From Halomarina salina (GTDB taxonomy: Archaea > Halobacteriota > Halobacteria > Halobacteriales > Haloarculaceae), in the NCBI RefSeq assembly GCF_023074835.1, contig NZ_JALLGW010000001.1, positions 992,001 to 1,056,000 of the forward strand: a stretch of DNA of 64,000 nucleotides, in the 5' to 3' direction. Each line of letters starts with the position of its first letter. Within the stretch, counting starts at the first letter, position 1. The position numbers and the translations under genes are program-made. The notes under the pieces were generated by a model. The model was not told the DNA's origin. It did not search any database and worked only from the letters and a program-made list of their open reading frames with translations. Shown here in pieces: positions 1 through 64,000 of this stretch.

Positions 1-791
1 GGGAACACCATCGCGGGGGCGTTGCCACCCAGTTCCATGTGGAGCGCGACCATGCCCGACTCGCGGGCGACGTGCTTCCCGGCGTTCGACGAGCCGGTCA
101 TGGCGACGGCGTCGATGCGGTCGTCGCCAGCGAGGACGTCGCCGATGTCGCCGCTGGTCCCTGCGACGAAGTTGAACCCGCCGTCGGGGAGGCCGACCTC
201 CGAGACGACCTCCGCGAGGATGGCCCCGCTGACGGGCGTCTTCGTCGCGGGCTTGAGGACGACGCTGTTGCCCGCCGCGAGCGCCGGGGCGACCTGCAGC
301 GCGGTCGTCATCAGCGGGTAGTTGTAGGGGGCCACGCAGAGGACCGTCCCGACCGGCTGTGGCTTGACGATGGCCTGCCAGCCCTCGTGGCCATCGGTCG
401 TCCCCTCGACGAACTCGCCCTGCTGGTTGCGCGCCTCCTCCGCCGCGCGGCGGAAGCGCTCGGCCGCCGAGTCGACCTCGCCGCGCGCGCTGGAGATGGG
501 TTTGCCGGCCTCGCGGACGATGACCTCGGCGAGTTCGTCCTTCCGTGCCTGGAGGCCGTCCGCGATGGCCTCCAGCCACTCGACGCGCTCGACGATGGTC
601 GTCTCGCGCATCTCGCGCTCGGCGCGGTGTGCGGCCTCGGCGGCGGCCCGCGCCTGGTCGGCCGTCGCGCTGGCGACCTCGGCGAACACGCCGCCGTCGG
701 CGAGGTCCTCGACCTCGATGGTGCCGTTCGAGGGCTCCCACCGACCGCCGATGAGGTTCGACTTCCCGTGATGTGCGGTTCCCACTGCCAT
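1..791 (-). CDS. NAD(P)-dependent aldehyde dehydrogenase, N-terminal part (truncated by window edge)
   Basis: About 263 residues of an aldehyde dehydrogenase superfamily protein are visible; the C-terminal half lies outside the window. The Rossmann/NAD part is clear. It includes the PYNYP stretch holding the family's catalytic Asn, the LKPATKTP segment that contacts the cofactor, a GSxxxG-like turn (MTGSSNAG), and MELGGN with the general-base Glu. The catalytic Cys is not covered. The ATG at 791 is chosen because the reading begins MAVGTAHHG just before the conserved strand, and a TAAAAT element about 30 bases upstream (821-826) suits a leaderless transcript. Such enzymes oxidise aldehydes to acids in the cytoplasm. 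The substrate cannot be told; succinate-semialdehyde or lactaldehyde types are possible. Confidence 0.9.
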   Translation of the reverse strand, partial: MAVGTAHHGKSNLIGGRWEPSNGTIEVEDLADGGVFAEVASATADQARAAAEAAHRAEREMRETTIVERVEWLEAIADGLQARKDELAEVIVREAGKPISSARGEVDSAAERFRRAAEEARNQQGEFVEGTTDGHEGWQAIVKPQPVGTVLCVAPYNYPLMTTALQVAPALAAGNSVVLKPATKTPVSGAILAEVVSEVGLPDGGFNFVAGTSGDIGDVLAGDDRIDAVAMTGSSNAGKHVARESGMVALHMELGGNAPAMVF

Positions 792-1030
792 GTCATCACC
801 TTGGCACCCACCACTCAAGAATTTTACTCACAACCGAATTAATATTGATGGAGCGGGTGAACGTGCCGTGTGGATGAACGTCGCGGCGCCACGGTCTCGC
901 TGGTATCGGGGTCGACGTGGTGAGAGGAACGGGACGTCCCTGCCGACTGTCAGTGGTCGTCCCGGAAGGCTCGCGCCGCCTCGGCGTCGGACAGGGCGGT
1001 CACCGCGCCGTCCGCGACCGGTCGTCTCTC

Positions 1031-1585
1031 TTACCGACTCGCCTGCTCCAGTTGCTCGACGACCGCCTCGCAGAACGCGTCGAGGTCGTCGGGGTTCCGG
1101 CTGGTGACGAGGTGACCGTCGACGACGACCTCCTCGTCGACCCACTCGGCCCCCGCGTTGCGGAGGTCGGTCTCGATGCTGTGGAACGAGGTGACCGTCC
1201 GGCCGTCGAGCACGTCGGCCTCGGCGAGCAGCCACGGGCCGTGGCAGATGACGCCGGTCGGCCTGTCGCTCTCGACGAACTGCCGGACGAACTCGACGGC
1301 TTCCTCGTTACCACGCAGGTCGTCAGCTCCGACGGAGCCACCGGGGACGACGAGACCGTCGTAGTCGTCGGCCGACACCTCCGAGAACGTCTTCTCGACC
1401 TCGTAGCTCCCGCCCGGTTCGAGGTCGTTGTTGACCGTCTGTACCTCGCCGGCCTCCACGCCGACGACCTCGACCGTCGCACCCGCGTCGGTCAGTGCGT
1501 CTCGCGGTTCGGTGAACTCCGGCTCCTCGGTCCCGCGCGGGGCGAGGAGAATCGCGACCGTCGTGTCACTCAGGGATTGGCTCAT
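1031..1585 (-). CDS. DJ-1/PfpI family protein (type 1 glutamine amidotransferase-like)
   Basis: A 184-residue cytoplasmic protein with the DJ-1/PfpI fold. It starts MSQSLSDTTVAILLAPRG, followed by the conserved YDGLVVPGG strand with its acidic turn. The nucleophile elbow VICHGPWLL has the reactive Cys followed by His. PfpI-like proteins are variously proteases, deglycases or glyoxalase-like stress proteins, and sequence alone does not choose between them. The ATG at 1585 is preferred over a codon 51 bases upstream because the family begins right before the first beta strand. It stands alone, with 390 bases upstream of it before the divergent CNNM gene. Confidence 0.88.
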   Translation of the reverse strand: MSQSLSDTTVAILLAPRGTEEPEFTEPRDALTDAGATVEVVGVEAGEVQTVNNDLEPGGSYEVEKTFSEVSADDYDGLVVPGGSVGADDLRGNEEAVEFVRQFVESDRPTGVICHGPWLLAEADVLDGRTVTSFHSIETDLRNAGAEWVDEEVVVDGHLVTSRNPDDLDAFCEAVVEQLEQASR

Positions 1586-1976
1586 CGTCAGAACCGAGGG
1601 CGGGAACGTGGTTAGTCCGTGAGCCTGCCTCTGCAACGGCCGGTCGCCGGTGACGAAGGGGGCCTCGATGCGAGGCTCCGACGGCGGTCAGGTCCGTTGA
1701 GTCCGACGCTGGTCTGCCCACCGGGACGAGACTGCGACGAGTGACGCATGCGGTACGGTTTTGTGACGTACACGGCTACCTCGGGACCATGAGGAGCTTT
1801 CGAGCCGTTCTGTCCTTCCGCTCCCGTCGTCCCCGGTCAGTTCGCCCTCCCGCCGTATCGGGGCGTCACGACGAACCGGGCGACCGCAGCGACCGCCCCG
1901 ACCGCCCCACTACCGTCCGCTCGACGGGCCCGACGGATTCGACTCGACCGACTCTCCGACCCGCACCACGTGACCG
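1586..1976. other. intergenic stretch without a recognised gene
   Basis: This gap of about 390 bases separates the divergent PfpI-type and CNNM-type genes. Only short open frames with Arg/Pro/Ser-rich, non-haloarchaeal composition occur in it. I see no tRNA, repeat or clear operator. It presumably holds the two promoters. Confidence 0.6.
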
Positions 1977-3290
1977 ATGGTAGACCCCGTCATCGTCGCC
2001 GCGCGACTCGGTCTGGCGCTGGTGCTCGTCGTCCTGAACGGCTTCTTCGTCGCCGCTGAGTTCGCGTTCGTCCGCCTGCGCTCGACGTCGGTCGACACCC
2101 TCGTCTCGGAGGGGCGGCGCTCCGCACCGCTCGTGAAGGAGGCGACGGACAACCTCAACGACTACCTCGCGGTCTGTCAGCTCGGCATCACCATCGCGTC
2201 GCTCGGGCTCGGGTGGGTCGGCGAACCCGCCATCGCGGCCGTCCTCGAACCGGCGCTGTCGGCGTACCTCCCTGAGTCCGGCATCCACACGGTGTCGGTG
2301 GCTATCGGCTTCGGCGTCATCACGTTCCTCCACGTCGTCTACGGCGAACTCGCTCCGAAGACGCTCGCTATCCAGGAGGCCGAACGCATCGCCCTGCTCG
2401 TCGCGCCGCTGATGAAGGTGTTCTACTACCTCTTCCTGCCCGCGATGGTCGTCTTCAACGGGACCGCGAACCTCTCGACGCGACTCGTCGGCGTCGAACC
2501 CGCCGCCGAGACCGACGAGTCACACACCGAAGAGGAGATTCTCGCCATCCTCACCGAGTCCGGGGCCGCCGGGGAGGTCGACACCGAGGAGGTGCTGATG
2601 ATCCGCGGCGTGTTCGACCTCGACGACACGCCGGTCCGCGAGATAATGCGCCCCCGGCCCGACGTGATGAGCGTCCCGGCGGACACGCCGCTCCCCGAAC
2701 TCCGGTCGCGGGTCGTCGACGCCGACTTCACCCGCTTCCCGGTCGTCGAGGAGGACGGCGAGCAGGTGGTCGGCTTCATCGACGTGAAGGACATCCTGCG
2801 CATCGGCGAGTCGTTCGGCGGCGACGACGAGACCGTCACCGCCCGCGACCTCGCCCGCGAGATACTCGTCGTCCCCGAGACGCTCTACGTGGACGAACTG
2901 CTCGAAGAGTTCCAGACCGAACAGCGTCAGATGGCCGCCATCATCGACGAGTGGGGGACGTTCGAGGGTCTCGTCACCGTCGAGGACGTGGTCGAGGAGA
3001 TCGTCGGCGACATCCGCGACCAGTTCGACGTCCGCTCGCCCGAACCGGCCATCGAGCGACTCGACGACGGCGGCTACGCCATCGACGGCGGCGTCACGCT
3101 CACCGAGGTCAACGAGACGCTCGACGTCGCGTTCGAGAGCGACGCGTTCGAGACCGTCGGCGGCCTCGTCCTCGACCGACTCGGCCGTGCCCCCGACCCC
3201 GACGACAGCGTCGAGATCGACGGCTACCGGATTCGCGTCACCGAGGTCGACGGCGCACGCATCGTGAAGGTCGTCGTCCACCCCGTCTGA
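1977..3290 (+). CDS. CNNM/CorC-type membrane protein: DUF21, two CBS domains and CorC/HlyC domain
   Basis: A 437-residue protein of the hemolysin-C/CorC class. Residues about 1-180 form the DUF21 membrane domain, with hydrophobic segments near residues 4-25, 60-80, 100-125 and 135-155. A CBS pair follows (about 210-335, with IMRPRPDVMSVP and FPVVEEDG segments). A C-terminal CorC/HlyC transporter-associated domain (about 350-432) follows the DEWGTFEGLVTVEDVVEEI stretch, which is typical. Family members are implicated in Mg2+/divalent cation efflux or its regulation, with CBS domains sensing adenine nucleotides. ATG at 1977 puts the first membrane segment directly at the N-terminus. It appears monocistronic. 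Confidence 0.92.
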   Translation: MVDPVIVAARLGLALVLVVLNGFFVAAEFAFVRLRSTSVDTLVSEGRRSAPLVKEATDNLNDYLAVCQLGITIASLGLGWVGEPAIAAVLEPALSAYLPESGIHTVSVAIGFGVITFLHVVYGELAPKTLAIQEAERIALLVAPLMKVFYYLFLPAMVVFNGTANLSTRLVGVEPAAETDESHTEEEILAILTESGAAGEVDTEEVLMIRGVFDLDDTPVREIMRPRPDVMSVPADTPLPELRSRVVDADFTRFPVVEEDGEQVVGFIDVKDILRIGESFGGDDETVTARDLAREILVVPETLYVDELLEEFQTEQRQMAAIIDEWGTFEGLVTVEDVVEEIVGDIRDQFDVRSPEPAIERLDDGGYAIDGGVTLTEVNETLDVAFESDAFETVGGLVLDRLGRAPDPDDSVEIDGYRIRVTEVDGARIVKVVVHPV

Positions 3291-3504
3291 CGCCTCGGCT
3301 CTGTCTGTCACGCGTCGCTCGTAGACCGTGTCCAGTGGTATCGAAGCCGAGTTTCCGAGCGCCTGGTGGCGAGCGATAGCGTCGTCTGGGCTACACTATC
3401 ATAATCGTTAGGGACAAACATTGATTCACGGTGGGCGCGGTTTTGTGCTTACGGTTGTGACCCTGTTGGAACAACCGATATCGGAGCGGACGACAGCGAC
3501 AGCT

Positions 3505-4623
3505 ATGGACGACCTATCTAGCCCAGTGACACGGAGAAGCGTGGTGAAGGGTATCGGTGGCCTCGCGGCGCTATCGATGTCCAACGCCACGTTTGCAGAG
3601 GCACAGACCGCGATGAACGCACCGCTCGAGAGCGACCCCCACACGGCGGACACCTACCGGGCCATCGTCGACGCCATCGTCCCTCGGACGCCCGAACTGG
3701 AGGACGAACTCGGTCCGGAGCACGTCCCCGGCGGTGTCGACGTCGGCTTGGAGAAGTTCCTCATCTGGGACTTCGACCACTTCCAGGAGATTCGCGCGGA
3801 GATGGTGACCGAGAAAGACGACCTCGCGGCCGCGAAGATGCCTCGCTCGATGTTCGAGGTGACGCTCGACACCGGGGGTCTCGGTTCGACGCTCGACGCC
3901 GTCACCGACCTCGCGGACCTCAGCCTGCTCGACCTGGTCGACCTCGGACTCGACACGGACGCGCTGGAGGAGGTGCTCACGTTCGGTCCGGTCGAGCGCT
4001 ACGAGGTCGGCTTCGACTCGCTCGGCGACTCGGGACCGGCCGAGTTCGACCTCGTCGTCGAGACGGCGACCGAGACGACCCACCGCGTGCTCCAGAACTA
4101 CCCGTACGCGGCGGCGTTCACGCTCGTCTTCGACGTCGTGGCCGCGGAGTTCGTCGTCCGGGGGAACAACGAGGACCCCGTCTCGGCGAACGAGCAGTTC
4201 CCCGGCGGCGGCACGTTCACCAGACTCTCCCGCGAGGACCGCCTGCGCTGTCTCTGGTCCATCGTCGACGGCGGGCTCATCGACGACCTCGACGAACTGC
4301 TCTCGCCGTTCGTCCCGGACCTCGGCATCCTGAAGTACGTCGTCATGGCCGTCAACGGTCTCCACGGCTTCGGCTACTACACCGAGTGGAGCGGCTACGG
4401 GTCGACGAAGACCGACACGCCGAACGAACGCGACCTCCAGACCGGCGCTGGCGAGGTCCAGAGCCGCCAGCAGAGCGGCTACCCCGGCCCGGCGGACGGC
4501 TACGCCGCCAACTGGCGACACGCGGTCCCCGGCGGGTTCGCCGACCCGTCGGCCGACGAACTGGACCTCCCCGACGACCTGACCGGCGACGACGTCATCG
4601 ACGGCCTCGGAGGTGGTCGCTGA
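3505..4623 (+). CDS. Tat-exported accessory (small-subunit-like) protein of a GMC dehydrogenase
   Basis: A 372-residue protein beginning with a twin-arginine signal (TRRSVVKGIGGLAALSM, RR near residues 10-11) and no lipobox Cys. The mature part opens with a TYRAIVDAIVPRTPELEDEL segment like the gluconate 2-dehydrogenase subunit 3 / hitchhiker subunit family. The family's usual job is to carry the signalless flavoprotein through the Tat pore and hold it outside the membrane. Its TGA overlaps the ATG of the GMC oxidoreductase (TGATG), indicating translational coupling. The ATG at 3505 is chosen over an upstream TTG because it leaves a short n-region before the RR motif. It is longer than typical small subunits (about 170-250 residues). 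Confidence 0.83.
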   Translation: MDDLSSPVTRRSVVKGIGGLAALSMSNATFAEAQTAMNAPLESDPHTADTYRAIVDAIVPRTPELEDELGPEHVPGGVDVGLEKFLIWDFDHFQEIRAEMVTEKDDLAAAKMPRSMFEVTLDTGGLGSTLDAVTDLADLSLLDLVDLGLDTDALEEVLTFGPVERYEVGFDSLGDSGPAEFDLVVETATETTHRVLQNYPYAAAFTLVFDVVAAEFVVRGNNEDPVSANEQFPGGGTFTRLSREDRLRCLWSIVDGGLIDDLDELLSPFVPDLGILKYVVMAVNGLHGFGYYTEWSGYGSTKTDTPNERDLQTGAGEVQSRQQSGYPGPADGYAANWRHAVPGGFADPSADELDLPDDLTGDDVIDGLGGGR

Positions 4624-6377
4624 TGCGGGACCCGGACGTCGTCGTCGTCGGCGCCGGTGCGGACGGTCCGGCCGCCGCCTCGCGCCTCGCCCGCGAGCAC
4701 GGACTGGACGTGCTCGTCCTCGAAGGCGGGCCGTGGCACGGCAACCAGGAGTGGCCCGAACCGCACGCCGACGCGGGCGGCACCGTCAGCACGGACCCCG
4801 ACGACCTCGACGGGTCGCTACTCGACGAGCAGTTCACCCACCGCGAGGCCGACGCGAACGACCCGACGTGGGGCTACCTCCGCGTCGGGCCGGCCGACCA
4901 CTCGCGCGCGCCGTGGTTCCGCAACCTCCACCAGAACGCGTTCATCTGGCAGGTCGGGGCCGTCGGCGGCACCACGTTGCACTACTTCTCCAACCACCCA
5001 CGGGCGTACCCGTACGCCATCGACGAGCAGCCACACTGGCCCATCTCCTACGAGGACCTCGTCCCGTACTTCCAGCTCAACGAGGAGGTGACGTCGACCC
5101 AGCAGGCCCCGATGACCGCCAAGGAGGAGGTGTTCATCGAGGGAGCGACGAACGCGGGCTACGACCGCATCGACACGAAGAACGTCGTCTCGACCGGCTG
5201 GCGGCCGCAGGCGAACGCCGTCTCGGTTCCTGGGGAGGAGACGTCGACCGGCGAACCGCTCGACGCCGACTACGACGGGTCGTTCAGCTACGACGACGGG
5301 TTCCGCGGCGACACGCTCGTCGGTGACCACTTCCAGGGCTCCTCGACGCCCGTCGACGCGCCCGTCCGCGAGAAGGCGCGCAAGTCGAGCAACATCTCCT
5401 GGGTGCCGCGGGCGCTCGACACCAACACCGAGTCCGACTCGGGGAACGTCGCAATCCGTCCGAACGCCTTCGTCACGGACATCACGACCGAGGAGGGCGC
5501 GGGCACGCTGGAGGCGACGGGCGTCACGTTCCGCGACTCGTGGTCCGGGCAGTCCCAGACCGTCTCCGCGGACACCGTCGTCCTCGCCGGCGGGTGCATC
5601 GAGACGCCGCGACTCTGGCTCAACGCCGGCCTCCCCGACGACGGCTGGGTGGGCAAGGGGCTGACGACCCACTGGTTCGACTGGGTCGTCGGCGTCTACG
5701 ACGACGAGACGGTGGCGAACATCAACCCCGAGGTCGAGCACATGGACCCGTACGTCGGGCAGAACTCGGCCGTCCGCTTCGACAAACCCGGCGTCGGCGG
5801 GATGGAGGACATCGGGATGTCGCCCGGACTCGTCTCCTACGCGGACTACCTGTTCACCGAGGCGGGCTACAGCTTCGACACGCCCGTCGACCCCGACGAA
5901 CCGTGGGACACCCGCGGCTACGTCGTCGGGAAGGAGCTGAAACGCCGGATGTCGAACTACCGGCAGACGAAGGCGCTGCTCATCCTCACCGACGACCTGC
6001 CCCGGCAGGACAACGGCGTCTCGCTCGACAACACCTTCAGCGACGAGCACGGTCCCGTGCCGAAGGTGAAGTGGGAGGCCCACCCCGACGACGACGCGAA
6101 GCGTGACGAACTCGCCCGCATCGCCGCCCGCATCCACCGCGAGGCCGGGGCGGCGCACGTCCACCGCTGCGAGTGGCCGCCGCTCCTGTTGCACATGCAG
6201 TCGTCGATGCGGATGGGGAAGGTGCTCGACGCGAGCGCCGAGGCGAAGAACGTCTCGCGCCTGTTCGTCGCCGACCACTCCGCGCTGGCGAACGGCCTCG
6301 GCGGCCCGAACCCGACGAACACCGGGCAGGCGCTCGCGCTCCGGACCGCCGACGAGATCGCGGCCCGCTACTTCTGA
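4623..6377 (+). CDS. GMC family FAD-dependent oxidoreductase, without Fe-S cysteines
   Basis: A 584-residue glucose-methanol-choline oxidoreductase. The N-terminal FAD dinucleotide motif reads VVVVGAGADGPAAASRLA, so the usual GAGPAG is GAGADG, with Asp replacing the Pro-Ala turn. GGTTLHYFSNHPR is the FAD-covering loop. The C-terminal domain has an HMQSSMRMG segment with the catalytic-type His and GGPNPTNTG with the partner Asn. It has no Tat signal of its own and probably leaves the cell with the overlapping upstream subunit. Unlike the second GMC enzyme (30209-31816) it lacks a Cys cluster, so electrons would go directly from FAD to a quinone or cytochrome partner. The substrate, probably a sugar or alcohol, is unknown. 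Confidence 0.9.
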   Translation: MRDPDVVVVGAGADGPAAASRLAREHGLDVLVLEGGPWHGNQEWPEPHADAGGTVSTDPDDLDGSLLDEQFTHREADANDPTWGYLRVGPADHSRAPWFRNLHQNAFIWQVGAVGGTTLHYFSNHPRAYPYAIDEQPHWPISYEDLVPYFQLNEEVTSTQQAPMTAKEEVFIEGATNAGYDRIDTKNVVSTGWRPQANAVSVPGEETSTGEPLDADYDGSFSYDDGFRGDTLVGDHFQGSSTPVDAPVREKARKSSNISWVPRALDTNTESDSGNVAIRPNAFVTDITTEEGAGTLEATGVTFRDSWSGQSQTVSADTVVLAGGCIETPRLWLNAGLPDDGWVGKGLTTHWFDWVVGVYDDETVANINPEVEHMDPYVGQNSAVRFDKPGVGGMEDIGMSPGLVSYADYLFTEAGYSFDTPVDPDEPWDTRGYVVGKELKRRMSNYRQTKALLILTDDLPRQDNGVSLDNTFSDEHGPVPKVKWEAHPDDDAKRDELARIAARIHREAGAAHVHRCEWPPLLLHMQSSMRMGKVLDASAEAKNVSRLFVADHSALANGLGGPNPTNTGQALALRTADEIAARYF

Positions 6378-6438
6378 GCGGTAGGGAATCGGGGAGTCCG
6401 TCAGGCCCCCGAGAGGGCCGCGGTCGACGGCTCCTCCA

Positions 6439-7155
6439 CTAGAGTCGCTGGCCGGCGTAGCCACCCAGCGCACCCAGGCCGACCACGACCAGCACACCGA
6501 ACAGGGTGCTCCCGAGGACGATGCTCGCGAGCACCAGTGCCCCGCCGAGTTCGAGTGCCCCGGTCGTCCCGACGACGATACCGACCGTGACGAACGCGAG
6601 GACGGACACGAACGGCAGACTCGCCAGCAGGCCCGAGAGCCCGCCCGCGGTCAGGCCGCCGGACTGCTCCCCGCCCGCGAGGTAGCCCGACACCGCCCCA
6701 CCGAGGACCGGGGAGAACGGGACGAATCCGAACACGACGGTCGCCAGGGCACCGACGACGGCGTTCGTCCCGACGCTTCGGGTCGCGACGACGGTGTCCG
6801 CGAGCCGTCGCTCTTCGCGCCGCCTGTAGACGACGTAGCCGACGGCCGCGACGACGAGCGCGAGGCCCGTGACGAGGAGGCCGACGCCGGTCCACCAGAG
6901 GACGGCGTACGTGGCGTCGACGAGTTGCGGCCCGCTCAGTACGTCGGACCGTATCGCACCCTCCGCGACGAGGGTGGCGATACGGTCGACGTCCGCGAGC
7001 AGCAGCAGCGCACTCCCGCCGAGACCGGACACGAGGCCCGAGAGGCCGACGACGGCGGCGACCAGCCAGTCGACGTACCTCGGGAGCCGGGGCTGACGGC
7101 CAGCAGTGGCGCTGCTCCGACCGACCGATTCAGTGGTTGTCTGTGAGGTTCCCAT
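6439..7155 (-). CDS. haloarchaeal membrane protein, DUF5518-like
   Basis: A 238-residue integral membrane protein. A Thr/Ser-rich cytoplasmic N-terminus precedes about five hydrophobic segments. A Gly-rich region with FVPFSPVLGGAVSGYLAGG resembles the haloarchaeal DUF5518 family, whose function is unknown. The ATG at 7155 (MGTSQTT) is the first in-frame start that does not run into the divergent HTH gene. It is divergent from the small HTH regulator at 7369, which might control it; this is inference from arrangement only. The family assignment is from memory of motif shape and is moderate. Confidence 0.7.
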   Translation of the reverse strand: MGTSQTTTESVGRSSATAGRQPRLPRYVDWLVAAVVGLSGLVSGLGGSALLLLADVDRIATLVAEGAIRSDVLSGPQLVDATYAVLWWTGVGLLVTGLALVVAAVGYVVYRRREERRLADTVVATRSVGTNAVVGALATVVFGFVPFSPVLGGAVSGYLAGGEQSGGLTAGGLSGLLASLPFVSVLAFVTVGIVVGTTGALELGGALVLASIVLGSTLFGVLVVVGLGALGGYAGQRL

Positions 7156-7301
7156 AGCGACTAGTCGTAGGATGCCTGCGAGCATCCCGTCGACGACGGT
7201 TCTCACCGGGCGGGAATCGGTTCCGGACGAACACTCGCTGGTCGGGTTCAGCTCATCACCCGTGACGGCTATCTCACGCCCGGTCGCGGCAGATTCGCGG
7301 T

Positions 7302-7320
7302 GGGGTATATAAACCACCCC
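7302..7320 (+). promoter_or_regulatory. TATA box embraced by a GGGGT/ACCCC inverted repeat
   Basis: A strong TATATAAA (7306-7313) lies between the divergent DUF5518-like and HTH genes. It is bracketed by perfect 5-base inverted arms (GGGGT 7302-7306, ACCCC 7316-7320). The TATA box is about 55 bases from the HTH ATG, implying a leader of roughly 30 bases. A repressor bound here would block TBP, so autoregulation by the HTH protein is a reasonable guess. Confidence 0.5.
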
Positions 7321-7368
7321 GGATATCGGTGGTGTAGCTTGGTCGTCGTCGCGCCACCACGATAGTGT

Positions 7369-7755
7369 ATGAGCCAGTCGATGATGGCCCCCGTCGCCGC
7401 CCGCCCCTGCGAACAGTCCGACGTGTCGCTCGACACCGAAAGCGTCCTCGACGCGCTCGACGACGCGAACGCCCGATGCATCCTCCAGGCGACGAGCGAC
7501 GAGGCGCTCTCGGCGACCGAACTCTCCGAGGAGTGCGACATCCCGCTCTCGACCACGTACCGGAAGGTCGAGACGCTCGCCGAGGTCGGTCTGCTCGACG
7601 AGCGCATCCGGATCCGCCGGTCGGGGAAACACACCAGCGAGTACCGCTGTCAGGTCGACAACCTCGTCGTCTCGGTGAGCGCGTCCGAGGGCGTCGACGT
7701 GCGCGTCGCGCGACAAGAAGAGCGCGTCGCGGTGGCCGCAGTCGGGGGGCGCTGA
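7369..7755 (+). CDS. ArsR-like winged-helix transcriptional regulator
   Basis: A 128-residue DNA-binding protein. After a variable N-terminus, residues about 25-85 form a winged helix: VLDALDDANARCILQATSDE, then the helix-turn-helix ELSEECDIPLSTTYRKVETL, then a wing with RIRRSGKHTSEY. The C-terminal strand region DNLVVSVSAS is typical of the small haloarchaeal ArsR-like regulators. It probably acts as a dimeric repressor in the cytoplasm. It follows a strong TATA box inside an inverted repeat (7302-7320) and is divergent from a membrane protein gene. The ligand is unknown. Confidence 0.85.
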   Translation: MSQSMMAPVAARPCEQSDVSLDTESVLDALDDANARCILQATSDEALSATELSEECDIPLSTTYRKVETLAEVGLLDERIRIRRSGKHTSEYRCQVDNLVVSVSASEGVDVRVARQEERVAVAAVGGR

Positions 7756-7818
7756 CGCGATGGCCGCCTCGATTTCGGGAGCCAAACCCTCAAGACGAGC
7801 GTGAGCGAAGCAGTCGGT

Positions 7819-7956
7819 ATGGACGAGTACGTGTTCACCTGCCCGGAGTGTGGACAACGCATCGAACTGAACGGTCCGATGCGCGACGCGACGCTGACCA
7901 ACGGCTGTCCGGTCTGTGGCGCGACGGTGGACGCGGACCACTTCGCCTGCGGCTGA
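7819..7956 (+). CDS. 45-residue CPxCG zinc-ribbon microprotein
   Basis: A 45-residue protein containing CPECG near residue 8 and CPVCG near residue 30, the paired knuckles of a zinc ribbon, ending HFACG. Such one-domain zinc proteins are common in haloarchaea and several affect stress or cell-surface phenotypes, but no function can be assigned here. It is short enough to be missed by automated callers. Acidic composition and the regular two-CxxC spacing support it as real. A related 48-residue protein lies at 9708. Confidence 0.8.
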   Translation: MDEYVFTCPECGQRIELNGPMRDATLTNGCPVCGATVDADHFACG

Positions 7957-8017
7957 CTCTCGGCCCGGTCTCGCTACACGGTCCACGAAGAGACGCCCCG
8001 CTCCGGGGCCGCACCGC

Positions 8018-8482
8018 TCACTCGTCCGCGTCCCGGTCTATCTCCGTTCTCCGTCCGCTCAGTTCCTCTGGCTCGAGGGTGTACAGCTGGATGTCGAGGT
8101 CGCGCTTCGAGCGCCCCCAAATCTCGAACAGCGGTCGTTTCGCCTCGCCGTACTGCTCGATGTGCTCGACCGTCAGCTCCTCCACGGCGACGTCCTCCAG
8201 GGCACCGACGGCGACGACGCTCCGGTAGGTGTCGCCACCGTCGGCCTCCTCGTAGACGACGAGGCGCGAGCGTGGCGAGGAGCCCAGGAACTGCCGCTTC
8301 TCGCTCTCGGGCGTCGACACCAGCCGCATGTAGAACGCTCGTTCGGCGGCGTCGTAGCCGTAGGAGATCGGAATCGCGTACGGCGTGCCGTCGTCGGCGA
8401 GCGAGAGCACGCCGGTCTCGTGACGGCCGAGGAACGCGTCGATCTCCGACTCCGTCATCTCGGTCTCCTGTGCGAGCGTCAT
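8018..8482 (-). CDS. pyridoxamine 5'-phosphate oxidase family protein
   Basis: A 154-residue flavin/split-barrel protein of the haloarchaeal PNPOx-like type. A helical start (MTESEIDAFLGRHETGVLSLA) leads into the barrel strands DGTPYAIPISYGYD, then RAFYMRLVSTPESEKRQFL and SRLVVYEE. Members bind FMN or F420, or are simply barrels, and the true pyridoxamine oxidase residues are not evident. It probably acts in the cytoplasm as a flavin- or deazaflavin-dependent reductase. It is monocistronic with about 100 bases between it and the downstream-facing bat-type regulator. Confidence 0.83.
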   Translation of the reverse strand: MTLAQETEMTESEIDAFLGRHETGVLSLADDGTPYAIPISYGYDAAERAFYMRLVSTPESEKRQFLGSSPRSRLVVYEEADGGDTYRSVVAVGALEDVAVEELTVEHIEQYGEAKRPLFEIWGRSKRDLDIQLYTLEPEELSGRRTEIDRDADE

Positions 8483-8581
8483 TCCTACTCGACCGATGAG
8501 ACGGTCCGCATAAACCGTTTCTCCTCCGCCGGTTCCCCGTTCCCCGACGCCGACCGTCCCGCCACGGTCCGCTACGGCCCG

Positions 8582-9274
8582 CTACGAGTCGGTCTCCAGC
8601 ACGTCGTCGAGGAGCTTCCGCTGTGCGGTGACGAGGTGTTCGGTGAACGTCGACTGGGAGATGCCGAGTTCGTCGGCGAGTTCGGTCGCGTTCGCCCGTT
8701 TCGGGCGTTCGAAGTAGCCCCGCTCGTAGGCCGTCCGCAGCACCTCGTGCTGGCGGTCCGTCAGCTTCCCCCGGTTGACGAACAACCGTTCCTCGCGGGT
8801 CCCCTCCAGCGGTGGCTGGAGGAGCCGCTGCACGTCGACGCCGGTGAAGCGCTCCCGGAACTCGCCCATCACGGTCTGGAGCTGCTGGAAGTCCTCGGCG
8901 TGGAACACGAGCGTCAGGTCGCCGTCCTCGGCGACGTAGCGGTGGACGGGGCAGCCGAACTGCCCGAGACACTCGCAGGGGCAGTCGACGTCCCCGTCGT
9001 GGGTCGTGCGATAGAGCGTCGCGGTTCCGTAGGAGAAGACGGGGTCGGCGAGGTCGGTCAGTTCCTCGTTCTCGTCTGCTCCGACGCCGTCCGGGTCGGA
9101 CTCCCCCGCGTCGTCGCCGTCCGGTACCATGAACTCGGTGACGCTCCCTGTGTCGCCGAGCGAGACGCTCGTGGCGGTCTGGTCGACGACCCTCCCGGTG
9201 ACCGCGGAGACCCGCGCGATGGGACAGCCCTCGGGAGCGGCGAACCGCACCGTCGCACGAATCCCTGGTGCCAT
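8582..9274 (-). CDS. bacterio-opsin-activator-type HTH-10 regulator with CPCECLGQFGCPV motif
   Basis: A 230-residue haloarchaeal transcription regulator. The N-terminal sensing region (1-150) carries a cysteine-rich stretch, CPCECLGQFGCPV (about 97-109), common to one subclass and possibly metal- or redox-sensing. The C-terminal HTH-10 domain (about 170-225) contains LTDRQHEVLRTAYERGYFE and the recognition region ELADELGISQSTFTEHL. It would bind promoters of unknown target genes. It lacks a kinase or PAS domain, unlike Bat itself. ATG at 9274 is the first start. Confidence 0.87.
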   Translation of the reverse strand: MAPGIRATVRFAAPEGCPIARVSAVTGRVVDQTATSVSLGDTGSVTEFMVPDGDDAGESDPDGVGADENEELTDLADPVFSYGTATLYRTTHDGDVDCPCECLGQFGCPVHRYVAEDGDLTLVFHAEDFQQLQTVMGEFRERFTGVDVQRLLQPPLEGTREERLFVNRGKLTDRQHEVLRTAYERGYFERPKRANATELADELGISQSTFTEHLVTAQRKLLDDVLETDS

Positions 9275-9707
9275 CGTCTCGGCGGGAGTTCGGACGGGGG
9301 CGTATTGATGGTGTGGGTCGCGACGGGATGGCGGGTCGCGACGGGCTGACTCGCCGGGATGTGAGCGAGGGAACGAGCGGTCGCGAGACCCCTGTTCCCG
9401 ACGAACGAGAATGATGCCCGGAGTGTATCTCTCGTCGCCAACGCCGCCGGCGCACAGCTCGCCGCTGACCGTCTCACCGAGATGGCCATCCTCGTCGCCG
9501 TCGCCGTCGTCCTCTCGGCGGCCGACTACGTGTGGCGGTCGGCGCTGCTCCGGCGGCTACTCCCCTGACGCTACTCTCTCGCCCGTTCTGTTCCGGACCG
9601 TCGTCGGCCGCCAGACGCAGTCCTCGGTTCGCGGTGGTCATCGGCGGAACTCCCATCGGCTGAGAACGACCCGCCGTCACTTATCCGCTGACGTCGTACC
9701 GACTGGT
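9275..9707. other. intergenic stretch, no confident gene
   Basis: In this stretch of about 430 bases the only coding-like trace is an open frame ending at 9567. Its last 28 codons (ATG at 9482) would encode a single hydrophobic helix with a basic tail. Without a plausible promoter or homology I leave it uncalled; it might be a gene remnant. A TTATCC element at 9681-9686 probably serves the zinc microprotein at 9708. Confidence 0.4.
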
Positions 9708-9854
9708 ATGAACACCGAGGCACGGTTCCAGTTCGTCTGTCCCGACTGTGAGGTGACGGTCGCGGTCGACACCGCGAAGCGAACGGCCCTGCTCGCGGTC
9801 GGTTGCGTCCGCTGTGGCGCACCGGTCGACGACGGCGCGTTCGCCACTGCCTGA
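9708..9854 (+). CDS. 48-residue zinc-binding microprotein
   Basis: A 48-residue protein with FVCPDCEV near residue 10 and VRCGAPV near residue 35, a two-knuckle zinc ribbon. The ATG follows a TATA-like TTATCC by about 26 bases, fitting a leaderless mRNA. It resembles the 45-residue protein at 7819 in architecture but not closely in sequence. Its role is unknown; haloarchaeal microproteins of this type may be regulators or adaptors. Confidence 0.75.
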   Translation: MNTEARFQFVCPDCEVTVAVDTAKRTALLAVGCVRCGAPVDDGAFATA

Positions 9855-9990
9855 GCAGGGTCGGAACCCTCCACGTTCCGCCTGTGCCGCCTCAATGACC
9901 CTGTTCTGGTCGCCTCTCTACGTCACCGTCGTTCTCACGCGCCGGGAGTCGGCCGGCCGCTTGATGATTCTATATAGCGTACACTGGTGT

Positions 9991-10557
9991 ATGAGCGCCC
10001 ACGCCGGTCACGGACTCGACGCACGACAGCCCACCGCAACCGGCGGGGAACGGCGGTTTCCGGCGTACGGTCCCGTCGACGCCGTCCTCGGCTACGTGCT
10101 GTTCTACGTCGTCGTGACCCGGGCGACGCCGACCGCGACTGCGGTCCTCGCGGACGTCCTCGACGTCTCGCGCTCGCTCGTCGGTCTGGGACTGGCGCTG
10201 TTCCTCTGGTTCGTCCTCCTGATGACGGCCATCGAGCAGGTGCGACGGCAACTCGGAGCGCTCGGCGTCGGGGTGTACTCGAACCCTGGCCGCTGGAAGT
10301 GGGCGCTCCCCGCCGAACCACGGGCGCTGGTGTTCCTGGTGGTGGCGCTCCTCGGGGGCGTCGTCGCGGCGTGGACGTTCGAGAGCGCCGTCGAGACGGC
10401 CGTCGCGCTGATACCCGTCGTCGCACGTCCCGACGTCGCTGCGTTCGACGTCGACGCGGCACTCGTGATGGCCGTGTTCTTCGTGGCGTTCGGCCTCGCT
10501 TCCGCCGCGCTCGACCGACTGGTCGTCGACGGCGCCAGGACGATGCTGGCGGAGTAG
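9991..10557 (+). CDS. four-helix membrane protein of unknown function
   Basis: A 188-residue integral membrane protein. Hydrophobic segments lie near residues 32-50 (VDAVLGYVLFYVVV), 65-90 (SLVGLGLALFLWFVLLM), 115-135 and 160-178, with short polar connections and a basic cytoplasmic loop (EQVRRQLGALG). I do not recognise a family. ATG at 9991 is preferred, but an in-frame ATG at 9964 would add nine residues. It sits just upstream of, and in the same direction as, the 107-residue protein at 10608 with a gap of about 50 bases. Confidence 0.72.
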   Translation: MSAHAGHGLDARQPTATGGERRFPAYGPVDAVLGYVLFYVVVTRATPTATAVLADVLDVSRSLVGLGLALFLWFVLLMTAIEQVRRQLGALGVGVYSNPGRWKWALPAEPRALVFLVVALLGGVVAAWTFESAVETAVALIPVVARPDVAAFDVDAALVMAVFFVAFGLASAALDRLVVDGARTMLAE

Positions 10558-10607
10558 TCCCCGAACGAACAGCCACGCTTTTCGTCGTGGGGGACGCGCG
10601 TCGTGGT

Positions 10608-10931
10608 ATGTCGATGCGTGGCTCTCGAGGCGGCGACGGTGACGCTCCGCGACTCCCGCCGGCGGTGCCCGTCGACGTCCCGCACCTGTCCCGACTGAGC
10701 TGGGAACTGGGAACGCGGGTCGTCGAAGACGAGGAAGCCGTACTCCACAGCGAGTGGGAACGCGACGACGCCATCTGGGCGCTGTCGGTCGTCGAGGTGA
10801 CGAGTGCGACGGTCGTCCTGCGCGTCAGGTCGCCGCTCGAGAAGGAGCAGTTCTACGGCGCCGCGCAGATGGACCTGGAGTCCGTCCTCCCCGAACTCGA
10901 GGAGGCGACCGACTGGCGACGGGTGACGTGA
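10608..10931 (+). CDS. small acidic protein of unknown function
   Basis: A 107-residue soluble acidic protein. After a Gly/Arg-rich start, the body has predicted strands (HLSRLSWELGTRVVEDEEAV, IWALSVVEVTSATVVLRV) and ends in a helix (MDLESVLPELEEATDW). No family is recognised. A GCTTTTCG element about 28 bases upstream suggests its own leaderless promoter. A second ATG two codons in is an alternative start. Composition and third-position G/C match neighbouring genes, supporting coding. Confidence 0.65.
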   Translation: MSMRGSRGGDGDAPRLPPAVPVDVPHLSRLSWELGTRVVEDEEAVLHSEWERDDAIWALSVVEVTSATVVLRVRSPLEKEQFYGAAQMDLESVLPELEEATDWRRVT

Positions 10932-11098
10932 CCTCGGCCGACAGTCCGGGTCGGCGGGTCCAGCGTCGACGGGTCGAAGCAATCGACGCGTCGGGTGCGT
11001 CTCGCCGCTCAGGCACTACGACCGACCAGCGACGCGTAGCGGTCGTTCCACGGAGCGCGTGAGCCACAGCTATCACGCCGCTACTCCAACGACCACAC

Positions 11099-12562
11099 GT
11101 GAACCTGGCCGTCGAGGCGACGGCGACCGTCGACGCACCGGACGACGCGACCATCGACTGGGAGTACGACCGCGCGGTCGACGCGGTCGAGGACCTCGGC
11201 TGGGACCCCGACGGTGCGGTCCCCATCACCCTCGACGGCATCGGCGACGGGACGCTCGTCGTCGTCCCGCCGGGCGAGTACGCCTACGACGGCGCGAACT
11301 GGACGACCGGCAGCGCCGAGCGCGTCGGTCTCCGGGGACTCGGCGACACTCGGGAGGACGTCGTCATCCGCTCCGTCTCCGGCACCGCCGGCGAGTTCCT
11401 GCTGAACGTCGGCGGCGGTCGCTGCCACGAACTCTCGAACCTCACTCTCGACTGGACCGACCGCCGGGACACCGCCGGGGCCGCGTTCCGTCTCGCGCCG
11501 ACGACCGGTCTCGTCGTCCGCGACGTCGAGTGGGTCGGCTACACGCCGCCCGGCAGGGAACCGGACACCGGGTCGACGGCCATCCCCGACGACGCGGCGC
11601 GTGTCGACCAGTTCAAACTGTACACCCAGGTGAAGAGCGAGGACGGTATCGGCGTCGTCGAGCGGGTGGACGTGACCGGACCGTCGCACATCGACGGCCA
11701 CGGCGGCGGGAAGGGCATCTGCATCCACAACGAGCACCACGCGGGGACCGTCGTCTACGCCGACTGCGAGTGGCGCAACGTCAACGGCGACGCGCCCGTC
11801 TACTCCTCGGGGCACGGTCGGGTCGTCGCGAACCGCGTCACGGCCGTCAACTGCGCGATGGCGGGCCTCCGGATGGGGGGGACGAGCGTCTGCCGGGACT
11901 GTCACGTCCGTATCGACCACGACGAACAGCACCCCGACAACACCGGCGCGTTCGAGGCCGCCAACGGCATCTTCTACGCCGGGCAGGCCGGCGACCACCA
12001 CGGCGGGCGCATCGAGAACTGCACCGTCGAGGTCCTGTCGAACCGGACCGTCGGGCAGGCGCTCCGGTTCACCAGTACGGGACTCGACGTCACCGTCGCC
12101 GACACGGACATCACGGTCCGTGACACGGCCGCCGTCTACGCGCTCGACCCGAGCGAGGGGTACGACGCGACGTTCGACCCGCAACCGCCCTACGGGCTCG
12201 CGTTCGAGGGGGTCACGGTCGAACACGGCGGTGGGCTGGGACCGTTCGACGGCGTCGTCGACCTCCGCGGTCGCCCCGAATCGTCCGTTGCCGTCGAGAT
12301 GCACGCCCCCGAGGCCGACGTGGGCGTCTCGCTCCGGAACTCACCCGACTCCAGGGTCACGGGCAGCATCGACGTGGCTGGCGAGCGGGTCTGCCAGGAG
12401 AACTCACCCCGCTGCACCGTCTCGCTCGACGGGGAGAGCCGGGGGGGACCCGACGAAACCGATGTCGACGTCGAGCGCGGACCGAGCGGGGCGCGAGGTG
12501 ACGAGACGAAGTCGAACGCCGGGGCGCTTCGGGACCTGCTCGACTCGCTGCTCGGTCGGTAG
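11099..12562 (+). CDS. right-handed parallel beta-helix protein
   Basis: A 487-residue protein. After about 35 residues it becomes a succession of short strands with stacked Asn/Gly turns (for example NGDAPVYSSGHGRVVANRV and HHGGRIENCTVEV), the look of a pectate-lyase-like right-handed beta-helix (about 50-400). The C-terminal 60 residues are acidic and disordered. It may bind or cleave polysaccharide, but no catalytic set could be identified. The GTG at 11099 is the first possible start and no secretion signal precedes the helix, which is odd for this fold. Either the protein is cytoplasmic or its true N-terminus is missing. Confidence 0.75.
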   Translation: MNLAVEATATVDAPDDATIDWEYDRAVDAVEDLGWDPDGAVPITLDGIGDGTLVVVPPGEYAYDGANWTTGSAERVGLRGLGDTREDVVIRSVSGTAGEFLLNVGGGRCHELSNLTLDWTDRRDTAGAAFRLAPTTGLVVRDVEWVGYTPPGREPDTGSTAIPDDAARVDQFKLYTQVKSEDGIGVVERVDVTGPSHIDGHGGGKGICIHNEHHAGTVVYADCEWRNVNGDAPVYSSGHGRVVANRVTAVNCAMAGLRMGGTSVCRDCHVRIDHDEQHPDNTGAFEAANGIFYAGQAGDHHGGRIENCTVEVLSNRTVGQALRFTSTGLDVTVADTDITVRDTAAVYALDPSEGYDATFDPQPPYGLAFEGVTVEHGGGLGPFDGVVDLRGRPESSVAVEMHAPEADVGVSLRNSPDSRVTGSIDVAGERVCQENSPRCTVSLDGESRGGPDETDVDVERGPSGARGDETKSNAGALRDLLDSLLGR

Positions 12563-12695
12563 TCGCGACGCTGGAACCCCCCGTGAGCTGTCGATGTCTC
12601 GGGCGAACTGGCCGCTCGTCACACAGTACGCGAACTGAGAACGAGTTCTCGCTCGAAACATCCAGTGGTATCCGCTCGCGGTTTGTGAATGAACA

Positions 12696-12704
12696 TTTAT
12701 TATA
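12696..12704 (+). promoter_or_regulatory. TATA box of the acoABX operon
   Basis: TTTATTATA is centred 28 bases before the acoA ATG (12728), inside an AT-rich island (12688-12712) that stands out from the G+C-rich surroundings. The spacing predicts a leaderless mRNA. Confidence 0.7.
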
Positions 12705-12727
12705 GATTGTTCGCTAGGTCGTGCTGC

Positions 12728-13762
12728 ATGGTAACGATAGACATCAACACCGAAGATGGGCAGGTAGAGATGCTCCGTCGGATGCTCACGATTCGGGCGT
12801 TCGACACACGCGCCGGCGAACTGTTCGCCGACGGGGAGCTACCGGGGTTCGTCCACCTCTACCTCGGCGAGGAGGCCGTCGGGGTGGGAGCCGTCTCGGC
12901 GCTCGAACCGGACGACTACATCACCAGCACGCACCGCGGACACGGCCACTGCATCGCCAAGGGACTCGACACCTACGAGATGATGGCCGAACTGTACGGC
13001 AAGCGCGACGGCTACTGCAACGGCAAGGGCGGGTCGATGCACATCGCGGACGTGGACGCGGGGATGCTCGGCGCGAACGGTATCGTCGGCGCGGGGCCAC
13101 CGCTGGCGACTGGCGCGGCGCTGACCGCCTCCTACAAGGGCGAAGACCGGGTCGCGCTCGCCTTCTTCGGCGACGGTGCGGTCGCACAGGGGCAGGTCCA
13201 CGAGGCCATCAACCTCGCCGCGACGTGGGACCTCCCGGCCGTCTTCGTCGTCGAGAACAACCACTTCGGCGAGGCGACGCCCGTCGAGGAACAGCACAAC
13301 GTCGAACACCTGGCCGCGACGGCCGAGGCGTACGACATCCCCGGCTTCACCGTCGACGGGATGGACGTCACCGCCGTCTACGAGGCCGTCGAGAAGGCCC
13401 GCGAACGGGCCGCGGCGGGCGACGGCCCGACGTTCATCGAGGCGGACACCTACCGCTACAAGGGCCACTTCGAGGGCGACCACGAGCCGTATCGGACGAA
13501 CGAGGACGTCGAGGAGTGGCGAGAACGCGACCCCATCGACCGGTTCAAGGAGCGACTCGTCGACGCTGGCACCATCACGGAAGCGGAGTTCGAGGAACTC
13601 CGCGAGGAGACCGAACGGGAGATAGACGACGCCGCCGAGCGAGCGAAGGCGGCCGACTACCCAGACCCGAGCGAAGCGTACGAGGACATGTTCAACGCAG
13701 TCGTCCCCGAGATAACGGCGTTCGCGGAGCGCGTCCGCACCGACGGCGGTGACCGACCATGA
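12728..13762 (+). CDS. acoA: 2-oxoacid/acetoin dehydrogenase E1 component alpha subunit
   Basis: A 344-residue thiamine-pyrophosphate enzyme subunit. HRGHGHCIAKG (69-79) and the TPP-binding stretch from GDG (148-150) to ENN (176-178) are intact, as is the phosphorylation-loop-like GKGGSMHIAD. With acoB it decarboxylates or cleaves the substrate and passes the acyl/hydroxyethyl group to the lipoate of E2. The acetoin assignment comes from the downstream acoX gene and small E1 subunits; pyruvate or branched-chain oxoacids are alternatives. ATG at 12728 follows a TATA box by 28 bases. Its stop overlaps the acoB start by four bases. Confidence 0.88.
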   Translation: MVTIDINTEDGQVEMLRRMLTIRAFDTRAGELFADGELPGFVHLYLGEEAVGVGAVSALEPDDYITSTHRGHGHCIAKGLDTYEMMAELYGKRDGYCNGKGGSMHIADVDAGMLGANGIVGAGPPLATGAALTASYKGEDRVALAFFGDGAVAQGQVHEAINLAATWDLPAVFVVENNHFGEATPVEEQHNVEHLAATAEAYDIPGFTVDGMDVTAVYEAVEKARERAAAGDGPTFIEADTYRYKGHFEGDHEPYRTNEDVEEWRERDPIDRFKERLVDAGTITEAEFEELREETEREIDDAAERAKAADYPDPSEAYEDMFNAVVPEITAFAERVRTDGGDRP

Positions 13763-14769
13763 GTACCGAGACGACCACGGGAGAGGCGGTATCGGAGACC
13801 GAGACGATGACCATCCGGGAGGCGATTCGGCAGGCGCTCCGGGAGGAGCTATCGCGCGACGAGGACACCTTCGTCATGGGCGAGGACGTCGGCGAGTTCG
13901 GGGGCGTCCTCTCGGTGACGGGCGACCTGGTCGAGGAGTTCGGCGAGACCCGCGTCCGCGACACCCCCATCAGCGAGGCGGGCTTCATGGGCGCGGCCGT
14001 CGGCGCGGCGGCGACCGGGAGCCGCCCCATCGTCGAGATCATGTTCTCGGACTTCCTCGGCGTCTGCGCGGAACAGATTCTCAACCAGATGGCGAAGAAC
14101 CGCTACATGTTCGGCGGGAAGACCGAGATGCCGCTGACCGTCCGCACGACGGAGGGTGCCGGGATGGGCGCGGCCAGTCAGCACTCGGGCACCATCCACA
14201 CGTGGTTCGCCCACCTGCCGGGCGTCATGGCGGTCACGCCGGGGACGGCGCGAGGGGCGAAGGGCCTGCTGAAGTCCGCCATCCGGTCGGACGACCCCGT
14301 CTTCTTCTTCGAGAACAAGGAGATATACGAGGAGGAGGGTGAGGTCCCGACGGACGACGACTACACCGTCCCGCTCGGACAGGCCAGTGTCGAACGCGAG
14401 GGGAGCGACGTCACCGTCGTCGCGACACAGCGCATGGTCGGCGAGTCGCTGGGCCTCGCCGAGGAACTGGCGGGCGAGACCAGCGTCGAGGTGATCGACC
14501 TCCAGTCGCTGTACCCGATGGACACCGACACGCTCCTCGAGAGCGTCGAGAAGACGGGCCGCCTCGTCGTCGCCGACGAGAGTCCGCTCTCGTACGGCAC
14601 GCACGCCGAGGTGGTCGCGCGGGTCCAGGAACGGGGGTTCTTCAGCCTCGACGCGCCCATCCAGCGGGTCGGCGTCCCGGACACGCACATCCCGTTCAGC
14701 CCCGTCCTCGAGAGCGAGGTGATGCCCGACGCCGACGGCGTCCGGGCGGCCATCGAGCGCGTGGTCTGA
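13759..14769 (+). CDS. acoB: 2-oxoacid/acetoin dehydrogenase E1 component beta subunit
   Basis: A 336-residue transketolase-fold beta subunit. The pyrimidine-domain GEDVGEFGG contains the conserved Glu, DTPISEAGFMGAAVGAA follows, and HSGTIHTWFAHLPGV is the segment that faces the alpha subunit. The C-terminal transketolase domain (about 210-330) contains DLQSLYPMD. It forms the alpha2beta2 E1 with acoA. The ATGA overlap with acoA indicates coupled translation, and acoX follows with no gap. A disordered acidic N-terminal extension of about 17 residues precedes the domain. Confidence 0.88.
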   Translation: MSTETTTGEAVSETETMTIREAIRQALREELSRDEDTFVMGEDVGEFGGVLSVTGDLVEEFGETRVRDTPISEAGFMGAAVGAAATGSRPIVEIMFSDFLGVCAEQILNQMAKNRYMFGGKTEMPLTVRTTEGAGMGAASQHSGTIHTWFAHLPGVMAVTPGTARGAKGLLKSAIRSDDPVFFFENKEIYEEEGEVPTDDDYTVPLGQASVEREGSDVTVVATQRMVGESLGLAEELAGETSVEVIDLQSLYPMDTDTLLESVEKTGRLVVADESPLSYGTHAEVVARVQERGFFSLDAPIQRVGVPDTHIPFSPVLESEVMPDADGVRAAIERVV

Positions 14770-15777
14770 GTGGGCGCGACGGTCGGCCTCGTCGTCAACC
14801 CGGCGGCGGGCCGGGACATCCGCCGCCTCGTCGGCGGCGCGAGCGTCAGCGACGCCTACGGGAAGCGCCGTACCGCCCAGTGCGTCCTCGCGGGACTGAC
14901 GCTCTGTGACGACGTCGAGGTGCTCGTGATGCCCGACGGCGGCAACCTCGGCCAGCGACTCGTCGCGGACGCCGACGCGCCCGACGGCGGTTCCGTGACG
15001 CTCCTCGATATGCCTGTCGAGGGCGACGGTCGGGACACCCGGCGCGCCGCCGAACGATTCGCCGAGGAGGCGGACGCGGTGGTCGTCCTCGGCGGCGACG
15101 GGACCAACCGCGACGTCGCCCACACCGTCGAGGACGTGCCCGTCGTGAGCGTCTCGACGGGGACGAACAACGTCGTCCCGAGCGCGGTGGACGGCACCGT
15201 CGCGGGCGGGGCCGCGGCGCTCGTCGCGACGGGCGTCGTGGACCGCGAGGCGACGACCGCTCGCCACGGGATGGTCGAGGCCGTCGCCCGGACGCCGACC
15301 GGGGAGAAGCACCTCCGAGGGCTGGCGACGCTCGGCGTCGTCGACCAGCAGTTCGTCGGGACCCGCGCGCTGCTCGACGCCGACACCATCGTCGGCGGGG
15401 TGGTGTCGAGAGCGTCGCCCAGCGACATCGGCCTCTCCGGTATCGCCGGCGGGCTCTCGGTCCACCCCTTCGACCAGAGTGGTGGCGTGGCCTTCCGCGT
15501 CGGGCCGGTCGAGTCCAGCCCGGAGTCCGTCCGCGCCGTCACCGTCCCCGGCGTCGTCGAACGCGTCGGCATCGAGGCGTGGCGACGACTCGACGACGAG
15601 GAGGCGTTCTCGTTCGACGTCTCCCGCGGGGTGCTGTCGGTCGACGGCGAACGGGAACTCGAACTCAGCGAGGCCGCGGTCGACGTCCGACCGGTGGCCG
15701 ACGGCCCCCTGCTGGTCGACGTCGAGGCGGTGTACGACCGCGCCGCCCGCGAGGGCTACTTCTCGACCGAGCGCTGA
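14770..15777 (+). CDS. acoX: AcoX-type ATP-NAD kinase family protein
   Basis: A 335-residue protein with the NAD-kinase fold. LVVNPAAG occurs at the N-terminus, GGDGTNRDV is the phosphate-binding GGDG motif, and VSTGTNNVVPS follows. AcoX proteins occur in acetoin-dehydrogenase operons and their biochemical role is not firmly known. They resemble NAD kinase but may not phosphorylate NAD. GTG at 14770 directly follows the acoB TGA, so it is translated from the same mRNA. Its presence is the main argument that the E1/E2 genes are an acetoin-type system. Confidence 0.82.
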   Translation: MGATVGLVVNPAAGRDIRRLVGGASVSDAYGKRRTAQCVLAGLTLCDDVEVLVMPDGGNLGQRLVADADAPDGGSVTLLDMPVEGDGRDTRRAAERFAEEADAVVVLGGDGTNRDVAHTVEDVPVVSVSTGTNNVVPSAVDGTVAGGAAALVATGVVDREATTARHGMVEAVARTPTGEKHLRGLATLGVVDQQFVGTRALLDADTIVGGVVSRASPSDIGLSGIAGGLSVHPFDQSGGVAFRVGPVESSPESVRAVTVPGVVERVGIEAWRRLDDEEAFSFDVSRGVLSVDGERELELSEAAVDVRPVADGPLLVDVEAVYDRAAREGYFSTER

Positions 15778-15802
15778 CGCTGGCTCCCCTCCCGACTCGT
15801 GG

Positions 15803-17539
15803 TCACCGCCCGCCTGCTGCGATGACCAGCGGCCACGGGTCCTCGACGTGCGTCACCAGCGTCCGCAGGAAGCGGGCCGCGTCGGCCCCGTCGACGTACC
15901 GGTGGTCGAACGAGAGGTCGAAGCCGATGCGCTTCTCGACGGTCGGTTCGCCGCCCTCGCCGGGAACGACGGCGTCCGCGATGGCGTCGACGCCGAGGAT
16001 GGCGACCTGCGGCGGGTTGATGACCGGGTCGAACGACTCGACGCCGAGGCCGCCGAGGTTCGACACGGTGAACGTCCCGCCCGTGAGGTCGTCCATCGTC
16101 TGGTTCCCGGCGAGCGCACGGTCGGTCACGGCCCGGCGCTCCTCGGTCACCTCCGCGAGCGAGCGCTGGTCGACGCGCCGAATCACGGGAGCGACGAGGC
16201 CCGCGTCGACGTCGACCGCGACGCAGAGGTTGTGGTCCTCGTGGAGTCGGTGCACCTCGTCCTCGGCCGTCGCGTTGAACTCGGGGTGGGCGTCCAGCGT
16301 CGCGGAGACGGCGAGCAACAGCACGTCGTTGACCGAGACGGCGACGTCGAGGCCCGCCTTCGCCGCCTTCGCGGCCGCCAGCAGGTCCGCCGCGCCGGCG
16401 GTGCGGTGGACCGTGACGTGGACCGCCTCGCGATAGCTCTCCCCGAGTCGCTCGGCGATGGTCCGCCGCATGCTCCCCAGCGGCCGCTCCTCGTCGCGGG
16501 TGCCGACCGGTTCGGTCGCTTCGGTCGCCGTCGTCCCGTCGGTGGCCGGTTGGCTGGCCGTCGGCTCCCTCGCCGCGCTCCCCGCAGCGCGGACGTCCGG
16601 TTCGGTGATGGCCCCGCCGACGCCCGTCCCCTCGACGGCCTCGATGTCGACGCCGAGTTGGCGCGAGAGGCGACGGACGCGCGGGGAGGCGAACACCCGC
16701 TCCACGCTGTCCAGTTCGCCGCGCGGAGCGCTCTCTGCCGTCGTCCCTCTCGTCGCTGTGCCGCCCGTCTCTGTCGCTGCCGCCTGAGCGTCGGCAGCCG
16801 GTTCCGTCCCCGTCGATTCCATCTCGGCGGTCGACTCGGCTCCTGATTCGCCCGGCGCTGCAGCGGCCTCGACGTCCCCTTCCGAGACGGCTCCCTGTGG
16901 CCCGGTCCCCTCGACGGTCGACACGTCGACGTCCAGTTCCTCGGCGCGTCGTCTCGCCCGCGGCGTCACCTTCACGTCCGCCTCGCTCGCGGCCCCCTCC
17001 TCAGCCGCTCCCGCCGAGACGGCCTCGTTCACGTCGTCCGCGGTGATGGCTCCCTCCGGCCCCGTTCCGGTCACGCTCGCGAGGTCGACGCCCGTCTCCT
17101 CCGCTCGTCGCCTGGCTCGCGGGGTCGCCACGACGTCGACCTGTGCCGCGATGGACCCGCCGCTCCCGGTCGCGCTCGTGGCCTGAGTGGGTTCCTCGGT
17201 GGCCGCGGGAGCCGTGCCGTCGCGCTCCGCGGCGTCGGTCGCGCCCGACTCGCTCTCGGCCTCGACACCCGCCTCCGCCAGCAGGGCCGAGATGTCCTCG
17301 TCGGGGCCGCCGACGACGGCGACCGCACCGCCCGGCTCCGTGCTGTCACCGACCTCGACGAGTACCTCGCGGAGGACGCCATCCTCCCGGACCTCTATCT
17401 CGCCGGTCGTCTTCTCGGACTCGATTTCGGCGACCACGTCCCCCTCGCTCACCTCGTCGCCCTCGTCGACGAACCACTCGACGACGGTGCCCTGGTCCAT
17501 GTCCATCCCCAACTTCGGCATCTTGACGACGTATGACAT
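15803..17539 (-). CDS. acoC: dihydrolipoamide acyltransferase (E2) with three peripheral-subunit-binding domains
   Basis: A 578-residue E2. The lipoyl domain is residues 1-77, with the modified Lys at 43 in ESEKTTGEI. Three E3/E1-binding domains follow at about 137-173, 190-225 and 282-318, each with xTPRxRR or SPRVRR and EGTGxxGAI. They are separated by Ala/Thr/Glu-rich flexible linkers. The catalytic acyltransferase domain (about 350-578) has DHRYVDG with His near 546. Most E2s have one such binding domain. The protein would be the core of the complex fed by AcoAB. It is convergent with acoX (25-base gap) and has its own TATA element. No E3 gene is in the window. Confidence 0.9.
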   Translation of the reverse strand: MSYVVKMPKLGMDMDQGTVVEWFVDEGDEVSEGDVVAEIESEKTTGEIEVREDGVLREVLVEVGDSTEPGGAVAVVGGPDEDISALLAEAGVEAESESGATDAAERDGTAPAATEEPTQATSATGSGGSIAAQVDVVATPRARRRAEETGVDLASVTGTGPEGAITADDVNEAVSAGAAEEGAASEADVKVTPRARRRAEELDVDVSTVEGTGPQGAVSEGDVEAAAAPGESGAESTAEMESTGTEPAADAQAAATETGGTATRGTTAESAPRGELDSVERVFASPRVRRLSRQLGVDIEAVEGTGVGGAITEPDVRAAGSAAREPTASQPATDGTTATEATEPVGTRDEERPLGSMRRTIAERLGESYREAVHVTVHRTAGAADLLAAAKAAKAGLDVAVSVNDVLLLAVSATLDAHPEFNATAEDEVHRLHEDHNLCVAVDVDAGLVAPVIRRVDQRSLAEVTEERRAVTDRALAGNQTMDDLTGGTFTVSNLGGLGVESFDPVINPPQVAILGVDAIADAVVPGEGGEPTVEKRIGFDLSFDHRYVDGADAARFLRTLVTHVEDPWPLVIAAGGR

Positions 17540-17563
17540 GGTTGTTCATATCTCGCATGGGGC

Positions 17564-17570
17564 GATAAAC
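17564..17570 (-). promoter_or_regulatory. TATA-like element of acoC
   Basis: GTTTATC (minus strand) is centred 28 bases upstream of the acoC ATG at 17539, the leaderless spacing. E2 therefore seems to be transcribed separately from acoABX. Confidence 0.55.
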
Positions 17571-17795
17571 ACTCGGTGCGGCGGGACTGACTGTCGCCCA
17601 TCGGTGACCGGCCGCACGGACCGTCTCCCGGCGACGTCTCTGGTCGTCTACTGGTCGTTCTTCGATGGTGCCGCCGGTGGCTCCGCGTTCGCGCGGCGCA
17701 ACACCCGACGTCGTGCTTCGCCGACGCGACGGAGTCCGGTCCCCCCGTCGTTCGGGCCGACTCGCTCACCGGTTTCGAGCGACCGGACGCCTCGC

Positions 17796-18161
17796 TCACT
17801 CGTTGTACGATTCGCGGATGCGGACGCGCCCCTCGGCGTCGCGAACGACGACCGTATCGCCGGGGTTCGCCCACACCGGTTCGGACGCGCTCCAGTAGAG
17901 CGTCGAGTCGGTGTCGGTCCCCGACCCGCTCCGGAGGACGAGCCGTTCACCGGCTTCCAGCGACGTCCCCTTCGGGAACCGGTACTCGGCACCCGATTCG
18001 TCCGCGACAGTCCACCCACCGATAGCCAGCGGCAGCGGGCCGTCGTTCTCGAACGCCACGAACTCCTCGTTCAGGTGGTGTGCGTCCCTGTCAGCGGGGT
18101 TCTCGTGGATCTCGTCGAGTACGAGCGTCGTCGGATGGACTCTCTCTTGGTCGTTCGTCAC
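17796..18161 (-). CDS. lamin-tail domain protein
   Basis: A 121-residue protein made almost entirely of one lamin-tail (LTD) beta-sandwich (about 12-118). Hallmarks are NEEFVAFENDGP, IGGWTVADESG, a GERLVLRSGSGTD turn and PVWANPGDTVVV. In prokaryotes LTDs usually accompany nucleases or surface proteins, but here there is no signal peptide. The same domain, sharing SG(S/A)GTDT, LYW, PVWxNxGDTVVV and the end of the sandwich, forms the C-terminus of the nuclease fusion at 36896-38506. The two probably share an origin. The role is unknown. Confidence 0.8.
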   Translation of the reverse strand: MTNDQERVHPTTLVLDEIHENPADRDAHHLNEEFVAFENDGPLPLAIGGWTVADESGAEYRFPKGTSLEAGERLVLRSGSGTDTDSTLYWSASEPVWANPGDTVVVRDAEGRVRIRESYNE

Positions 18162-18338
18162 CCTCGGTCACCGTCCGGAGTAGACGACTCGTCGTAATGA
18201 GGGTCGCGTCGTCAGCCACTCGGACCGGTCAGTACGACCCAGCGTCCGCTCGATGGGACGCTGTCTCACCGCGGATGCTCCGGTTGGGGGTCAGACCGAA
18301 ACGCGGACGCTGGCGGGGAGTCCCCCACGACACCGCGC

Positions 18339-19490
18339 CTACAGGCTGAACCGCTCGGCCGCCGTCTCCATGTCCTTGTCGCCGCGGCCGGAGAGGTTGA
18401 CGAGGATGGTGTCGTGGTCGCCGGCCTCCGCGAGTTCGATGGCGCGCGCCACCGCGTGGCTGGACTCCAGTGCGGGGATGATGCCCTCCGTCTCGCTGAG
18501 TTCGCGGAACGCCGCGAGCGCCTCGTCGTCCGTCACGCCGGTGTACTCGGCGCGGCCGAGTTCGCGGAACATCGCGTGTTCCGGACCGACGCCGGGGTAG
18601 TCCAGGCCGGCCGAGACTGAGTGGACCTCGACGTCGTCGTCGAGGACGCGCGTCCGCATCCCGTGGATGACGTCGTCCCGGCCCTTCGCGAGCGGTGCGG
18701 CGTGGCGCTTCGAGTCCGACCCCTCGCCGCCGCCTTCGGCCCCGTAGAACTCGACCGGGTCGTCGCGGAACGCGTGGAACAGGCCGATGGCGTTCGACCC
18801 GCCGCCCACACAGGCGACTGCGGCGTCCGGCAGGTCACCGGTCCGGTCGACGAACTGCTCGCGGGCCTCCCGGCCGATGACGCTCTGGAAGTCGCGGACC
18901 ATCCGGGGGAACGGGTCCGGGCCGACGACGCTCCCGACGAGGTAGTGGGTGTCGTCGACGTTCTGGGCGAAGTCCTCGAGGGCGACGTCGACGGCGTCCG
19001 CGAGGCCCGCGCCGCCGCGGGTCACCTCGTTGACCTCCGCGCCCATGAGGCGCATCCGGAAGACGTTCATCTGCTGGCGCTCGGCGTCCTTCTTCCCCAT
19101 GTATATCTCTGTGTCGAGGCCGAGGAGTGCGCCGACCATCGCGGTGGCCGTCCCGTGCTGGCCCGCCCCGGTCTCCGCGATGAGTCTCGTCCGACCGGTC
19201 TCCTTCGCCAGCAACCCCTGGCCCAGCGTGTTGTTGATCTTGTGCGCCCCGCCGTGGAGCAGGTCCTCGCGTTTCAGGTAGATGTCTGCTCCGTAGCGTT
19301 CGCTGAGGTTGCGCGCGTGGTAGAGCGGGGTCGGTCGCCCGGCGAACGTCTCCAGCAGGTCGCGGAGGTCCGACCGGAACGCGTCGGTGTGGGCGACGTC
19401 GTCGTACGCCGCCGCCAACTGTTCGAGCGGGTCTTCCAGCACGTCCGGGACGTGGCGTCCGCCGTAGCCCTCGAAATCGCCGTCTGACAT
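18339..19490 (-). CDS. trpB: tryptophan synthase beta chain
   Basis: A 383-residue PLP enzyme that condenses indole and serine to tryptophan. The LKREDLLHGGAHKINN segment holds the PLP Lys (84). The ETGAGQHGTATA motif contacts the carboxylate, GGGSNAIG binds the PLP phosphate, and the C-terminal SGRGDKD turn is present. The HGGAHK form is that of canonical TrpB1 rather than TrpB2. ATG at 19490 is preferred over a GTG 15 bases upstream. Neither trpA nor other trp genes adjoin it, which is unusual. It may serve as an orphan or second TrpB using free indole, or the pathway genes may lie elsewhere. Confidence 0.9.
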   Translation of the reverse strand: MSDGDFEGYGGRHVPDVLEDPLEQLAAAYDDVAHTDAFRSDLRDLLETFAGRPTPLYHARNLSERYGADIYLKREDLLHGGAHKINNTLGQGLLAKETGRTRLIAETGAGQHGTATAMVGALLGLDTEIYMGKKDAERQQMNVFRMRLMGAEVNEVTRGGAGLADAVDVALEDFAQNVDDTHYLVGSVVGPDPFPRMVRDFQSVIGREAREQFVDRTGDLPDAAVACVGGGSNAIGLFHAFRDDPVEFYGAEGGGEGSDSKRHAAPLAKGRDDVIHGMRTRVLDDDVEVHSVSAGLDYPGVGPEHAMFRELGRAEYTGVTDDEALAAFRELSETEGIIPALESSHAVARAIELAEAGDHDTILVNLSGRGDKDMETAAERFSL

Positions 19491-19657
19491 GTCGTGCGAA
19501 GCCACGAGGTGGTGAGTGAACTACCTTACCCCCGCTCGGGACACGGGCGGCGATAAGTCGCCTCCCCTCGGCGTCGACCGTCGCGTCCTCGGTCGCGGAC
19601 CTCCCCACGGCTCGCTTGGCCGTACAGAGTGTGGGGACCCGCGAGGTCGGGTCCGCC

Positions 19658-20356
19658 TCAGCCGACCGCGTGGAACTCGACCGAGTACTCCTCCGGGAGT
19701 CCGGCGATGTCGGCGACGACGTGGACGACCCGGTCGCGTGCCTGTGACCGGGCGTGCTCCCGCATCGTCGCCTCCTGCGTCCGTTCGAGTTCGCCGGTCC
19801 CCGTCTTCACCTCGAACAGGTACCGCTGCACGTCCGGCCCCCACCGAAGCCTGACCGCGGCCGCGACGTCGGGGTGCCACGTCCCCGCGTCGTTCGAGAC
19901 GACTGGCGGTGAGGAGTCCACCCGAACGCGGAGGGCGTCGTCGATTCCCAGGTCGCGGTGGACGAACTGCTTCAGCGGTCTCGTCCCGTGTGGCGTCGCG
20001 GTGAACAGCGCCTCGCCGAACGCGCCGTACTGGTTCGCCGTGGGGTCGAACGTCCACCCCTCGTCCGGCGGCCCGCGCTCGTCGGCGCTGTAGCCGTGCT
20101 GCCCGAGACTCACGAGGTACCACTCGACTTCGGCGGGGTCGTTCGGCGCGACTCGCTGGAGGCTCAACTCCGCGGACGTGCGATGCCGGGTCAGTTCCTC
20201 GCGGGCCGCCTCGACGGAGGTGAACTGCACCACCTCGCCGTGCTCCTCGGCGTACGACTCGACGACCCCACAGTCGCGGACGGCGGAGGGCTTGATAGCG
20301 ACCGACACCTCGTCGTCGAACTCCGGGTCTCCCGGCCAGCTATCGCGCCACGTCAT
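19658..20356 (-). CDS. unknown protein with PD-(D/E)XK nuclease-like signature
   Basis: A 232-residue protein I do not recognise as a named family. Its C-terminal half reads HPDVAAAV (Asp 163), then YLFEVKTG (Glu 182, Lys 184), then TQEATM (Gln 194). That is the Asp...ExK...Gln order of restriction-endonuclease-like folds. The N-terminal half (1-130) is acidic with a possible substrate-binding role. ATG at 20356 (MTWRDSW) leaves about 96 bases to the divergent gene at 20453. If active it would be a metal-dependent nuclease, perhaps in repair, but this rests on motif shape alone. Confidence 0.62.
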   Translation of the reverse strand: MTWRDSWPGDPEFDDEVSVAIKPSAVRDCGVVESYAEEHGEVVQFTSVEAAREELTRHRTSAELSLQRVAPNDPAEVEWYLVSLGQHGYSADERGPPDEGWTFDPTANQYGAFGEALFTATPHGTRPLKQFVHRDLGIDDALRVRVDSSPPVVSNDAGTWHPDVAAAVRLRWGPDVQRYLFEVKTGTGELERTQEATMREHARSQARDRVVHVVADIAGLPEEYSVEFHAVG

Positions 20357-20452
20357 CGGTCCGTGGTTGCTACCGACGCGTATTGAAATCGCACCATCTT
20401 CGCGCCCACTCGCGGAGAAACTGGTTTGTTCGCGGTCGCCGTGGGACGGCCA

Positions 20453-20698
20453 ATGAAGGAGGACGTCGTCGAGGTCACGCTGGAGCGAGCGAGCGACGAG
20501 GGAGTGCCGGTCGGCGTCGACGACGACGGGAGGGAAATCCACGTTCCCGACGGGGAGGTAGGTGGGACGTACCGTGTCGTCGTCATCAAGACCATCAACG
20601 GCGTCCATCGCGGGCGGATTCGCGCCGCGAGACACCCCGAGAACGGGTGGGGGCCGGTCCACAGCCGGAGCGAGAACACCCACGAACCTTCGGACTAA
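20453..20698 (+). CDS. small TRAM/OB-like protein
   Basis: An 81-residue acidic protein. Its pattern (VVEVTLERASDEGVPVG, REIHVPDGEVGGTYRVVV, then an HRGRI strand) resembles a TRAM-type beta-barrel, an RNA-binding module common as stand-alone proteins in haloarchaea. The match is approximate and the usual basic surface is not evident. It is divergent from the nuclease-like gene and 36 bases upstream of the LLM flavoprotein gene on the same strand. Function unknown. Confidence 0.6.
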   Translation: MKEDVVEVTLERASDEGVPVGVDDDGREIHVPDGEVGGTYRVVVIKTINGVHRGRIRAARHPENGWGPVHSRSENTHEPSD

Positions 20699-20734
20699 CC
20701 GAACCGTTACCCCTCGCAGTCCCCGACTCCTGCT

Positions 20735-21757
20735 ATGGACCTCTCTGTTGTCGACCTGTCCCCGCTCCCCGACGGCGGAAGCGCCACGGAGGCGTACGCG
20801 AACACCGTCGACGCCGCCCAGCAGGCCGAACGACTCGGCTACGAGCGGTTCTGGGTCGCCGAACACCACGGGATGGCCGACTCCATCGCCGGCACGTCGC
20901 CCGAGGTGCTGCTCGGCCACCTGGCCGCCGAGACGGACACCATCCGACTGGGGTCGGGAGCCGTGTTGCTCAACCACTACAGCCCGTTCAAGGTCGCCGA
21001 GCAGTTCGGCGTGCTCGACGGACTCGCGCCGGACCGTATCGACGCGGGGCTGGGTCGAGCGAACGGCTCGCCGGCGTCCGACCGCGCCCTCCAGACGAGT
21101 CGCCGCGTGCAGAACCCCGACGAGGACCACGCCGAGAAGATAGAGAGCGTCGTCAACCACCTCTACGACGACTTCCCCGACGAACACCCCTACAGCGACC
21201 TGACCATCCCCCGCTCGAACGGGGACCCACCCGCGCCCTGGGTCCTCGGGTCGAGTCCGTCGAGTGCGGGCATCGCGGGCCAACTCGGCCTCCCCTACTG
21301 CTTCGCGGCGTTCATCCGCCCGCAGTTCGCCACGCACGCGTTCGAGCAGTACCGCGAGCGGTTCGAGGCGTCGCGGCTGGCCGGTGGCGTCGAGGAGCCG
21401 GAGGGCATCGTCGCGGTGAACGCCGTCTGTGCGGAGACCGACGAGGAGGCTGCACGGCTGCGCGCCGTGGCCGAAGCGACCTACCAGCGGATGCAGCGCG
21501 GTGTCGTCGGGACGCGGCCGTCCGTCGAGGAGGCGCTCGACGAACTCGGTGGCGTACCCGACCCGACGCCCGCGACGCTCGACTCGGAGGAGTGGCCGCG
21601 TGCGATTTCGGGGAGTCCGGAGCGACTCGCCGGATTGCTCGAACAGCTCTCTGACCGGGTCGGCGTCGACGAGGTGATGATTCAACACGTCACCGGGACG
21701 CACGAGCAGGCGCTCCGGTCGCACGAACTGCTGGCAGAGGGCGTCGGAATCCGGTGA
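20735..21757 (+). CDS. LLM-class flavin-dependent oxidoreductase
   Basis: A 340-residue luciferase-like monooxygenase family TIM barrel. It begins MDLSVVDLSPLPDGG, then ERFWVAEHHGM (the conserved EHH), RLGSGAVLLNHYSPFKVAEQFGVLD and DRIDAGLGRANG. It aligns with the YhbW-like branch of single-component-type proteins. It probably uses FMN or F420 to oxidise a small molecule in the cytoplasm; the substrate is unknown. Length is normal for the family. It appears monocistronic or follows the small gene at 20453. Confidence 0.9.
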   Translation: MDLSVVDLSPLPDGGSATEAYANTVDAAQQAERLGYERFWVAEHHGMADSIAGTSPEVLLGHLAAETDTIRLGSGAVLLNHYSPFKVAEQFGVLDGLAPDRIDAGLGRANGSPASDRALQTSRRVQNPDEDHAEKIESVVNHLYDDFPDEHPYSDLTIPRSNGDPPAPWVLGSSPSSAGIAGQLGLPYCFAAFIRPQFATHAFEQYRERFEASRLAGGVEEPEGIVAVNAVCAETDEEAARLRAVAEATYQRMQRGVVGTRPSVEEALDELGGVPDPTPATLDSEEWPRAISGSPERLAGLLEQLSDRVGVDEVMIQHVTGTHEQALRSHELLAEGVGIR

Positions 21758-21943
21758 CGGCCGCTCCGCCCTGAAGCCCACGAGGGACGCTGCGACGAAC
21801 ACGGAGATGCCGTGGCGACCGTGCTCACGTCCCGGAGTGGTGAGTCAGTCCAGCGCGAGACCACCCGGTAGCGTCCGTTGGAGGCGTGCGTCCCTCGATG
21901 GCTCTGGTAACGCTTAACAACGAGCCGCACCCCCTCCGGAGCA

Positions 21944-22642
21944 ATGCACGAGCGAGCGTACGGCCTCGACGACGTGAGCGTCGTGATGGGGGCGTACAAC
22001 GAAGTCGACGCCATCGGGCCGGTGCTCGACGACATCGAGGCGGCGACCGACGGACGGGCGGAGGCGGTCGTCGTCGACAGCTCCGACGACGGGACCGCCG
22101 CGGTGGCCCGCGACCACGGGGCGACCGTCGTGGACCAGCCACCGAGGGGCTACGGAGTCGCCGTGAGCCGGGCGTTGCGGGAGGCGACCACCCCGGTTCG
22201 GGTGACGACCGACTGCGACGGGACCTACCCGATGGACCGCATCCCCGACTTCCTCGACCTGGTGAACGAGGGGTACGACGTCGTGAGCGGCGACCGACTG
22301 TACCACGGTGCGCGGACGATGCCGCGCGTCAACCGGGCGGGGAACCACGCGTTCGCGGCGCTGGCTAGCCTCCTCTCGGGGAGGCGACTGCACGACGTGA
22401 CGACCGGGATGCGCGCGTACCACGAGTCGGTCGTCGAGTCCATCGAGTGGACGGAGAACACGGGCCTCTCCGCCGAACTGTTGATCCGCCCGGTGATGCG
22501 GGGCTACCGCGTCCGGGAGGAACCCATCGACTACGACGAACGCATCGGCGAGACGAAACTCGACCCGTTCGCCGGCGGCAGGGCCATCGGCGGGTCGATT
22601 CTGACCGTCTGCGCCGAGGAGCGACGCCGACGACGGTCCTGA
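21944..22642 (+). CDS. family 2 glycosyltransferase (dolichyl-phosphate sugar synthase-like)
   Basis: A 232-residue GT-A glycosyltransferase. VSVVMGAYNEVDAI is the nucleotide-sugar entry strand, EAVVVDSSDDGT carries the first acidic pair, and VRVTTDCDGTYPMD has the metal-binding D-x-D. There are no C-terminal membrane helices. It resembles AglJ/DPM1-type enzymes that charge dolichyl phosphate with a sugar on the cytoplasmic membrane face. A GCTTAAC element about 30 bases before the ATG suggests a leaderless promoter. It converges on the GT39-type gene (25-base gap), so the two may be partners: one makes the lipid-linked sugar, the other uses it outside. Confidence 0.87.
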   Translation: MHERAYGLDDVSVVMGAYNEVDAIGPVLDDIEAATDGRAEAVVVDSSDDGTAAVARDHGATVVDQPPRGYGVAVSRALREATTPVRVTTDCDGTYPMDRIPDFLDLVNEGYDVVSGDRLYHGARTMPRVNRAGNHAFAALASLLSGRRLHDVTTGMRAYHESVVESIEWTENTGLSAELLIRPVMRGYRVREEPIDYDERIGETKLDPFAGGRAIGGSILTVCAEERRRRRS

Positions 22643-22666
22643 ACGGCGGACGGGACTGGCGTCGGT

Positions 22667-24856
22667 CTATCGCCGGGCGCTGCCGTCCGAGACGGTCGCG
22701 TTCGTCCCCCGGTCGGGCCCCGAGTCGTCGAGGGCGACCGGCACGCAGCGGTCGGGGACGGGACAGCGTTCGGCCGTCGGCGACAGCGCCCGGTGCGTCC
22801 CACCGCGCGACTCGACGGGGAACGTCACCTCGTAGCTGTAGCCGCCGGTCGGCCCGGTGTCGACGAACACCTCGACGTGGACCTCGTCGGACTCGTCGAG
22901 TGCGACGCTCCCGTCTGACCCGGTCGGTTCGAGCGTCGGTCCGGTGACGCTCACGGTTCCGTCCTCCACGACCACCGACAGCGAGAGCGACCCGCCCGCG
23001 TCGGTTCCCACGAGGTACGCGGAGCCGCGGTCGGTCGCGAGGCGAACCGTCGTCCCCGTCACGGTCGCCGGTCGCGCGAGCGTGGCGTTCACCGCGAGTC
23101 GCTCGCCCGCGAGTCGGTCGACCGGGACGAGCGTCGCCCGGACAGTCGAGTCGTCGGTGGGGACCCACGTCCCGGTGTAGACGTAGCGGTAGAGGTCGCG
23201 GTCCCCGAACCGTGACGCGACATCGAGTTCGCGGGTGTCGCCGAGAGCGTAGACCGCTCTCCCGTCGTAGGCGGCGTCGTTCCGGAGCGCCTGGAACGGG
23301 TGGTTCAGCCACGGTCCGTACGTCGCCGGGAGGAAGACGACCGACTCCTCGGGCGGGCCGTCGTCGAAGGGTGCGTACCCGGCGCTGTACTCCTCGGTCA
23401 CCCCGGCGTTCGGGGCGACGCGTGCACCGACGACGGCCGCACCGACGCCGCTCGCGACCACCGCACCGACGACGAGTATCGCCACGACGACCTGCGGCGC
23501 TCGGTCGGCACCGACGCCGTCCCGGCGGGCGAGCCACGCCGGCACCGTCTCTCGTAGCCACTCGACCGCGGCGACGACGGCGACGGCGGCGAACACCGCC
23601 GTCGGAACGACGAGGTCGTAGTGGTAGTACGGGCCGAGGTAGTGGACGAGGCCGTCGGTGTCGGACGCCAGCGAGCCGAGGACGTTGTAGTTCCCCCAGA
23701 ACGCGACGTTCCCGCCCGCCACGGTGAGGTACGTCGCGGCGAGGAGCGCGGGGCGGACGCGGTCGCCCCCTCCCTCGACGCCACTCGACCCGTGCACACC
23801 GACGACGAAGACGAGTAGCAGGCCGACCGCCGCTGTGACGGTCCCGAGCGGTCCGGCGACGACCCACTCGGCGAACAGGTCGCGGAGGACGAGCGCGTTC
23901 GCGCGGAGCGCGAGTTCGGGTGTGTAGTCGACGGCGTGGCCGAGCAGCGCGTGTCGCCCGAAGCCGACGCCGTCGGTCGGCGCGAACGCCAGGTAGGGGA
24001 ACACGAACGGGTCGCCGGTCACGACGGCGTTGTAGCCGAGGGCGACGAGCACCCCTACGGACCCTATCGTCGCGGTGACGATGCGACGGACGAGGAGTCC
24101 GCGAGTCTCGCTCTGTGACGTATCGGTCTGCACCCGCCACACGCGCGAGCGGACGGCGGTGGCGAGCGCGTGGCCGACGAACGGGAGGGCGAACAGCACG
24201 GCGGTGTAGGGTCTGGCGAAGAACGCTACGCCGACGGCGAGGCCCGCCAGCGCCGCGTCCCGGACGCTCTCGCGGCGCTCGCCTCGGAGGTACCAGACGG
24301 CGAAGGCGACGTTCAGCGTCGTCGTCAGCGCGTACGGGAGGAACAGGCCCGCGTGGACGACGAACAGCGGCGTCCCGAGCAGGAGGACGCCCGCGAGGAC
24401 GCCGACCCGCGTGTCGAACAGCTCTCGGCCGAGGGCGACGACGCCCGCGACGAGCGAGGCCGAGATGGCCGCGGTCGCCAGCGAGTACCCGCCGAGCAGT
24501 CGGCCGAGCGCGAAGACGGCCGCCGGGACGGGTGCGTACTTCGAGTAGAGGCCCTCTGCCCCGTCGACGAAGAACCAGGGTCGGAACGACTCCTCGACGG
24601 GTGGTCGGAGGAACAGTCGGCCGTGGAGCAGCAGGTCCGCCTGCTGGAGGTAGACGCCCTCGTCGTGGTTCACCGAGAGGTAGGGGAACAGTGTCGACGC
24701 GACGAACAGCGACAGGATAGCGCCGACGGCGGCCAGGACGACCGACGCGAGGTGGCCGCGGTCGAGGTGGTCGAGCGACGACCGGAACGCCTCTGTGGAG
24801 AGCCCACGGGAGCGGTAGCCATCGTCGCCGTCGTCGTCGGGCGACCGACCCGACAT
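22667..24856 (-). CDS. GT39-type polytopic glycosyltransferase (dolichyl-phosphate-sugar:protein/glycan transferase-like)
   Basis: A 729-residue membrane protein. It has about ten to twelve hydrophobic segments from residue 37 to about 470, then an extracellular beta-rich domain of about 240 residues. The first outer loop carries SVNHDEGVYLQQADLLLHG, with Asp 65-Glu 66 in the acidic motif of GT-C/ArnT/PMT-like enzymes. They take sugar from a polyprenyl/dolichyl phosphate. Its ATG directly follows the stop of the ferric transporter ATPase gene (24856/24857), so it is the last gene of the operator-controlled iron operon. That context is unexpected for a glycosyltransferase. The acceptor is unknown. 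Confidence 0.82.
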   Translation of the reverse strand: MSGRSPDDDGDDGYRSRGLSTEAFRSSLDHLDRGHLASVVLAAVGAILSLFVASTLFPYLSVNHDEGVYLQQADLLLHGRLFLRPPVEESFRPWFFVDGAEGLYSKYAPVPAAVFALGRLLGGYSLATAAISASLVAGVVALGRELFDTRVGVLAGVLLLGTPLFVVHAGLFLPYALTTTLNVAFAVWYLRGERRESVRDAALAGLAVGVAFFARPYTAVLFALPFVGHALATAVRSRVWRVQTDTSQSETRGLLVRRIVTATIGSVGVLVALGYNAVVTGDPFVFPYLAFAPTDGVGFGRHALLGHAVDYTPELALRANALVLRDLFAEWVVAGPLGTVTAAVGLLLVFVVGVHGSSGVEGGGDRVRPALLAATYLTVAGGNVAFWGNYNVLGSLASDTDGLVHYLGPYYHYDLVVPTAVFAAVAVVAAVEWLRETVPAWLARRDGVGADRAPQVVVAILVVGAVVASGVGAAVVGARVAPNAGVTEEYSAGYAPFDDGPPEESVVFLPATYGPWLNHPFQALRNDAAYDGRAVYALGDTRELDVASRFGDRDLYRYVYTGTWVPTDDSTVRATLVPVDRLAGERLAVNATLARPATVTGTTVRLATDRGSAYLVGTDAGGSLSLSVVVEDGTVSVTGPTLEPTGSDGSVALDESDEVHVEVFVDTGPTGGYSYEVTFPVESRGGTHRALSPTAERCPVPDRCVPVALDDSGPDRGTNATVSDGSARR

Positions 24857-26008
24857 CTATCGGGCCGGGTACCAGGCGAGTTCGTGGTCGGCGACGAGCG
24901 TCACCGTCACCGGGTCGCCCACCTCGAACTCCTCGGTGTGGTTGTGGAGACAGCGCACGACGGTGCCGTCGTCGAGTTCGACGTGGTAGACGAACGACGG
25001 GCCGGTGTACTGTCGGCGGACGACGGTCCCGTCGGCGTCGCCGGCCGCGGCCGGTTCGGCCCGGAGGTCGTCGGGGCGGACGAGGACGTCGACCCGACTC
25101 CCCGCGTAGCCGTCGCCGAGCCCCGCCAGCAGGTCCCGGTCGTAGGAGCCGACGCTCGTCTCGACGGCGTCCGCCGTCACCTCGGCGGGGAGGAAACTGG
25201 CCTGCCCGAGGAACGAGGCGACGAACCGCGACGTCGGGTTCTCGAACACCTCCTCGGGTGGACCGACCTGTTCGAGACGGCCGTCGTTGACGACGGCGAT
25301 GCGGTCGGAGATGGAGAGCGCCTCCTCCTGGTCGTGGGTGACGGAGACGGCGGTGACGTTCGCCTCGTCGAGGATGCGCTTGACCTCCTCGCGCATCCTG
25401 ACCCGGAGGCGCACGTCGAGGTTCGAGAACGGCTCGTCCAGCAGGAGGACGTCCGGTTCGGGCGCGAGCGACCGGGCGAGCGCCACGCGCTGGCGCTGGC
25501 CGCCCGAGAGGTCCTCGGGCGAGCGGTCGCCGTACTCCGACAGGCCGACGAGGTCGAGCAGGTCGTCGACGCGTGCTTCAGCCTCCGGCGAGTCCGGGTC
25601 CTCGAGGCCGAACGCGACGTTCTCGGCGACGGTCAGGTGGGGGAACAGCGCGAACTCCTGGAACACCAGTCCCACGTCTCGCTCCTCCGGGGGCGTCTGC
25701 GGGCCGTCGCCGGCGACCACCGTGCCGCCGACCTCGATGGTGCCCTCGGTGACCGATTCGAGGCCCGCTATCATCCGGAGGGTCGTCGTCTTCCCGCAGC
25801 CAGAGGGGCCGAGGAGCGTGACGAGCTCCCCCTCGTGGACGAGCAGGTCGAGGTCGGAGACGGCGGTCTCCGAGCCGTAGCGTTTACCGACGCCGGACAG
25901 TTCCAGCACCGGGTCGGCGGTCGGCGACCGGTCAGTCGGGGATGCACGACGCCCTGCCACCGCGTCGGCGGGTGCTGCGTCCGTCGTCGAGGTCGGGTTC
26001 TCATGCAT
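24857..26008 (-). CDS. ferric-type ABC transporter ATP-binding protein
   Basis: A 383-residue ATPase of the FbpC/PotA class. An acidic, Ser/Thr-rich extension of about 30 residues precedes Walker A (GPSGCGKTT, about 67-75), the Q-loop (VFQEFALFPHLT), signature LSGGQRQRVALARSL, Walker B LLLDEPFSNLD and the H-loop VTHDQEEA. A TOBE_2-type regulatory domain occupies about 290-383. It powers uptake through the permease at 26001-27644, whose end it overlaps by eight bases. Together with the FbpA-like lipoprotein this is most likely a ferric importer. Confidence 0.92.
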   Translation of the reverse strand: MHENPTSTTDAAPADAVAGRRASPTDRSPTADPVLELSGVGKRYGSETAVSDLDLLVHEGELVTLLGPSGCGKTTTLRMIAGLESVTEGTIEVGGTVVAGDGPQTPPEERDVGLVFQEFALFPHLTVAENVAFGLEDPDSPEAEARVDDLLDLVGLSEYGDRSPEDLSGGQRQRVALARSLAPEPDVLLLDEPFSNLDVRLRVRMREEVKRILDEANVTAVSVTHDQEEALSISDRIAVVNDGRLEQVGPPEEVFENPTSRFVASFLGQASFLPAEVTADAVETSVGSYDRDLLAGLGDGYAGSRVDVLVRPDDLRAEPAAAGDADGTVVRRQYTGPSFVYHVELDDGTVVRCLHNHTEEFEVGDPVTVTLVADHELAWYPAR

Positions 26009-27644
26009 CGTCGCTCCCCCCGCCGAGCAGCGGAATCATCGAGAGGCCGGAGACGGCGATCAACACGAGTGCCGGTAGCGCCGCACGTCCGTAGTAGCCA
26101 GCCTCCTGAACACGCCAGATGTAGGTCACTATCGTTGTAAACCCTGTCGGATGGAGGATGAGCGTGGTGTCGAGTTCCTTCATCGTCGTAAGGAAGACGA
26201 GCGCCGCCCCGGCGAGCAACCCCGGCGAGATGAGCGGGAGCGTCACCCTGCGGAACGCGCTCCGCGGCGACGCGCCGAGCAACCGGGCCGCGCCGACCAG
26301 TTCCCGGTCGACGCCGAGCACCGACGAGCGCGTCGTGCCGACCGCCTGCGGCAGGAACCGGACGACGTAGGCGAACACGAGCAGCGGCAGGGACTGGTAG
26401 AGCAGCTGCGCCGCCCCCGGCCCCACGCTGTCGCGGAGCCACTGGCTGGAGAAGAAGACGAGCGAGAGGCCGAGGACGACCCCCGGCATCGCGTACCCGA
26501 GGTACGTCGCCCGGTCGACGACCCGCGAGAGGAACGAGTTCGACTGCCCGGCGTAGTACGCCACCGGGAGCGCGAACAGCACCGTCACGAGCGCGGCGAC
26601 GGCCGCGACGTACACCGAGTTCGTCGCGAACGCGGTGCGGAACGCGAGGCCACCGCCGCTGTACCCCGGCGACGACCGGACGAACCACATCGCGAGGATG
26701 CCGACGGGCAGGACGAGCGTGAACAGGCTCACCAGCGCGGGGAGGAGCGCGGCGACCCAGCGCAGGCGACCGAGCGAGAGGACGGGCCGGGTCGACGACG
26801 TCGTCCCGTACCCCCCGGTAGGGCTGCCGCTGACCCGCGCTTCGAGTGCGAGAATCACCGCCGTCACCGCGAGCAGCTGCATCGACAACAACGTCGCGTT
26901 CGCCCGTCCCGCGCCGAAGCTGTTCAGTTCGACGTAGATGACGCGCGTGAACACGTCGTAGCGCATGATGGAGGGCGTCCCGAAGTCCGAGAGCGTGTAG
27001 AGCGCGACGAGCAGTGCCCCGGCGGTGACCCCCGGCGCTATCTGGGGGAGGATGACGCGACGGAACGTACTCCGGTAGCCGTGGTTCAGCGTCCGGGCCG
27101 CCTCTATCTGGGTCGTGTCGAACGAGAGCAGCGAGGCCCGCGTCGTGAGGAAGACGTAGGGGTAGGTGAACAGCGTCAACACGAGCGCGGTCCCGCCCAG
27201 TCCGTACACCGTCGGCAGGCCGACGCCGAGCGGTTCGAGCACGTCGGCGAGCGCCCCGCTCGGGCCGAACGTCGAGACGTAGGCGAACGCGCCGATGTAG
27301 CTCGGGACGACCAGCGGGAGCGCCGCGAGGACCGTCCAGAGCCGTCGGAACGGCAGGTCGGTCTGGACCGTCAGGACGGCGAGCGGGACGCCGAGGACGA
27401 TGGACGCTGCCGTGACGACGAGGACGAGGGCGAGGCTGTTGACGAGGACGCTGGTCGCCGTGTGCGACGTGAGCAGCGTGAGGGCGGCGTCGGCGTCCAT
27501 CGTCGACACGCTGAGGAGCAACCAGGCGAGCGGGGACACCACCGCCGCGGCGACGGCCGCGGCGACGAGGGCGACGGCCAGTCCCGGCCCCTCGTCGTCG
27601 CCGAGGCGTCGCCGGAGTCGCTCGACCTGTCCACTCGAGGCCAT
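26001..27644 (-). CDS. ferric-type ABC transporter permease (FbpB-like, fused two-domain)
   Basis: A 547-residue permease built of two homologous halves of about six membrane helices each, as in FbpB/SfuB proteins. Each half has an EAA-type cytoplasmic loop: EAARTLNHGYRSTFRRVILP in the first and GAARLLGASPRSAFRRVTLP in the second. Both dock on the ATPase. Being fused, one copy makes the whole channel. It begins 18 bases after the substrate-binding protein stop and its end overlaps the ATPase start. Confidence 0.92.
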   Translation of the reverse strand: MASSGQVERLRRRLGDDEGPGLAVALVAAAVAAAVVSPLAWLLLSVSTMDADAALTLLTSHTATSVLVNSLALVLVVTAASIVLGVPLAVLTVQTDLPFRRLWTVLAALPLVVPSYIGAFAYVSTFGPSGALADVLEPLGVGLPTVYGLGGTALVLTLFTYPYVFLTTRASLLSFDTTQIEAARTLNHGYRSTFRRVILPQIAPGVTAGALLVALYTLSDFGTPSIMRYDVFTRVIYVELNSFGAGRANATLLSMQLLAVTAVILALEARVSGSPTGGYGTTSSTRPVLSLGRLRWVAALLPALVSLFTLVLPVGILAMWFVRSSPGYSGGGLAFRTAFATNSVYVAAVAALVTVLFALPVAYYAGQSNSFLSRVVDRATYLGYAMPGVVLGLSLVFFSSQWLRDSVGPGAAQLLYQSLPLLVFAYVVRFLPQAVGTTRSSVLGVDRELVGAARLLGASPRSAFRRVTLPLISPGLLAGAALVFLTTMKELDTTLILHPTGFTTIVTYIWRVQEAGYYGRAALPALVLIAVSGLSMIPLLGGGSDDA

Positions 27645-27662
27645 CTCAGAGCGCTCCCACCA

Positions 27663-28892
27663 TCAGAGGACCCCGACGTCTCGGAGCAGGTCGAGCGTCG
27701 GCTGGATGTTCGACAGTTTGCTCAGGTCGACGTCGGGCGGGTTCAGTTCGTCGATGGTCGGGAGGCCGCCGACCGGCGGAATCTCAGACACCATCGGGTA
27801 GGCGTACGTGCGGGTCGCGAAGAACTCCTGGGCCTCCGCCGACAGCAGGTGACGGAGGAACGTGAACGCGAGCTCCTGGTTGTCGCTCGCCGAGAGGACC
27901 TCCGCGCCGGCCGCGTTGATGAGTGCGCCCGCGTCGCCGCTGGTGAACGCCAGTTCGAGCGGGGCGTTCGGTCGCGACTCGCGGACCCGGAGGGCGTAGT
28001 AGTGGTTGGCGAACCCGGCGGCGAGTTCGCCGTCGGCGACGGCGTTCGAGACGAGGAACTCGTTGTTGTACTCGGTGACGCCCGTGTCGAGCATCCCCTG
28101 GAGCCACGTCTTCGTCGTCTCCTCGCCCTCGATGAGTCGCATCGCGGTGACGAACGCCTGGAACGCGCCGTACGTCGGTGCCCAGCCGACCGCTCCCGAC
28201 AGCGCCTCCGTCTCGGGGAACTGCATCACGCTGTCGGGGACGTCCTCGGCCGACAGCGCCTCGGTGTTGAACGGGACGGCGCGGGCGCGTCCCGCGGTGC
28301 CGACCCACTCGTCGCCCGGGTGGAACTGCTCGGGGACCGGCTTCACGACCTCGGAAGGGAGTTTCGCGGTCAGGCCCTCGTTTGCGACGACGGCGAGCGA
28401 CCCGGCGTCGACGGACCAGAACACGTCGGCGGGCGTCGCCGACCCCTCGTTGATGAGGGTGTTCGCCGCGTCGGCCGTCCCCGAGGCGCGTTCCCTGGCC
28501 TCGAACTCCGGATAGATGTCCTCGAACGTCGCGAGCAGGTCGCGGTAGAGGCCGCCCTCTCCGCCACCGAGGTAGATGGTCAACTCGCCGCTGAGGTCCG
28601 GGAGGTCCTCGATGGACGTCCCGCCGACGTCGCCGCGACCCTCCGCGAGCGCCCCGGAGCCACGGAACTCGCCGAAACTCGGGTCGGCGGTGCCGTTCCC
28701 GCTCCCGTTCCCGCTGTCGTTCCCCGTCTCGTCGCCACCGCCGAAGAGGCCCGTACAGCCGGCGAGGCCGGCCAGACCGGTCGCACCGAGTCCGGCGAGG
28801 ACGCTCCGTCGCCGGTAGGTGCGACGGGTGGTGTGACCGCTCGTGCGAGGACTGTCGGTGTCTCGGCGGTCGTCGGTCGGTCGGTCAGTCAT
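27663..28892 (-). CDS. ferric-binding lipoprotein of ABC transporter (FbpA-like), Tat-exported
   Basis: A 409-residue extracellular solute-binding protein. RRRSVLAGLGATGLAGLAGC is a twin-arginine signal ending in a lipobox (Cys 46), followed by an acidic Gly/Asn tether. The mature protein has WVGTAGRARAVPFNTEAL, GWAPTYGAFQAFVTAMR and FANHYYALR. The last contains adjacent Tyr 298-Tyr 299 at the place of the iron-coordinating Tyr pair of FbpA proteins. It would capture Fe3+ outside and hand it to the permease. ATG at 28892 overlaps the end of the upstream gene by eight bases. Confidence 0.9.
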   Translation of the reverse strand: MTDRPTDDRRDTDSPRTSGHTTRRTYRRRSVLAGLGATGLAGLAGCTGLFGGGDETGNDSGNGSGNGTADPSFGEFRGSGALAEGRGDVGGTSIEDLPDLSGELTIYLGGGEGGLYRDLLATFEDIYPEFEARERASGTADAANTLINEGSATPADVFWSVDAGSLAVVANEGLTAKLPSEVVKPVPEQFHPGDEWVGTAGRARAVPFNTEALSAEDVPDSVMQFPETEALSGAVGWAPTYGAFQAFVTAMRLIEGEETTKTWLQGMLDTGVTEYNNEFLVSNAVADGELAAGFANHYYALRVRESRPNAPLELAFTSGDAGALINAAGAEVLSASDNQELAFTFLRHLLSAEAQEFFATRTYAYPMVSEIPPVGGLPTIDELNPPDVDLSKLSNIQPTLDLLRDVGVL

Positions 28893-30060
28893 CGGCGACC
28901 ACCACCGTCGACTCGGCGGCGGCGTCACAACGGGCCGACAGCGTCGCCAGACAGTCCAGCCAGTCGCGCATGTACTCGCCGCAGTGGTTCAGGAACGCGC
29001 CGTTCGTCCACTCCTCGAAGTCGCCCTCGGCGAGCGCGTCGGCCATCGCCGCGAACGCCTCCTCGAAGCTCTCGGCGTCCTCGCCGACGTCGTCGACGAC
29101 CTCCCAGACGTGCTCGTTGAGTTCGAGGCCCGCCACCTCGTTCGCCAGGTCGTCGAACGTCGAACGCGGGGCCTTGTTGTGCTCGCAGAGCGGGCCGCCG
29201 TTGTACACCTGCTTGTCGAGGACGTCCGCGGCGCGCTTGAGGAACAGCCCCGACCAGATGTCGTCGAACCGGCCGACGTCCCACTCGTTGTCGTCCATCG
29301 GAAGCTGGTAGAACGCGGGGACGACCTCCCGGCGGAACGCGAGGTTCATCGAGCAGACGGTGAGGTACTGGCCCTCGCTCGCGACGAAGTCGCGCTCGAA
29401 GTCGTCGGCGGTGGTGCGCGTCTCGGCCTGGCCCTGCAGGTCGCCGTCCATGAGGATGCGGACCGCGTCGAGGTCGGGGACGTTCGTCCAGAGGCCCTGC
29501 GAGGCGACGACGCTCTCGACGTGTTCGACGTCCGTCTCGACCGTCTCGTCCATCGCCGCGTACGGGTAGCCGCGGGGGTAGAGGTCGGTGTCGCTCTGGT
29601 AGAGGACGTTCACCCACGACTCGTCCGAGCGGACCGACTTTACCCGACCCTCGAACGCGAGGTTCTCCATGTGGGTGCCGAAGAAGTCCGCGTCGGGGTG
29701 GGGGAGGGTGTCGTCGTCGAGGAACACGCCGTACTCGAAGCGTTCGTGCGCCCAGAGGTACAGCAGGCCGAACGAGGTCTGGGCGTGACTCGCCGCGGGA
29801 ATCAGGTGGTCGAACTCGGCCACGTCGTTGGCCGCGAACCACGCCTCGCGGTCGCTCCCGTCGAACACCGCCCCGTCGACGCCCTCCTCGTCGAGCATCG
29901 TCCGCATCGCCTCGACGTCGCAGAACTCCTCGGTGACCAGCACGAAGAACAGTCGGTCGGCGTCGAAGCCGTGCTCTCGGGCGTTCTCGACGTACGCTCG
30001 AACGCACTCGTGCTCTCGAATCGTCGGAACGACGACACAGGTGTCCTGCTCCGTACTCAT
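28885..30060 (-). CDS. reversibly glycosylated polypeptide family protein (GT75-like; alpha-1,4-glucan-protein synthase-like)
   Basis: A 391-residue cytoplasmic protein resembling the reversibly-glycosylated-polypeptide/UDP-arabinopyranose mutase family. CVVVPTIREHECV is the N-terminal strand, GVFLDDDTLPHPD is a metal/nucleotide-binding Asp triad (115-117), RGYPYAA follows, and DDIWSGLFLKRAAD lies in the C-terminal half. Plant members self-glycosylate from UDP-sugars or interconvert sugar ring forms; archaeal roles are unclear. It is the first gene of the iron operon, 15 bases downstream of a perfect DtxR-like palindrome, and overlaps the FbpA-like gene by eight bases. It may supply a sugar nucleotide for the GT39 enzyme at the operon's end. 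That is inference. Confidence 0.78.
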   Translation of the reverse strand: MSTEQDTCVVVPTIREHECVRAYVENAREHGFDADRLFFVLVTEEFCDVEAMRTMLDEEGVDGAVFDGSDREAWFAANDVAEFDHLIPAASHAQTSFGLLYLWAHERFEYGVFLDDDTLPHPDADFFGTHMENLAFEGRVKSVRSDESWVNVLYQSDTDLYPRGYPYAAMDETVETDVEHVESVVASQGLWTNVPDLDAVRILMDGDLQGQAETRTTADDFERDFVASEGQYLTVCSMNLAFRREVVPAFYQLPMDDNEWDVGRFDDIWSGLFLKRAADVLDKQVYNGGPLCEHNKAPRSTFDDLANEVAGLELNEHVWEVVDDVGEDAESFEEAFAAMADALAEGDFEEWTNGAFLNHCGEYMRDWLDCLATLSARCDAAAESTVVVADD

Positions 30061-30075
30061 TGCCCCGGCCAACGA

Positions 30076-30089
30076 TTAGGCTCGCCTAA
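30076..30089. promoter_or_regulatory. DtxR-like iron operator (box 1)
   Basis: TTAGGCTCGCCTAA, a perfect 6-2-6 palindrome, lies 15 bases upstream of the first gene of the ferric-transport operon. It has the TTAGG...CCTAA shape of DtxR-family boxes. DtxR-type iron regulators (SirR, Idr) are known in haloarchaea. At this distance it would cover the core promoter. Confidence 0.75.
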
Positions 30090-30102
30090 ACAGTGTCGAT
30101 TG

Positions 30103-30116
30103 TTAGGCGGGCCAAA
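30103..30116. promoter_or_regulatory. DtxR-like iron operator (box 2)
   Basis: TTAGGCGGGCCAAA has the same 6-2-6 design with five of six arm bases paired. Its centre lies 27 bases from box 1. The pair suggests two repressor dimers, and it could also influence the neighbouring GMC gene end region. Confidence 0.6.
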
Positions 30117-30208
30117 ACCGTTCGCCGAGATGAAGCGATGCCGTCGGCGGCGCGCGTCTCTCTCACCGTCTCCCCCTCCACAGGCGGGAGTCCGTACGAG
30201 TGGGGGTC

Positions 30209-31816
30209 TCAGAGCCGTTCGGCGATGTGTCCGGCCGCCTTCAGCGAGAGAGCGGCGATGGTGAGCGTGGGGTTCATCGCCCCGCCCGTGACGAAGACGG
30301 AACTCCCGGCGAGCGTGAGGTTTGCCAGGTCGTGACTGCGCAGGCGGCGGTCGACGACGCTCTCGGCCGGGTCGGTCCCCATCCGCGTCGTGCCCATGTG
30401 GTGGTACGCCGGGCCGGTGTTCTCGGGGCCGACCGTCCAGGTGACGTCCGCACCGAGTTCGGTCAGGATCTCGCGTTGCACCTCGTTCGCTCGCTCGATG
30501 GTGCGTCGCGTCCGGTCGTCGACGCGCCACACCACGTCCGGGACGGGGTTCCCGTGGTCGTCCGTGCGCGAGCGGTCCAGTCGAATCCGGTTCTCGGCGC
30601 TCGGGAGCTGCTCGACCAGCGCACCCATCGCGACGTGGGTGCCGTACGCCTCCCGTATCTCCTCCAGCAACGCGTCGCCGAACGTGTCCGCTTCGAGGGC
30701 GACGTCCGTGGGTGCCGGGCCGGCGTAGTTGAGGAACTCCAGTTTGATGGCGGTCCGCGAGTCGTCCGGCCGGTCGTAGAACTGGTGGCTCTCGGTGGTG
30801 TTGAACCCGACGTGCTTCTGCCGGGTCGGTTCGTCGAGCGTCCCGCCGACGCCCGCGAACAGGTGGTCCATGAAGTACCGACCCACCGCGCCCGAGGAGT
30901 TCGCCAGACCGTTCGGGTACCGCTCGCTCGCCGAGAGCAACAGGAGGCGGGGCGTCTCCACCCCGCCCGCGGCGACGACGAACTCGCGTGCCTCCTGTCG
31001 GTGTTCCTCGCCACCTGGCGTCGCGTAGACGGCGGCGGTCACCCGCTCGCCCGCCTCGTCGTGGTCGAGTCGCTGGACGGGGACGCGGTCCAGAACTCGG
31101 GCTCCGTTCGCTTCCGCGATATCGACGTGTCGCGTCGCGTCGTACTTCGCACCCGAGGGGCAGACGGGCTTACAGGTGCCGTACCCGACGCAGGCGCTCT
31201 GCCCGTCGACCGCCTCCGAGTTCCGCGCGTTCGGTACCGAGTGCGTCGCGACTCCCACCGATTCGCACGCCTCGGCGAACAGCGAGTCGCTGTACGACGG
31301 GGGGAACGCCGGGAGCGGATGTGGCTCCTCGCGTGGCGGTTCGAACGGGTTATCCGAGGCCCCCGAGACGTTCAACGCCGCTTCGGCGGCGGCGTAGAAC
31401 GGCCGCAGGTCCCCGTAGTCGATGGGCCAGTCGTCGCCCATGCCGACCGACGAGTCGAGTTCGAAGTCCTGCTCGTGCAGGCGCATCACCATCCCCTGCC
31501 AGTGGAGCGTGCTGCCGCCGACGCCCTTCACGCGCGACGCGTTCAGCGGGTAGTGTCGCTCGCCGGAGGCGCTGTAGGCGTCGCGCTCGCCACCCACGTC
31601 CCAGACCGGTTTCGCGCTCCCCGGGCGAAGGTGTCGTTCCATCCGCTCTGGACGCTCGCTCGGTTCGAACCGCGGGCCGGCGTCGAGGACGACCACCTCG
31701 TGACCCCGCTTCGACAGGTCGGCGGCGACGATGGCACCAGCCGGGCCGGCCCCGACGACGCAGACGTCCACTCCCGACGACGGCGTACGGTCGGTGGACT
31801 CTCCCGATGTGGTCAC
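30209..31816 (-). CDS. GMC family dehydrogenase catalytic subunit with putative [3Fe-4S] cysteines
   Basis: A 535-residue FAD enzyme. VCVVGAGPAGAIVAADLSKRG is the FAD motif (from residue 18) and GVGGSTLHWQGM the FAD-lid. YHHMGTTRMG has the catalytic His near 472 and AMNPTLT the Asn near 515. Cys 209, 215 and 219 (C-x5-C-x3-C in ACVGYGTCKPVCPSG) match three of the cysteines in bacterial FAD-glucose dehydrogenases with a [3Fe-4S] cluster. GTG at 31816 is preferred; an ATG at 31891 would overlap the upstream gene by 38 bases. It should be exported with the preceding Tat subunit and oxidise a sugar or alcohol at the outer membrane face. Confidence 0.88.
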   Translation of the reverse strand: MTTSGESTDRTPSSGVDVCVVGAGPAGAIVAADLSKRGHEVVVLDAGPRFEPSERPERMERHLRPGSAKPVWDVGGERDAYSASGERHYPLNASRVKGVGGSTLHWQGMVMRLHEQDFELDSSVGMGDDWPIDYGDLRPFYAAAEAALNVSGASDNPFEPPREEPHPLPAFPPSYSDSLFAEACESVGVATHSVPNARNSEAVDGQSACVGYGTCKPVCPSGAKYDATRHVDIAEANGARVLDRVPVQRLDHDEAGERVTAAVYATPGGEEHRQEAREFVVAAGGVETPRLLLLSASERYPNGLANSSGAVGRYFMDHLFAGVGGTLDEPTRQKHVGFNTTESHQFYDRPDDSRTAIKLEFLNYAGPAPTDVALEADTFGDALLEEIREAYGTHVAMGALVEQLPSAENRIRLDRSRTDDHGNPVPDVVWRVDDRTRRTIERANEVQREILTELGADVTWTVGPENTGPAYHHMGTTRMGTDPAESVVDRRLRSHDLANLTLAGSSVFVTGGAMNPTLTIAALSLKAAGHIAERL

Positions 31817-31853
31817 GAGTGCCTCCCTCTCGACTCCCCTCGTGAGCGACCGG

Positions 31854-32396
31854 TCATCGGTCGGGAGCCTCCCGATACGAGGTCGTCCCACCGGCGTACC
31901 CCGGCGGGTTCTCCAGCCCCGCCATCCCGGCTCCGGTGGGCGAACGGTAGAACGCGAACAGGAGTTCGTTCACGAGGTAGTAGCGGACGCGCTGTTCGGC
32001 GGCCCCATCGGGGTCGGCCTCGGCCTCGTCGACGCTCATGTAGTCGAGCGTCTCGCGGCGGTCGGCCGACGAGAGCGCCACGTACCGCTCGTCGTGGAAC
32101 GTCGCGGTGTACTCGTCGAGCGCGTCGACGGCCTCGGCGACGCCCGTCGCGTACGCGCCGTCCCCATCGACGCGGCCGCCGGTGTACGTCCGGACGAACG
32201 AGGCGACGCCGTCGACTGCCGACGGGTAGACCACCTCCGCAATCGCGACGAGGGTCGCCATCTCGTGGTCGCCGACCGGGTGGTCCTCGGTCCCCTCACT
32301 CCACACGTCCGACTCGGTGAGCGCCGAACACCCGGCTAACGCACCGCTCCCCCCCGCAGCGAGCGCGGCGAGCGCGTCCCGACGGGTCAACCGCAT
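31854..32396 (-). CDS. Tat lipoprotein small subunit of the Fe-S GMC dehydrogenase
   Basis: A 180-residue protein with twin arginines at the very start (RLTRRDALAALAAGG) and a lipobox (ALAGC). The body has EMATLVAIAEVVYPSAVDGV, which matches the start of the gluconate 2-dehydrogenase subunit 3/gamma-subunit family, and RVRYYLVNELLFAFYRSPTG at the end. It would escort the flavoprotein through Tat and anchor it. ATG at 32396 is preferred to the adjacent GTG at 32399. An operator-like box lies 11 bases upstream. It is transcribed first, with the catalytic subunit gene after it. Confidence 0.83.
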   Translation of the reverse strand: MRLTRRDALAALAAGGSGALAGCSALTESDVWSEGTEDHPVGDHEMATLVAIAEVVYPSAVDGVASFVRTYTGGRVDGDGAYATGVAEAVDALDEYTATFHDERYVALSSADRRETLDYMSVDEAEADPDGAAEQRVRYYLVNELLFAFYRSPTGAGMAGLENPPGYAGGTTSYREAPDR

Positions 32397-32407
32397 CACG
32401 CTGTGTT

Positions 32408-32421
32408 TTTGGCAGACCTAA
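32408..32421. promoter_or_regulatory. DtxR-like iron operator (box 3)
   Basis: TTTGGCAGACCTAA has the same 6-2-6 plan as boxes 1 and 2 (four of six arm bases paired) and sits 11 bases upstream of the GMC small-subunit gene. Its right half ACCTAA and left half TTTGGC both occur as half-site types in the other boxes. It is weaker than box 1. Confidence 0.5.
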
Positions 32422-32583
32422 ACAAGAGCGTTGTGTTCCTCATCGGTTCGCTCCCCGGAGGCGTCCGTTCTCGAACGGGCTCGGCCACGGTCGGACGACC
32501 GGCTCCTCTCACTCTGATGGGTGAATCGCGGTCCCACACTTCGGTCGTCGCGTCCGACCGTGGCGTCCTCGAGGCTCGACGCG

Positions 32584-33414
32584 TCAGTAGTCGATTCGAC
32601 TGAGCGTCTCGTCGAGCGCGTCGTGATACCGGCCACCGAAGAGGTGGACGTGAACGAGCAGGGGGTAGAGCCGGTAGACGAACCGACGGGACTCGAAGAA
32701 GCCAGCGACGATCTCCCGTCGCTCCCGATATCGGTCGAAGAACGCGTCGCCGAACGTCCCGGTCCAGTCGACGTACGCGAGTTCTACCTCGGGGTGGGCG
32801 TAGTAGATCGCCGGGTCGAGGAACGCCGTCACCGCCCCATCACGGGCGAGGACGTTCGTCGTCCAGACGTCGCCGTGGATCAGCGAAGGGCTCTTCGGCT
32901 CGGTCAGTAATTCGGTCAGGTCGTCGCACACGGCCTCGACTCGCGTCTCGGTGTCCGCCGAGAGGTCCGCCAGCGAGAGGAGATGTTCGAGCCTGTGCTC
33001 GCGGTAGAACTCGACCCAGCTGTCGGTCCACGGGTTGGGCTGGTGGACGGGGCCGGTGACCGTGTCGAAGTCGAGGCCGAACGCGGCGCTACCGTGCTCG
33101 TGGAGCGCTGCGAGGTGGTCGGCTGCATCCCGTGCGACGGCGGCGTCGTGGTCCGTCTCCCCCTCGATGAATTCGACGAGGAGCAGGTCCGGGTCCGCGT
33201 GGTACACCGTCGGAACGGGCAGGTCGCTGTACTCGGCGAGGTAGCGGAGCATCCGGCCCTCTGTATCGAGCGGCGTCTCGCCTGTTTTCGCGACGACTCG
33301 ACGGTCGTCGGCGAGCGTTGCACGTTGTACTGTTCCGATCTGTCCCCCCGTGAGTGCTCGGCACTCGACTGGCGGCGAACCGAGGGCAGACTCGATAGCG
33401 GCTTCGAGGTCCAC
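32584..33414 (-). CDS. fructosamine kinase family protein
   Basis: A 276-residue kinase-like protein. LTGGQIGTVQRATLADDRRVVAKTG is the N-lobe with the ATP Lys, HEHGSAAFGLDFDTVTGPVHQPN is typical of fructosamine-3-kinases, and SLIHGDVWTTNVL is the catalytic loop (HGDxWxxN). DPAIYYAHPEVELAYVDW contains the metal-binding Asp. Family members phosphorylate fructosamines on glycated proteins so that the adduct falls off, a form of protein repair. GTG at 33414 gives the length and N-terminus normal for the family; longer upstream starts have Arg-rich non-conserved sequence. Confidence 0.87.
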   Translation of the reverse strand: MDLEAAIESALGSPPVECRALTGGQIGTVQRATLADDRRVVAKTGETPLDTEGRMLRYLAEYSDLPVPTVYHADPDLLLVEFIEGETDHDAAVARDAADHLAALHEHGSAAFGLDFDTVTGPVHQPNPWTDSWVEFYREHRLEHLLSLADLSADTETRVEAVCDDLTELLTEPKSPSLIHGDVWTTNVLARDGAVTAFLDPAIYYAHPEVELAYVDWTGTFGDAFFDRYRERREIVAGFFESRRFVYRLYPLLVHVHLFGGRYHDALDETLSRIDY

Positions 33415-33630
33415 AGTGACCAGACCGGTACCAGTTCGAAGAGTGTTGGTGTCGTTCGCTCCTGATAACCCATCTCGCAGACCTCGGGGACCAGTCACGT
33501 CTGCTGCGTGTTCTTCGTCATCGTATCGAGAGCGAGGTCTGATGCCTCGGGCTACCCTTGGTGGTGCCGTGGCACGCCCAACCCCGAGTCGTAACGTATT
33601 CAAACAGCGACCGGATACTACGAACTGCGC

Positions 33631-33703
33631 GTCCGGGTTGGGGTAATGGTCATCCTTCAGCCTTGTGGAGGCTGAGACGCGGGTTCGATTCTCGCACCCG
33701 GAC
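33631..33703 (+). tRNA. tRNA-His (anticodon GTG)
   Basis: A full cloverleaf folds without an intron. The acceptor TCCGGGT pairs with ACCCGGA. The anticodon arm is CAGCC/GGCTG around loop TTGTGGA, with GTG at positions 34-36. The T arm carries TTCGATT. The gene encodes the extra G(-1) (33631) opposite C73 (33703), the identity element of histidine tRNA. CCA is not encoded. The D stem is three base pairs with one mismatch. Confidence 0.95.
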
Positions 33704-33815
33704 CTGAATTCTCTTCCACGCTTCGACCGGTCACTGTCCCTGCAAGCGATGCGCCCTGATTCGACCGGCGAGGCCGTCCACCACGTCTATCCCGAAGCCA
33801 ACGGCCGACACGCCG

Positions 33816-34697
33816 TCACTCGGCGGTCCGCTCGTCTCTCGTCTGCCCGCCTCGCAGCGCGAGTACCGGGACGTCGGAGAGCCGGACGACTCGCTCGGTG
33901 ACGCTCCCCAGGAGGTTCCGCTGGAGTCCGGTTCGGCCGTGGGTTCCCATCACGAGACAGTCGATATCGCGGTCGCCTGCGTAGTCGAGGATGGCACGAT
34001 ACGGCGTCCCCCGGAGGACGGACGCCGCGACGGTCGAGACGCCCGCCGCCTCGGCGCGGTCGACGGCCCGGTCGACCCCTCGTCGCCCCGCTTCTTCGAG
34101 CGAGTCCAGCACCGTCCCCACGTCGACGTCACCCCTGACGATGCCGAGGTCGACCACGTGGACGACGTGGAGGGCGGCACCGGTCGCGAGCGAGAGGTCG
34201 ATGGCGTGGTTGAGCGCGGCGTCGGCGAACTCGCTGCCGTCCGTCGGGACCACCACTGCGTCGAACGCCGACTCGACGACGGTGTCCTCGTGGACCGTCA
34301 GCACCGGGACGGAGGCGTGTCGGAGGGTCTGCTCGGCGACGCTCCCGAGGAGGAACCGTTCCACACCCGACCGACCGTGGGTTCCCATCACGATACAATC
34401 GACCTCGTGGTCGTCCGCGTACTCGACGATGGCTCGGTGGACGTGCCGGCCACCATCGACGACCGCGGTCGTCGTCTCGACGCCCGCTTCGGTCGCCCGC
34501 TCGTCTGCCGCGGCCATCGCTCGCCGCCCCTGTGCGACGAACTCGTCGTCCTCGGCGTCGGACGAGCGTGCGTCGGTCTCTCGGACGCAGATCACGTCCA
34601 GCGCGGCGTCGAACTGCGTCGCGAGCGAGATGGCTGCCTCCGTCGCGGTCGCCGCGACGTCGCTGCCGTCGGTCGGGAGGAGGATACGGTCGTACAT
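33816..34697 (-). CDS. tandem universal stress protein (two UspA domains)
   Basis: A 293-residue protein of two UspA domains. The first (about 1-140) begins MYDRILLPTDGSDVA and has MGTHGRSGVERFLLGSVAEQ. The second (about 148-290) begins FDAVVVPTDGSEFA and has MGTHGRTGLQRNLLGSVTER. Both keep the G-x2-G-x9-G(S/T) pattern of ATP-binding Usps. It is a cytoplasmic stress-linked nucleotide-binding protein with no defined reaction. ATG at 34697 opens directly on the first strand. Confidence 0.93.
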   Translation of the reverse strand: MYDRILLPTDGSDVAATATEAAISLATQFDAALDVICVRETDARSSDAEDDEFVAQGRRAMAAADERATEAGVETTTAVVDGGRHVHRAIVEYADDHEVDCIVMGTHGRSGVERFLLGSVAEQTLRHASVPVLTVHEDTVVESAFDAVVVPTDGSEFADAALNHAIDLSLATGAALHVVHVVDLGIVRGDVDVGTVLDSLEEAGRRGVDRAVDRAEAAGVSTVAASVLRGTPYRAILDYAGDRDIDCLVMGTHGRTGLQRNLLGSVTERVVRLSDVPVLALRGGQTRDERTAE

Positions 34698-34883
34698 GGT
34701 CGGTCGTTCGTCATCGAGTCGCGAGCGACCTAAACCTGTCAATCATTCTCTCATTGTGGGAATCTCGTCCGGTCCCCGCGTCGCCAGGCCCGTACCCGTT
34801 CGTATCGCCAGGGTAGGGGCGTCACTCGACGCGGCTCGCTGGCGCTGTAGCGACGACGGTTCGGGAGCGAGCAGACCGTCCCG

Positions 34884-35882
34884 TCACTGGACGTGCGACC
34901 GCCGCTCCCCGAATAGCGCCGAGGTGACCAGGCGCGTCGCCACGTCGACCGCCTGCTCGCGGTCTTCGGCGTCCACGAGCGCGTCGAGCGGGATGCGCCC
35001 ACCGGCCATCTCGCGGTGGCCGCCCACGCTCCCGAGTCCGTCGAACGTCTCCCGGAGCAGCGCCCCGATGTGCTGGTCCGGGTCCGCCGAACGGGCGCTC
35101 AACTGCAGTTCGTTCCGGATGACGCCGAAGACGACGACCGTCGAGACGCCTTCGAGGTTCAGCAGGAAGTCGGCGGCCTGCGGGAGGGCGTCGCGCTCCT
35201 CGGTCGTCTCGATGCGGGAGACGAGTCGGTCGGCGCGGACGCGGCGGTTCGTGATGGCCTCGCCCAGCGCGTCGACCGTCGCGGGCGAGTACGGCGTGTT
35301 CAGGAGCTGTTTGAGCAGCGGGAGATAGACGTGGGGATGGAGGAACTCCGCGGCGATGTACTCGTTGGCGGTCGCGCCGCGGGTGAAGTCGAGCGTCTCG
35401 CGGCGGATGGCGAACAGGAGGCCCGTCGCGAGGTCGGCGTCGGGGACGATGCCCAGGTCGTGGAGGTACTCGACGAGGATGGTCGCGGCCGCGCCGACCG
35501 ACTCGCGGTGGTCGACGAACGTCGCGTCGACGTCCTCGGCGGGGTGGTGGTCGACGACGATGTCGACCTGCGTGTCGGTAGGGAGGCGGTTGTTCTCGCC
35601 CGGAGTGGAGTGGTCGACGAGCGCGAGCAGGTCGTAGTCGTCGATAGCGTGGTCGGCCAGCGGTTCGAGCGGGAGGTCGAGGAGCGTGACGAGCGCCCGG
35701 TTCTGCTGGTGGGAGACGGTCCCGGCGTACGCGAGCGTGGTGGTCTCGACGCCCGCCTCGGTCGCGATGCGCTCCAGCGCGACGGCGCTCATGATGCTGT
35801 CGGGGTCCGGGTTGTCGTGACAGCAGACGAGCAGCGACTCGTGACGCGAGAGCAGGGCGACCAGGTCGTCGGCCCGAGCCAT
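34884..35882 (-). CDS. DHH family phosphoesterase (NrnA/RecJ-like)
   Basis: A 332-residue protein. The DHH domain is residues about 1-190, with CHDNPDPDSI (motif I Asp residues 23-28), ALVDHSTPG and IVVDHHPAED (the DHH). The C-terminal DHHA1 domain has SVGGHREMAGGRI. This layout is that of nano-RNase/pAp phosphatase NrnA and related cyclic-dinucleotide or oligonucleotide hydrolases, with manganese in the active site. It probably degrades very short RNAs or pAp in the cytoplasm. It has no RecJ-type extra domains. Confidence 0.9.
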   Translation of the reverse strand: MARADDLVALLSRHESLLVCCHDNPDPDSIMSAVALERIATEAGVETTTLAYAGTVSHQQNRALVTLLDLPLEPLADHAIDDYDLLALVDHSTPGENNRLPTDTQVDIVVDHHPAEDVDATFVDHRESVGAAATILVEYLHDLGIVPDADLATGLLFAIRRETLDFTRGATANEYIAAEFLHPHVYLPLLKQLLNTPYSPATVDALGEAITNRRVRADRLVSRIETTEERDALPQAADFLLNLEGVSTVVVFGVIRNELQLSARSADPDQHIGALLRETFDGLGSVGGHREMAGGRIPLDALVDAEDREQAVDVATRLVTSALFGERRSHVQ

Positions 35883-36025
35883 GACGAGTGGTGTGGGTTC
35901 TGAACTGACAAAAGCCTGTGTGCGCCGCTACTCGGGGGCACACCCCACTGTCCGTGTGGTCTGGGGGCGAGACACTCTCGGCCCCCCACGAGAACAGCTA
36001 TCGACGCCTGCGTTCTCCCCCTCGC

Positions 36026-36817
36026 ATGACACGACTGTCGACCGAGAACGGGCTGAAGCGAACGCTCGACGCCGGGGACGTCGCGTTCGGCGTGTTCGAC
36101 GGCCTCTACAGCCCGACGACCGTCGAACTGTACGGCGAGTTCGGCTTCGACTTCGTCTGGCTCGACCTCGAACACGCGGGACCGAGTCCGCTCGACGCTC
36201 CCACGGTCGAGAGCCTGCTCCGGGCGGCCGACGCCGTGGGGATGGAACTGCTCGTCAGGCTCCCGTCGACCGACCCGTGGATGGTCCGGAAGGCGCTGGA
36301 CGCGGGCGTCCGCACGGCGTTCGTCTCCCGCGTCGAGACGGCCCAGGAGACGCGCCGGGTCGTCGAAGCCGCTCGGTTCACCTACGACGACGAACCGGGT
36401 CAGCGCGGACTCGCAGCGCCCCGTGCGAGTCGCTGGGGTCGCGTCGACGACTACCCGGCGACCGAGGACCGCGAGACGCTGCTCGGCGTCACCGTCGAGT
36501 CGCTGCGGGCGGTCGAGCACATCGACGACATCCTCGCGGTGCCGGACCTCGGGTTCGTGTTCGTCGGCCCCCTCGACCTCTCGGTGTCGACGGGACACCC
36601 CGGCGAGATCGACCACCCGGACGTGCAGGCGGCCGTCGAGACCATCCGCGATAGCTGCCTCGACCACGGCGTACCTCTCGGCAACCTCACCTTCGGGATG
36701 GAGGACGTGCACCGGAAGGTCGACGAGGGCTACCAGCTACTGAACGTCGGGAGCACGACGGCCGCCCTCGAAGAGACGCTCGGCGGGTGGCACGAGGCGT
36801 ATCGGGGCGAGGGCTGA
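36026..36817 (+). CDS. HpcH/HpaI family aldolase
   Basis: A 263-residue class II pyruvate aldolase-like TIM barrel. FGVFDGLYSPTTVELYGEFGFDFVWLDLEHAG begins it, with the catalytic-site Asp/Glu. AFVSRVETAQE carries the metal-binding Glu, and VFVGPLDLSVSTG carries the metal-binding Asp and substrate loop. Members cleave 2-keto-3-deoxy or 4-hydroxy-2-oxo acids to pyruvate and an aldehyde. It may serve sugar-acid breakdown like the locus at 61.5 kb, but no partner adjoins it. The ATG at 36026 gives the usual family start. Confidence 0.88.
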   Translation: MTRLSTENGLKRTLDAGDVAFGVFDGLYSPTTVELYGEFGFDFVWLDLEHAGPSPLDAPTVESLLRAADAVGMELLVRLPSTDPWMVRKALDAGVRTAFVSRVETAQETRRVVEAARFTYDDEPGQRGLAAPRASRWGRVDDYPATEDRETLLGVTVESLRAVEHIDDILAVPDLGFVFVGPLDLSVSTGHPGEIDHPDVQAAVETIRDSCLDHGVPLGNLTFGMEDVHRKVDEGYQLLNVGSTTAALEETLGGWHEAYRGEG

Positions 36818-36895
36818 CGCTCGCTCCGGGCTGCTCTACAGTCCTATCTTCCGCACCGTAGCAACCGTCAAGTAACCCCCGGACCGCCTCCCGGT

Positions 36896-38506
36896 ATGCC
36901 AGAACGGATAGCGGCCGGTACCAGCCACCGGGTCGACGTCGTCGACGTGACCGACGGCGACACGGTCGACGTCCAGTTCCCCGACGGCGGCGAGGAGGAG
37001 GTCCGCATCATCGGCCTCGACACGCCGGAGACGAAGCGCAACCAGCGGTTCGAACGCGTGCAGGAGTGGGAGGGCATCGAGGACCCCCAGACGCTCGTCG
37101 AGTGGGGTGAGGAGGCGAAGGCGTTCGCCCGCGAGCGACTCTCGGGGGCGACGGTGACGCTCTCGTTCGACCCGAGCGAACCGGTCCGCGACCAGTTCGG
37201 CCGACTGCTCTGCTACCTGGAGTACGACCGCGACGGCGGCCGGACGTTCTACAACCGCGAACTCCTGGCCGAGGGGCTCGCGAGGGTGTACGACTCGGGC
37301 GTCACGAACCACGACGCGTTCCGGGCGGTCGAGCGCGAGGCCCGCGACGAGAACCAGGGGCTCTGGACCGAGAGCGACCCGGCAGCCACGCCGCCCGTCA
37401 GGAACCGCGCCGTCGCCGAAGTGTACGTCCCGCATCCCACGAGCGTCAGGACCGACTCCGGGCCACTCCCGCAGGACCGCGCGCCAGTCAAGGCAGAGGC
37501 GTCGGCGACCCAGGAGCTACTTGCGGCCGACGCGGTGTCCTACGACGACGCCCCGATCCCGCTGGTCGGCGTCGACGAGGAGGCTCGGGTCGGGATGGTC
37601 GGCGGACTCCTTCCCGACGAGATCTACGAGGGGGCCGAAGGGTTCCCGGTCGACACCTCGACCTACGAACCGTACGTCTTCCTCACCAACCTGCTGACGT
37701 GGCTGAGCGACCGCGAGGGGTCGGTCCTCGTCGACGGCGGCCACGGCCAGTTCGGCGTCGACTACGCACTGTCGGCCGAGGACGCCGCGTACTACCAGCG
37801 CTACCTCGAAGGCCAGGGCATCGCCTTCGAGCAGCGCAACCGCCTCTCCGCGTCGTTCCTCGACCGTGGCCGGACGCTCCTCGTCACGAACCCGGTCGGC
37901 CGGTTCGGTGCCGGGGAACTCGACCGCCTCCGCGAGTTCCGCGACGACGGCGGCGCGGTGGTCCTGCTCGGGAGTGCGACCGCCCCCGCGTTCGTCCGCG
38001 AGCACCTGAACGAGATTGCAGCAGCGCTGGACTCGGACCTCCGCGCGAACGCCGACCGCGTCCGCGACGACCGCCACGCCCTCGACGACGACCCGACGCT
38101 CCCCACGACCGCCCGGTTCGACCGGTCGCTGCCGCTGTTCGGCGCCTACGGTGCCGGTGGGGCCGAGGGACAGACCGTGGCGCTCGAACTCGCCGACGTG
38201 ACGGCCGACCCGCCGGGGGACGACCGCGACTCGCTGGCCGAGGAGACGGTCACGCTCGCGAACCGCGGCGACGCGCCCCTCGACCTGACCGGGTGGGCGC
38301 TCTCGGACCTCGCCGGTCGGTCGTACGCGTTCCCCGACGAATTCGAACTCGGTGCGGGGGACCGCGTCACGGTCCACAGCGGGGCGGGGACCGACACGGA
38401 GCGTGACCTCTACTGGGACGCGGGACGGCCGGTCTGGAACAACCGGGGCGACACGGTCGTCGTCACCGACGAGGAGGACGTGGAACTGCTGCGGACGACC
38501 TACTGA
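36896..38506 (+). CDS. thermonuclease (SNase) fused to a DUF4350/GATase-like and a C-terminal lamin-tail domain
   Basis: A 536-residue three-part protein. Residues 1-160 are a staphylococcal-nuclease domain with VTDGDTVDVQF, VRIIGLDTPE (Arg 37, Asp 42) and a DQFGRLLCYL strand. About 200-400 resembles DUF4350-type sugar/ligand-binding folds (FLTNLLTWLSDREGSVLVDGG, then LVTNPVGRFGAGELDRLREF and DDGGAVVLLGSA). About 430-536 is a lamin-tail domain homologous to the free protein at 17796. No signal peptide is seen, so it may be cytoplasmic, unlike most LTD-nuclease fusions. It presumably cuts nucleic acid in a Ca2+-dependent way. Confidence 0.85.
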   Translation: MPERIAAGTSHRVDVVDVTDGDTVDVQFPDGGEEEVRIIGLDTPETKRNQRFERVQEWEGIEDPQTLVEWGEEAKAFARERLSGATVTLSFDPSEPVRDQFGRLLCYLEYDRDGGRTFYNRELLAEGLARVYDSGVTNHDAFRAVEREARDENQGLWTESDPAATPPVRNRAVAEVYVPHPTSVRTDSGPLPQDRAPVKAEASATQELLAADAVSYDDAPIPLVGVDEEARVGMVGGLLPDEIYEGAEGFPVDTSTYEPYVFLTNLLTWLSDREGSVLVDGGHGQFGVDYALSAEDAAYYQRYLEGQGIAFEQRNRLSASFLDRGRTLLVTNPVGRFGAGELDRLREFRDDGGAVVLLGSATAPAFVREHLNEIAAALDSDLRANADRVRDDRHALDDDPTLPTTARFDRSLPLFGAYGAGGAEGQTVALELADVTADPPGDDRDSLAEETVTLANRGDAPLDLTGWALSDLAGRSYAFPDEFELGAGDRVTVHSGAGTDTERDLYWDAGRPVWNNRGDTVVVTDEEDVELLRTTY

Positions 38507-38590
38507 ACCGACCCGTCCGTCGAGCGCCACGCCCTGCTCTCGGCTCGCTGACACCAGAAGGCATATCGACGCTCGGCCGACGTGGACCGT

Positions 38591-39508
38591 ATGACCGACC
38601 ACGAGAAGGCTACGGGGTCGCTGCTCGGTCTCGCCTGCGGCGACGCGCTGGGCCGACCGGTCGAGTTCCGGTCGCCCGCCGCCATCGAACGTGAACACGG
38701 CACCGTCACGGAGATGCTCGGCCACGGAACTCACGGGCAACCCGCTGGCACCATCACCGACGACACGGAGATGGCGCTGTGTATCGCCCGAAGTCTCGCC
38801 GAACGCGAGCGATTCGACCCCGACGATGTCGCCCGGCGGTTCGTCGAGTGGTACGACGGCGGGCCGTTCGACATCGGCGGGATGACGTCGCAGTCCATCA
38901 GCCGCCTCAAGCAGGGGCGGTCGTGGGACGAGGCGGGCCAGCAGGTCTGGGAGCGGAGTCACGAGGGCGGGAACGCCGGCAACGGCAGCGTGATGCGCTG
39001 TGCGCCACACGCGCTCGCCTTCGCCGACGACCCGGCGGCGCTCGACCGGGTGAGCCGACGGTCCTCGCGCATCACGCACGCCGACCCGCGCTGTACGGCT
39101 GGCTGTGCGGTCCTGAACGCGACCATCGCGGGACTGCTCGGCGGCGAGGCCGACCCGCTGACCGAGGCACTCGCGGCTGTAGAGCCGATTCCGGACGAAC
39201 TCCGCGACGCGCTGGAAGTGGTTCCCGAGGGTGTCGACCCGGCCGAGCTCCAGAACACCGGCTACGTGGTGACGACGCTGCAGGCGGGGCTGCACCACGG
39301 GCTCACGACGGCGACTGTGGAGGACGCCATCGTCGATGCGGTCGCCATGGGCGGTGACTCGGACACCATCGGTGCGGTCACGGGTGCGGTCGCGGGGGCG
39401 CGGTTCGGCGCGGACGCACTTCCGGAGCGGTGGCTCCGCGAACTCGCGTGTCGTGACGAACTGACGGCGCTGGCGCGGACGCTGGCGACGACCAAGTTCG
39501 AGGCGTAA
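38591..39508 (+). CDS. ADP-ribosylglycohydrolase family protein
   Basis: A 305-residue all-helical DraG/ARH-type hydrolase. SLLGLACGDALGRPVEF opens the fold. ITDDTEMA holds the first di-magnesium acidic cluster, GNAGNGSVMRCAP the substrate loop, and MGGDSDTIGAVTGAVAGA the second metal cluster. These enzymes remove ADP-ribose from protein (often Arg) or nucleic acids. The matching transferase is not seen nearby. ATG at 38591 is three codons after an alternative start and is nearer the conserved helix. Confidence 0.92.
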   Translation: MTDHEKATGSLLGLACGDALGRPVEFRSPAAIEREHGTVTEMLGHGTHGQPAGTITDDTEMALCIARSLAERERFDPDDVARRFVEWYDGGPFDIGGMTSQSISRLKQGRSWDEAGQQVWERSHEGGNAGNGSVMRCAPHALAFADDPAALDRVSRRSSRITHADPRCTAGCAVLNATIAGLLGGEADPLTEALAAVEPIPDELRDALEVVPEGVDPAELQNTGYVVTTLQAGLHHGLTTATVEDAIVDAVAMGGDSDTIGAVTGAVAGARFGADALPERWLRELACRDELTALARTLATTKFEA

Positions 39509-39550
39509 TCTCGGTGGACGTCCCCGGCGGCCCCGGAAGTGGCCGGTTCG

Positions 39551-39955
39551 CTACCTGAACGCTTCCCGGAGGAACACGAGCGCACCGCCGAGCATCGCCA
39601 CGTTGCCGAAGAACGCGAGGCGTTCGCCCGAGGCGTCGTCCTCGTCGGCGTTCCAGAAGTCGTGCATCGTCAGGGTGACGGCGGTCAGGAAGGTGACGGC
39701 GGCCCCCGTCGCGAGTCGCGGGAGTCGCCACAGCGCGAGGCAGACGCCGCTCGTCACCATCATCCCGGAGGCGAACGGGGCCATCACCTCGGGCATCGGG
39801 ACGCCCGCGGACTCGGCGTACTCGACGTTGTCCTCCATGTCGCGGAAGTCCTCGGAGGCCTGCAGTGCGAGGCCGAGTCCGAGCAGGACCCGGCCGAGTC
39901 GAGACGGTCCGACGCTGTTCTCCGTCGCGTCCTGGCGTTCGCTATCGACGGCCAT
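39551..39955 (-). CDS. DoxX family membrane protein
   Basis: A 134-residue membrane protein with four hydrophobic segments (LGRVLLGLGLALQASEDF, MPEVMAPFASGMMVTSGVCLAL, GAAVTFLTAVTLTMHDFW and FFGNVAMLGGALVFL). The pattern with MHDFW matches the DoxX/DUF-type small quinone- or redox-linked membrane proteins. Its specific role is unknown. It is convergent with the ADP-ribosylglycohydrolase (about 40 bases apart). Confidence 0.75.
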   Translation of the reverse strand: MAVDSERQDATENSVGPSRLGRVLLGLGLALQASEDFRDMEDNVEYAESAGVPMPEVMAPFASGMMVTSGVCLALWRLPRLATGAAVTFLTAVTLTMHDFWNADEDDASGERLAFFGNVAMLGGALVFLREAFR

Positions 39956-40148
39956 ACCCCCGACTCACGCGGCAGTGGCAAAACGTTGTGCCGACGACAC
40001 GCCCGCCCGTCGCCGACCTCTGGCGAGCTTCCAGTACTACCAGAACCGCTCCGCAACGACGGCGTCTGTACGAATCAGCGATAGCTCGGATTTACACCCA
40101 CTGCCGTCCATTTAAACGACCTTCCATTCGCCGGGATAGGTTGATACT

Positions 40149-40170
40149 GGTCTACAGTACATAATAGACC
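40149..40170. promoter_or_regulatory. inverted repeat GGTCTA-N10-TAGACC at the promoter of an SCP-2 gene
   Basis: Perfect 6-base arms (40149-40154 and 40165-40170) separated by ten A/T-rich bases lie 10 bases before the ATG of the SCP-2 gene. A regulator dimer here would overlap the expected TBP and start-site region. A bat-type or TetR-type lipid regulator is possible. Confidence 0.5.
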
Positions 40171-40180
40171 GTGATTGACA

Positions 40181-40711
40181 ATGACGACCGTTGATTACGA
40201 TCCCGACCCGCTGTTGTTCCCGAGTCAGGCGTGGTTCGCGACCTACGAGGACCGCATCAACGACGACGCCGACTACGCCCAGAAGAGCGAGGGCTGGGGG
40301 TCCGACTTCGACGGCAACTTCGTGTTCGAGATGACGGAGATGCCCATCGAGGAGATGAACGTCGACGAGATGCCGGAGTACCTCCAGGAGGAACTCGACA
40401 CGTACGTCGAGGAGACGGGCAGTGACGGCTACGTCGGCTACGCGTTCCTCGGACTCGAAGACGGCGAGTGTACGGGCGCGTACCTCGTCGAGGACCCTGA
40501 CGAGGTCGACCCCGGCTTCCACCTGACGGCGACCACGGAGACGTGGAAGTCGCTGCTGCGCCAGGACATCGGCATCATCGACGGGATGATGAGCGGCGAG
40601 TTCGACCTCGCCGGTGACATGCAGAAGGTGCTCCAGTACTCCGACGCGGCCGTCCGTCTCACGGACATCGCGGGGGAGATAGACGCGGAGTTCGCCGATG
40701 AACGGTACTGA
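40181..40711 (+). CDS. SCP-2 sterol-transfer family protein
   Basis: A 176-residue acidic protein of the sterol-carrier-protein-2 fold. Strands (FVFEMTEMPIEEM, VGYAFLGLEDGECTGAYLV, GFHLTATTETW) and the C-terminal helix-turn FDLAGDMQKVLQYSDAAVRL, corresponding to the family's LxGDxxKAL end, are visible. Such proteins bind acyl chains or hopanoid/sterol-like lipids in a hydrophobic tunnel. A second SCP-2 protein is at 43716. ATG at 40181 follows a possible operator (40149-40170). It heads the lipid/acyl-CoA region. Confidence 0.8.
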   Translation: MTTVDYDPDPLLFPSQAWFATYEDRINDDADYAQKSEGWGSDFDGNFVFEMTEMPIEEMNVDEMPEYLQEELDTYVEETGSDGYVGYAFLGLEDGECTGAYLVEDPDEVDPGFHLTATTETWKSLLRQDIGIIDGMMSGEFDLAGDMQKVLQYSDAAVRLTDIAGEIDAEFADERY

Positions 40712-40837
40712 CGGGAGGGCCGGTCGGTCGTCGCCGTCGGCGAGAGCTGTACCGTCGCGGTCGAGGTGGGCGAACGGAGGCGAGTCACCGTGAGACCGAC
40801 GCTCCCGTTCGGCTCTCGGCTGAGTCTCGACACCGAC

Positions 40838-41347
40838 ATGGAGACGGGGGAACTCGGCGTCCTCCTCGTCGGCGGGTTCGTCGGCGGGGCGCTCGCCGGC
40901 TTCCTGATGTGGGTGTTCAGCTCCCCCGCGCTGTTGCTCCTCGGGATGCTACTCGGACTGCAGTCGCTCGGCGGCGGCTGGATCGCCGCGCTCGCGGTGA
41001 GCGTCTTCCTGTCGGTCCCGTTCGCGATGTTCGTCTCGGGCTCCATCAACGGCTTCGTCAACCGGGTCATCATGCTGTCGCGGGAGAGCCCGGCGCTCCA
41101 GAAGGTGCTCGTACCGATGCTCAACCGCTCGGCGCTCACGACGACGACGGCCGCACTCGGGGCGCTCTACGGGCTCGCCATCGGCGCAATCGGCTACCTG
41201 GTGCTCGTCCCGATTCGACTCGCGATAGCGGGACTGGGCTCCGTCACGCTCGCGGGGCTCGTCGTCACCACCGTCGTCGGCATCGTCGCGTTCGTCGTGT
41301 ACGGCACCGTCCTCGGCGTGGTGTACGGCATGCTCCTCGAATCGTAA
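40838..41347 (+). CDS. membrane protein of unknown function
   Basis: A 169-residue Gly/Val/Leu-rich integral membrane protein with about five hydrophobic stretches (LGVLLVGGFVGGALAGFLMWVF, ALLLLGMLLGLQSLGGGWIAALAV, TAALGALYGLAIGAIGYLVLV and two more). A cytoplasmic amphipathic loop (INGFVNRVIMLSRESPALQKVL) lies between them. I do not recognise a family. Start is uncertain: ATG at 40838 is listed, but a GTG at 40790 behind GGAGG (40775-40779) would add 16 residues. It follows the SCP-2 gene in the same direction. Confidence 0.68.
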   Translation: METGELGVLLVGGFVGGALAGFLMWVFSSPALLLLGMLLGLQSLGGGWIAALAVSVFLSVPFAMFVSGSINGFVNRVIMLSRESPALQKVLVPMLNRSALTTTTAALGALYGLAIGAIGYLVLVPIRLAIAGLGSVTLAGLVVTTVVGIVAFVVYGTVLGVVYGMLLES

Positions 41348-41742
41348 CGACTGGTTCTCGCTGCCTCCTCGGTTCGGCAGACACTGCCGACTCGTCCAGA
41401 CTGCTGGCTCGACGCCGTTCGTCTGGGTCTCCTCCTCCGGTGTCCATCGCCTCGTGACTCACTCCTCCATCCAGAGCCGTCACGGGGAACGCGCCGCTGC
41501 TCACGGTCGTGGCTCGTCGTCACTCGTCGTGGCTGTCGTGACTACCGGGGCGACCGCCACGTGACTGGTCGTCGCCCTATCGCTTCGACGCGCTGCTCGT
41601 CGCTCCCCTCGCTCTCCTCGGTACACTGCTCGACGGCCGACGGTCGTACGTCGCCACGACTGCGCGTACAGGAGGCTCTCTCGGGAGTCAGCGCCAGCGG
41701 TCGGTCGGGGGCCGTACAGAGGCCGTTCAGGAGAGCCGCGTC
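41348..41742. other. intergenic stretch without a recognised gene
   Basis: About 395 bases between the convergent membrane-protein and bat-type regulator genes. Only short Arg/Ser-rich frames unlike haloarchaeal proteins are present. I see no RNA fold, repeat or terminator worth calling. Confidence 0.6.
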
Positions 41743-42492
41743 TCAGGAGTCGCGTTCCAGCAGTCGGGTGACGATGTGGCGTTCTGCCTTCTGCAGGTGT
41801 CGGCCGATGGTCGACGGCGAGAGGTCGAGCGCCGCGGCGATGTCCTCGCGGTCGCCGCGCTTGGGGACGTCGTAGTAACCGACCTCGACGGCCGCCCGCA
41901 TCACTTCGAGCTGGCGGTCGGTCAGTCCCGTCAGGACGCCGTTGGAGTCCGCGGCGAACGAGACGACGCGCTCGACGGAGTACTCCACGCCAGCGGGCAG
42001 GTGCTGGACGGCCGTCCGCACCTCGGCGTGTGGACCGATGACCGTCACCTGGACGCGACCGGTCGCCGTGAACACGATGGGCAGGTCGACCAGCAGCCGG
42101 TGGGTCGAGAGGAGGCCGACGAGCGTCCCGGCCGGTTCGCCGGGGCCGACGTGCAGGTAGAGGCCGAAGGCGTCGTCGGAGTCGTCGACCACCTCGTGGG
42201 CCAGCACGTCCTCGCGCTCGGCGAGGGCGTCGTCGAGCGCCGACGAGTCGCCGGACAGCCGGTAGACGAGGACGCCGCTCCCGTCGACGAACGCGTCGAC
42301 GTAGAGCAGCGTCTCGCGAGTCACGTCCGACTGCTCGGCGAGAACGCGGTCGACCGGGTGGACGGCCGCGTGCGGACACCGGAGGGTGAGCGTTATCGAC
42401 CGGACGCGGTCGCTACTGGTCCGCTCGTCTTCCTCCTGTCCGGCTGAACGACGCGGGTGGTCCGGGTCCGCGTCGTCGATGTATCGGTTCAC
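41743..42492 (-). CDS. bacterio-opsin-activator-type HTH-10 regulator
   Basis: A 249-residue regulator. The N-terminal sensing domain (about 30-185) has RVRSITLTLRCPHAAVHPVDRVLAEQ and a YRLSGDSSALDDAL strand-helix. The C-terminal HTH-10 domain (about 190-245) has LTDRQLEVMRAAVEVGYYDVPKRGDREDIAAAL and SPSTIGRHLQKAERHI. It is paralogous to the protein at 47482: both share HPIDR/HPVDR, a DVTR(Q/E)LL-type segment and VEVGYY. It lies 13 bases after the acyl-CoA dehydrogenase gene and is probably co-transcribed, perhaps sensing a lipid intermediate. Confidence 0.87.
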   Translation of the reverse strand: MNRYIDDADPDHPRRSAGQEEDERTSSDRVRSITLTLRCPHAAVHPVDRVLAEQSDVTRETLLYVDAFVDGSGVLVYRLSGDSSALDDALAEREDVLAHEVVDDSDDAFGLYLHVGPGEPAGTLVGLLSTHRLLVDLPIVFTATGRVQVTVIGPHAEVRTAVQHLPAGVEYSVERVVSFAADSNGVLTGLTDRQLEVMRAAVEVGYYDVPKRGDREDIAAALDLSPSTIGRHLQKAERHIVTRLLERDS

Positions 42493-42505
42493 GGGAGTCC
42501 CCTGC

Positions 42506-43714
42506 TTACGAGTACGCGCTCATGTCCGTGAGCTCCTTGCCCACGACGAGCTTCTGTATCTCGGTCGTTCCGTCCGGTATCGGCATCACTCTGGCGTCCC
42601 TGAAGTAGCGTTCGAGTCGGTTCTCCGTCTTCAGGCCCTCGCCGCCGAACACCTGGATGGCGTCGGAGGTGACGTCGACGGCCGTCTCGCTGGTGTACCC
42701 CTTCGCCATCGACGACAGGAGGCGGGCGTCCTCCGAGCCCGCCTCCAGGGCCTCGGCGGCCCGCCGCGACAGCTGTCGGCTCGTCTCCAGGCCCATCCGC
42801 ATGTCGTACAGCTTCTCCTGGACGAGCTGGTGCTGACCGATGGGCTTGCCGAACGTCTCGCGGTCGGTGGCGTGGTCGAGCGCCTCGTCGAAGGCGGCCT
42901 GCATGATGCCGACCGACATGAACGACATCCCCGTCCGCATGAACGAGAACGTCGCGTTGAGCGGCTTCTGCTCGAAGAACAGCTGCGTCACGCTCTCGGG
43001 GAACGGGACGACGTCGTTCATGTCGTGGCCCTCGGCGATGGCGTTGCTGAACATCGTCGAGAAGCGGTTGCCCTCCGGGATGCGCACCTCGTCGAACGTG
43101 ATGCGGGCGTTCGAGACGCCCTTCCAGCCCATCTTGTCGAGTTCCTCCGTTTCGAACGAGGAGTTCTCCCGGTCGACGAGGAACATGTCCTGTGCGCCGG
43201 CCTCCTCGTCCTCGGCGACGACCATCACCACGTCGGCGTAGTGGGCGTTACCGACCCACGTCTTCTGGCCGTTGATGACGAACTCGTCGCCCTCCTTCCG
43301 GGCCGTCGTCCGCGGGCGGGCGGTGTCGCTCCCGCCGCTGGGTTCGGTCACCGCGAGGCTGCCGAGACACTCGCCCGTCTCCAGTTTCGGCAGCATCGCC
43401 TCGCGGGTCTCCTCGGCGGCGAACCGGACGAATACCGACGGGAACGACATCAGCAGGCCGACGTTGAGGCTCGGCCAGACGCGGCTGATCTCCTCGGCGG
43501 TGAGCATGAACCGCCAGACGTCGCCGAAGAACTCCGGGGCCGTCTCGGGGTCGAACCCGATGCCGAGGTCCCGCAGGTCGCGGATGAACCCCATCAGTTC
43601 GTCGCGGTCGAGCGGGCCGTTCGCGTCGAGTTCGTCGACGACGGGTTCGACCTCCTCCTGCAGGTAGCCACGCAGGTCCTCGCGGAACGCCTGCTGGTCG
43701 GCTGTCAGTTGCAT
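42506..43714 (-). CDS. acyl-CoA dehydrogenase family protein
   Basis: A 402-residue FAD enzyme of the acyl-CoA dehydrogenase superfamily, which makes trans-2-enoyl-CoA in beta-oxidation. LAVTEPSGGSDTARPRTTA is the FAD-binding loop. WVGNAHYADVVMVVA and the C-terminal RETFGKPIGQHQLVQEKLYDM and QVFGGEGL segments are conserved. At the place of the catalytic Glu in YEGT-type motifs it has PDGTTEIQ, so Asp 381 would be the base; this needs checking since Glu can also sit elsewhere in the family. It is one base after the SCP-2 stop and in the same operon. Confidence 0.88.
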   Translation of the reverse strand: MQLTADQQAFREDLRGYLQEEVEPVVDELDANGPLDRDELMGFIRDLRDLGIGFDPETAPEFFGDVWRFMLTAEEISRVWPSLNVGLLMSFPSVFVRFAAEETREAMLPKLETGECLGSLAVTEPSGGSDTARPRTTARKEGDEFVINGQKTWVGNAHYADVVMVVAEDEEAGAQDMFLVDRENSSFETEELDKMGWKGVSNARITFDEVRIPEGNRFSTMFSNAIAEGHDMNDVVPFPESVTQLFFEQKPLNATFSFMRTGMSFMSVGIMQAAFDEALDHATDRETFGKPIGQHQLVQEKLYDMRMGLETSRQLSRRAAEALEAGSEDARLLSSMAKGYTSETAVDVTSDAIQVFGGEGLKTENRLERYFRDARVMPIPDGTTEIQKLVVGKELTDMSAYS

Positions 43715-43715
43715 C

Positions 43716-44288
43716 TCACTGGGGTGCCGTCGCCTTCTCCGACAGCGAGTTCATGATGGGTGCGAGCTTGGTCCCCTTGTTGACGGGGCCGTCCATCTCG
43801 TACTTCTGCTGCATGAACCCCTGGATGGGGTCGACGCCGCCCGTGATGAGGCCGACGAGCGTGTCGGCCGGACCGGTGATGGTGAGGTCCGGGTCGTCGA
43901 GGTGGCCCGCACCGCCCGTGACGGTCCCCTCCGTCTCGTTCGTCTCCAGGTGACCGGTCATCGGGCAGTCGTCGGCCTCGAAGTTCACCGTGATTGTCTC
44001 GTCGATCTGGTCGCTCACCTCGTCGTCGTTCTCGGCGAGCACGCGCACGCCGGACCAGAGCAGGTCCTGGAACTGGTCTGCGGTCTCGGGGTTGTCGGAG
44101 ACGAACGAGGCGATGTCCATCTCCTGCATCCGGCCGAGGATCTTCGCGACGAGCTCCGGGTTCTCGCGCGCGAGTTCGTCGGTCTGCCCGTCGATCTCGT
44201 CGAGCAGCTCCGGGAGCTCCTCCTCCAGTTCGTCGTCGTCTTTCTCGAACGATTCCTCGATTCGTGCCACGAGTTGGTCGTCGGTCAT
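43716..44288 (-). CDS. SCP-2 sterol-transfer family protein
   Basis: A 190-residue protein. An acidic helical N-terminal region (1-85, with DDQLVARIEESFEKDDDELEE) precedes the SCP-2 fold. Strands ITVNFEADDCPMTGHLE and GAGHLDDPDLTITGPADTLVGLITGGVDPIQGFMQ and KYEMDGPVNKGTKL follow, the last being the GxxxKGxxL-like end. It would bind acyl-CoA or a lipid and may deliver it to the acyl-CoA dehydrogenase encoded next in the operon. It is paralogous to the smaller one at 40181. Confidence 0.85.
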   Translation of the reverse strand: MTDDQLVARIEESFEKDDDELEEELPELLDEIDGQTDELARENPELVAKILGRMQEMDIASFVSDNPETADQFQDLLWSGVRVLAENDDEVSDQIDETITVNFEADDCPMTGHLETNETEGTVTGGAGHLDDPDLTITGPADTLVGLITGGVDPIQGFMQQKYEMDGPVNKGTKLAPIMNSLSEKATAPQ

Positions 44289-44589
44289 GGTCGGGTGTCC
44301 CCGGCCGCGACCGCCGCGACCGGGTCGTACGAGAACGTATGGCAGCCATCTCCATCGGTCCAGTCCGTCGAATCACAGGGTGTTTATACGTTCCGAGCGC
44401 CCGACGCCGTCGCTGACGGTTCGCTCACCACGCTCTCCGCCGCGTTCTCTCTCGCTTCGGTCGGCGTGTGATCGCGGCGGTCGACGTGCACTCGCTCCCG
44501 TCCCGACTGGCGCGATGGTCGCCTCGTCCTGCTGCGATGGTCGCCCTGATGGGCAACGCGGACGCTGTCTCGCCCCTGCGCGCCTCCGT
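44289..44589. other. intergenic stretch, promoter region only
   Basis: About 300 bases upstream of the SCP-2/acyl-CoA dehydrogenase operon. A TATAAA (minus strand, around 44387-44392) lies about 100 bases before the ATG, implying a leader if used. No gene or repeat is seen. Confidence 0.5.
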
Positions 44590-44949
44590 CTACGGCGGCG
44601 AGGTGCCACCGCCCGCCTCGAACACCTGTATCCAGCCGTCGCTCCTGACCTTCACGAGGAACTCGACGTACCGGAACTCGACGGTCCCGATACCCCGCCT
44701 GGCGTCCTCGACTTCCGTCCCGAAGAACGTCTCTTCGAGCGCCGCCGCGTCGATCCACTCGTACAGCGGTGGCGTGTCAATCTCGTTCGGCGAGACGTTC
44801 CGGGCGTCGGCGACGGCGAACAGGATCGCGGTCGTCAGTTCCCCGTCGCCCGTCGGGTCGTAGTGGTGTTGTACGACCTGCGTCCAGTCGTCCGTTGCGT
44901 CCGTCATCGGTTCGTCGTCGGCAGGTCTCCGGTTATGGCTCTTCGTCAT
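44590..44949 (-). CDS. HalOD1 output-domain protein
   Basis: A 119-residue protein carrying the haloarchaeal HalOD1 domain. GELTTAILFAVADARNVSPNEIDTPPLYEWIDAAALEETF is the helical part and VEFRYVEFLVKVRSDGWIQV the strands. HalOD1 proteins are thought to be output or modulator modules of haloarchaeal signalling with no known reaction. The start is uncertain: ATG at 44949 overlaps the upstream gene by 17 bases, while ATG at 44907 would leave a gap and lose 14 residues. It follows the DUF7344 protein in the same direction, as often seen with such regulators. Confidence 0.78.
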   Translation of the reverse strand: MTKSHNRRPADDEPMTDATDDWTQVVQHHYDPTGDGELTTAILFAVADARNVSPNEIDTPPLYEWIDAAALEETFFGTEVEDARRGIGTVEFRYVEFLVKVRSDGWIQVFEAGGGTSPP

Positions 44950-45385
44950 TCGTGTTCCCCCGTGCGTGGTCCTCCTGACTCGCGTCGAGAACCGTGCTGA
45001 CCGAGCGGAGCGCCGTCAACACACTGTTCGCGTTCGCTCCAGCCGATATCGTCTCGCGCGCCTCGTCGAATTCGACGACCCCCTGCTCCGCTAGCTTCGG
45101 CACCTGCGCGTGGTACAGCGAGACGTACACCCGTTCGCGCAGGTGGTCGTCGACCGCCTCCTCCGGGATATCCGTCTCCCACGCTGCGACCTTCGTCGCG
45201 AGGTCGGTCAGCGACCACTCCGTGTCTTCGAGGAGCGTGTAGCAGAGATACCGCCGTCGGGGGTGCGCTAGCGCGTCGTACACGTAATCGAGGTCCAGCA
45301 CCTCCGCCGGAGGAATCCGCTCGCTCGTCGGTTCTCCGACCTCCCCGGTCGTCGTCAGTTCCTCGTGGTCGGTCCCTTTCCCCAT
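44933..45385 (-). CDS. DUF7344-type winged-helix protein
   Basis: A 150-residue haloarchaeal DNA-binding-like protein. LDLDYVYDALAHPRRRYLCYTLLEDTEWSLTDLATKVAAWE is the winged helix and VSLYHAQVPKLAEQGVVEFDE the second half, ahead of a C-terminal helix. This is the DUF7344 pattern often paired with HalOD1 proteins, probably a transcriptional or signalling regulator. ATG at 45385 has a TATA-like element about 25 bases upstream. Alternative upstream ATG at 45412. Confidence 0.78.
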   Translation of the reverse strand: MGKGTDHEELTTTGEVGEPTSERIPPAEVLDLDYVYDALAHPRRRYLCYTLLEDTEWSLTDLATKVAAWETDIPEEAVDDHLRERVYVSLYHAQVPKLAEQGVVEFDEARETISAGANANSVLTALRSVSTVLDASQEDHARGNTNDEEP

Positions 45386-45693
45386 GTGGGTGACTTCCGG
45401 GCGACTTTCCATAACCGTTCCCCGAGCTACAGACGCCACAGAGATACTCTGGAGGCTGTACGTGCCGCTTCAGCTAGTTCCACTTTCGCTGTCACGGCGC
45501 GGCGCACGTTCCGCTGGGGTTCGCGTCAACCGTGGGGCTGCGCTCCTGCTGCACCGCTCGGTCCTGTCTGGAGTCCCGCGACGACCCAGAGTCCCGCGGC
45601 CACCCGGACTCCGCGCCTCCAGGTCTACGTCGCGCCGTTCAGCCTCTCCCGGCACCGTCGGTGTCTCCTCACGCCGCGCTGCCGTCCCACCGC
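45386..45693. other. intergenic stretch without a recognised gene
   Basis: About 308 bases between the convergent-facing end of the acyl-CoA synthetase gene and the DUF7344 start. It presumably holds the DUF7344 promoter (TTATGG near 45407-45412). No other structure seen. Confidence 0.5.
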
Positions 45694-47403
45694 TCACTCC
45701 TCCTCGTCCCAGCCCTCGCGCAGTTCCTTCTTGTCGACCTTGCCGATGTCCGTCAGCGGGATCTCCTCGACGAGCGCCACCGCCTCCGGCATCGCGTGGC
45801 GTGGCACCTCGTCGTCGAGGTGCTCCCGGACGTCCTCTCCGTCGATGTCGGTACCGCGCTCCGGTTGGACGTAGATGACGACCTGCTCGCTGCCCGGCCG
45901 GTCGGGGTCCGGGACGCCGATGGTGGCCGCCCGGCGAATCTCGGGCATGTCGTGGAGCACGTCGTCGACCTCCTCGGTGTACACCTTCAGCCCCGAGACG
46001 TTGACCATGTTCTTCACGCGGTCGACGATGTAGAACCGCCCGCGCGGGTCGACCTTCGCCACGTCGCCGGTGGCGACGAACCCGTCCTCGTCGAACGGGT
46101 CGTCGGCGTCGAGGTAGCCCGCCATCCGCTGGGGGCCGTTCAGCCACAGTTCGCCCTCCCGCTCCTCCGCGACGGCCTCGCCGATGGGGATGGGGTCGCC
46201 GGTGTCCACGTCGACGAGTTTCACCTCGGTGTCGGGCACCGGGACGCCGATGGTCGGCTGGTCGAACCCCTCGTCGTCGGGGTCGCGCCCCGACAGCGCC
46301 TTCGAGATACCCGCGACGTTGAAGTGCGTGATGGGGGACATCTCCGAGAGGCCGTACCCCTGCGAGAGGCCGCCGCCACCGCTGCGCTCGCCGAAGCGGT
46401 CCTGCGTCTCGGAGGCCAGCGGCGCGGACCCGGAGATGCCGATGACGCTGTGGTCGAGTTCCTCGTCGACGATGTCCATGAACTGCGTCGGGACGCCGAG
46501 GACGACCATCGGTTCGTACTCGCCGATCTGTCGCGTGAGGAGGTCGGTGTCCCGCGCGTCCGGGACGAGGACGAGGTCCAGCCCGAGTTCGACGAGGCTG
46601 TGCGTCACCGAGTAGCCGTAGGCGTGGTACATCGGGAGCGCCATCACGCCCGCCGCCTCGCCGCGCATCAGGTCGGTGAGCCGCGACTGGGCGGCCGTCG
46701 CCTGGAGCGCGTTCGCGACGAGGTTCCGGTGGGTGAGCAGACAGCCCTTCGGGAGGCCGGTCGTCCCGCCCGTGAACAGGAGCGTGTGGACGTCCTCGGC
46801 CGGGTCGAACGACACGTCGGGCGGGTCGGCGTCGTGGCTCGCGATGAGGTCGGGCAGCCACTCCACGTCCGGTTCGCGGTCGCCGTCGTGGTCGGGGATG
46901 GACGCCGAGTAGTCGTCGAGGCTGGTGAGGACCAGCGAGTCGAGGTCGAGCTCCTCGCGGAGCGTCTCCAGCAGGTCGCGGTGCTCGTCGTGACCGATGA
47001 GGACGTCCGGGTCGCCCTGCTCCAGTCGGTAGACCAGGTCGTCGGTCGCGTCGAGGAAGTCGTTCGGGATGTGGGTCGCGCCGAGTCGCGAGATGGCGTT
47101 CGTGGCGACGACGAACTGTATCGAGGTGGGGAGCACCGTCGCCACGCGGTCGCCCTGCTCGACGCCCATCGCGTGGAGCGCGGTCGCCAGTTTCTCGACC
47201 TGTGTGACGAGCTCCGGGTAGGTCAGCTTCGTCCCCGACTGCGCGATGCCCTGCTCGGGGTACTTCTCGGCCGCGTCGTACAGGAACTGGTGGGCCGGCT
47301 GGTCGGGGTACGGTTCGAGGCTCTCGGGCACGCCGTACCGCTCGTACTCCGCGAGCCAGGGGCGCTCTGCGTCCCTCGTGTCGGGTGACTTCGCGTCGCT
47401 CAT
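45694..47403 (-). CDS. AMP-dependent acyl-CoA synthetase (long-chain fatty acid CoA ligase-like)
   Basis: A 569-residue ANL-superfamily ligase. LLFTGGTTGLPKGCLLTHRN is the AMP/phosphate loop, QGYGLSEMSPITHFN the A5 motif, GFVATGDVAKVDPRG the A7/A8 Asp motif and RVKNMVNVSGLKVYTEEVDDVL the hinge. The C-terminal catalytic Lys lies in IGKVDKKELREG. It activates a carboxylic acid as an acyl-AMP and transfers it to CoA. The substrate is unknown; its neighbours (acyl-CoA dehydrogenase, SCP-2, SDR) suggest lipids. ATG at 47403 follows the start pattern MSDAKSPD. Confidence 0.9.
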   Translation of the reverse strand: MSDAKSPDTRDAERPWLAEYERYGVPESLEPYPDQPAHQFLYDAAEKYPEQGIAQSGTKLTYPELVTQVEKLATALHAMGVEQGDRVATVLPTSIQFVVATNAISRLGATHIPNDFLDATDDLVYRLEQGDPDVLIGHDEHRDLLETLREELDLDSLVLTSLDDYSASIPDHDGDREPDVEWLPDLIASHDADPPDVSFDPAEDVHTLLFTGGTTGLPKGCLLTHRNLVANALQATAAQSRLTDLMRGEAAGVMALPMYHAYGYSVTHSLVELGLDLVLVPDARDTDLLTRQIGEYEPMVVLGVPTQFMDIVDEELDHSVIGISGSAPLASETQDRFGERSGGGGLSQGYGLSEMSPITHFNVAGISKALSGRDPDDEGFDQPTIGVPVPDTEVKLVDVDTGDPIPIGEAVAEEREGELWLNGPQRMAGYLDADDPFDEDGFVATGDVAKVDPRGRFYIVDRVKNMVNVSGLKVYTEEVDDVLHDMPEIRRAATIGVPDPDRPGSEQVVIYVQPERGTDIDGEDVREHLDDEVPRHAMPEAVALVEEIPLTDIGKVDKKELREGWDEEE

Positions 47404-47481
47404 ATGTAGCGAACTAGCAAACACTCGGCCATGGGCGTTCCTTCGGTCATGCGAGGCGGTTTATCACGGGACCGGGCCCGG

Positions 47482-48132
47482 CTATCGCGGCGTGATGGCC
47501 GACAGCACCGTCGCCTCGATCTTCCGCAGGTGTTCGCCGACCGTCCCGCCCGTCAGCCCGAGTTCTCGGGCGATGTCCTCGTGGGTCGCCTCGCGGGGGA
47601 CCTGGTAGTAGCCGACCTCCAGCGCGGCCTGCAGCGTCTCCTGCTGACGCGGCGTCAGCATCGAGTAGAGGCGGTCGGCTTCGGGTTCGTAGTCGCCGAG
47701 TCGTTCGAGCTTCAGTGTCACCTCGTCGGGTATCTCGGGCATGATGGAACGGATGGTCTCCTCGGTGCCGATGACGAGGACGCGCAGGCCGCCGCGTTCG
47801 GTGTACTCCAGCGGCGTGTCGAGGATGAGCTGGTGGTGCTGGAACAGCGAGAGCAGCTCCGCGATGGTCTCGGTCGGTTCGAAGTGCGCGTACAGCGTGA
47901 CGCTGTCGGGTCCCTCCGCGAGGTGGTACTCGTAGACGTCCGGCGAGTCGCAGATGTCGCGGATGGTATCGACGTCGCCCGAGAGCTGGTACATCGTCAT
48001 CGCGGTGCCGTCTTCGAGGAGGTTGACGTTGTGGAGCAACTGGCGGGTGACGTCTGGTGCGCGCGCGAACGCCCGGTCGATGGGGTGGAGCCCCTCGTCG
48101 TCCGGGATGACGACCGCCCTGAAGTAGCGCAT
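47482..48132 (-). CDS. bacterio-opsin-activator-type HTH-10 regulator
   Basis: A 216-residue regulator. It opens MRYFRAVVIPDDEGLHPIDRAFARAPDVTRQLLHNVNLL, then MYQLSGDVDTIRDIC, and ends in an HTH-10 domain (MLTPRQQETLQAALEVGYYQVPREATHEDIAREL, then GGTVGEHLRKIEATVL). It is paralogous to the regulator at 41743. It sits 78 bases upstream of and transcribed toward the acyl-CoA synthetase, and near an SDR gene, so it may control the acyl-CoA genes. Confidence 0.86.
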   Translation of the reverse strand: MRYFRAVVIPDDEGLHPIDRAFARAPDVTRQLLHNVNLLEDGTAMTMYQLSGDVDTIRDICDSPDVYEYHLAEGPDSVTLYAHFEPTETIAELLSLFQHHQLILDTPLEYTERGGLRVLVIGTEETIRSIMPEIPDEVTLKLERLGDYEPEADRLYSMLTPRQQETLQAALEVGYYQVPREATHEDIARELGLTGGTVGEHLRKIEATVLSAITPR

Positions 48133-48227
48133 GGTACGGCTATGTAACGGTCGACACAATAGCCGCTTCTCTACTGGTCGGGAACGATGAACGTTCGACG
48201 GGGGGAGTCACACTCCGAACGGCCGAA

Positions 48228-49004
48228 TCAGAAACTGAACAGGTCGATACCGCCCGTGACGCCGACGACCTGGCCGGTGATGTAGCTCGCCTGCTCCGAG
48301 GAGAGGTACGCGACGAGGTTCGCCACGTCGCCCTCGGTGCCCAGCTGGCGCATCGGCGTCGCCTTCGCGATGCGCGCGAAGTGCTCGTCGACCTGTTCGA
48401 GCTGGTCGATGGGCAGGTCCGCCAGCGCGCCCACGACGATGCTCGGCGCGATGATGTTCGCGGTGACGCCGTCCTGTGCGCCCTCCAGCGCGAGCGTCTT
48501 GCCGAAGCCGATGAGTGCGGCTTTCGTCGCGGCGTAAGAGGCCTGCCCGAACCCGCCCTGCCAGCCGGCCATCGAGGACATGTTGATGACCCGGCCCCAG
48601 CCGCGGTCGCACATCGCCGGGAACACCTCGCGCGTGACGTTGTACGAGCCGGTCAGGTTGATGGAGACGTCGCGGTCCCAGATGTCGGCCTCGAAGTCCT
48701 CCATCCGGGCGCGGGCGTCGACCATCCCCGCGTTGTTGACGAGGATGTCCACGCCGCCCGTCTCCTCGCGGATGCCCTCGACGGTGTCGGCGACGGCGTC
48801 GCGGTCGGTGATGTCGCAGACGACGGCGTGGGCCGTCCCGCCGTCCTCCTCGATGCCGTCCGCGGTCTCCTGGGCCTGGTCCTCGTCCACGTCGAGGACG
48901 ACGACCTCCGCGCCCTCCTCGGCCAGTACCTCGCAGTCCTCGCTCCCGATGCGGCCCCCGCCGCCGGTGACGAGCGCCGTCTTGTCGCTCAGTCCGAAGT
49001 CCAT
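48228..49004 (-). CDS. short-chain dehydrogenase/reductase (3-oxoacyl reductase-like)
   Basis: A 258-residue SDR. TGGGGRIGSEDCEVL is the cofactor Gly motif, VVVLDVDEDQAQ carries the Asp typical of NAD(H) selectivity, and NNAGMV follows. SSMAGWQGGFGQASYAATKAAL holds the catalytic Ser and YxxxK. The end (SYITGQVVGVTGGIDLF) is the family's C-terminal strand. It oxidises or reduces a hydroxyacyl or similar substrate and fits the acyl-CoA region, as 3-hydroxyacyl-CoA dehydrogenase-like activity. ATG at 49004 opens on the first strand. Confidence 0.9.
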   Translation of the reverse strand: MDFGLSDKTALVTGGGGRIGSEDCEVLAEEGAEVVVLDVDEDQAQETADGIEEDGGTAHAVVCDITDRDAVADTVEGIREETGGVDILVNNAGMVDARARMEDFEADIWDRDVSINLTGSYNVTREVFPAMCDRGWGRVINMSSMAGWQGGFGQASYAATKAALIGFGKTLALEGAQDGVTANIIAPSIVVGALADLPIDQLEQVDEHFARIAKATPMRQLGTEGDVANLVAYLSSEQASYITGQVVGVTGGIDLFSF

Positions 49005-49174
49005 CTCGGTCGGAAGCAGGGCGCGGACGGGCAAGGTCGTTGGACGCCGAATGCGAGGTGGCTTATACCGAATCGGCGAGGCAGTTCGACCCGGTATCCC
49101 CATCATCGACCGCCACAAAATCCAACTCGAAACCGAGTACCCTTTTGTCGCTGTAGCTCGCTCGTCCGCGTAGG

Positions 49175-51886
49175 ATGAGTGATACGCGATTACATAGCAG
49201 GGACGTGAACCAGGATGTCCGGGAACTGGGCGCGCTCCTCGGCGAGGTCATCGCGGACCTCTCTACGGAGGGCGCGTTCGACACCGTCGAGTCCGTCCGG
49301 CAGGCGGCCATCGCCTACCGCCGTGGCGACGCCGACTCGCGCGCCGCGATGGAGGCGGCACTCGCGGGCTGCAACCCGACGCGAGCCGACGAGGTGGCGC
49401 GGGCGTTCACCACCTACTTCGAACTGATCAACCTCGCCGAGGAGCGCGAGCGGGTACGTGCGGTCCGCCGCGGGACGCAGGCCGACACGCTCGCCGACAG
49501 CGTCGCCGCGGCCGTCGACTCGCTCGTCGCCGACGACGCGGACGCCGAGACGGTCCAGTCGGTGCTCGACGACGTGCTCATCGAGCCGACGTTCACCGCC
49601 CACCCGACGGAGGCGCGCCGGAAGACGGTGAAGGCGAAGCTCCGCTCCATCGCGGGCCACGTCGAGACGCTCGACGAACGACGCCTCACCGACGACGAGC
49701 GGGGGCGCGTCGACCGGTCGCTGGAGGCGGAGGTGACGAGCCTCTGGCAGACGCCGCAGGTCCGCAAGCGCCGCCCCGAGGTGACCGACGAGGCGCTGAA
49801 CGTCCAGTGGTACCTGAAGAACACGCTGTTCGACGTGGTCGGCGAGGTGTACGACGAACTGGAGACGGAACTCGGCGAGGCGTACGGCGACGTCGACGTG
49901 CCGAAGCTGTTCGAGTTCCGCTCGTGGGCGGGCAGCGACCGGGACGGCAACCCCCACGTCACCCCCGACATCACCGAGGAGACGCTGGACCGACAGCGCT
50001 CGGTCGTTCTCGCCCGGTATCGCCAGGAACTGAAGCGCCTCTCGGGCGTCGTGAGCCAGGACGCCACCCGTATCACCGTCGGCGAGGGGGTGAGGGAGCG
50101 ACTGGCCCACCACGCCGAGGCGCTGCCCGGTGTCGCCGAGGCCGCCGAGGAGCGCTACGCGGACGAACCGTACCGACAGCTCCTGAAACTGATGCGCGAG
50201 CGCGTCGTCCGGGTGGACGGCGTCCGGCCGGGCGGCTACGAGGACAGCGACGGCCTGCTCGGTGACCTCGACGCCCTCGCCACGGACCTGCGCGAGAACG
50301 GAGCCGAGTCCGTCGCGGCGGCGCACGTCGACCCGCTCCGTCGTCGCGTGTCGACGTTCGGCTTCTCGCTGGCCAGCCTCGACCTGCGCGACCACCAGGA
50401 GAACCACACGCTGGCGGTCACCGAAGCCCTCGACCGGGAGGGCATCGACTACGAGGCGCTCGACGAGGACGAGCGCGTGGACCTGCTGACCGAGGCCATC
50501 CTCGAAGACGATCCCGTCGTCGACGTGGCCGAACTCGTGGCGAGCGGCGAGTGCTCCGAGACGGCGACGAAGGTGCTCGACCTGTTCGACTCCACCGCCG
50601 AGTGGCACCGCGAGTACGGCGTCGACGCCATCGACACGTACGCCATCTCGATGTGCGAGGAGCCGAGCCACGTCCTCGAAGTGCTGTTCCTCGCCGACCA
50701 GGCGGGTATCGCGGACCTGCCGGGTTACTGCGGCATCGACGTCGTGCCGCTGCTGGAGACGGAGTACGCGCTCTCGGGTGCCCGGCGCATCATGGGGACG
50801 CTGTACGAGAACGAGGCGTACGCCGCGGCCGTCGAGGCCCGAAACGGCACGCAGGAGATCATGCTCGGCTACTCCGACTCGAACAAGGAGAACGGCTACC
50901 TCGCCGCGCAGTGGTCGCTCCACACGAACCAGAAGCGCCTCGCGGCCATCTGCGAGGACTACGACGTCAACCTCAGACTGTTCCACGGGCGCGGTGGCTC
51001 CATCTCCCGTGGCGGCGGCCCGATGAACGACGCGCTGCTCGCGCTGCCCGCATCGACGGTGACGGGGCAGGTGAAGTTCACCGAACAGGGCGAGGCAATC
51101 GCCGAGAAGTACGCCAACCCCCACATCGCGAGTCGGAACCTCGAACAGATGCTGAACGCCCAGATTCGAGCGCGCTACCGGGCGCTCGACGGCGACCGGG
51201 TTCGGATTCGGAGCGAGTGGCGAGACGCGATGGAGACGGCCGCCCCGGCCGCCCGCGAGGCGTACCACGACCTGCTGAACACGGACGGGTTCGTCGCGTT
51301 CTTCGAGCAGGCGACGCCCATCACCGTCATCGAGGACCTCAACCTCGGCTCCCGCCCCGCCTCGCGGTCGGGCGAGCGCTCCGTCGAGGACCTGCGGGCC
51401 ATCCCGTGGGTGTTCTCGTGGACGCAGGCGCGGTGTATCATCCCCGGCTGGTTCTCGCTGGCGTCGGGGCTCGACGCCTACCTCGACGACGGCGGCGACC
51501 TCGAGACGCTCCGCGAGATGTACGAGGAGTGGCCGTTCTTCGGGACCATGCTCGACAACGCGGCGCTGTCGCTGGCCCGGACCGACCTCGAAATCGCGGC
51601 GGGGTACGCCGACCTGGCCGACGACGAACTCAGCGCCGCCGTCTTCCCCCGTATCTGCGAGGAGTACGAGCGCGCCTGCGAACTCGTCCTGGAGGTGACG
51701 GGCCGAGAGCGCCTCCTCGACCGGGACTGGCTGGAGGAGAACCTCGACCGGCGCAACCCGTACGTCGACCCGCTGAACTACCTCCAGATGTCGCTGCTCT
51801 CCCGGACCCACCGCACGCCCACGGAGGACCGCACCCTCCGACTCACGGTCAAGGGCATCGCGGCCGGGATGAAGAACACGGGCTGA
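49175..51886 (+). CDS. ppc: phosphoenolpyruvate carboxylase
   Basis: A 903-residue bacterial-type PEPC, which fixes bicarbonate onto PEP to give oxaloacetate, an anaplerotic route. PTFTAHPTEARRKT has the catalytic His (143), GSDRDGNPHVT binds PEP, and MLGYSDSNKENGYLAAQW and LFHGRGGSISRGGGP are the conserved loops. The enzyme ends in KNTG as the family does. It stands alone with a CTTTTG element about 29 bases upstream. Length matches bacterial PEPC (about 880-960), not the short archaeal type. Confidence 0.96.
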   Translation: MSDTRLHSRDVNQDVRELGALLGEVIADLSTEGAFDTVESVRQAAIAYRRGDADSRAAMEAALAGCNPTRADEVARAFTTYFELINLAEERERVRAVRRGTQADTLADSVAAAVDSLVADDADAETVQSVLDDVLIEPTFTAHPTEARRKTVKAKLRSIAGHVETLDERRLTDDERGRVDRSLEAEVTSLWQTPQVRKRRPEVTDEALNVQWYLKNTLFDVVGEVYDELETELGEAYGDVDVPKLFEFRSWAGSDRDGNPHVTPDITEETLDRQRSVVLARYRQELKRLSGVVSQDATRITVGEGVRERLAHHAEALPGVAEAAEERYADEPYRQLLKLMRERVVRVDGVRPGGYEDSDGLLGDLDALATDLRENGAESVAAAHVDPLRRRVSTFGFSLASLDLRDHQENHTLAVTEALDREGIDYEALDEDERVDLLTEAILEDDPVVDVAELVASGECSETATKVLDLFDSTAEWHREYGVDAIDTYAISMCEEPSHVLEVLFLADQAGIADLPGYCGIDVVPLLETEYALSGARRIMGTLYENEAYAAAVEARNGTQEIMLGYSDSNKENGYLAAQWSLHTNQKRLAAICEDYDVNLRLFHGRGGSISRGGGPMNDALLALPASTVTGQVKFTEQGEAIAEKYANPHIASRNLEQMLNAQIRARYRALDGDRVRIRSEWRDAMETAAPAAREAYHDLLNTDGFVAFFEQATPITVIEDLNLGSRPASRSGERSVEDLRAIPWVFSWTQARCIIPGWFSLASGLDAYLDDGGDLETLREMYEEWPFFGTMLDNAALSLARTDLEIAAGYADLADDELSAAVFPRICEEYERACELVLEVTGRERLLDRDWLEENLDRRNPYVDPLNYLQMSLLSRTHRTPTEDRTLRLTVKGIAAGMKNTG

Positions 51887-52010
51887 CCGTCGTCTCGTCA
51901 TCGTCTCGTGGCCCGCGGTCGCCCTCGACGGTCGCTCGCCGCCTTTCGGGCACGGCGGCACGCTGTCCGCGACTCTCGGAGACGTGTACTACCGGTATGG
52001 CCAACATACT

Positions 52011-52034
52011 GATAGTCATCAAAAGAAGACTATC
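52011..52034. promoter_or_regulatory. inverted repeat GATAGTC-N10-GACTATC
   Basis: Perfect 7-base arms (52011-52017, 52028-52034) around ten A/T-rich bases lie about 80 bases upstream of the tiny membrane protein gene at 52114 and 125 bases after ppc. It could be an operator or, less likely, a hairpin for the ppc transcript end. It shares the ten-base spacer with the repeat at 40149. Confidence 0.5.
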
Positions 52035-52113
52035 TATCATCGTAGCCGCGGCCGGTGGCTGTCGCTCAATCTGTAGCGGCCACGCACAGGCCCCGGCGAC
52101 GGAACGTCTCACC

Positions 52114-52242
52114 ATGGCACTAAGTGAACCACTCGTGACGGTCGGGTTGACGTGGCTCTGTATCGCCGCGTACGCCGGGTTGATGTACTACTGGGCGGTC
52201 GTCCCCCAGTACGAACGCAACGTCTCCCAGGCGAAGTCGTGA
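52114..52242 (+). CDS. 42-residue single-pass membrane peptide
   Basis: A 42-residue peptide: short polar start, one hydrophobic helix (LTWLCIAAYAGLMYYWAVV) and a charged tail (PQYERNVSQAKS). No family recognised. The clean amphipathic design, ATG start and G/C-rich third positions support it, but peptides of this length can occur by chance. It is followed 57 bases later by another tiny hydrophobic peptide. Confidence 0.55.
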   Translation: MALSEPLVTVGLTWLCIAAYAGLMYYWAVVPQYERNVSQAKS

Positions 52243-52298
52243 GGTGACTTGCGTCCGCAGGCCACACGGACACAGTACGCTCTCGCGTCGCGCCGGGT

Positions 52299-52394
52299 AT
52301 GCTCGGAGCCATCCGCTCGATCATCCAGGAAGCGATCAGCCTCGTCATCGCCATCATTACGTTCCCGCTGCGTGCACTGCGGCGACTGCTCTAG
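52299..52394 (+). CDS. 31-residue hydrophobic/basic peptide
   Basis: A 31-residue peptide with a hydrophobic stretch (ISLVIAIITFPLRAL) and a basic end (RRLL), starting MLGAIRSIIQEA. It could be a membrane-bound microprotein. Evidence is only the open frame, start codon and composition, so this is tentative. Confidence 0.42.
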   Translation: MLGAIRSIIQEAISLVIAIITFPLRALRRLL

Positions 52395-52451
52395 GGACCC
52401 CCTCGGTTCCGGTGGAGCAAGCCTCATCGGGGGGACGCCCCTTCGACGGGT

Positions 52452-53171
52452 ATGGACGCCGCGCTGCTCACCGTCGGCGACGAACTGCTGGCCGGTGACA
52501 TCGAGAACACGAACGCGACGTGGATCGCCAAGCAACTCGCGGACCGCGGCGTCACGCTCGAACGTATCGCCGTCGTCCCGGACGAGGTGTCGGTGCTCGC
52601 CGACTACGTCAGTTCCTTCTCCGACCAGTTCGACGCCGTCGTCGTGACCGGCGGGCTCGGCGGGACGCCCGACGACGTGACGATGGACGGCGTCGCGGCC
52701 GCGTTCGACCGACCGCTCGTCGTCGACGAGGCGGCCTACGAGGACGTCGAGCGGAAGGCCGAGGCCGCCCGCGAGGAGTACCCGGACATCGACCTGGACA
52801 TCGAACGCCACGCGTCGATACCGGAGGGTGCGCGCCCGCTTCTGAACACGAACGGTCTCTCACCGGGCTGCGTCTGCGAGAACGTCTACGTCGTCCCGGG
52901 CATCCCCCGCGAGATGAAGGCGATGTTCGACCAGTTCGAGGAGGAGTTCTCGGGCGAGCGCGTCACCCGGACGTTCGAGACGTCGATGGTCGAGGGCGAG
53001 GTGACGCCGATGCTGCAGGACGCCCACGGGGAACTCCCGGACGTGTCGCTCGGGTCGTACCCCTCGCGCGGGGAGACGCCGAACCGCATCAAGGTGACCG
53101 CCGAGGACGAGGCGTCGCTCGACGAGGCGGAGACGTGGCTCCGCGAGCACGTGACGATTCTGGACGACTGA
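52452..53171 (+). CDS. CinA/MoCF-type molybdopterin-binding domain protein
   Basis: A 239-residue protein of the MoCF_biosynth/CinA N-terminal fold. MDAALLTVGDELLAGDIENTNATWIAKQLADRGV and VVVTGGLGGTPDDVTMDGVAAAF are characteristic, and the second half (NTNGLSPGCVCENVYVVPGIPREM) matches the CinA-type extension. Bacterial CinA proteins are NMN deamidases with a separate C-terminal domain that is absent here. This form may act on a nucleotide pyrophosphate or be structural. Convergent with the site-2 protease gene, 48 bases apart. Confidence 0.88.
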   Translation: MDAALLTVGDELLAGDIENTNATWIAKQLADRGVTLERIAVVPDEVSVLADYVSSFSDQFDAVVVTGGLGGTPDDVTMDGVAAAFDRPLVVDEAAYEDVERKAEAAREEYPDIDLDIERHASIPEGARPLLNTNGLSPGCVCENVYVVPGIPREMKAMFDQFEEEFSGERVTRTFETSMVEGEVTPMLQDAHGELPDVSLGSYPSRGETPNRIKVTAEDEASLDEAETWLREHVTILDD

Positions 53172-53219
53172 GCCAGATACCGTGTCAGTTCGGCCGACGA
53201 AAGCGGGGCCGACTCCCGG

Positions 53220-54578
53220 TCAGTACGACCGGTCGTCGTCGCCGCCGTCGGTCTGCCGGTCGGAGAAGCGGTCCGGGTCCGACCGCGACGAGTCGGTGGT
53301 TCGCCGCTCGCTGGGTCCCTGGTCGCGCCGGTCGGTCGTCCCTCCGTCACCGGTCTCGCCGGGTGGTTCCGGTCCCGTCTGTCGGACCGCTCGCGCACCC
53401 TCCGACCCGGTGGTCTGGATGACGTTGAGCGCCGTCATCAGGTCAGTCCGGGTGATGAGGCCGACCAGCGAGCCGTCGTCGGTGCTGAGGCCGCCGGCGT
53501 CGGGACCGACCGACCGGACGACGAGCAGACGGCCGACCCTGTTCGACTGCATCTGGGTGAGCGCCGTCATCGCCTCCTCGTCGGGACCGATGGTGACGAG
53601 GTCGGTGGTCATCACCTCCTCGACGCGGTAGGCGTCGCGTTCGACCTCGCGGACCGACCGGGCGTCTTCGAGCGTCACCAGGCCGACGACCTGCCCGTCG
53701 CGGACGACGGGGTAGCCGGTGTGGCGCTCGGTGAACATCTTGTCGAGGAGCGTCGCGACGGAGTCCGTCGCCTGGACGACGCTGACGCGGTCGGCCGGCG
53801 TCATCACGTCGCGGACGCGGACGCCCTCGAACGCCGCCTTCATCACCGTCTGCTGGGCCTCCGAGGACGCCCCGATGTAGATGAACAGGGCGACGCCCGC
53901 GAGGAAGATGTTGTTGAGGAGGAACAGCCCACCCAGGCCGAGGACGATGGCGAACAGTTTGCCCACCTCCGCCGCTATCTGGGTCGCGCGAGCGTACGGG
54001 CGGTTCCGGGCGAGCAGCGCGCGGAGGACGCGCCCACCGTCCATCGGGAACCCCGGCAGGAGGTTGAACACCGCGAGCGCGACGTTCGTGATGGCGAGGT
54101 AGCCGACGACGAAGACGAACGCGCTGCCCGCAGCGCCGGGGTCGGCCGGGAGGACGAAGACGCCCAGGTAGCAGACGACACCGACGAGGACGCTGACGAC
54201 GGGACCGGCGATGGCGATGGCGAGTTCCTGCTTCCAGTTCTCGGGCATCTCGCGGAAGCTGGCGATGCCGCCGAACAGCCACAGCGTGATTGACTCGATG
54301 GGGTAGCCGTAGCGCATGGCGACCACCGAGTGTCCGAGTTCGTGGAGGAGGACGCTCGCGAACAGGCCGATGGCCGCTGCGAGACCGAGGAGGTACGGGG
54401 AGACCCCCTCGCCGAGCGATCCGAGCGAGATGGTGGTGCCGAACACCTGACCGAGCGTGTCGACCCAGAGGCCGGTCTGTGCGCCGATGAGGTAGGCGAA
54501 CAGCGGCAACACCAGGAGGAACGTCAGGTCCAGCTGGATAGGGATGCCGAAGACGCTCCCGATACGGAAGCTTCGCAT
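53220..54578 (-). CDS. site-2 protease (M50) with two C-terminal CBS domains
   Basis: A 452-residue intramembrane metalloprotease. Six or so hydrophobic helices carry LLHELGHSVVA (zinc His 79, His 83 with Glu 80) and NLLPGFPMDGGR with the third ligand Asp. A CBS pair follows (about 255-395: VRVRDVMTPADRVSVV, YRVEEVMTTDLVTIG, VGRLLVVRSVG). Acidic, Ser/Thr/Asp-rich residues (about 405-452) form a disordered tail. It would cleave membrane-embedded substrates, with CBS domains sensing nucleotides. ATG at 54578 is preferred to an upstream start that would add 29 Arg/Pro-rich residues. Confidence 0.92.
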   Translation of the reverse strand: MRSFRIGSVFGIPIQLDLTFLLVLPLFAYLIGAQTGLWVDTLGQVFGTTISLGSLGEGVSPYLLGLAAAIGLFASVLLHELGHSVVAMRYGYPIESITLWLFGGIASFREMPENWKQELAIAIAGPVVSVLVGVVCYLGVFVLPADPGAAGSAFVFVVGYLAITNVALAVFNLLPGFPMDGGRVLRALLARNRPYARATQIAAEVGKLFAIVLGLGGLFLLNNIFLAGVALFIYIGASSEAQQTVMKAAFEGVRVRDVMTPADRVSVVQATDSVATLLDKMFTERHTGYPVVRDGQVVGLVTLEDARSVREVERDAYRVEEVMTTDLVTIGPDEEAMTALTQMQSNRVGRLLVVRSVGPDAGGLSTDDGSLVGLITRTDLMTALNVIQTTGSEGARAVRQTGPEPPGETGDGGTTDRRDQGPSERRTTDSSRSDPDRFSDRQTDGGDDDRSY

Positions 54579-54676
54579 ACCGCTAGGTCGGGTCCGGACG
54601 GTAATAAGTAGCCGCGCCGGACCGCCCTCGGGACGGTCTGGAGCCGACTGGGGCGTCTCTCGCACTCGGGGCTGCT

Positions 54677-54728
54677 CCGACTCACCGACTCTCCGACTGA
54701 CTGACCCACCGACTCACCGGCTCACCGG
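54677..54728. repeat. imperfect short tandem repeat (CCGACTCA-type)
   Basis: Several imperfect copies of CCGACTCA or CCGACTGA run together (CCGACTCACCGACTCT, then CTGACTGACCCACCGACTC) and end at the SDR stop codon. This is the only short tandem repeat I noticed. It may be polymerase slippage with no function. Confidence 0.5.
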
Positions 54729-55459
54729 AACTGCATCCCGCCGTTGAGCGCCAGCACCTCGCCGTGGACGTAGTCGTTGCCGACGAGGAAGGCGATGGCG
54801 TCGGCCACCGTCTCGGGCGTGCAGGCGTACTCCGGCAGGTGCGTGTCGACGTTCTCGTGGCCGTGGAACCCCTGTGCTTCGAGGTACGCGACGATGTCGT
54901 CGTTGAGGTCGGTCTGCACCGGGCCGGGAGCGACGGCGTTGACCTGCACGCCGTCGGGGCCGAGTTCGCGGGCGAGCGCTCGGGTCAGCCCGTGGAGACC
55001 CGCCTTGCTCGCGGCGTAACTCGCGTCGACGGTGCCAGCCGTGCCGCCGATGCTGGAGACGAACACGAGGTCACCCGCCGACTCCTGCAGGTACGGTGCG
55101 GCGGCCCGTGCGACGTAGAACGCGCCGGTGAGGTTCACGTCGAGGACGGTCCGCCAGTCCTCGTCGGTCGTCTCGGTCAGCCGCGAGGGCCGGACGATGC
55201 CGGCGTTCGAGACGACGGCCCGTAACGCGCCGAAGCGGTCGACGCTGCCCTCGACCATCGCCTCGACGGCCACCGGGTCGCAGACGTCCGCCTCCACGCT
55301 GACCGCCTCGACGCCGTACTCCTCGCACTCCGCGACGGTCCGCTCCGCCGCGTCGGCGTCCCGCCGGTAGTTCACGACCACGTCCTCGCCCGCCGCCGCG
55401 AACGTCAGCGCGGTCGCTCGCCCGATTCCTCGACTCCCGCCAGTGACGAGCACTGTCAT
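54722..55459 (-). CDS. short-chain dehydrogenase/reductase
   Basis: A 245-residue SDR of the FabG type. VTGGSRGIGRAT is the NAD(P) motif, NYRRDADAA suggests NADP(H) preference (basic residues), SNAGIVRPSRL follows, and VSSIGGTAGTVDASYAASKAGL holds the catalytic Ser/Tyr/Lys. It ends VHGEVLALNGGMQF. The substrate is not told by the sequence. ATG at 55459 begins at the first strand. It is divergent from the cupin gene (75 bases) and has a GGTGGTACCACC palindrome just upstream. Confidence 0.9.
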   Translation of the reverse strand: MTVLVTGGSRGIGRATALTFAAAGEDVVVNYRRDADAAERTVAECEEYGVEAVSVEADVCDPVAVEAMVEGSVDRFGALRAVVSNAGIVRPSRLTETTDEDWRTVLDVNLTGAFYVARAAAPYLQESAGDLVFVSSIGGTAGTVDASYAASKAGLHGLTRALARELGPDGVQVNAVAPGPVQTDLNDDIVAYLEAQGFHGHENVDTHLPEYACTPETVADAIAFLVGNDYVHGEVLALNGGMQFR

Positions 55460-55466
55460 ACTTGCT

Positions 55467-55478
55467 GGTGGTACCACC
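55467..55478. promoter_or_regulatory. palindrome GGTGGTACCACC between SDR and cupin genes
   Basis: A perfect 12-base palindrome lies 7 bases upstream of the SDR ATG and 56 bases upstream of the cupin ATG. It may be an operator for the SDR gene or a chance KpnI-like site. The cupin gene has its own TATA-like GATTATC at 55504-55510. Confidence 0.4.
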
Positions 55479-55534
55479 CGTTGATACGCGTTCTGTCGCC
55501 AACGATTATCACCGCGCCCACCGACCCGTCGAGT

Positions 55535-55963
55535 ATGACCACGAACGAGGACTCTGCATCGGGACAGTCCACCGACGCCACCGACGCTACCGACGCCCCA
55601 CGGCCGCTCGTCCGTCGCGCCGAACAGGTCGACTACGAGGAGGTCGGTGCGGCCGAGGGGATGTCGAAGGGCGTCCTCGTCGGCCCGGACGACGGCGCGC
55701 CGAACCTCGCCATCCGCCGGTTCACGCTCGACCCCGGCGCGGAGGTCCCGCCACACACCAACGAGGTCGAACACGAGCAGTACGTGCTGTCCGGCGAGTA
55801 CGTCGTCGGACTCGGCGAGGAGGAACACGTCGTCCGCGCGGGCGACTCGCTGTTCGTCCCGGCGGGCGTCGTCCACTGGTACCGCAACGACGGCGACGGC
55901 GAGGGGGCGTTCATCTGCGCGGTGCCCAACGGCGACGACACAATCGAACTCGTCGAGGAGTAG
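55535..55963 (+). CDS. cupin domain protein
   Basis: A 142-residue single-domain cupin. After an acidic Thr/Asp tail it has FTLDPGAEVPPHTNEVEHEQYVLSGEYVVGLG, motif 1 with His, Glu and His metal ligands, and GDSLFVPAGVVHWYRN, motif 2 with the last His. It would bind a metal and perhaps a sugar or small acid in the cytoplasm. ATG at 55535 sits about 28 bases after a TATA-like element (leaderless). Role unknown. Confidence 0.87.
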   Translation: MTTNEDSASGQSTDATDATDAPRPLVRRAEQVDYEEVGAAEGMSKGVLVGPDDGAPNLAIRRFTLDPGAEVPPHTNEVEHEQYVLSGEYVVGLGEEEHVVRAGDSLFVPAGVVHWYRNDGDGEGAFICAVPNGDDTIELVEE

Positions 55964-55965
55964 CG

Positions 55966-56319
55966 TCAGTCGAGTCCGAGGCTCAGTTTGAGCGCGTCGT
56001 CCACCTCGGCCATCGTCGCCGAATCCAGGCGACCGACGACCGAGTGAATCCGCTTCTCGATGGAGACGACCCGTATCTGGTCGAGTCGAACCGACGAGTC
56101 CTTCTCGAACGGTGAGTCGTCCGCTTCGACGAGGACCTCGAACGGATAGCCGCGATGCGTCCCCGTCGCCGGTGCGACGATAGTGGTACTCGCGTTCCGG
56201 TTCCCGACGTCGTTCTGGACGACAACCGCCGGTCGCGTCTTCTTCATCTCGTGGCCCTCGGCGGGGTCGAGACGGACGATGACGACGTCTCCTCGTCGTA
56301 TCTCCGGGCGGCCGCTCAT
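55966..56319 (-). CDS. MazF/PemK-type mRNA-cleaving toxin
   Basis: A 117-residue toxin of the MazF/PemK family. IRRGDVVIVRLDPAEGHEMKKTRPAVVVQNDVGN contains the conserved GDVV and KTRPAVVVQN stretch. APATGTHRGYPFEVLV and SVRLDQIRVVSIEKRI hold the remaining beta-barrel residues. It would cut mRNA in ribosome-independent fashion, stopping growth unless the antitoxin is present. ATG at 56319 overlaps the antitoxin stop by four bases, so the pair is translated together. Confidence 0.9.
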   Translation of the reverse strand: MSGRPEIRRGDVVIVRLDPAEGHEMKKTRPAVVVQNDVGNRNASTTIVAPATGTHRGYPFEVLVEADDSPFEKDSSVRLDQIRVVSIEKRIHSVVGRLDSATMAEVDDALKLSLGLD

Positions 56320-56552
56320 TCGTCGAGTTCCGACCACGCTTCGGACGACGCTTCGTCCCACTCGTCGGCGAGTTCGGCAGCACGGTCCGACGCATCCCGA
56401 TACGCCGATGCCAACTCGTCCTCGTCTGGTCGGTCAGAGTCGACGTCGACGACGGCGACTGTCACCCGCTTGTTCGCGTACTCTGTCCCGAGATAGATGC
56501 GACCGCGGTCGTCTGTCCGGTTGGTTCGCAGATCCGTCTCGTCGACATCCAT
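56316..56552 (-). CDS. antitoxin partner of the MazF-type toxin
   Basis: A 78-residue acidic protein. An N-terminal DNA-binding-like region (TDDRGRIYLGTEYANKRVTVAVVD) resembles an AbrB/SpoVT swapped-hairpin. An acidic helical C-terminus (DEDELASAYRDASDRAAELADEWDEASSEAWSELDE) is suited to wrap a basic toxin. It should neutralise the toxin and repress the operon through the doubled repeat at 56560-56606. The ATG at 56552 is used rather than the GTG four codons upstream. Confidence 0.82.
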   Translation of the reverse strand: MDVDETDLRTNRTDDRGRIYLGTEYANKRVTVAVVDVDSDRPDEDELASAYRDASDRAAELADEWDEASSEAWSELDE

Positions 56553-56559
56553 GGTGGTA

Positions 56560-56606
56560 CCCACTATTACCCACAGAGAGATAAACGCTGCCCACGATTA
56601 CCCACA
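56560..56606. promoter_or_regulatory. doubled operator of the toxin-antitoxin operon, around its TATA box
   Basis: Two near-identical 16-base direct repeats, CCCACTATTACCCACA (56560-56575) and CCCACGATTACCCACA (56591-56606), lie with starts 31 bases apart, about three helical turns. Between them, on the minus strand, is a TTTATC TATA-like element (about 56580-56585) that is some 27-30 bases from the antitoxin ATG. Both copies would be bound by the toxin-antitoxin complex to shut the promoter. Confidence 0.7.
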
Positions 56607-56689
56607 CACGCTGACGGTCACGTCTGCACGTACTGCTACTCTTGCTATCGGGCAGGTCAAGTAGCCAGACGAACTACTCGCGCCCAGAC

Positions 56690-58726
56690 GTGTCCCAGCA
56701 GGTCGCTCAGGTCGATACGCTGTTCCTCCACGAGCGGAAGGACGACTTCACGGTCGCCGTTCGCACCGACGGCCAGCGAGTGCTCCACGGTATCCTCGAA
56801 CTGAAGGACACCGCGGCGGGGCCGCGACCGGCCCGCCTGCGGGTCAAGAAGGACACCGACGAGGACCTCCGCTCGCCCGACCAGTTCGTCGAACTCGCCC
56901 GTCGGGCCGAGCGCATCCGCATCTCCGAGCAGACCAGCCCCGAGAAGCGCGAGCGCCTCCGCGAGATGCTGTCGGGCTACCAGCTGGAGGCGAAGGTCGT
57001 CCGGACCTGTCGGTACTGCGCGAACGCGGGTCGCTACTCGCCGCTGACGAGCGAGACGGCCATCAAGGCTGACGACGAACACATCTGCCCCTCCTGTGCG
57101 AAGAAGGAACTGGAGCGGGAGATGAACTACCGCAACCTCCAGTCGGGCGCGAGAGACCGCCTCGAAGCGCTCCTGCTGGAGGTGCAGGACCTCGAACGCA
57201 TCGCGAACCTCCTGAAGGGGCGACTCGACCCCGACCTGACGAAGTTCGACGAGATCTCGGCGACCGTCGAGGACGTCGACCCCGTCCCGACCGACTCGCT
57301 GGACCTCCACCCGAACCTCAAGTCGCTGGTCACCGACCGGTTCGACACGCTGCTCCCGGTCCAGAGCCTCTCGGTCGAGAACGGCCTGCTCGACGGCCAG
57401 GACCAGCTGGTCGTCAGCGCGACGGCGACCGGCAAGACGCTCGTCGGGGAGCTGACGGGTCTGAACCGCGTGCTGGAGGGCGAGGGGAAGATGCTGTTTC
57501 TGGTACCGCTGGTGGCGCTCGCCAACCAGAAACACGAGCAGTTCGAGGAGAAGTACGGCCACCTCGCGAACGTCACCATCCGCGTCGGCGCGTCCAGAAT
57601 CCGGGACGACGGCAACCGCTTCGACCCGAAGGCGGACGTCATCGTCGGCACCTACGAGGGTATCGACCACGCCCTGCGGACGGGCAAGGACCTCGGCGAC
57701 ATCGCCACCGTCGTCATCGACGAGGTCCACACGCTCGGCGAGGAGGAGCGCGGCCACCGCCTCGACGGCCTCATCTCGCGGCTGAAGGAGTACACCCGCG
57801 TCAACGACGACGACACGCAGTGGGTGTACCTCTCGGCGACCGTCGGTAACCCGAAGGAACTGGCGAGAGGTCTCGAAGCGACGCTCGTCGAGTTCGAGGA
57901 GCGGCCGGTGCCCATCGAGCGTCACGTCACCTTCGCCGAGGCACAGGAGAAGGTCGACATCGAGAACAAACTCGTCAAGCGCGCGTTCGACGAGAAGTCG
58001 TCGAAGGGGTTCCGCGGCCAGACCATCATCTTCACCAACTCGCGGCGGCGCTGTCACGAGATATCGCGGCGCATCCAGTACGACAGCGCGCCGTACCACG
58101 CGGGCCTCGACTACGGCCGCCGGAAGAAGGTCGAGCGCATGTTCGCGAACCAGGACCTCTCGGCCGTCGTGACGACGGCGGCGCTCGCCGCGGGTGTCGA
58201 CTTCCCCGCCTCGCAGGTCATCTTCGACTCGCTGGCGATGGGCATCGAGTGGCTCACCGTCCAGGAGTTCCACCAGATGCTCGGCCGGGCGGGGCGGCCG
58301 GACTTCCACGACAAAGGGACGGTGTACGTCCTCGTCGAACCGGACGGCGTCTACCACAACTCGATGGAGATGAGCGAGGACGAGGTGGCGTTCAAGCTCC
58401 TGAAGGGCGAGATGGAGTCCGTCGCCACCCCCTACGACGAGGGGGCGGCCGTCGAGGAGACGCTCGCCAACATCGTCGTCGCGGGCAACGGCGCGAAGCG
58501 GCTCAACGACCGGATGATCGGCCAGCTCCCGACGAAGCACGCGCTCGGTCGGCTGCTGGAGTACGGCTTCATCGAGGGGGCGACGCCGACGCCCCTCGGC
58601 CAAGTCGTCTGTCGGCACTTCCTGTCGCCGAAACGTGCGTTCGTGATGCTCGAAGGCATCCGGAGCGGTGACGACCCGTACGACATCGTCGGCGACCTGG
58701 AACTGCTCGAAAACGAGGGTCGCTGA
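56690..58726 (+). CDS. DEAD/DEAH-box superfamily 2 helicase with a zinc-finger insert
   Basis: A 678-residue helicase of the archaeal Hel308/Ski2-like kind. An N-terminal module (1-180) carries a CxxC...CxxC zinc knuckle (Cys 107, 110, 133, 136: CRYC and CPSC) and VAVRTDGQRVLHGILEL. The motor has VSATATGKT (about 245-250), VVIDEVHTL (DEVH), VYLSATVGN and IIFTNSRRRCHEISR, with the HQMLGRAGRPDF motif VI. It unwinds RNA or DNA with ATP. GTG at 56690 is chosen because upstream residues are low-complexity and the family start is near MSQQVxQVD. Confidence 0.9.
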   Translation: MSQQVAQVDTLFLHERKDDFTVAVRTDGQRVLHGILELKDTAAGPRPARLRVKKDTDEDLRSPDQFVELARRAERIRISEQTSPEKRERLREMLSGYQLEAKVVRTCRYCANAGRYSPLTSETAIKADDEHICPSCAKKELEREMNYRNLQSGARDRLEALLLEVQDLERIANLLKGRLDPDLTKFDEISATVEDVDPVPTDSLDLHPNLKSLVTDRFDTLLPVQSLSVENGLLDGQDQLVVSATATGKTLVGELTGLNRVLEGEGKMLFLVPLVALANQKHEQFEEKYGHLANVTIRVGASRIRDDGNRFDPKADVIVGTYEGIDHALRTGKDLGDIATVVIDEVHTLGEEERGHRLDGLISRLKEYTRVNDDDTQWVYLSATVGNPKELARGLEATLVEFEERPVPIERHVTFAEAQEKVDIENKLVKRAFDEKSSKGFRGQTIIFTNSRRRCHEISRRIQYDSAPYHAGLDYGRRKKVERMFANQDLSAVVTTAALAAGVDFPASQVIFDSLAMGIEWLTVQEFHQMLGRAGRPDFHDKGTVYVLVEPDGVYHNSMEMSEDEVAFKLLKGEMESVATPYDEGAAVEETLANIVVAGNGAKRLNDRMIGQLPTKHALGRLLEYGFIEGATPTPLGQVVCRHFLSPKRAFVMLEGIRSGDDPYDIVGDLELLENEGR

Positions 58727-58780
58727 GCGGTCCGTCACCGCTCGGCGGTTCGCCGGTGACGCTTCGTCGTCGTCCGCCGG

Positions 58781-59032
58781 TCAACCGAGTTTCGACGTCG
58801 CTTCGTCCAGCAGCGACTTCGCCTTCGCCTCGACCTCGCTGGTCGAGCGCTCGACGGCGTACACCCGGTCGCGAGGGATACGCGTGACCGTCCCCTCGTC
58901 GTCGTCGATGTTCGGCCGGACGATCACCCAGTGCTCGTCGACGAACGCGACGTGTTCGTTGTCGACTTCGGTCCGCTCGACGCCGTCGGGCGTCTCGTAG
59001 ACGACCCGCGCGGTTCCGACGTCGAGGTCCAT
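58781..59032 (-). CDS. small acidic PRC-barrel-like protein
   Basis: An 83-residue protein with strands (MDLDVGTARVVYETPDGVERTE, HVAFVDEHWVIVRPN, GTVTRIPRDRVYAVE) followed by a helix (EVEAKAKSLLDEATSKL). It resembles small PRC-barrel-like proteins and may interact with a partner or RNA; a function cannot be given. Its ATG overlaps the stop of the next gene in the pair (59032-59034). Confidence 0.72.
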   Translation of the reverse strand: MDLDVGTARVVYETPDGVERTEVDNEHVAFVDEHWVIVRPNIDDDEGTVTRIPRDRVYAVERSTSEVEAKAKSLLDEATSKLG

Positions 59033-59277
59033 CAGAGTCCGCGCAGGTGGACCTCGTCGTCCGTGATCTGGCTGACGGAGGCCTCCTGCAGCGGGTAGGT
59101 GTCGTCGTCTCGGTCGCCCCAGCCGAGTTTCGACATCACGGTGTCCGTCAGGCCCGGGTCCGGGTCCACGTAGGCCGTCCCGTGCTCGACGGTCTTGATG
59201 CGGCCGACCTCCTCACCGTTCGGGCCGATCACTTTCTTCCCCTCGTCGTCGTCGCCGATGTCGGTTCTGGTCGACAT
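59032..59277 (-). CDS. PRC-barrel domain protein
   Basis: An 81-residue protein of the PRC-barrel pattern: GKKVIGPNGEEVGRIKTVEHGTAYVDPD and the later SQITDDEVHLRGL. Such barrels are found in photosynthetic complexes and RNA processing proteins; alone in archaea they are uncharacterised. It overlaps the downstream gene by three bases (ATGA), so the two are coupled. ATG at 59277 is chosen over a start five codons upstream. Confidence 0.78.
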   Translation of the reverse strand: MSTRTDIGDDDEGKKVIGPNGEEVGRIKTVEHGTAYVDPDPGLTDTVMSKLGWGDRDDDTYPLQEASVSQITDDEVHLRGL

Positions 59278-59444
59278 TGCGTCCTCGTGCACACGACCTG
59301 CGGGTTTCCCGACTCAGCCTGCATTCGACTGGTGTTGAAGTGGGGGTCCGTCGCTCACGCCACCGGCGAACGCCGACGAGCGGACGCCGGGGACGGTTTC
59401 GAACGGGGCAGTAACCATTTGGCGGACTCGTGCCAACGGCACCC

Positions 59445-60401
59445 ATGCGCACGGCACTCGCGGTCGCCCTCGCCTGCCTCCTCGTCCTCGCGGGCTGTGG
59501 GACCGGTGGGCCGGGCGGGTCGGGTCCGGTGGCGAGTACGGTGACGCCAGCCCCGGTCCCCGACGGTGCGACGCCGACCTCCGACCGCAGCCAGCGTCTC
59601 GCGCCCGGCCTGACCGCGGAGGGGGTGGTCGCCCCGACGGCGCTCGTGGGCGCGCACACCGCGGCGCTCCGTGGGCAGTCGTTCACGACCCTGCGCGGCG
59701 CGGTCACCTACGCCGAGGACGGGCGGTTCCGGTCGGAGGTGTCCACGCGTGGACTCGTCAGCGCCGACCGTCGCCAGTTGCTCGTCGACCGCAGAGCTAC
59801 CGGCCCCCTGGTCCGCCAGGTCGGCCTCGCCGGGCGGACCGAGCAGTACATCGCCGGGACGACGACGGTCCGGCGCGAGGTCCGCAACGACACGGTCCGG
59901 TACAGTAGCGGCCCCCGCGACGCGGGAATCGTCACCGGGTCGGTGCTGCTCTCCGACCTCACCGCCGGTTCGACGCTCGCGCTCGCCCTCCACGCGATGA
60001 ACTTCAGCGTCGCCCCGGTCGAGGGGGAGTCGAAGACGACGCAGTACCGCCTCGTCTCGACGGAGATAACCGACCCCGACGCCCTGGTCGGCCTCGCGGG
60101 CGAGAACGCCCGGAACGTCACGTTCGACGCGACCGCGACACCACAGGGCCTCGTCACGTGGTTCAGGCTGTCGTACACCGCCGACCGCGGAGAGTCCTCG
60201 GTCACCGTGGTCCGGACGGTACGGTTCCTGGAGGTCGGGACGACGACCGTCGACCGCCCCTCGTGGTACTCGAACGCCACGAACGGGTCGCCGACAGCGC
60301 CGGCCGTTCGAGAGCCGCTGCTCGGTGTGAGCCTTGCTCCATCTCCGACAGTTTCCGGGGTCTACGCCAGCGGCGTCCGTTCCACGACCGTCCCGTCGTA
60401 G
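59445..60401 (+). CDS. haloarchaeal lipoprotein of unknown function (DUF7537-like)
   Basis: A 318-residue exported lipoprotein. MRTALAVALACLLVLAGC is a Sec-type lipobox signal (Cys 18), followed by a Thr/Pro/Gly-rich tether. The mature domain is beta-rich with repeated polar strand patterns (TLRGAVTYAEDGRFRSEVS, GRTEQYIAGTTTVRREVR). It resembles large haloarchaeal lipoprotein families such as DUF7537, which have a LolA/LppX-like fold, though that match is uncertain. Its last 40 bases overlap the radical SAM gene on the other strand. Confidence 0.75.
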   Translation: MRTALAVALACLLVLAGCGTGGPGGSGPVASTVTPAPVPDGATPTSDRSQRLAPGLTAEGVVAPTALVGAHTAALRGQSFTTLRGAVTYAEDGRFRSEVSTRGLVSADRRQLLVDRRATGPLVRQVGLAGRTEQYIAGTTTVRREVRNDTVRYSSGPRDAGIVTGSVLLSDLTAGSTLALALHAMNFSVAPVEGESKTTQYRLVSTEITDPDALVGLAGENARNVTFDATATPQGLVTWFRLSYTADRGESSVTVVRTVRFLEVGTTTVDRPSWYSNATNGSPTAPAVREPLLGVSLAPSPTVSGVYASGVRSTTVPS

Positions 60402-61354
60402 GTGGGGTACTGCTCGACGATCTCGCCCTTCTCGGCGTCGCCGTCGTCGACCATCTCTTCGAGCAGCCACCACGCCAGTTCGACGTGGTCCTGCTTGACG
60501 ACGTAGAACTCCTCGGGGACGCCGAGCGCCTCCAGTTCGGCCTCGGTGAGCCACGTCTTCCCGTAGACGAGGGTCCCGTCGTCGGTCACCTCGTCGAACT
60601 CGCGACGGATGTTCTCGGCCATCCGCTTCAGCCGCGAGCGGTGCTGGGCGGCGTCCTTGAACACGCTCGTACAGAAGTACACCTTCGGGTGGTCGCCCAT
60701 CTCCTCCAGCACGCCGTGAGAGCCCGCGACGGCGCTCATGTGGTCCTCGCGGAGTTCGAACCCCTCCTCCTGCATCCGCTCGTAGTTCCCGTCGGACATC
60801 TCGAACTCGTTGACGTTGCAGAAGTCGGCCGCGCCCTCGTCGAGGAAGTCGAGGAACTCCGTCTCGCCGCGGATACCCGGAATCTCGAACGCGGGCGTCA
60901 GCCCCTCCTCGCGGGCGACGTAGAGGATGTCCTCCCACTCGGTGCCGTGGAGGTCACCCCACTGCTCGTAGGGCGGGTGGAAGCGAATCTCGTCGAGACC
61001 CGCCTCCGAGAGGCGACGCATGTTCTCGCGGCCGCCCGTGATTCCCGTGTAGAGGTGCGTGTGGTGGTCCTCGCCGAACTCGTCTTTGAGGAGGCGGAGG
61101 TAGCGACAGGTCTTCTCCATCGCCTCCTGGGGTTCGCCGCCCGTGATGGAGGTGCCGAGCGCGCTCATCCGCTTGGCCTCCGTGATGACGTCCTCGTCGG
61201 ACTCGACGGGACGCTCGTTGGCGTAGGTCTGAGTGACGTTCTTGCGGTTCTCACCCAGCGGGCAGTAGAAACAGTCGCGCTGGTCGCAGTAGCCGTAGAC
61301 GAACAGAACCATCTTGCCGCCTTTCGCGCACTGTTCACAGCCCTTCGACAGCAT
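60362..61354 (-). CDS. radical SAM protein with CX4CX2C cluster motif
   Basis: A 330-residue radical SAM protein. The [4Fe-4S] motif is GYCDQRDCFYC with Cys 23, 28 and 31, i.e. C-x4-C-x2-C rather than C-x3-C-x2-C. An extra pair Cys 6 and 9 (KGCEQCAKGGK) lies just before it. TSITGGEPQEAM is the GGE SAM-binding motif and RFHPPYEQWGDLHGTEWED a later strand. A possible second-cluster region could be the N-terminal Cys pair. Its reaction is unknown. The protein overlaps the lipoprotein gene end and reads from ATG 61354. Confidence 0.87.
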   Translation of the reverse strand: MLSKGCEQCAKGGKMVLFVYGYCDQRDCFYCPLGENRKNVTQTYANERPVESDEDVITEAKRMSALGTSITGGEPQEAMEKTCRYLRLLKDEFGEDHHTHLYTGITGGRENMRRLSEAGLDEIRFHPPYEQWGDLHGTEWEDILYVAREEGLTPAFEIPGIRGETEFLDFLDEGAADFCNVNEFEMSDGNYERMQEEGFELREDHMSAVAGSHGVLEEMGDHPKVYFCTSVFKDAAQHRSRLKRMAENIRREFDEVTDDGTLVYGKTWLTEAELEALGVPEEFYVVKQDHVELAWWLLEEMVDDGDAEKGEIVEQYPTYDGTVVERTPLA

Positions 61355-61463
61355 ATCTGTCCACGACTCCGGCCCCGAGCGGGAAAAGCGGTGCGTTCCG
61401 AGGGGCGGTGTGCGGCGCACTGTCGCGGTCGTTCGACCGTGACCCGGCCACCGTGGCGTCCCG

Positions 61464-61471
61464 CTTATTTA
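61464..61471 (+). promoter_or_regulatory. TATA box of the enolase-superfamily gene
   Basis: CTTATTTA, centred about 27 bases before the ATG at 61495, followed by AGGGG; leaderless spacing. Confidence 0.6.
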
Positions 61472-61494
61472 GGGGCGGCACTCGAACCGCCGCC

Positions 61495-62664
61495 ATGGCA
61501 CTCGAGATAACCCGCATCGAGACGACGGAGTTCTCGTATCCGCTCTCGGACGTGGGGACCGACCAGGGGTTCAACCTCGTCTACTCCCCCGGCGAGACGA
61601 CCGACCGCAAACTGTTCGCGATGGAGATACACACCGCCGACGGCCCGACGGGGACGTTCGTGGGAGGCAACTCCCCCGCGTTCGCCCAGATTCACGTCGT
61701 CGCGGAGCACCTCATCGGGAAGGACCCGCTGCGCCGCGAACGTCACTGGAGCGAACTCAAGCGCGGTCTCCGGAAGTACGACCGGATGGGCATCGGCCCC
61801 GTCGACATCGCGCTGTGGGACCTCGCCGGGAAGTACTACGACGCGCCCATCCACGAACTGCTCGGGACGTACCGCGAGCGACTGCCCGCCTACGCCTCGA
61901 CGTACCACGCCGACGATAACGGTGGTCTCGACTCCCCCGAGGCCTACGCCGACTTCGCCGAACAGTGCGCCGAACTGGGGTACGGCGGGTTCAAGATTCA
62001 CGGCTGGGGCGGCAGCGACGACCGCCGCGACATCGACCGCGAGGTCGAGACGGTCCGCGCCGTCGGCGAACGCGTCGGCAGCGAGATGGACCTGATGATC
62101 GACCCGGCCTGCGAATACGAGACGTACGCCGATGCGCTGAAGGTGGGCCGCGAGTGCGACGAGCAGGAGTTCCTCTGGTACGAGGACCCGTTCCGCGACG
62201 GCGGCATCTCGCAGGCCGCCCACCGCCGCCTCCGCCAGAACCTCGACACGCCGGTCCTCCAGACCGAACACGTCCGAGGGCTGGAACCGCACGCCGACTT
62301 CCTCGCCGAGGAGGCGACCGACTTCGTCCGCGCCGACCCCGAGTACGACGGCGGCATCACCGGCGCGATGAAGATCGCCCACGCCGCCGAGTCGATGGGC
62401 GCGGACGTGGAGATCCACTCTCCCGGCCCCGCACAGCGCCACTGCATGGCGGCGATACGCAACTCGAACTACTACGAGATGGCGCTGGTCCACCCCGACT
62501 GCGAGAACACCGGCCCGCCCGTCTACGAGGGCGATTACCTCGACGACCTCGACAGCGTCGACGAGGACGGCACCGTCCCCGTCCCCGACGGCCCCGGTCT
62601 CGGCGTGACCTACGACTGGGACTACATCCACGAACACAGGATGGGCGGTCGGACCTACGAGTAG
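61495..62664 (+). CDS. enolase-superfamily sugar-acid dehydratase (mandelate racemase/muconate lactonizing type)
   Basis: A 389-residue enolase-superfamily protein. The N-terminal cap has ETTDRKLFAMEIHTADG and GGNSPAFAQ. The barrel has GFKIHGWGG (Lys 167-x-His 169, so not the usual KxK), the metal ligands Asp 203 (DLMIDPACEYE), Glu 230 (WYEDPF) and Glu 258 (TEH), and His 308 (EIHSPGPAQ), the catalytic acid. These residues match the mandelate racemase subgroup of acid-sugar dehydratases. A rhamnonate, fuconate or arabinonate dehydratase is likely. ATG at 61495 is 27 bases after a TATA element. Confidence 0.87.
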   Translation: MALEITRIETTEFSYPLSDVGTDQGFNLVYSPGETTDRKLFAMEIHTADGPTGTFVGGNSPAFAQIHVVAEHLIGKDPLRRERHWSELKRGLRKYDRMGIGPVDIALWDLAGKYYDAPIHELLGTYRERLPAYASTYHADDNGGLDSPEAYADFAEQCAELGYGGFKIHGWGGSDDRRDIDREVETVRAVGERVGSEMDLMIDPACEYETYADALKVGRECDEQEFLWYEDPFRDGGISQAAHRRLRQNLDTPVLQTEHVRGLEPHADFLAEEATDFVRADPEYDGGITGAMKIAHAAESMGADVEIHSPGPAQRHCMAAIRNSNYYEMALVHPDCENTGPPVYEGDYLDDLDSVDEDGTVPVPDGPGLGVTYDWDYIHEHRMGGRTYE

Positions 62665-62739
62665 GGCGTCCGGCCCCGCGAGGCGACCGCGCAGGCCGGC
62701 ACCGCGCTTTTCGGTGACCGTCCCGCAGTCCGTGGTAGC

Positions 62740-63609
62740 ATGGTTCACGCGACCTGGGGCGACTGGTTCGTCCGCGACGAGATAGAGGCCAGCGACCCGG
62801 ACGGCCTCTCGGTCTGGTTCCTCGGCTGCAACGGCTACGTCCTGCGCACCGCGGAGACGACGCTCTACCTCGACCCGTACTTCGGCGACGGGTCGCCGCC
62901 GCGGACCGTCCGCATGATTCCGGTACCGATGGACGCCGCCGACGCCACGCTCTGTGACGCCGTCTTCATCACGCACGAACACATCGACCACGTCCACCCG
63001 CCGTCGTACGGGCCGCTCGTCGAGGACCTGGAGGCCGACATCTACGCGCCCGAGGCCTCATACGAGAACCCAGACTACGACGGCGACCTGCGTGCGCCCG
63101 AGGAACGACGGACGGTGGTAGACGTCGGCGACGAGTACGAGGTCGGCGACCTCACGGTCCACGTCCGCGGGGCGAACGACCCGGACGCCGAGGAACCGGT
63201 GACGTACGTCGTCGAGCACGAGTCGGGGACGTTCTTCGCGGCGGGCGACTCCCGGCCCGCCGACGCCTTCTCCGACGTCGCCGACGAGTTCGACATCGAC
63301 CTCGGCGTCCTGGCGTTCGGGACCGTCGGCAACGTCGTCCACACGGAGGACGACCCGACCGAGGCCCGCTCGACGGACTGGTACAACGACGGCGAGCAGA
63401 TACGCGAGGCGGCGAACGCCCTCGAACTCGACCGCCTGATGCCCGTCCACTGGGACATGTGGAAGGGCGTCGGCGCGGACCCGAAGGCGGTCCGCGAACA
63501 CCTCGCCTCCTACGAGTTCCCGAAGGTCGTCGAACCCGTCAGTATCGGCGACCGGGTCGACGTCGGCAGTCCGGGCGTCGTGCAGGCGCGGGACGTGCGA
63601 CGACACTGA
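62740..63609 (+). CDS. UlaG-type MBL-fold metal-dependent hydrolase (lactonase-like)
   Basis: A 289-residue metallo-beta-lactamase fold protein. FITHEHIDHVHPPS holds the Zn/Mn ligands His 79, His 81, Asp 83, His 84. FFAAGDSRPA gives a later Asp ligand and MPVHWDMWKG the final His. It matches UlaG (L-ascorbate-6-phosphate lactonase) in the LDPYFGDGSPPRT segment and lengths. In this setting it probably opens a sugar lactone. It has a GCTTTTCG element about 30 bases before its ATG and follows the dehydratase in the same direction. Confidence 0.87.
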   Translation: MVHATWGDWFVRDEIEASDPDGLSVWFLGCNGYVLRTAETTLYLDPYFGDGSPPRTVRMIPVPMDAADATLCDAVFITHEHIDHVHPPSYGPLVEDLEADIYAPEASYENPDYDGDLRAPEERRTVVDVGDEYEVGDLTVHVRGANDPDAEEPVTYVVEHESGTFFAAGDSRPADAFSDVADEFDIDLGVLAFGTVGNVVHTEDDPTEARSTDWYNDGEQIREAANALELDRLMPVHWDMWKGVGADPKAVREHLASYEFPKVVEPVSIGDRVDVGSPGVVQARDVRRH

Positions 63610-63699
63610 CCACGTCCGGTGACGGGCGTCCACACGGCACCGAGCGGTCCGTCACGCGCCGGCCAACGAGTTAACAGGGCAGCGTCTGAACGCCCGAGC

Positions 63700-64000
63700 A
63701 TGGGTACAGCGACCTTCGACTTCGACGACGAGACGGTCATCGTGACTGGCGGGAGCGCCGGCATCGGGCGCGCCATCGCCCTGACGTTCGGCGAGGCGGG
63801 CGCGACCGTCATCAACGCCGACGTAGAGGAGGAGCCGAAACGCGAGGGGGAGGAGACGCCGACCCACGAGCGCATCACCGAGGACGGCGGCACCGCCCAG
63901 TACGTCGAGACGGACGTGAGCGACGTCGACCAGCTCGCCTCGGTCGTCGAGGCCGCCCGCGAGTACGGCGGCGTGGACGTGATGGTGAACAACGCCGCCG
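63700..64000 (+). CDS. short-chain dehydrogenase/reductase, N-terminal part (truncated by window edge)
   Basis: About 100 residues of a classical SDR. VIVTGGSAGIGRAIALTFGEAGATVINADVEEE is the NAD motif and acidic strand end, and VDVMVNNAA follows. The catalytic Ser/Tyr/Lys lie beyond the edge. Acidic Asp after the second strand suggests NAD(H). In this locus it may oxidise a sugar, lactone-forming alcohol or keto-sugar-acid. TTAAC (63671-63675) is about 27 bases before the ATG. Confidence 0.9.
   Translation, partial: MGTATFDFDDETVIVTGGSAGIGRAIALTFGEAGATVINADVEEEPKREGEETPTHERITEDGGTAQYVETDVSDVDQLASVVEAAREYGGVDVMVNNAA

Follow-up and report, generated by a model that had tools for sequence, protein, structure and literature searches.

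Two short palindromes lying at positions 30076–30116 of the window (the whole stretch of haloarchaeal DNA analyzed here, 64 kb in length) are, according to the comparisons described below, operators of the DtxR type, and the control of the adjacent ferric transporter operon by a member of the DtxR family is strongly supported by the sequence data. Under iron-rich conditions, the operon is very probably silent, since twin operators are located on its promoter and the site is maintained in almost all of the related loci (79 out of 80). We consider it highly likely that the whole explanation is the following: DtxR-family single-dimer operators repress the Fbp operon, with the distal site strengthening the repression.

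For this operon, we infer that the sites are bound, that iron is the effector, that repression results, and that the distal site contributes to it, and we can depict the following scenario. The palindromes would represent single-dimer operators of a metal-activated repressor; with enough iron, metal-loaded dimers would bind them, and the proximal dimer would cover the TATA position, so that TBP and TFB could not assemble and the operon would be silent. The distal site would receive a second dimer, providing stronger repression in those loci having one promoter for the whole operon. At low iron, the repressor would be released and the ferric uptake system would be made.

Paired candidate operators upstream of a ferric transporter operon

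The two operators and the five genes lying downstream of them are the following:

30103–30116, no strand: distal operator TTAGGCGGGCCAAA, one mismatch, −56 to −43 from the ATG at 30060
30076–30089, no strand: proximal operator TTAGGCTCGCCTAA, perfect palindrome, −29 to −16 from the ATG at 30060
28885–30060, minus strand: first gene, RGP-like (reversibly glycosylated polypeptide family, distant), Pfam PF03214
27663–28892, minus strand: FbpA-type ferric-iron-binding protein, E 1.7e-57 to 7w3w, NHYY iron ligand motif
26001–27644, minus strand: fused ABC permease, FbpB-like, two BPD_transp_1 stretches
24857–26008, minus strand: ABC ATPase, FbpC-like, TOBE domain
22667–24856, minus strand: membrane GT-C glycosyltransferase, last gene of the run, PMT_2 and DUF7846

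Both 14-mers are found where the original prediction had placed them, 27 bp apart (start to start) and at 16 bp (proximal) and 43 bp (distal) from the first gene. Searching the 64-kb window for TTAGGCNNGCCTAA with at most one mismatch retrieved only these two sites, whereas 0.01 were expected from dinucleotide shuffles of the window; finding two of them in a stretch of this size greatly exceeds what chance would give. Moreover, the proximal operator corresponds exactly, and the distal one with one mismatch, to TTAGGNNNNCCTAA, the 14-bp sequence proposed as the single-dimer IdeR/DtxR consensus, for which the binding of one IdeR dimer has been shown by structural work (PMC8464063). When two mismatches to TTAGGNNNNCCTAA were allowed, four sites were found vs. 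2.8 expected, which is not above chance; thus, weak sites alone carry no weight.

The TTTAGG of the proximal operator is located at −30 from the ATG, where the TATA box is expected. Since the TATA box of the aconitase gene of the same genome (TTTATA) lies at −33 from its ATG, TTTAGG should occupy the TATA position, and the candidate operator, judged by its position relative to the ATG, overlaps the core promoter elements. A promoter-overlapping box is also found in IdeR-repressed genes (PMC10317159), and the actinobacterial IdeR/DtxR box shares with the operators described here the TTAGG half-sites and the 14-bp consensus as well. The classical actinobacterial box differs in that it spans 19 bp and binds two dimers, whereas here two 14-bp sites lie 27 bp apart on an archaeal promoter. 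This spacing corresponds to 2.6 helical turns; therefore, two dimers would not share one face of the DNA, which counts against the explanation favored here.

The five genes are tightly packed, their junctions measuring −8, +18, −8, and 0 bp; a search for operators between 22667 and 30060, allowing up to three mismatches, did not retrieve any internal site. From the gaps of no more than 18 bp and the lack of internal sites, we infer that the whole run is co-transcribed. The run from 30060 to 22667 had been pointed out in the original prediction, together with an FbpA-like lipoprotein with adjacent tyrosines, a fused permease, and an ATPase. The run is real, and the description of the transporter is right, since the lipoprotein matches ferric-binding proteins and its NHYY motif aligns with the NYY/NHYY iron-site tyrosine pair of the solved ones; the permease and the ATPase are recognized by their domain matches. 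What had been left unnamed is the nature of the first and the last genes, which encode a putative (RGP-like) glycosyltransferase and a membrane glycosyltransferase, respectively. As for the first one, considered as a possible member of the RGP/UDP-arabinopyranose mutase family, the PF03214 match covers most of the profile (E 1.1e-15), with no match to any NCBIfam model.

The ferric specificity of the transporter, predicted from the sequence, is backed by the similarity of its FbpA to the solved ferric-binding proteins. The system resembles the bacterial FbpABC, with a Tyr-Tyr ferric-binding protein, a fused permease, and an ATPase encoded side by side. Unlike it, the binding protein is a Tat lipoprotein on an archaeal cell (its leader carries a twin-arginine motif and a lipobox, RRRSVLAG...LAGC), and predicted glycosyltransferase genes flank the transporter genes in the operon.

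Conservation and distribution of the operator

The promoter region was compared in 80 loci from named haloarchaeal genomes, chosen by the presence of an orthologue of the first (RGP-like) gene. With no more than two mismatches allowed, the site was found just upstream of that orthologue in 79 of them, in the same promoter position. The only locus devoid of it (L092) also lacks FbpA, and another one (L085) keeps the operator although no FbpA is encoded beside RGP, a point against the favored explanation. In the alignment of the loci, hardly any variation is seen in the TTTAGG and CCTAAA arms, whereas the bases between them vary freely. A/C-rich bases located 5–13 bp upstream are conserved as well, which would fit a BRE next to a TATA box. 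Of the 80 loci, 78 have FbpA and 77 have the GT-C gene; since the loci were picked by their first gene, this co-occurrence is real, but the sample is not unbiased.

The number and position of the operators vary among the relatives. Like the window, 16 of the 80 relatives have a second site located 26–29 bp upstream (27 in most cases), although several of the distal copies match only weakly and carry as many as three mismatches. Furthermore, 58 of 78 loci (60 by a different count) have an operator in the RGP/FbpA intergenic gap. The internal site is missing from 13 of the 16 loci with an upstream pair vs. 7 of the 62 others (Fisher p 1.4e-7, shared ancestry ignored), which suggests that the two arrangements tend to exclude each other. 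In the window, the gap is closed by an 8-bp overlap of the two genes, and it is plausible that a double operator replaces two single ones. The haloarchaeal promoter layouts represent a natural series, in which the operator may be single, paired, or accompanied by another one inside the operon.

These data bear on the possibility that control by the operator is limited to the RGP-like gene, with the transporter genes using a promoter of their own. Separate promoters are common, since FbpA has its own operator in most of the relatives. In the window, the RGP/FbpA overlap and the absence of any site with up to three mismatches inside the run argue against this arrangement, which we regard as improbable here; control of the whole run from the paired operators remains the preferred reading.

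The haloarchaeal genome carrying the window (4.46 Mb) harbors further copies of the motif, which precedes four siderophore-type binding-protein genes and a FecCD permease. Three of the siderophore-binding-protein genes have operator pairs with a spacing of exactly 36 bp (L021 4614/4650, L023 4183/4219, and L024 4276/4312). The sequence TTATAA lies between the two sites of L021.

Probing this genome with the extended pattern TTTAGGCNNGCCTAAA, with one mismatch, retrieved nine sites vs. none with the reversed control. The same search in 59 genomes gave 444 sites vs. 11 (sums over the per-genome counts), a 40-fold excess. A loose search allowing two mismatches gave 27 real vs. 95 reversed sites and looked unfavorable, but the reversed pattern carries CG steps, which are expected to be favored in this GC-rich genome. 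Genes of the DtxR family were present in all of the 59 genomes searched. Three genomes of the same order (G035, G051, and G057) encode a DtxR-family protein but gave no extended-motif site when one mismatch was allowed; a different operator may be recognized by the regulator in these genomes.

Operators were also found upstream of the aconitase and 2Fe-2S ferredoxin genes (L020 3026–3039 and L018 3099–3112, respectively). They are located upstream of the TATA region, at −72 for aconitase (with the TATA box at −33) and at −61 for ferredoxin, and this position suggests activation by the metal-loaded regulator rather than blocking. These sites were considered and rejected as a proof of an iron regulon; since each of them occurs in only 4 of 30 loci, all of one genus, they represent lineage-specific support only.

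Alternatively, the palindrome might be recognized by a haloarchaeal regulator unrelated to the DtxR family. Given the exact correspondence to the DtxR/IdeR consensus, the iron genes lying behind the copies of the motif, and the occurrence of DtxR-family genes in every genome searched, we judge this very improbable. The DtxR-type nature of the operators, already proposed in the original prediction, is borne out by their conservation in the related loci and by the excess of sites across genomes, along with the consensus match and the iron genes behind the copies.

This kind of control is known in haloarchaea, where DtxR-family regulons before siderophore transporter genes have already been described. 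As cited in PMC11349517, a DtxR-family (ferR) regulon was predicted by Leyn and Rodionov (2015), in which, like here, the operator signal precedes iron/siderophore ABC transporter genes. The same source refers to three DtxR-family regulators, Idr, SirR, and TroR, in Haloferax volcanii (Martinez Pastor 2024) and to Idr1 and Idr2 in Halobacterium (Schmid 2011). As far as they are presented there, these systems share with the present one the control of iron homeostasis by haloarchaeal members of the DtxR family.

Candidate regulators and the effector metal

Only two proteins of the genome carrying the window pass PF02742, and they are likened to the Idr/SirR/TroR network and to Idr1/Idr2 by family membership:

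L026 1545–2234: 229-aa DtxR-family protein; PF01325, PF02742, and PF04023 (N-terminal wHTH, dimerisation, and FeoA/SH3-like domains)
L027 2031–2477: 148-aa DtxR-family protein; most metal ligands lost, no FeoA domain, cysteine-rich tail (CPDC...C)

The 229-aa protein is the only canonical DtxR-family protein of the genome and appears to be the better candidate for the regulator. When aligned to IdeR, it keeps the H79, E83, H98, E105, and H106 ligands and the P39-T40 pair of the recognition helix; aspartate is found in the positions of both M10 and C102, and the primary site is not of the iron type. The two aspartates represent what we take to be a manganese-type pattern. Since the ligands of this protein are of the manganese type, iron as the effector rests on the regulon and not on the protein. 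The 148-aa protein may sense something other than free metal. The gene following it looks ferritin-like by eye.

The operators might therefore belong to a manganese-sensing regulator of the MntR/SirR type, iron uptake being controlled via manganese or via both metals. Besides the primary-site residues, this is favored by the NCBIfam search, which ranked MntR first for the 229-aa protein, though below the cut-off. The genes linked to the motif, however, are those for ferric and siderophore transport, aconitase, and ferredoxin; no manganese transporter was found behind a good site, although a site with two mismatches is followed by a ZIP-family transporter. In addition, the metal chosen in vivo by DtxR-family members depends on the cell (PMC10317159). 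On balance, we consider a manganese-sensing regulator rather unlikely and retain iron as the probable effector.

Sugar-handling genes located behind the same operator

A third operator, missed in the original prediction, and a separate two-gene unit behind it were found in the window; they are given here together with two other genes:

32584–33603: fructosamine kinase gene, just upstream of the Gdh3 unit
32408–32421, no strand: third operator TTTGGCAGACCTAA (as read on the plus strand), differing from TTAGGCNNGCCTAA at two positions and lying a short distance before the Gdh3-GMC unit
31854–32396, minus strand: Gdh3, gluconate-2-dehydrogenase subunit 3-like, PF13618, Tat/lipobox leader
30209–31891, minus strand: GMC-family FAD oxidoreductase, PF05199/PF00732, overlapping the Gdh3 gene
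21944–22642, plus strand: dolichyl-phosphate hexose transferase, convergent, NF041391 above cut-off

An operator precedes the Gdh3 orthologues at 48 of 77 loci; in many of the remaining ones, the Fbp operon has the pair or Gdh3 at its 3' end. The dolichyl-phosphate hexose transferase gene has no operator of its own in the window, and 25 of its 53 relatives have one within 200 bp upstream, often at 80–200 bp. L048, L051, L087, and L100 are among the loci having an operator upstream of this GT2 gene. Since sites are carried by both Gdh3 and hexose transferase genes at these frequencies, sugar-handling genes appear to be repeatedly under the same operator, and it was unexpected that one switch should be shared by genes for sugar transfer and sugar oxidation.

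No operator was found for the fructosamine kinase gene, and the synteny search of the compared loci did not retrieve any relatives, i.e., no conserved linkage was found. In iron-starved Haloferax volcanii, the level of a ketosamine kinase protein (HVO_1017) increases 15.6-fold (PMC11349517).

One might speculate that a single iron switch couples ferric uptake to a conserved surface-sugar module whose product captures Fe(III) or aids its handover to FbpA; we propose this only tentatively and regard it as rather unlikely. If true, the module would consist of the RGP-like enzyme, the dolichyl-phosphate hexose transferase, the GT-C transferase, and the exported Gdh3-GMC oxidoreductase, and its role would be to make or oxidise a sugar acid or a glycan of the cell surface.

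The conserved position and the shared operators tie glycosyltransferase and sugar-oxidoreductase genes to iron uptake across the order. The site described here provides haloarchaea with a well-conserved and easily testable candidate iron operator. Moreover, surface glycans may be linked to archaeal ferric uptake, which might be directly tested in Haloferax volcanii, a species having an RGP-family gene.

Follow-up and report, generated by a model that had tools for sequence, protein, structure and literature searches.

The locus examined here raises the question of why a haloarchaeon should place a dehydrogenase that appears to hold an iron-sulfur cluster behind what looks like an iron operator. 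The window (the whole stretch of 64,000 nucleotides from Halomarina salina that was analysed) carries a gene pair annotated across haloarchaea only as "GMC family oxidoreductase" and "gluconate 2-dehydrogenase subunit 3", for which a testable function can be proposed. In our reading, to which we give a probability of roughly 0.8, the pair is an exported FAD/[3Fe-4S] GMC-type dehydrogenase that is made by iron-short haloarchaea and is part of an iron-acquisition module. The genes and boxes of the pair are as follows, in window positions.

31854 to 32399, minus strand: small (hitchhiker-type) subunit, PF13618, with Tat signal and lipobox; start at GTG 32399 or ATG 32396
30209 to 31891, minus strand: GMC dehydrogenase catalytic subunit with C-x5-C-x3-C; the frame is 560 aa from a GTG
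31160 to 31192, minus strand: codons of the three cluster-ligand cysteines (Cys209, 215 and 219 in 535-aa numbering)
32408 to 32421, no strand: iron box TTTGGCAGACCTAA, TTTGGC-AG-ACCTAA (6-2-6), in the promoter of the pair, at a position conserved in orthologues
30103 to 30116, no strand: iron box TTAGGCGGGCCAAA, by pattern match
30076 to 30089, no strand: iron box TTAGGCTCGCCTAA, by pattern match, a short way ahead of the mutase-like gene and the transporter operon

An internal GTG at 31816 is the likelier start of the catalytic subunit, giving a protein of 535 aa, and the positions 209, 215 and 219 that the earlier note gave for the C-x5-C-x3-C cysteines fit this frame. The closest PDB sequences are those of Burkholderia FAD-glucose dehydrogenase (BcGDH, E 3e-87) and Gluconobacter fructose dehydrogenase (FDH, E about 3e-81). 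A predicted model (pLDDT 86.8) retrieves nine rows of BcGDH/FDH with Z of 44-47 in a fold search, the next family scoring 35, and 511-518 residues align with these structures at an rmsd of 2.5-2.6. The three cysteines of the motif align with Cys212, Cys218 and Cys222 of the Burkholderia enzyme, which hold its [3Fe-4S] cluster, while Burkholderia Cys213 is no cluster ligand and is disulfide-bonded to Cys152 in the small subunit (extracts of PMC6719666). The match to three of four bacterial cluster cysteines that had been claimed from the spacing is thus in part corrected: all three ligands are present, and the fourth cysteine belongs to the disulfide. Both partners of that disulfide are absent from the window pair, there being no Cys213 equivalent in the GMC protein and no cysteine in the small subunit other than that of the lipobox. 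Loss of the motif in close homologues had been named as what would speak against a cluster; the three ligand cysteines are invariant in 42/42 haloarchaeal GMC proteins (41 relatives plus the window), as are the catalytic His and Asn, and the FAD-side (FAD-linking) His is present in 40/42. H472 and N515 are invariant in the 40-row GMC alignment; set A1 excludes L083, which has a broken frame, and set A2 excludes L079, which has a stop codon. Together, the PDB matches and the three ligand cysteines support a cluster-type GMC dehydrogenase, and we regard it as confirmed, at the level of predicted features, that the window protein is of the FAD/[3Fe-4S] dehydrogenase type of BcGDH/FDH, with the cluster itself predicted. 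We infer that a sugar would be its substrate.

Relatives were divided into linked orthologues, with a GMC identity of at least 62%, and paralogues, with a GMC identity of 57% or less. A further cysteine, Cys184 (535-aa numbering; window 31265-31267), is kept in all 34 linked orthologues and lost in three of the eight GMC paralogues (L096, L099, L101). At L101, seen in one genome, three tandem GMC paralogues lie behind one small subunit, without an iron box.

The small subunit matches PF13618 with E 1.5e-7 (32.3 bits, cut-off 23.4), and its N-terminus, LTRRDALAALAAGGSGALAGC, contains a Tat motif and a lipobox. The description of a Tat lipoprotein therefore suits the window protein and is too narrow for its relatives: the twin arginine is invariant in 40/40 alignment rows, and the lipobox cysteine is seen, among the N-termini compared, only in the window, L057, L058, L069 and L070, most members being without it. 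Searches of solved structures by sequence, by profile and by fold (model pLDDT 82.6) gave no PDB relative of the small subunit, which is no argument against the PF13618 family. Its likeness to the Burkholderia small subunit follows from the Pfam family and the gene pairing. In a survey of 59 genomes of the same order as Halomarina salina, the small subunit and the GMC protein occur in the same 45 genomes and are both absent from the same 14.

The genes that follow the pair in the window are these.

28885 to 30072, minus strand: RGP-family (PF03214) sugar-nucleotide mutase-like protein, by family and PDB matches
27663 to 28928, minus strand: FbpA-type ferric-iron binding protein, by PDB match
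26001 to 27644, minus strand: ferric-type ABC permease
24857 to 26008, minus strand: ABC ATP-binding protein
22691 to 24772, minus strand: GT39-like membrane glycosyltransferase (PMT_2, DUF7846)
21953 to 22624, plus strand: GT2, closest solved relative dolichol-phosphate mannose synthase; it faces the minus-strand genes

The order on the minus strand is thus small subunit, GMC, RGP-family protein, binding protein, permease, ATPase and GT39-like protein. The binding protein is closest to ferric-binding protein (E 1.9e-57) and aligns over its Tyr-Tyr region. For the RGP-family protein the best match is PDB 7yua/7xpr (E 1.1e-23), entered under the name "Transglycosylse", and a weaker one is UDP-arabinopyranose mutase. 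An annotated locus of Halobaculum roseum has the same gene order as the window, under names that include gluconate 2-dehydrogenase subunit 3, GMC family oxidoreductase, alpha-1 4-glucan-protein synthase, iron ABC transporter permease and glycosyltransferase family 39. A gene of the fructosamine-kinase family (PF03881; window 32584-33603, minus strand) stands immediately before the pair; a "Ketosamine kinase domain protein" (HVO_1017) is listed as 15.6-fold up under iron starvation in H. volcanii (extracts of PMC11349517). As a part of the module this gene was rejected, a homologue being absent from the relatives' loci listed.

Among the 59 surveyed genomes, the RGP-family protein is found in 44/45 of those with the GMC protein, GT39 in 43/45, GT2 in 42/45 and the permease in 44/45; among those without it, the corresponding counts are 3/14, 3/14, 3/14 and 9/14. 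Presence was called at E 1e-3 for the small subunit, 1e-60 for GMC, GT2 and permease, 1e-40 for the mutase-like protein and 1e-20 for GT39, and every gap among GMC-positive genomes falls in an assembly that is no more than 81% complete. Within 40 well-assembled genomes, the mutase-like protein, GT2 and GT39 are present in 33/33 with GMC and in 2/7 without, and the permease in 33/33 and 5/7, respectively; these counts and their Fisher values ignore shared ancestry and are a guide only. GMC without the glycan genes was never found among the good assemblies. Three genomes (G011, G030 and G052) carry the glycan genes and no GMC, so that the glycan can do without the enzyme. Genomes that lack the enzyme often still have the transporter and seldom the glycan genes. 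The sequence comparisons place the pair in a larger module with the ferric ABC transporter, the mutase-like protein, GT2 and the GT39-like protein. The earlier note, whose cluster-type dehydrogenase, Tat small subunit and iron operator are all supported, had missed this co-inheritance with the ferric ABC transporter and three glycan-type genes of the same window.

Two kinds of locus from genomes without GMC are of separate interest. L130 and L131 (G011 and G030, of one genus) have the RGP-family, GT39 and GT2 genes together, without ferric permease or GMC pair and with no box at one mismatch, as if the glycan were uncoupled from iron. L121-L128 have ferric ABC genes, with iron boxes close by in 6/8 and no RGP-family, GT39 or GT2 genes nearby.

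The tie to iron comes from the boxes. That at 32408-32421 is two changes off a perfect palindrome and has, as had been reported, the same 6-2-6 layout as the boxes at 30.08 kb. The pattern TTWGGYNNRCCWAA, picked after the boxes had been seen, occurs three times in the window with one mismatch allowed; shuffles give an expectation of 0.02. With up to two mismatches, the pattern TTAGGCNNGCCTAA is found at 27 places in the organism's own genome; in three pairs of these boxes the spacing is exactly 36 bases. Several boxes precede a start codon by 4 to 11 bases, and among the products encoded downstream are a FecCD permease and four binding proteins of the siderophore type (Peripla_BP_2). Two proteins of the genome are over the cut-off for PF02742 (DtxR-family). 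One box of the same genome (L035 8432-8445) stands before a DUF7552/DUF7551 protein (8460-9356) in a siderophore-transporter region. The window box alone is unconvincing because boxes with two mismatches are the weakest kind, and at several of those sites no gene starts close by (by a crude gene caller). The TATA-like element of the window's own pair promoter is poor.

Comparison among relatives is more decisive. Loci L051-L103 represent 53 loci of 57 places, L104 giving no match and two weak signal-peptide-only places being omitted. A box is present at the promoter of the unit in 29/34 linked orthologous pairs (window included) and in 0/8 paralogous pairs. Of the five orthologues that lack a box of their own, two (L053, L087) have a degenerate one and three (L057, L058, L076) lie inside the transporter operon. 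A TATA-like element directly precedes the box in 26/29 promoters, so that the box lies between this element and the start codon, and the gap from its end to that codon is mostly 6 to 12 bases. Ten genomes have the small subunit within the transporter-GT39 gene group without an orthologous GMC neighbour, and in these the GMC gene is elsewhere. When the loci of such lone GMC genes were fetched as a test, 10/10 had their own box; in L111 and L116 it falls within the extended tblastn match, 25 and 61 bases in, which puts it upstream of a plausible start, and the GMC of G014 (L117) was not counted, as it starts near a contig end.

Beyond this set, named loci were compared, the best 80 of 583, from genera that include Halobacterium, Haloferax, Haloarcula, Halorubrum and Natrinema; 74 of them have the box, among them the Halobacterium salinarum orthologue (L146). 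Of the six among these best 80 of 583 without a one-mismatch box, L141 and L187 have a two-mismatch box, L145 has none, and the loci L153, L159 and L186 begin close to the end of a contig. In the same best 80 of 583 loci the pattern matches 149 times with one mismatch, compared with 11 for the reversed and 2 for the permuted pattern, and 120 times with no mismatch, compared with 0 and 0. Eight "lone" loci among them were at first without a box; in the five that were rechecked, the GMC match is preceded by a box at a distance of about 470-510 bases, the place expected for the start of a small-subunit gene. In many relatives the RGP-family, binding-protein and GT2 genes have boxes before them as well. 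Since the box occupies the same place in orthologues and is missing in paralogues, we consider the conserved iron box over the pair's promoter to be real at the family level, as judged by sequence. The claim of an iron operator at the pair thus gains support from orthologue conservation and from the siderophore-type transporter genes that share the box.

What the enzyme does for such cells is less secure. The mutase-like protein, GT2 and GT39 would make a surface glycan, and oxidation of this glycan is the role that we infer as likeliest, at somewhat under even odds. The small subunit would carry the folded catalytic subunit through Tat and hold GMC outside, where the flavin would oxidise a sugar or alcohol and electrons would pass to the cluster and on to an acceptor. 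No multi-haem cytochrome c beta gene was found among the scanned neighbours or in the annotated Halobaculum roseum locus; PF13442 (CBB3-type cytochrome c domain, one cytochrome family) has no match in the genome, and PF00127 (copper-binding, halocyanin-type) has ten. The acceptor may be something other than the bacterial cytochrome c, namely halocyanin or ferric iron. Acid or keto groups on the oxidised surface glycan could then hold ferric iron near the FbpA-type binding protein. The complete chain, in which iron starvation leads to a cell-attached glycan that, once oxidised outside by the Tat-exported [3Fe-4S] GMC, acts as a fixed iron ligand feeding the FbpA-type transporter, is a tentative proposal and on the unlikely side. 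Against the main reading it can be said that making an iron-sulfur enzyme when iron is short is poor economy, unless the enzyme serves uptake.

In the main rival the enzyme is an extracellular ferric reductase: a sugar or alcohol is the donor, and the surface cluster reduces Fe(III) or ferric chelates for uptake. We consider it doubtful, given that the glycan genes are co-inherited more tightly than the permease. FbpA-type binding proteins take ferric, not ferrous, iron, and this is a point against reduction as well. The same iron box and the frequent linkage to the ferric ABC transporter would suit a reductase, as would the absence of the CBB3-type cytochrome c domain from the genome and the surface position of the cluster in the Burkholderia relative (extracts of PMC6719666). 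Glycan oxidation is favoured over ferric reduction because the distribution of the enzyme is nested inside that of the glycan genes. That the enzyme oxidises sugar for energy in the ordinary way, with iron control incidental, is distinctly improbable: glucose and fructose dehydrogenases are indeed the nearest characterised relatives, but the repeated linkage is to iron transport and glycan genes, and an iron-repressed iron enzyme makes little sense for catabolism.

Of the two directions of control that the earlier note left open, shut-off by iron is the one favoured, from a promoter position like that in siderophore-type transporter genes. Box position favours repression by an iron-loaded DtxR-family regulator, with the pair on when iron is scarce, because it is the position seen before the FecCD and siderophore-binding-protein genes. 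An iron-loaded regulator of the Idr/FerR type would sit on the box and block transcription; a repressor bound there would block a leaderless promoter, and the pair would be made as iron falls. That the box is instead an activator site through which iron turns the pair on is very unlikely. An iron-sulfur enzyme would suit iron sufficiency, and Idr proteins are said to have activating targets too, but the box comes after the TATA-like element and mostly 6 to 12 bases ahead of the start codon, as in transporter genes. A chance sequence, suggested by the two mismatches off the palindrome and by the other two-mismatch genome sites without a gene start nearby, is scarcely credible and was rejected by the comparison among relatives, with its box at the same place in orthologues and none in paralogues.

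The proposed reading ties the pair to iron starvation and suggests that archaea, in which iron acquisition has received little study, may have an uncharacterised route of iron uptake linked to a glycan. If this is true, an oxidised surface sugar would gather iron in place of a free siderophore; nearly nothing is known of archaeal siderophores (introduction of PMC7407949). In the H. volcanii iron-starvation proteome the pair is not among the 19 proteins of Table 1, and "GMC" does not occur in the main text (PMC11349517); passages of PMC8305020 and PMC7407949 do not name the pair. A literature search, whose scope did not extend to the 2015 DtxR-regulon and 2011 Idr papers or the proteome supplement, found no work joining a haloarchaeal GMC dehydrogenase with iron, and the link between pair and iron may already sit in a published table.

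Several known systems resemble parts of this module. The palindromic box before siderophore-type transporter genes is like that of the haloarchaeal ferR/Idr (DtxR-family) regulon (Leyn and Rodionov 2015), and ferR signals before fhu genes are cited in PMC11349517 (in extracts). The transporter is like the FbpABC-type ferric ABC transporter in that its binding protein is closest to ferric-binding proteins, with the Tyr-Tyr region aligned; unlike that type, the haloarchaeal operon includes mutase-like and GT39 genes. The large subunit of Gluconobacter japonicus fructose dehydrogenase (PDB 7w2j) is the second best match to GMC in both sequence and fold. This enzyme is a cytochrome-linked enzyme of sugar respiration, unlike the haloarchaeal pair, and the bacterial family in general consists of sugar dehydrogenases with a cytochrome partner. 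The pair is like the alpha/gamma subunits of Burkholderia cepacia FAD-glucose dehydrogenase (PDB 6a2u, 8grj) in its GMC fold, its three [3Fe-4S] ligand cysteines, its His/Asn pair and its Tat small subunit. Unlike that enzyme, it has no Cys213/Cys152 disulfide pair and no cytochrome c beta gene nearby; it is archaeal, with an iron-box promoter and with glycan and ferric-transport neighbours. The catalytic and small-subunit features of the bacterial family thus appear to be kept, with no cytochrome partner found, and the haloarchaeal pair appears to belong to the iron regulon.
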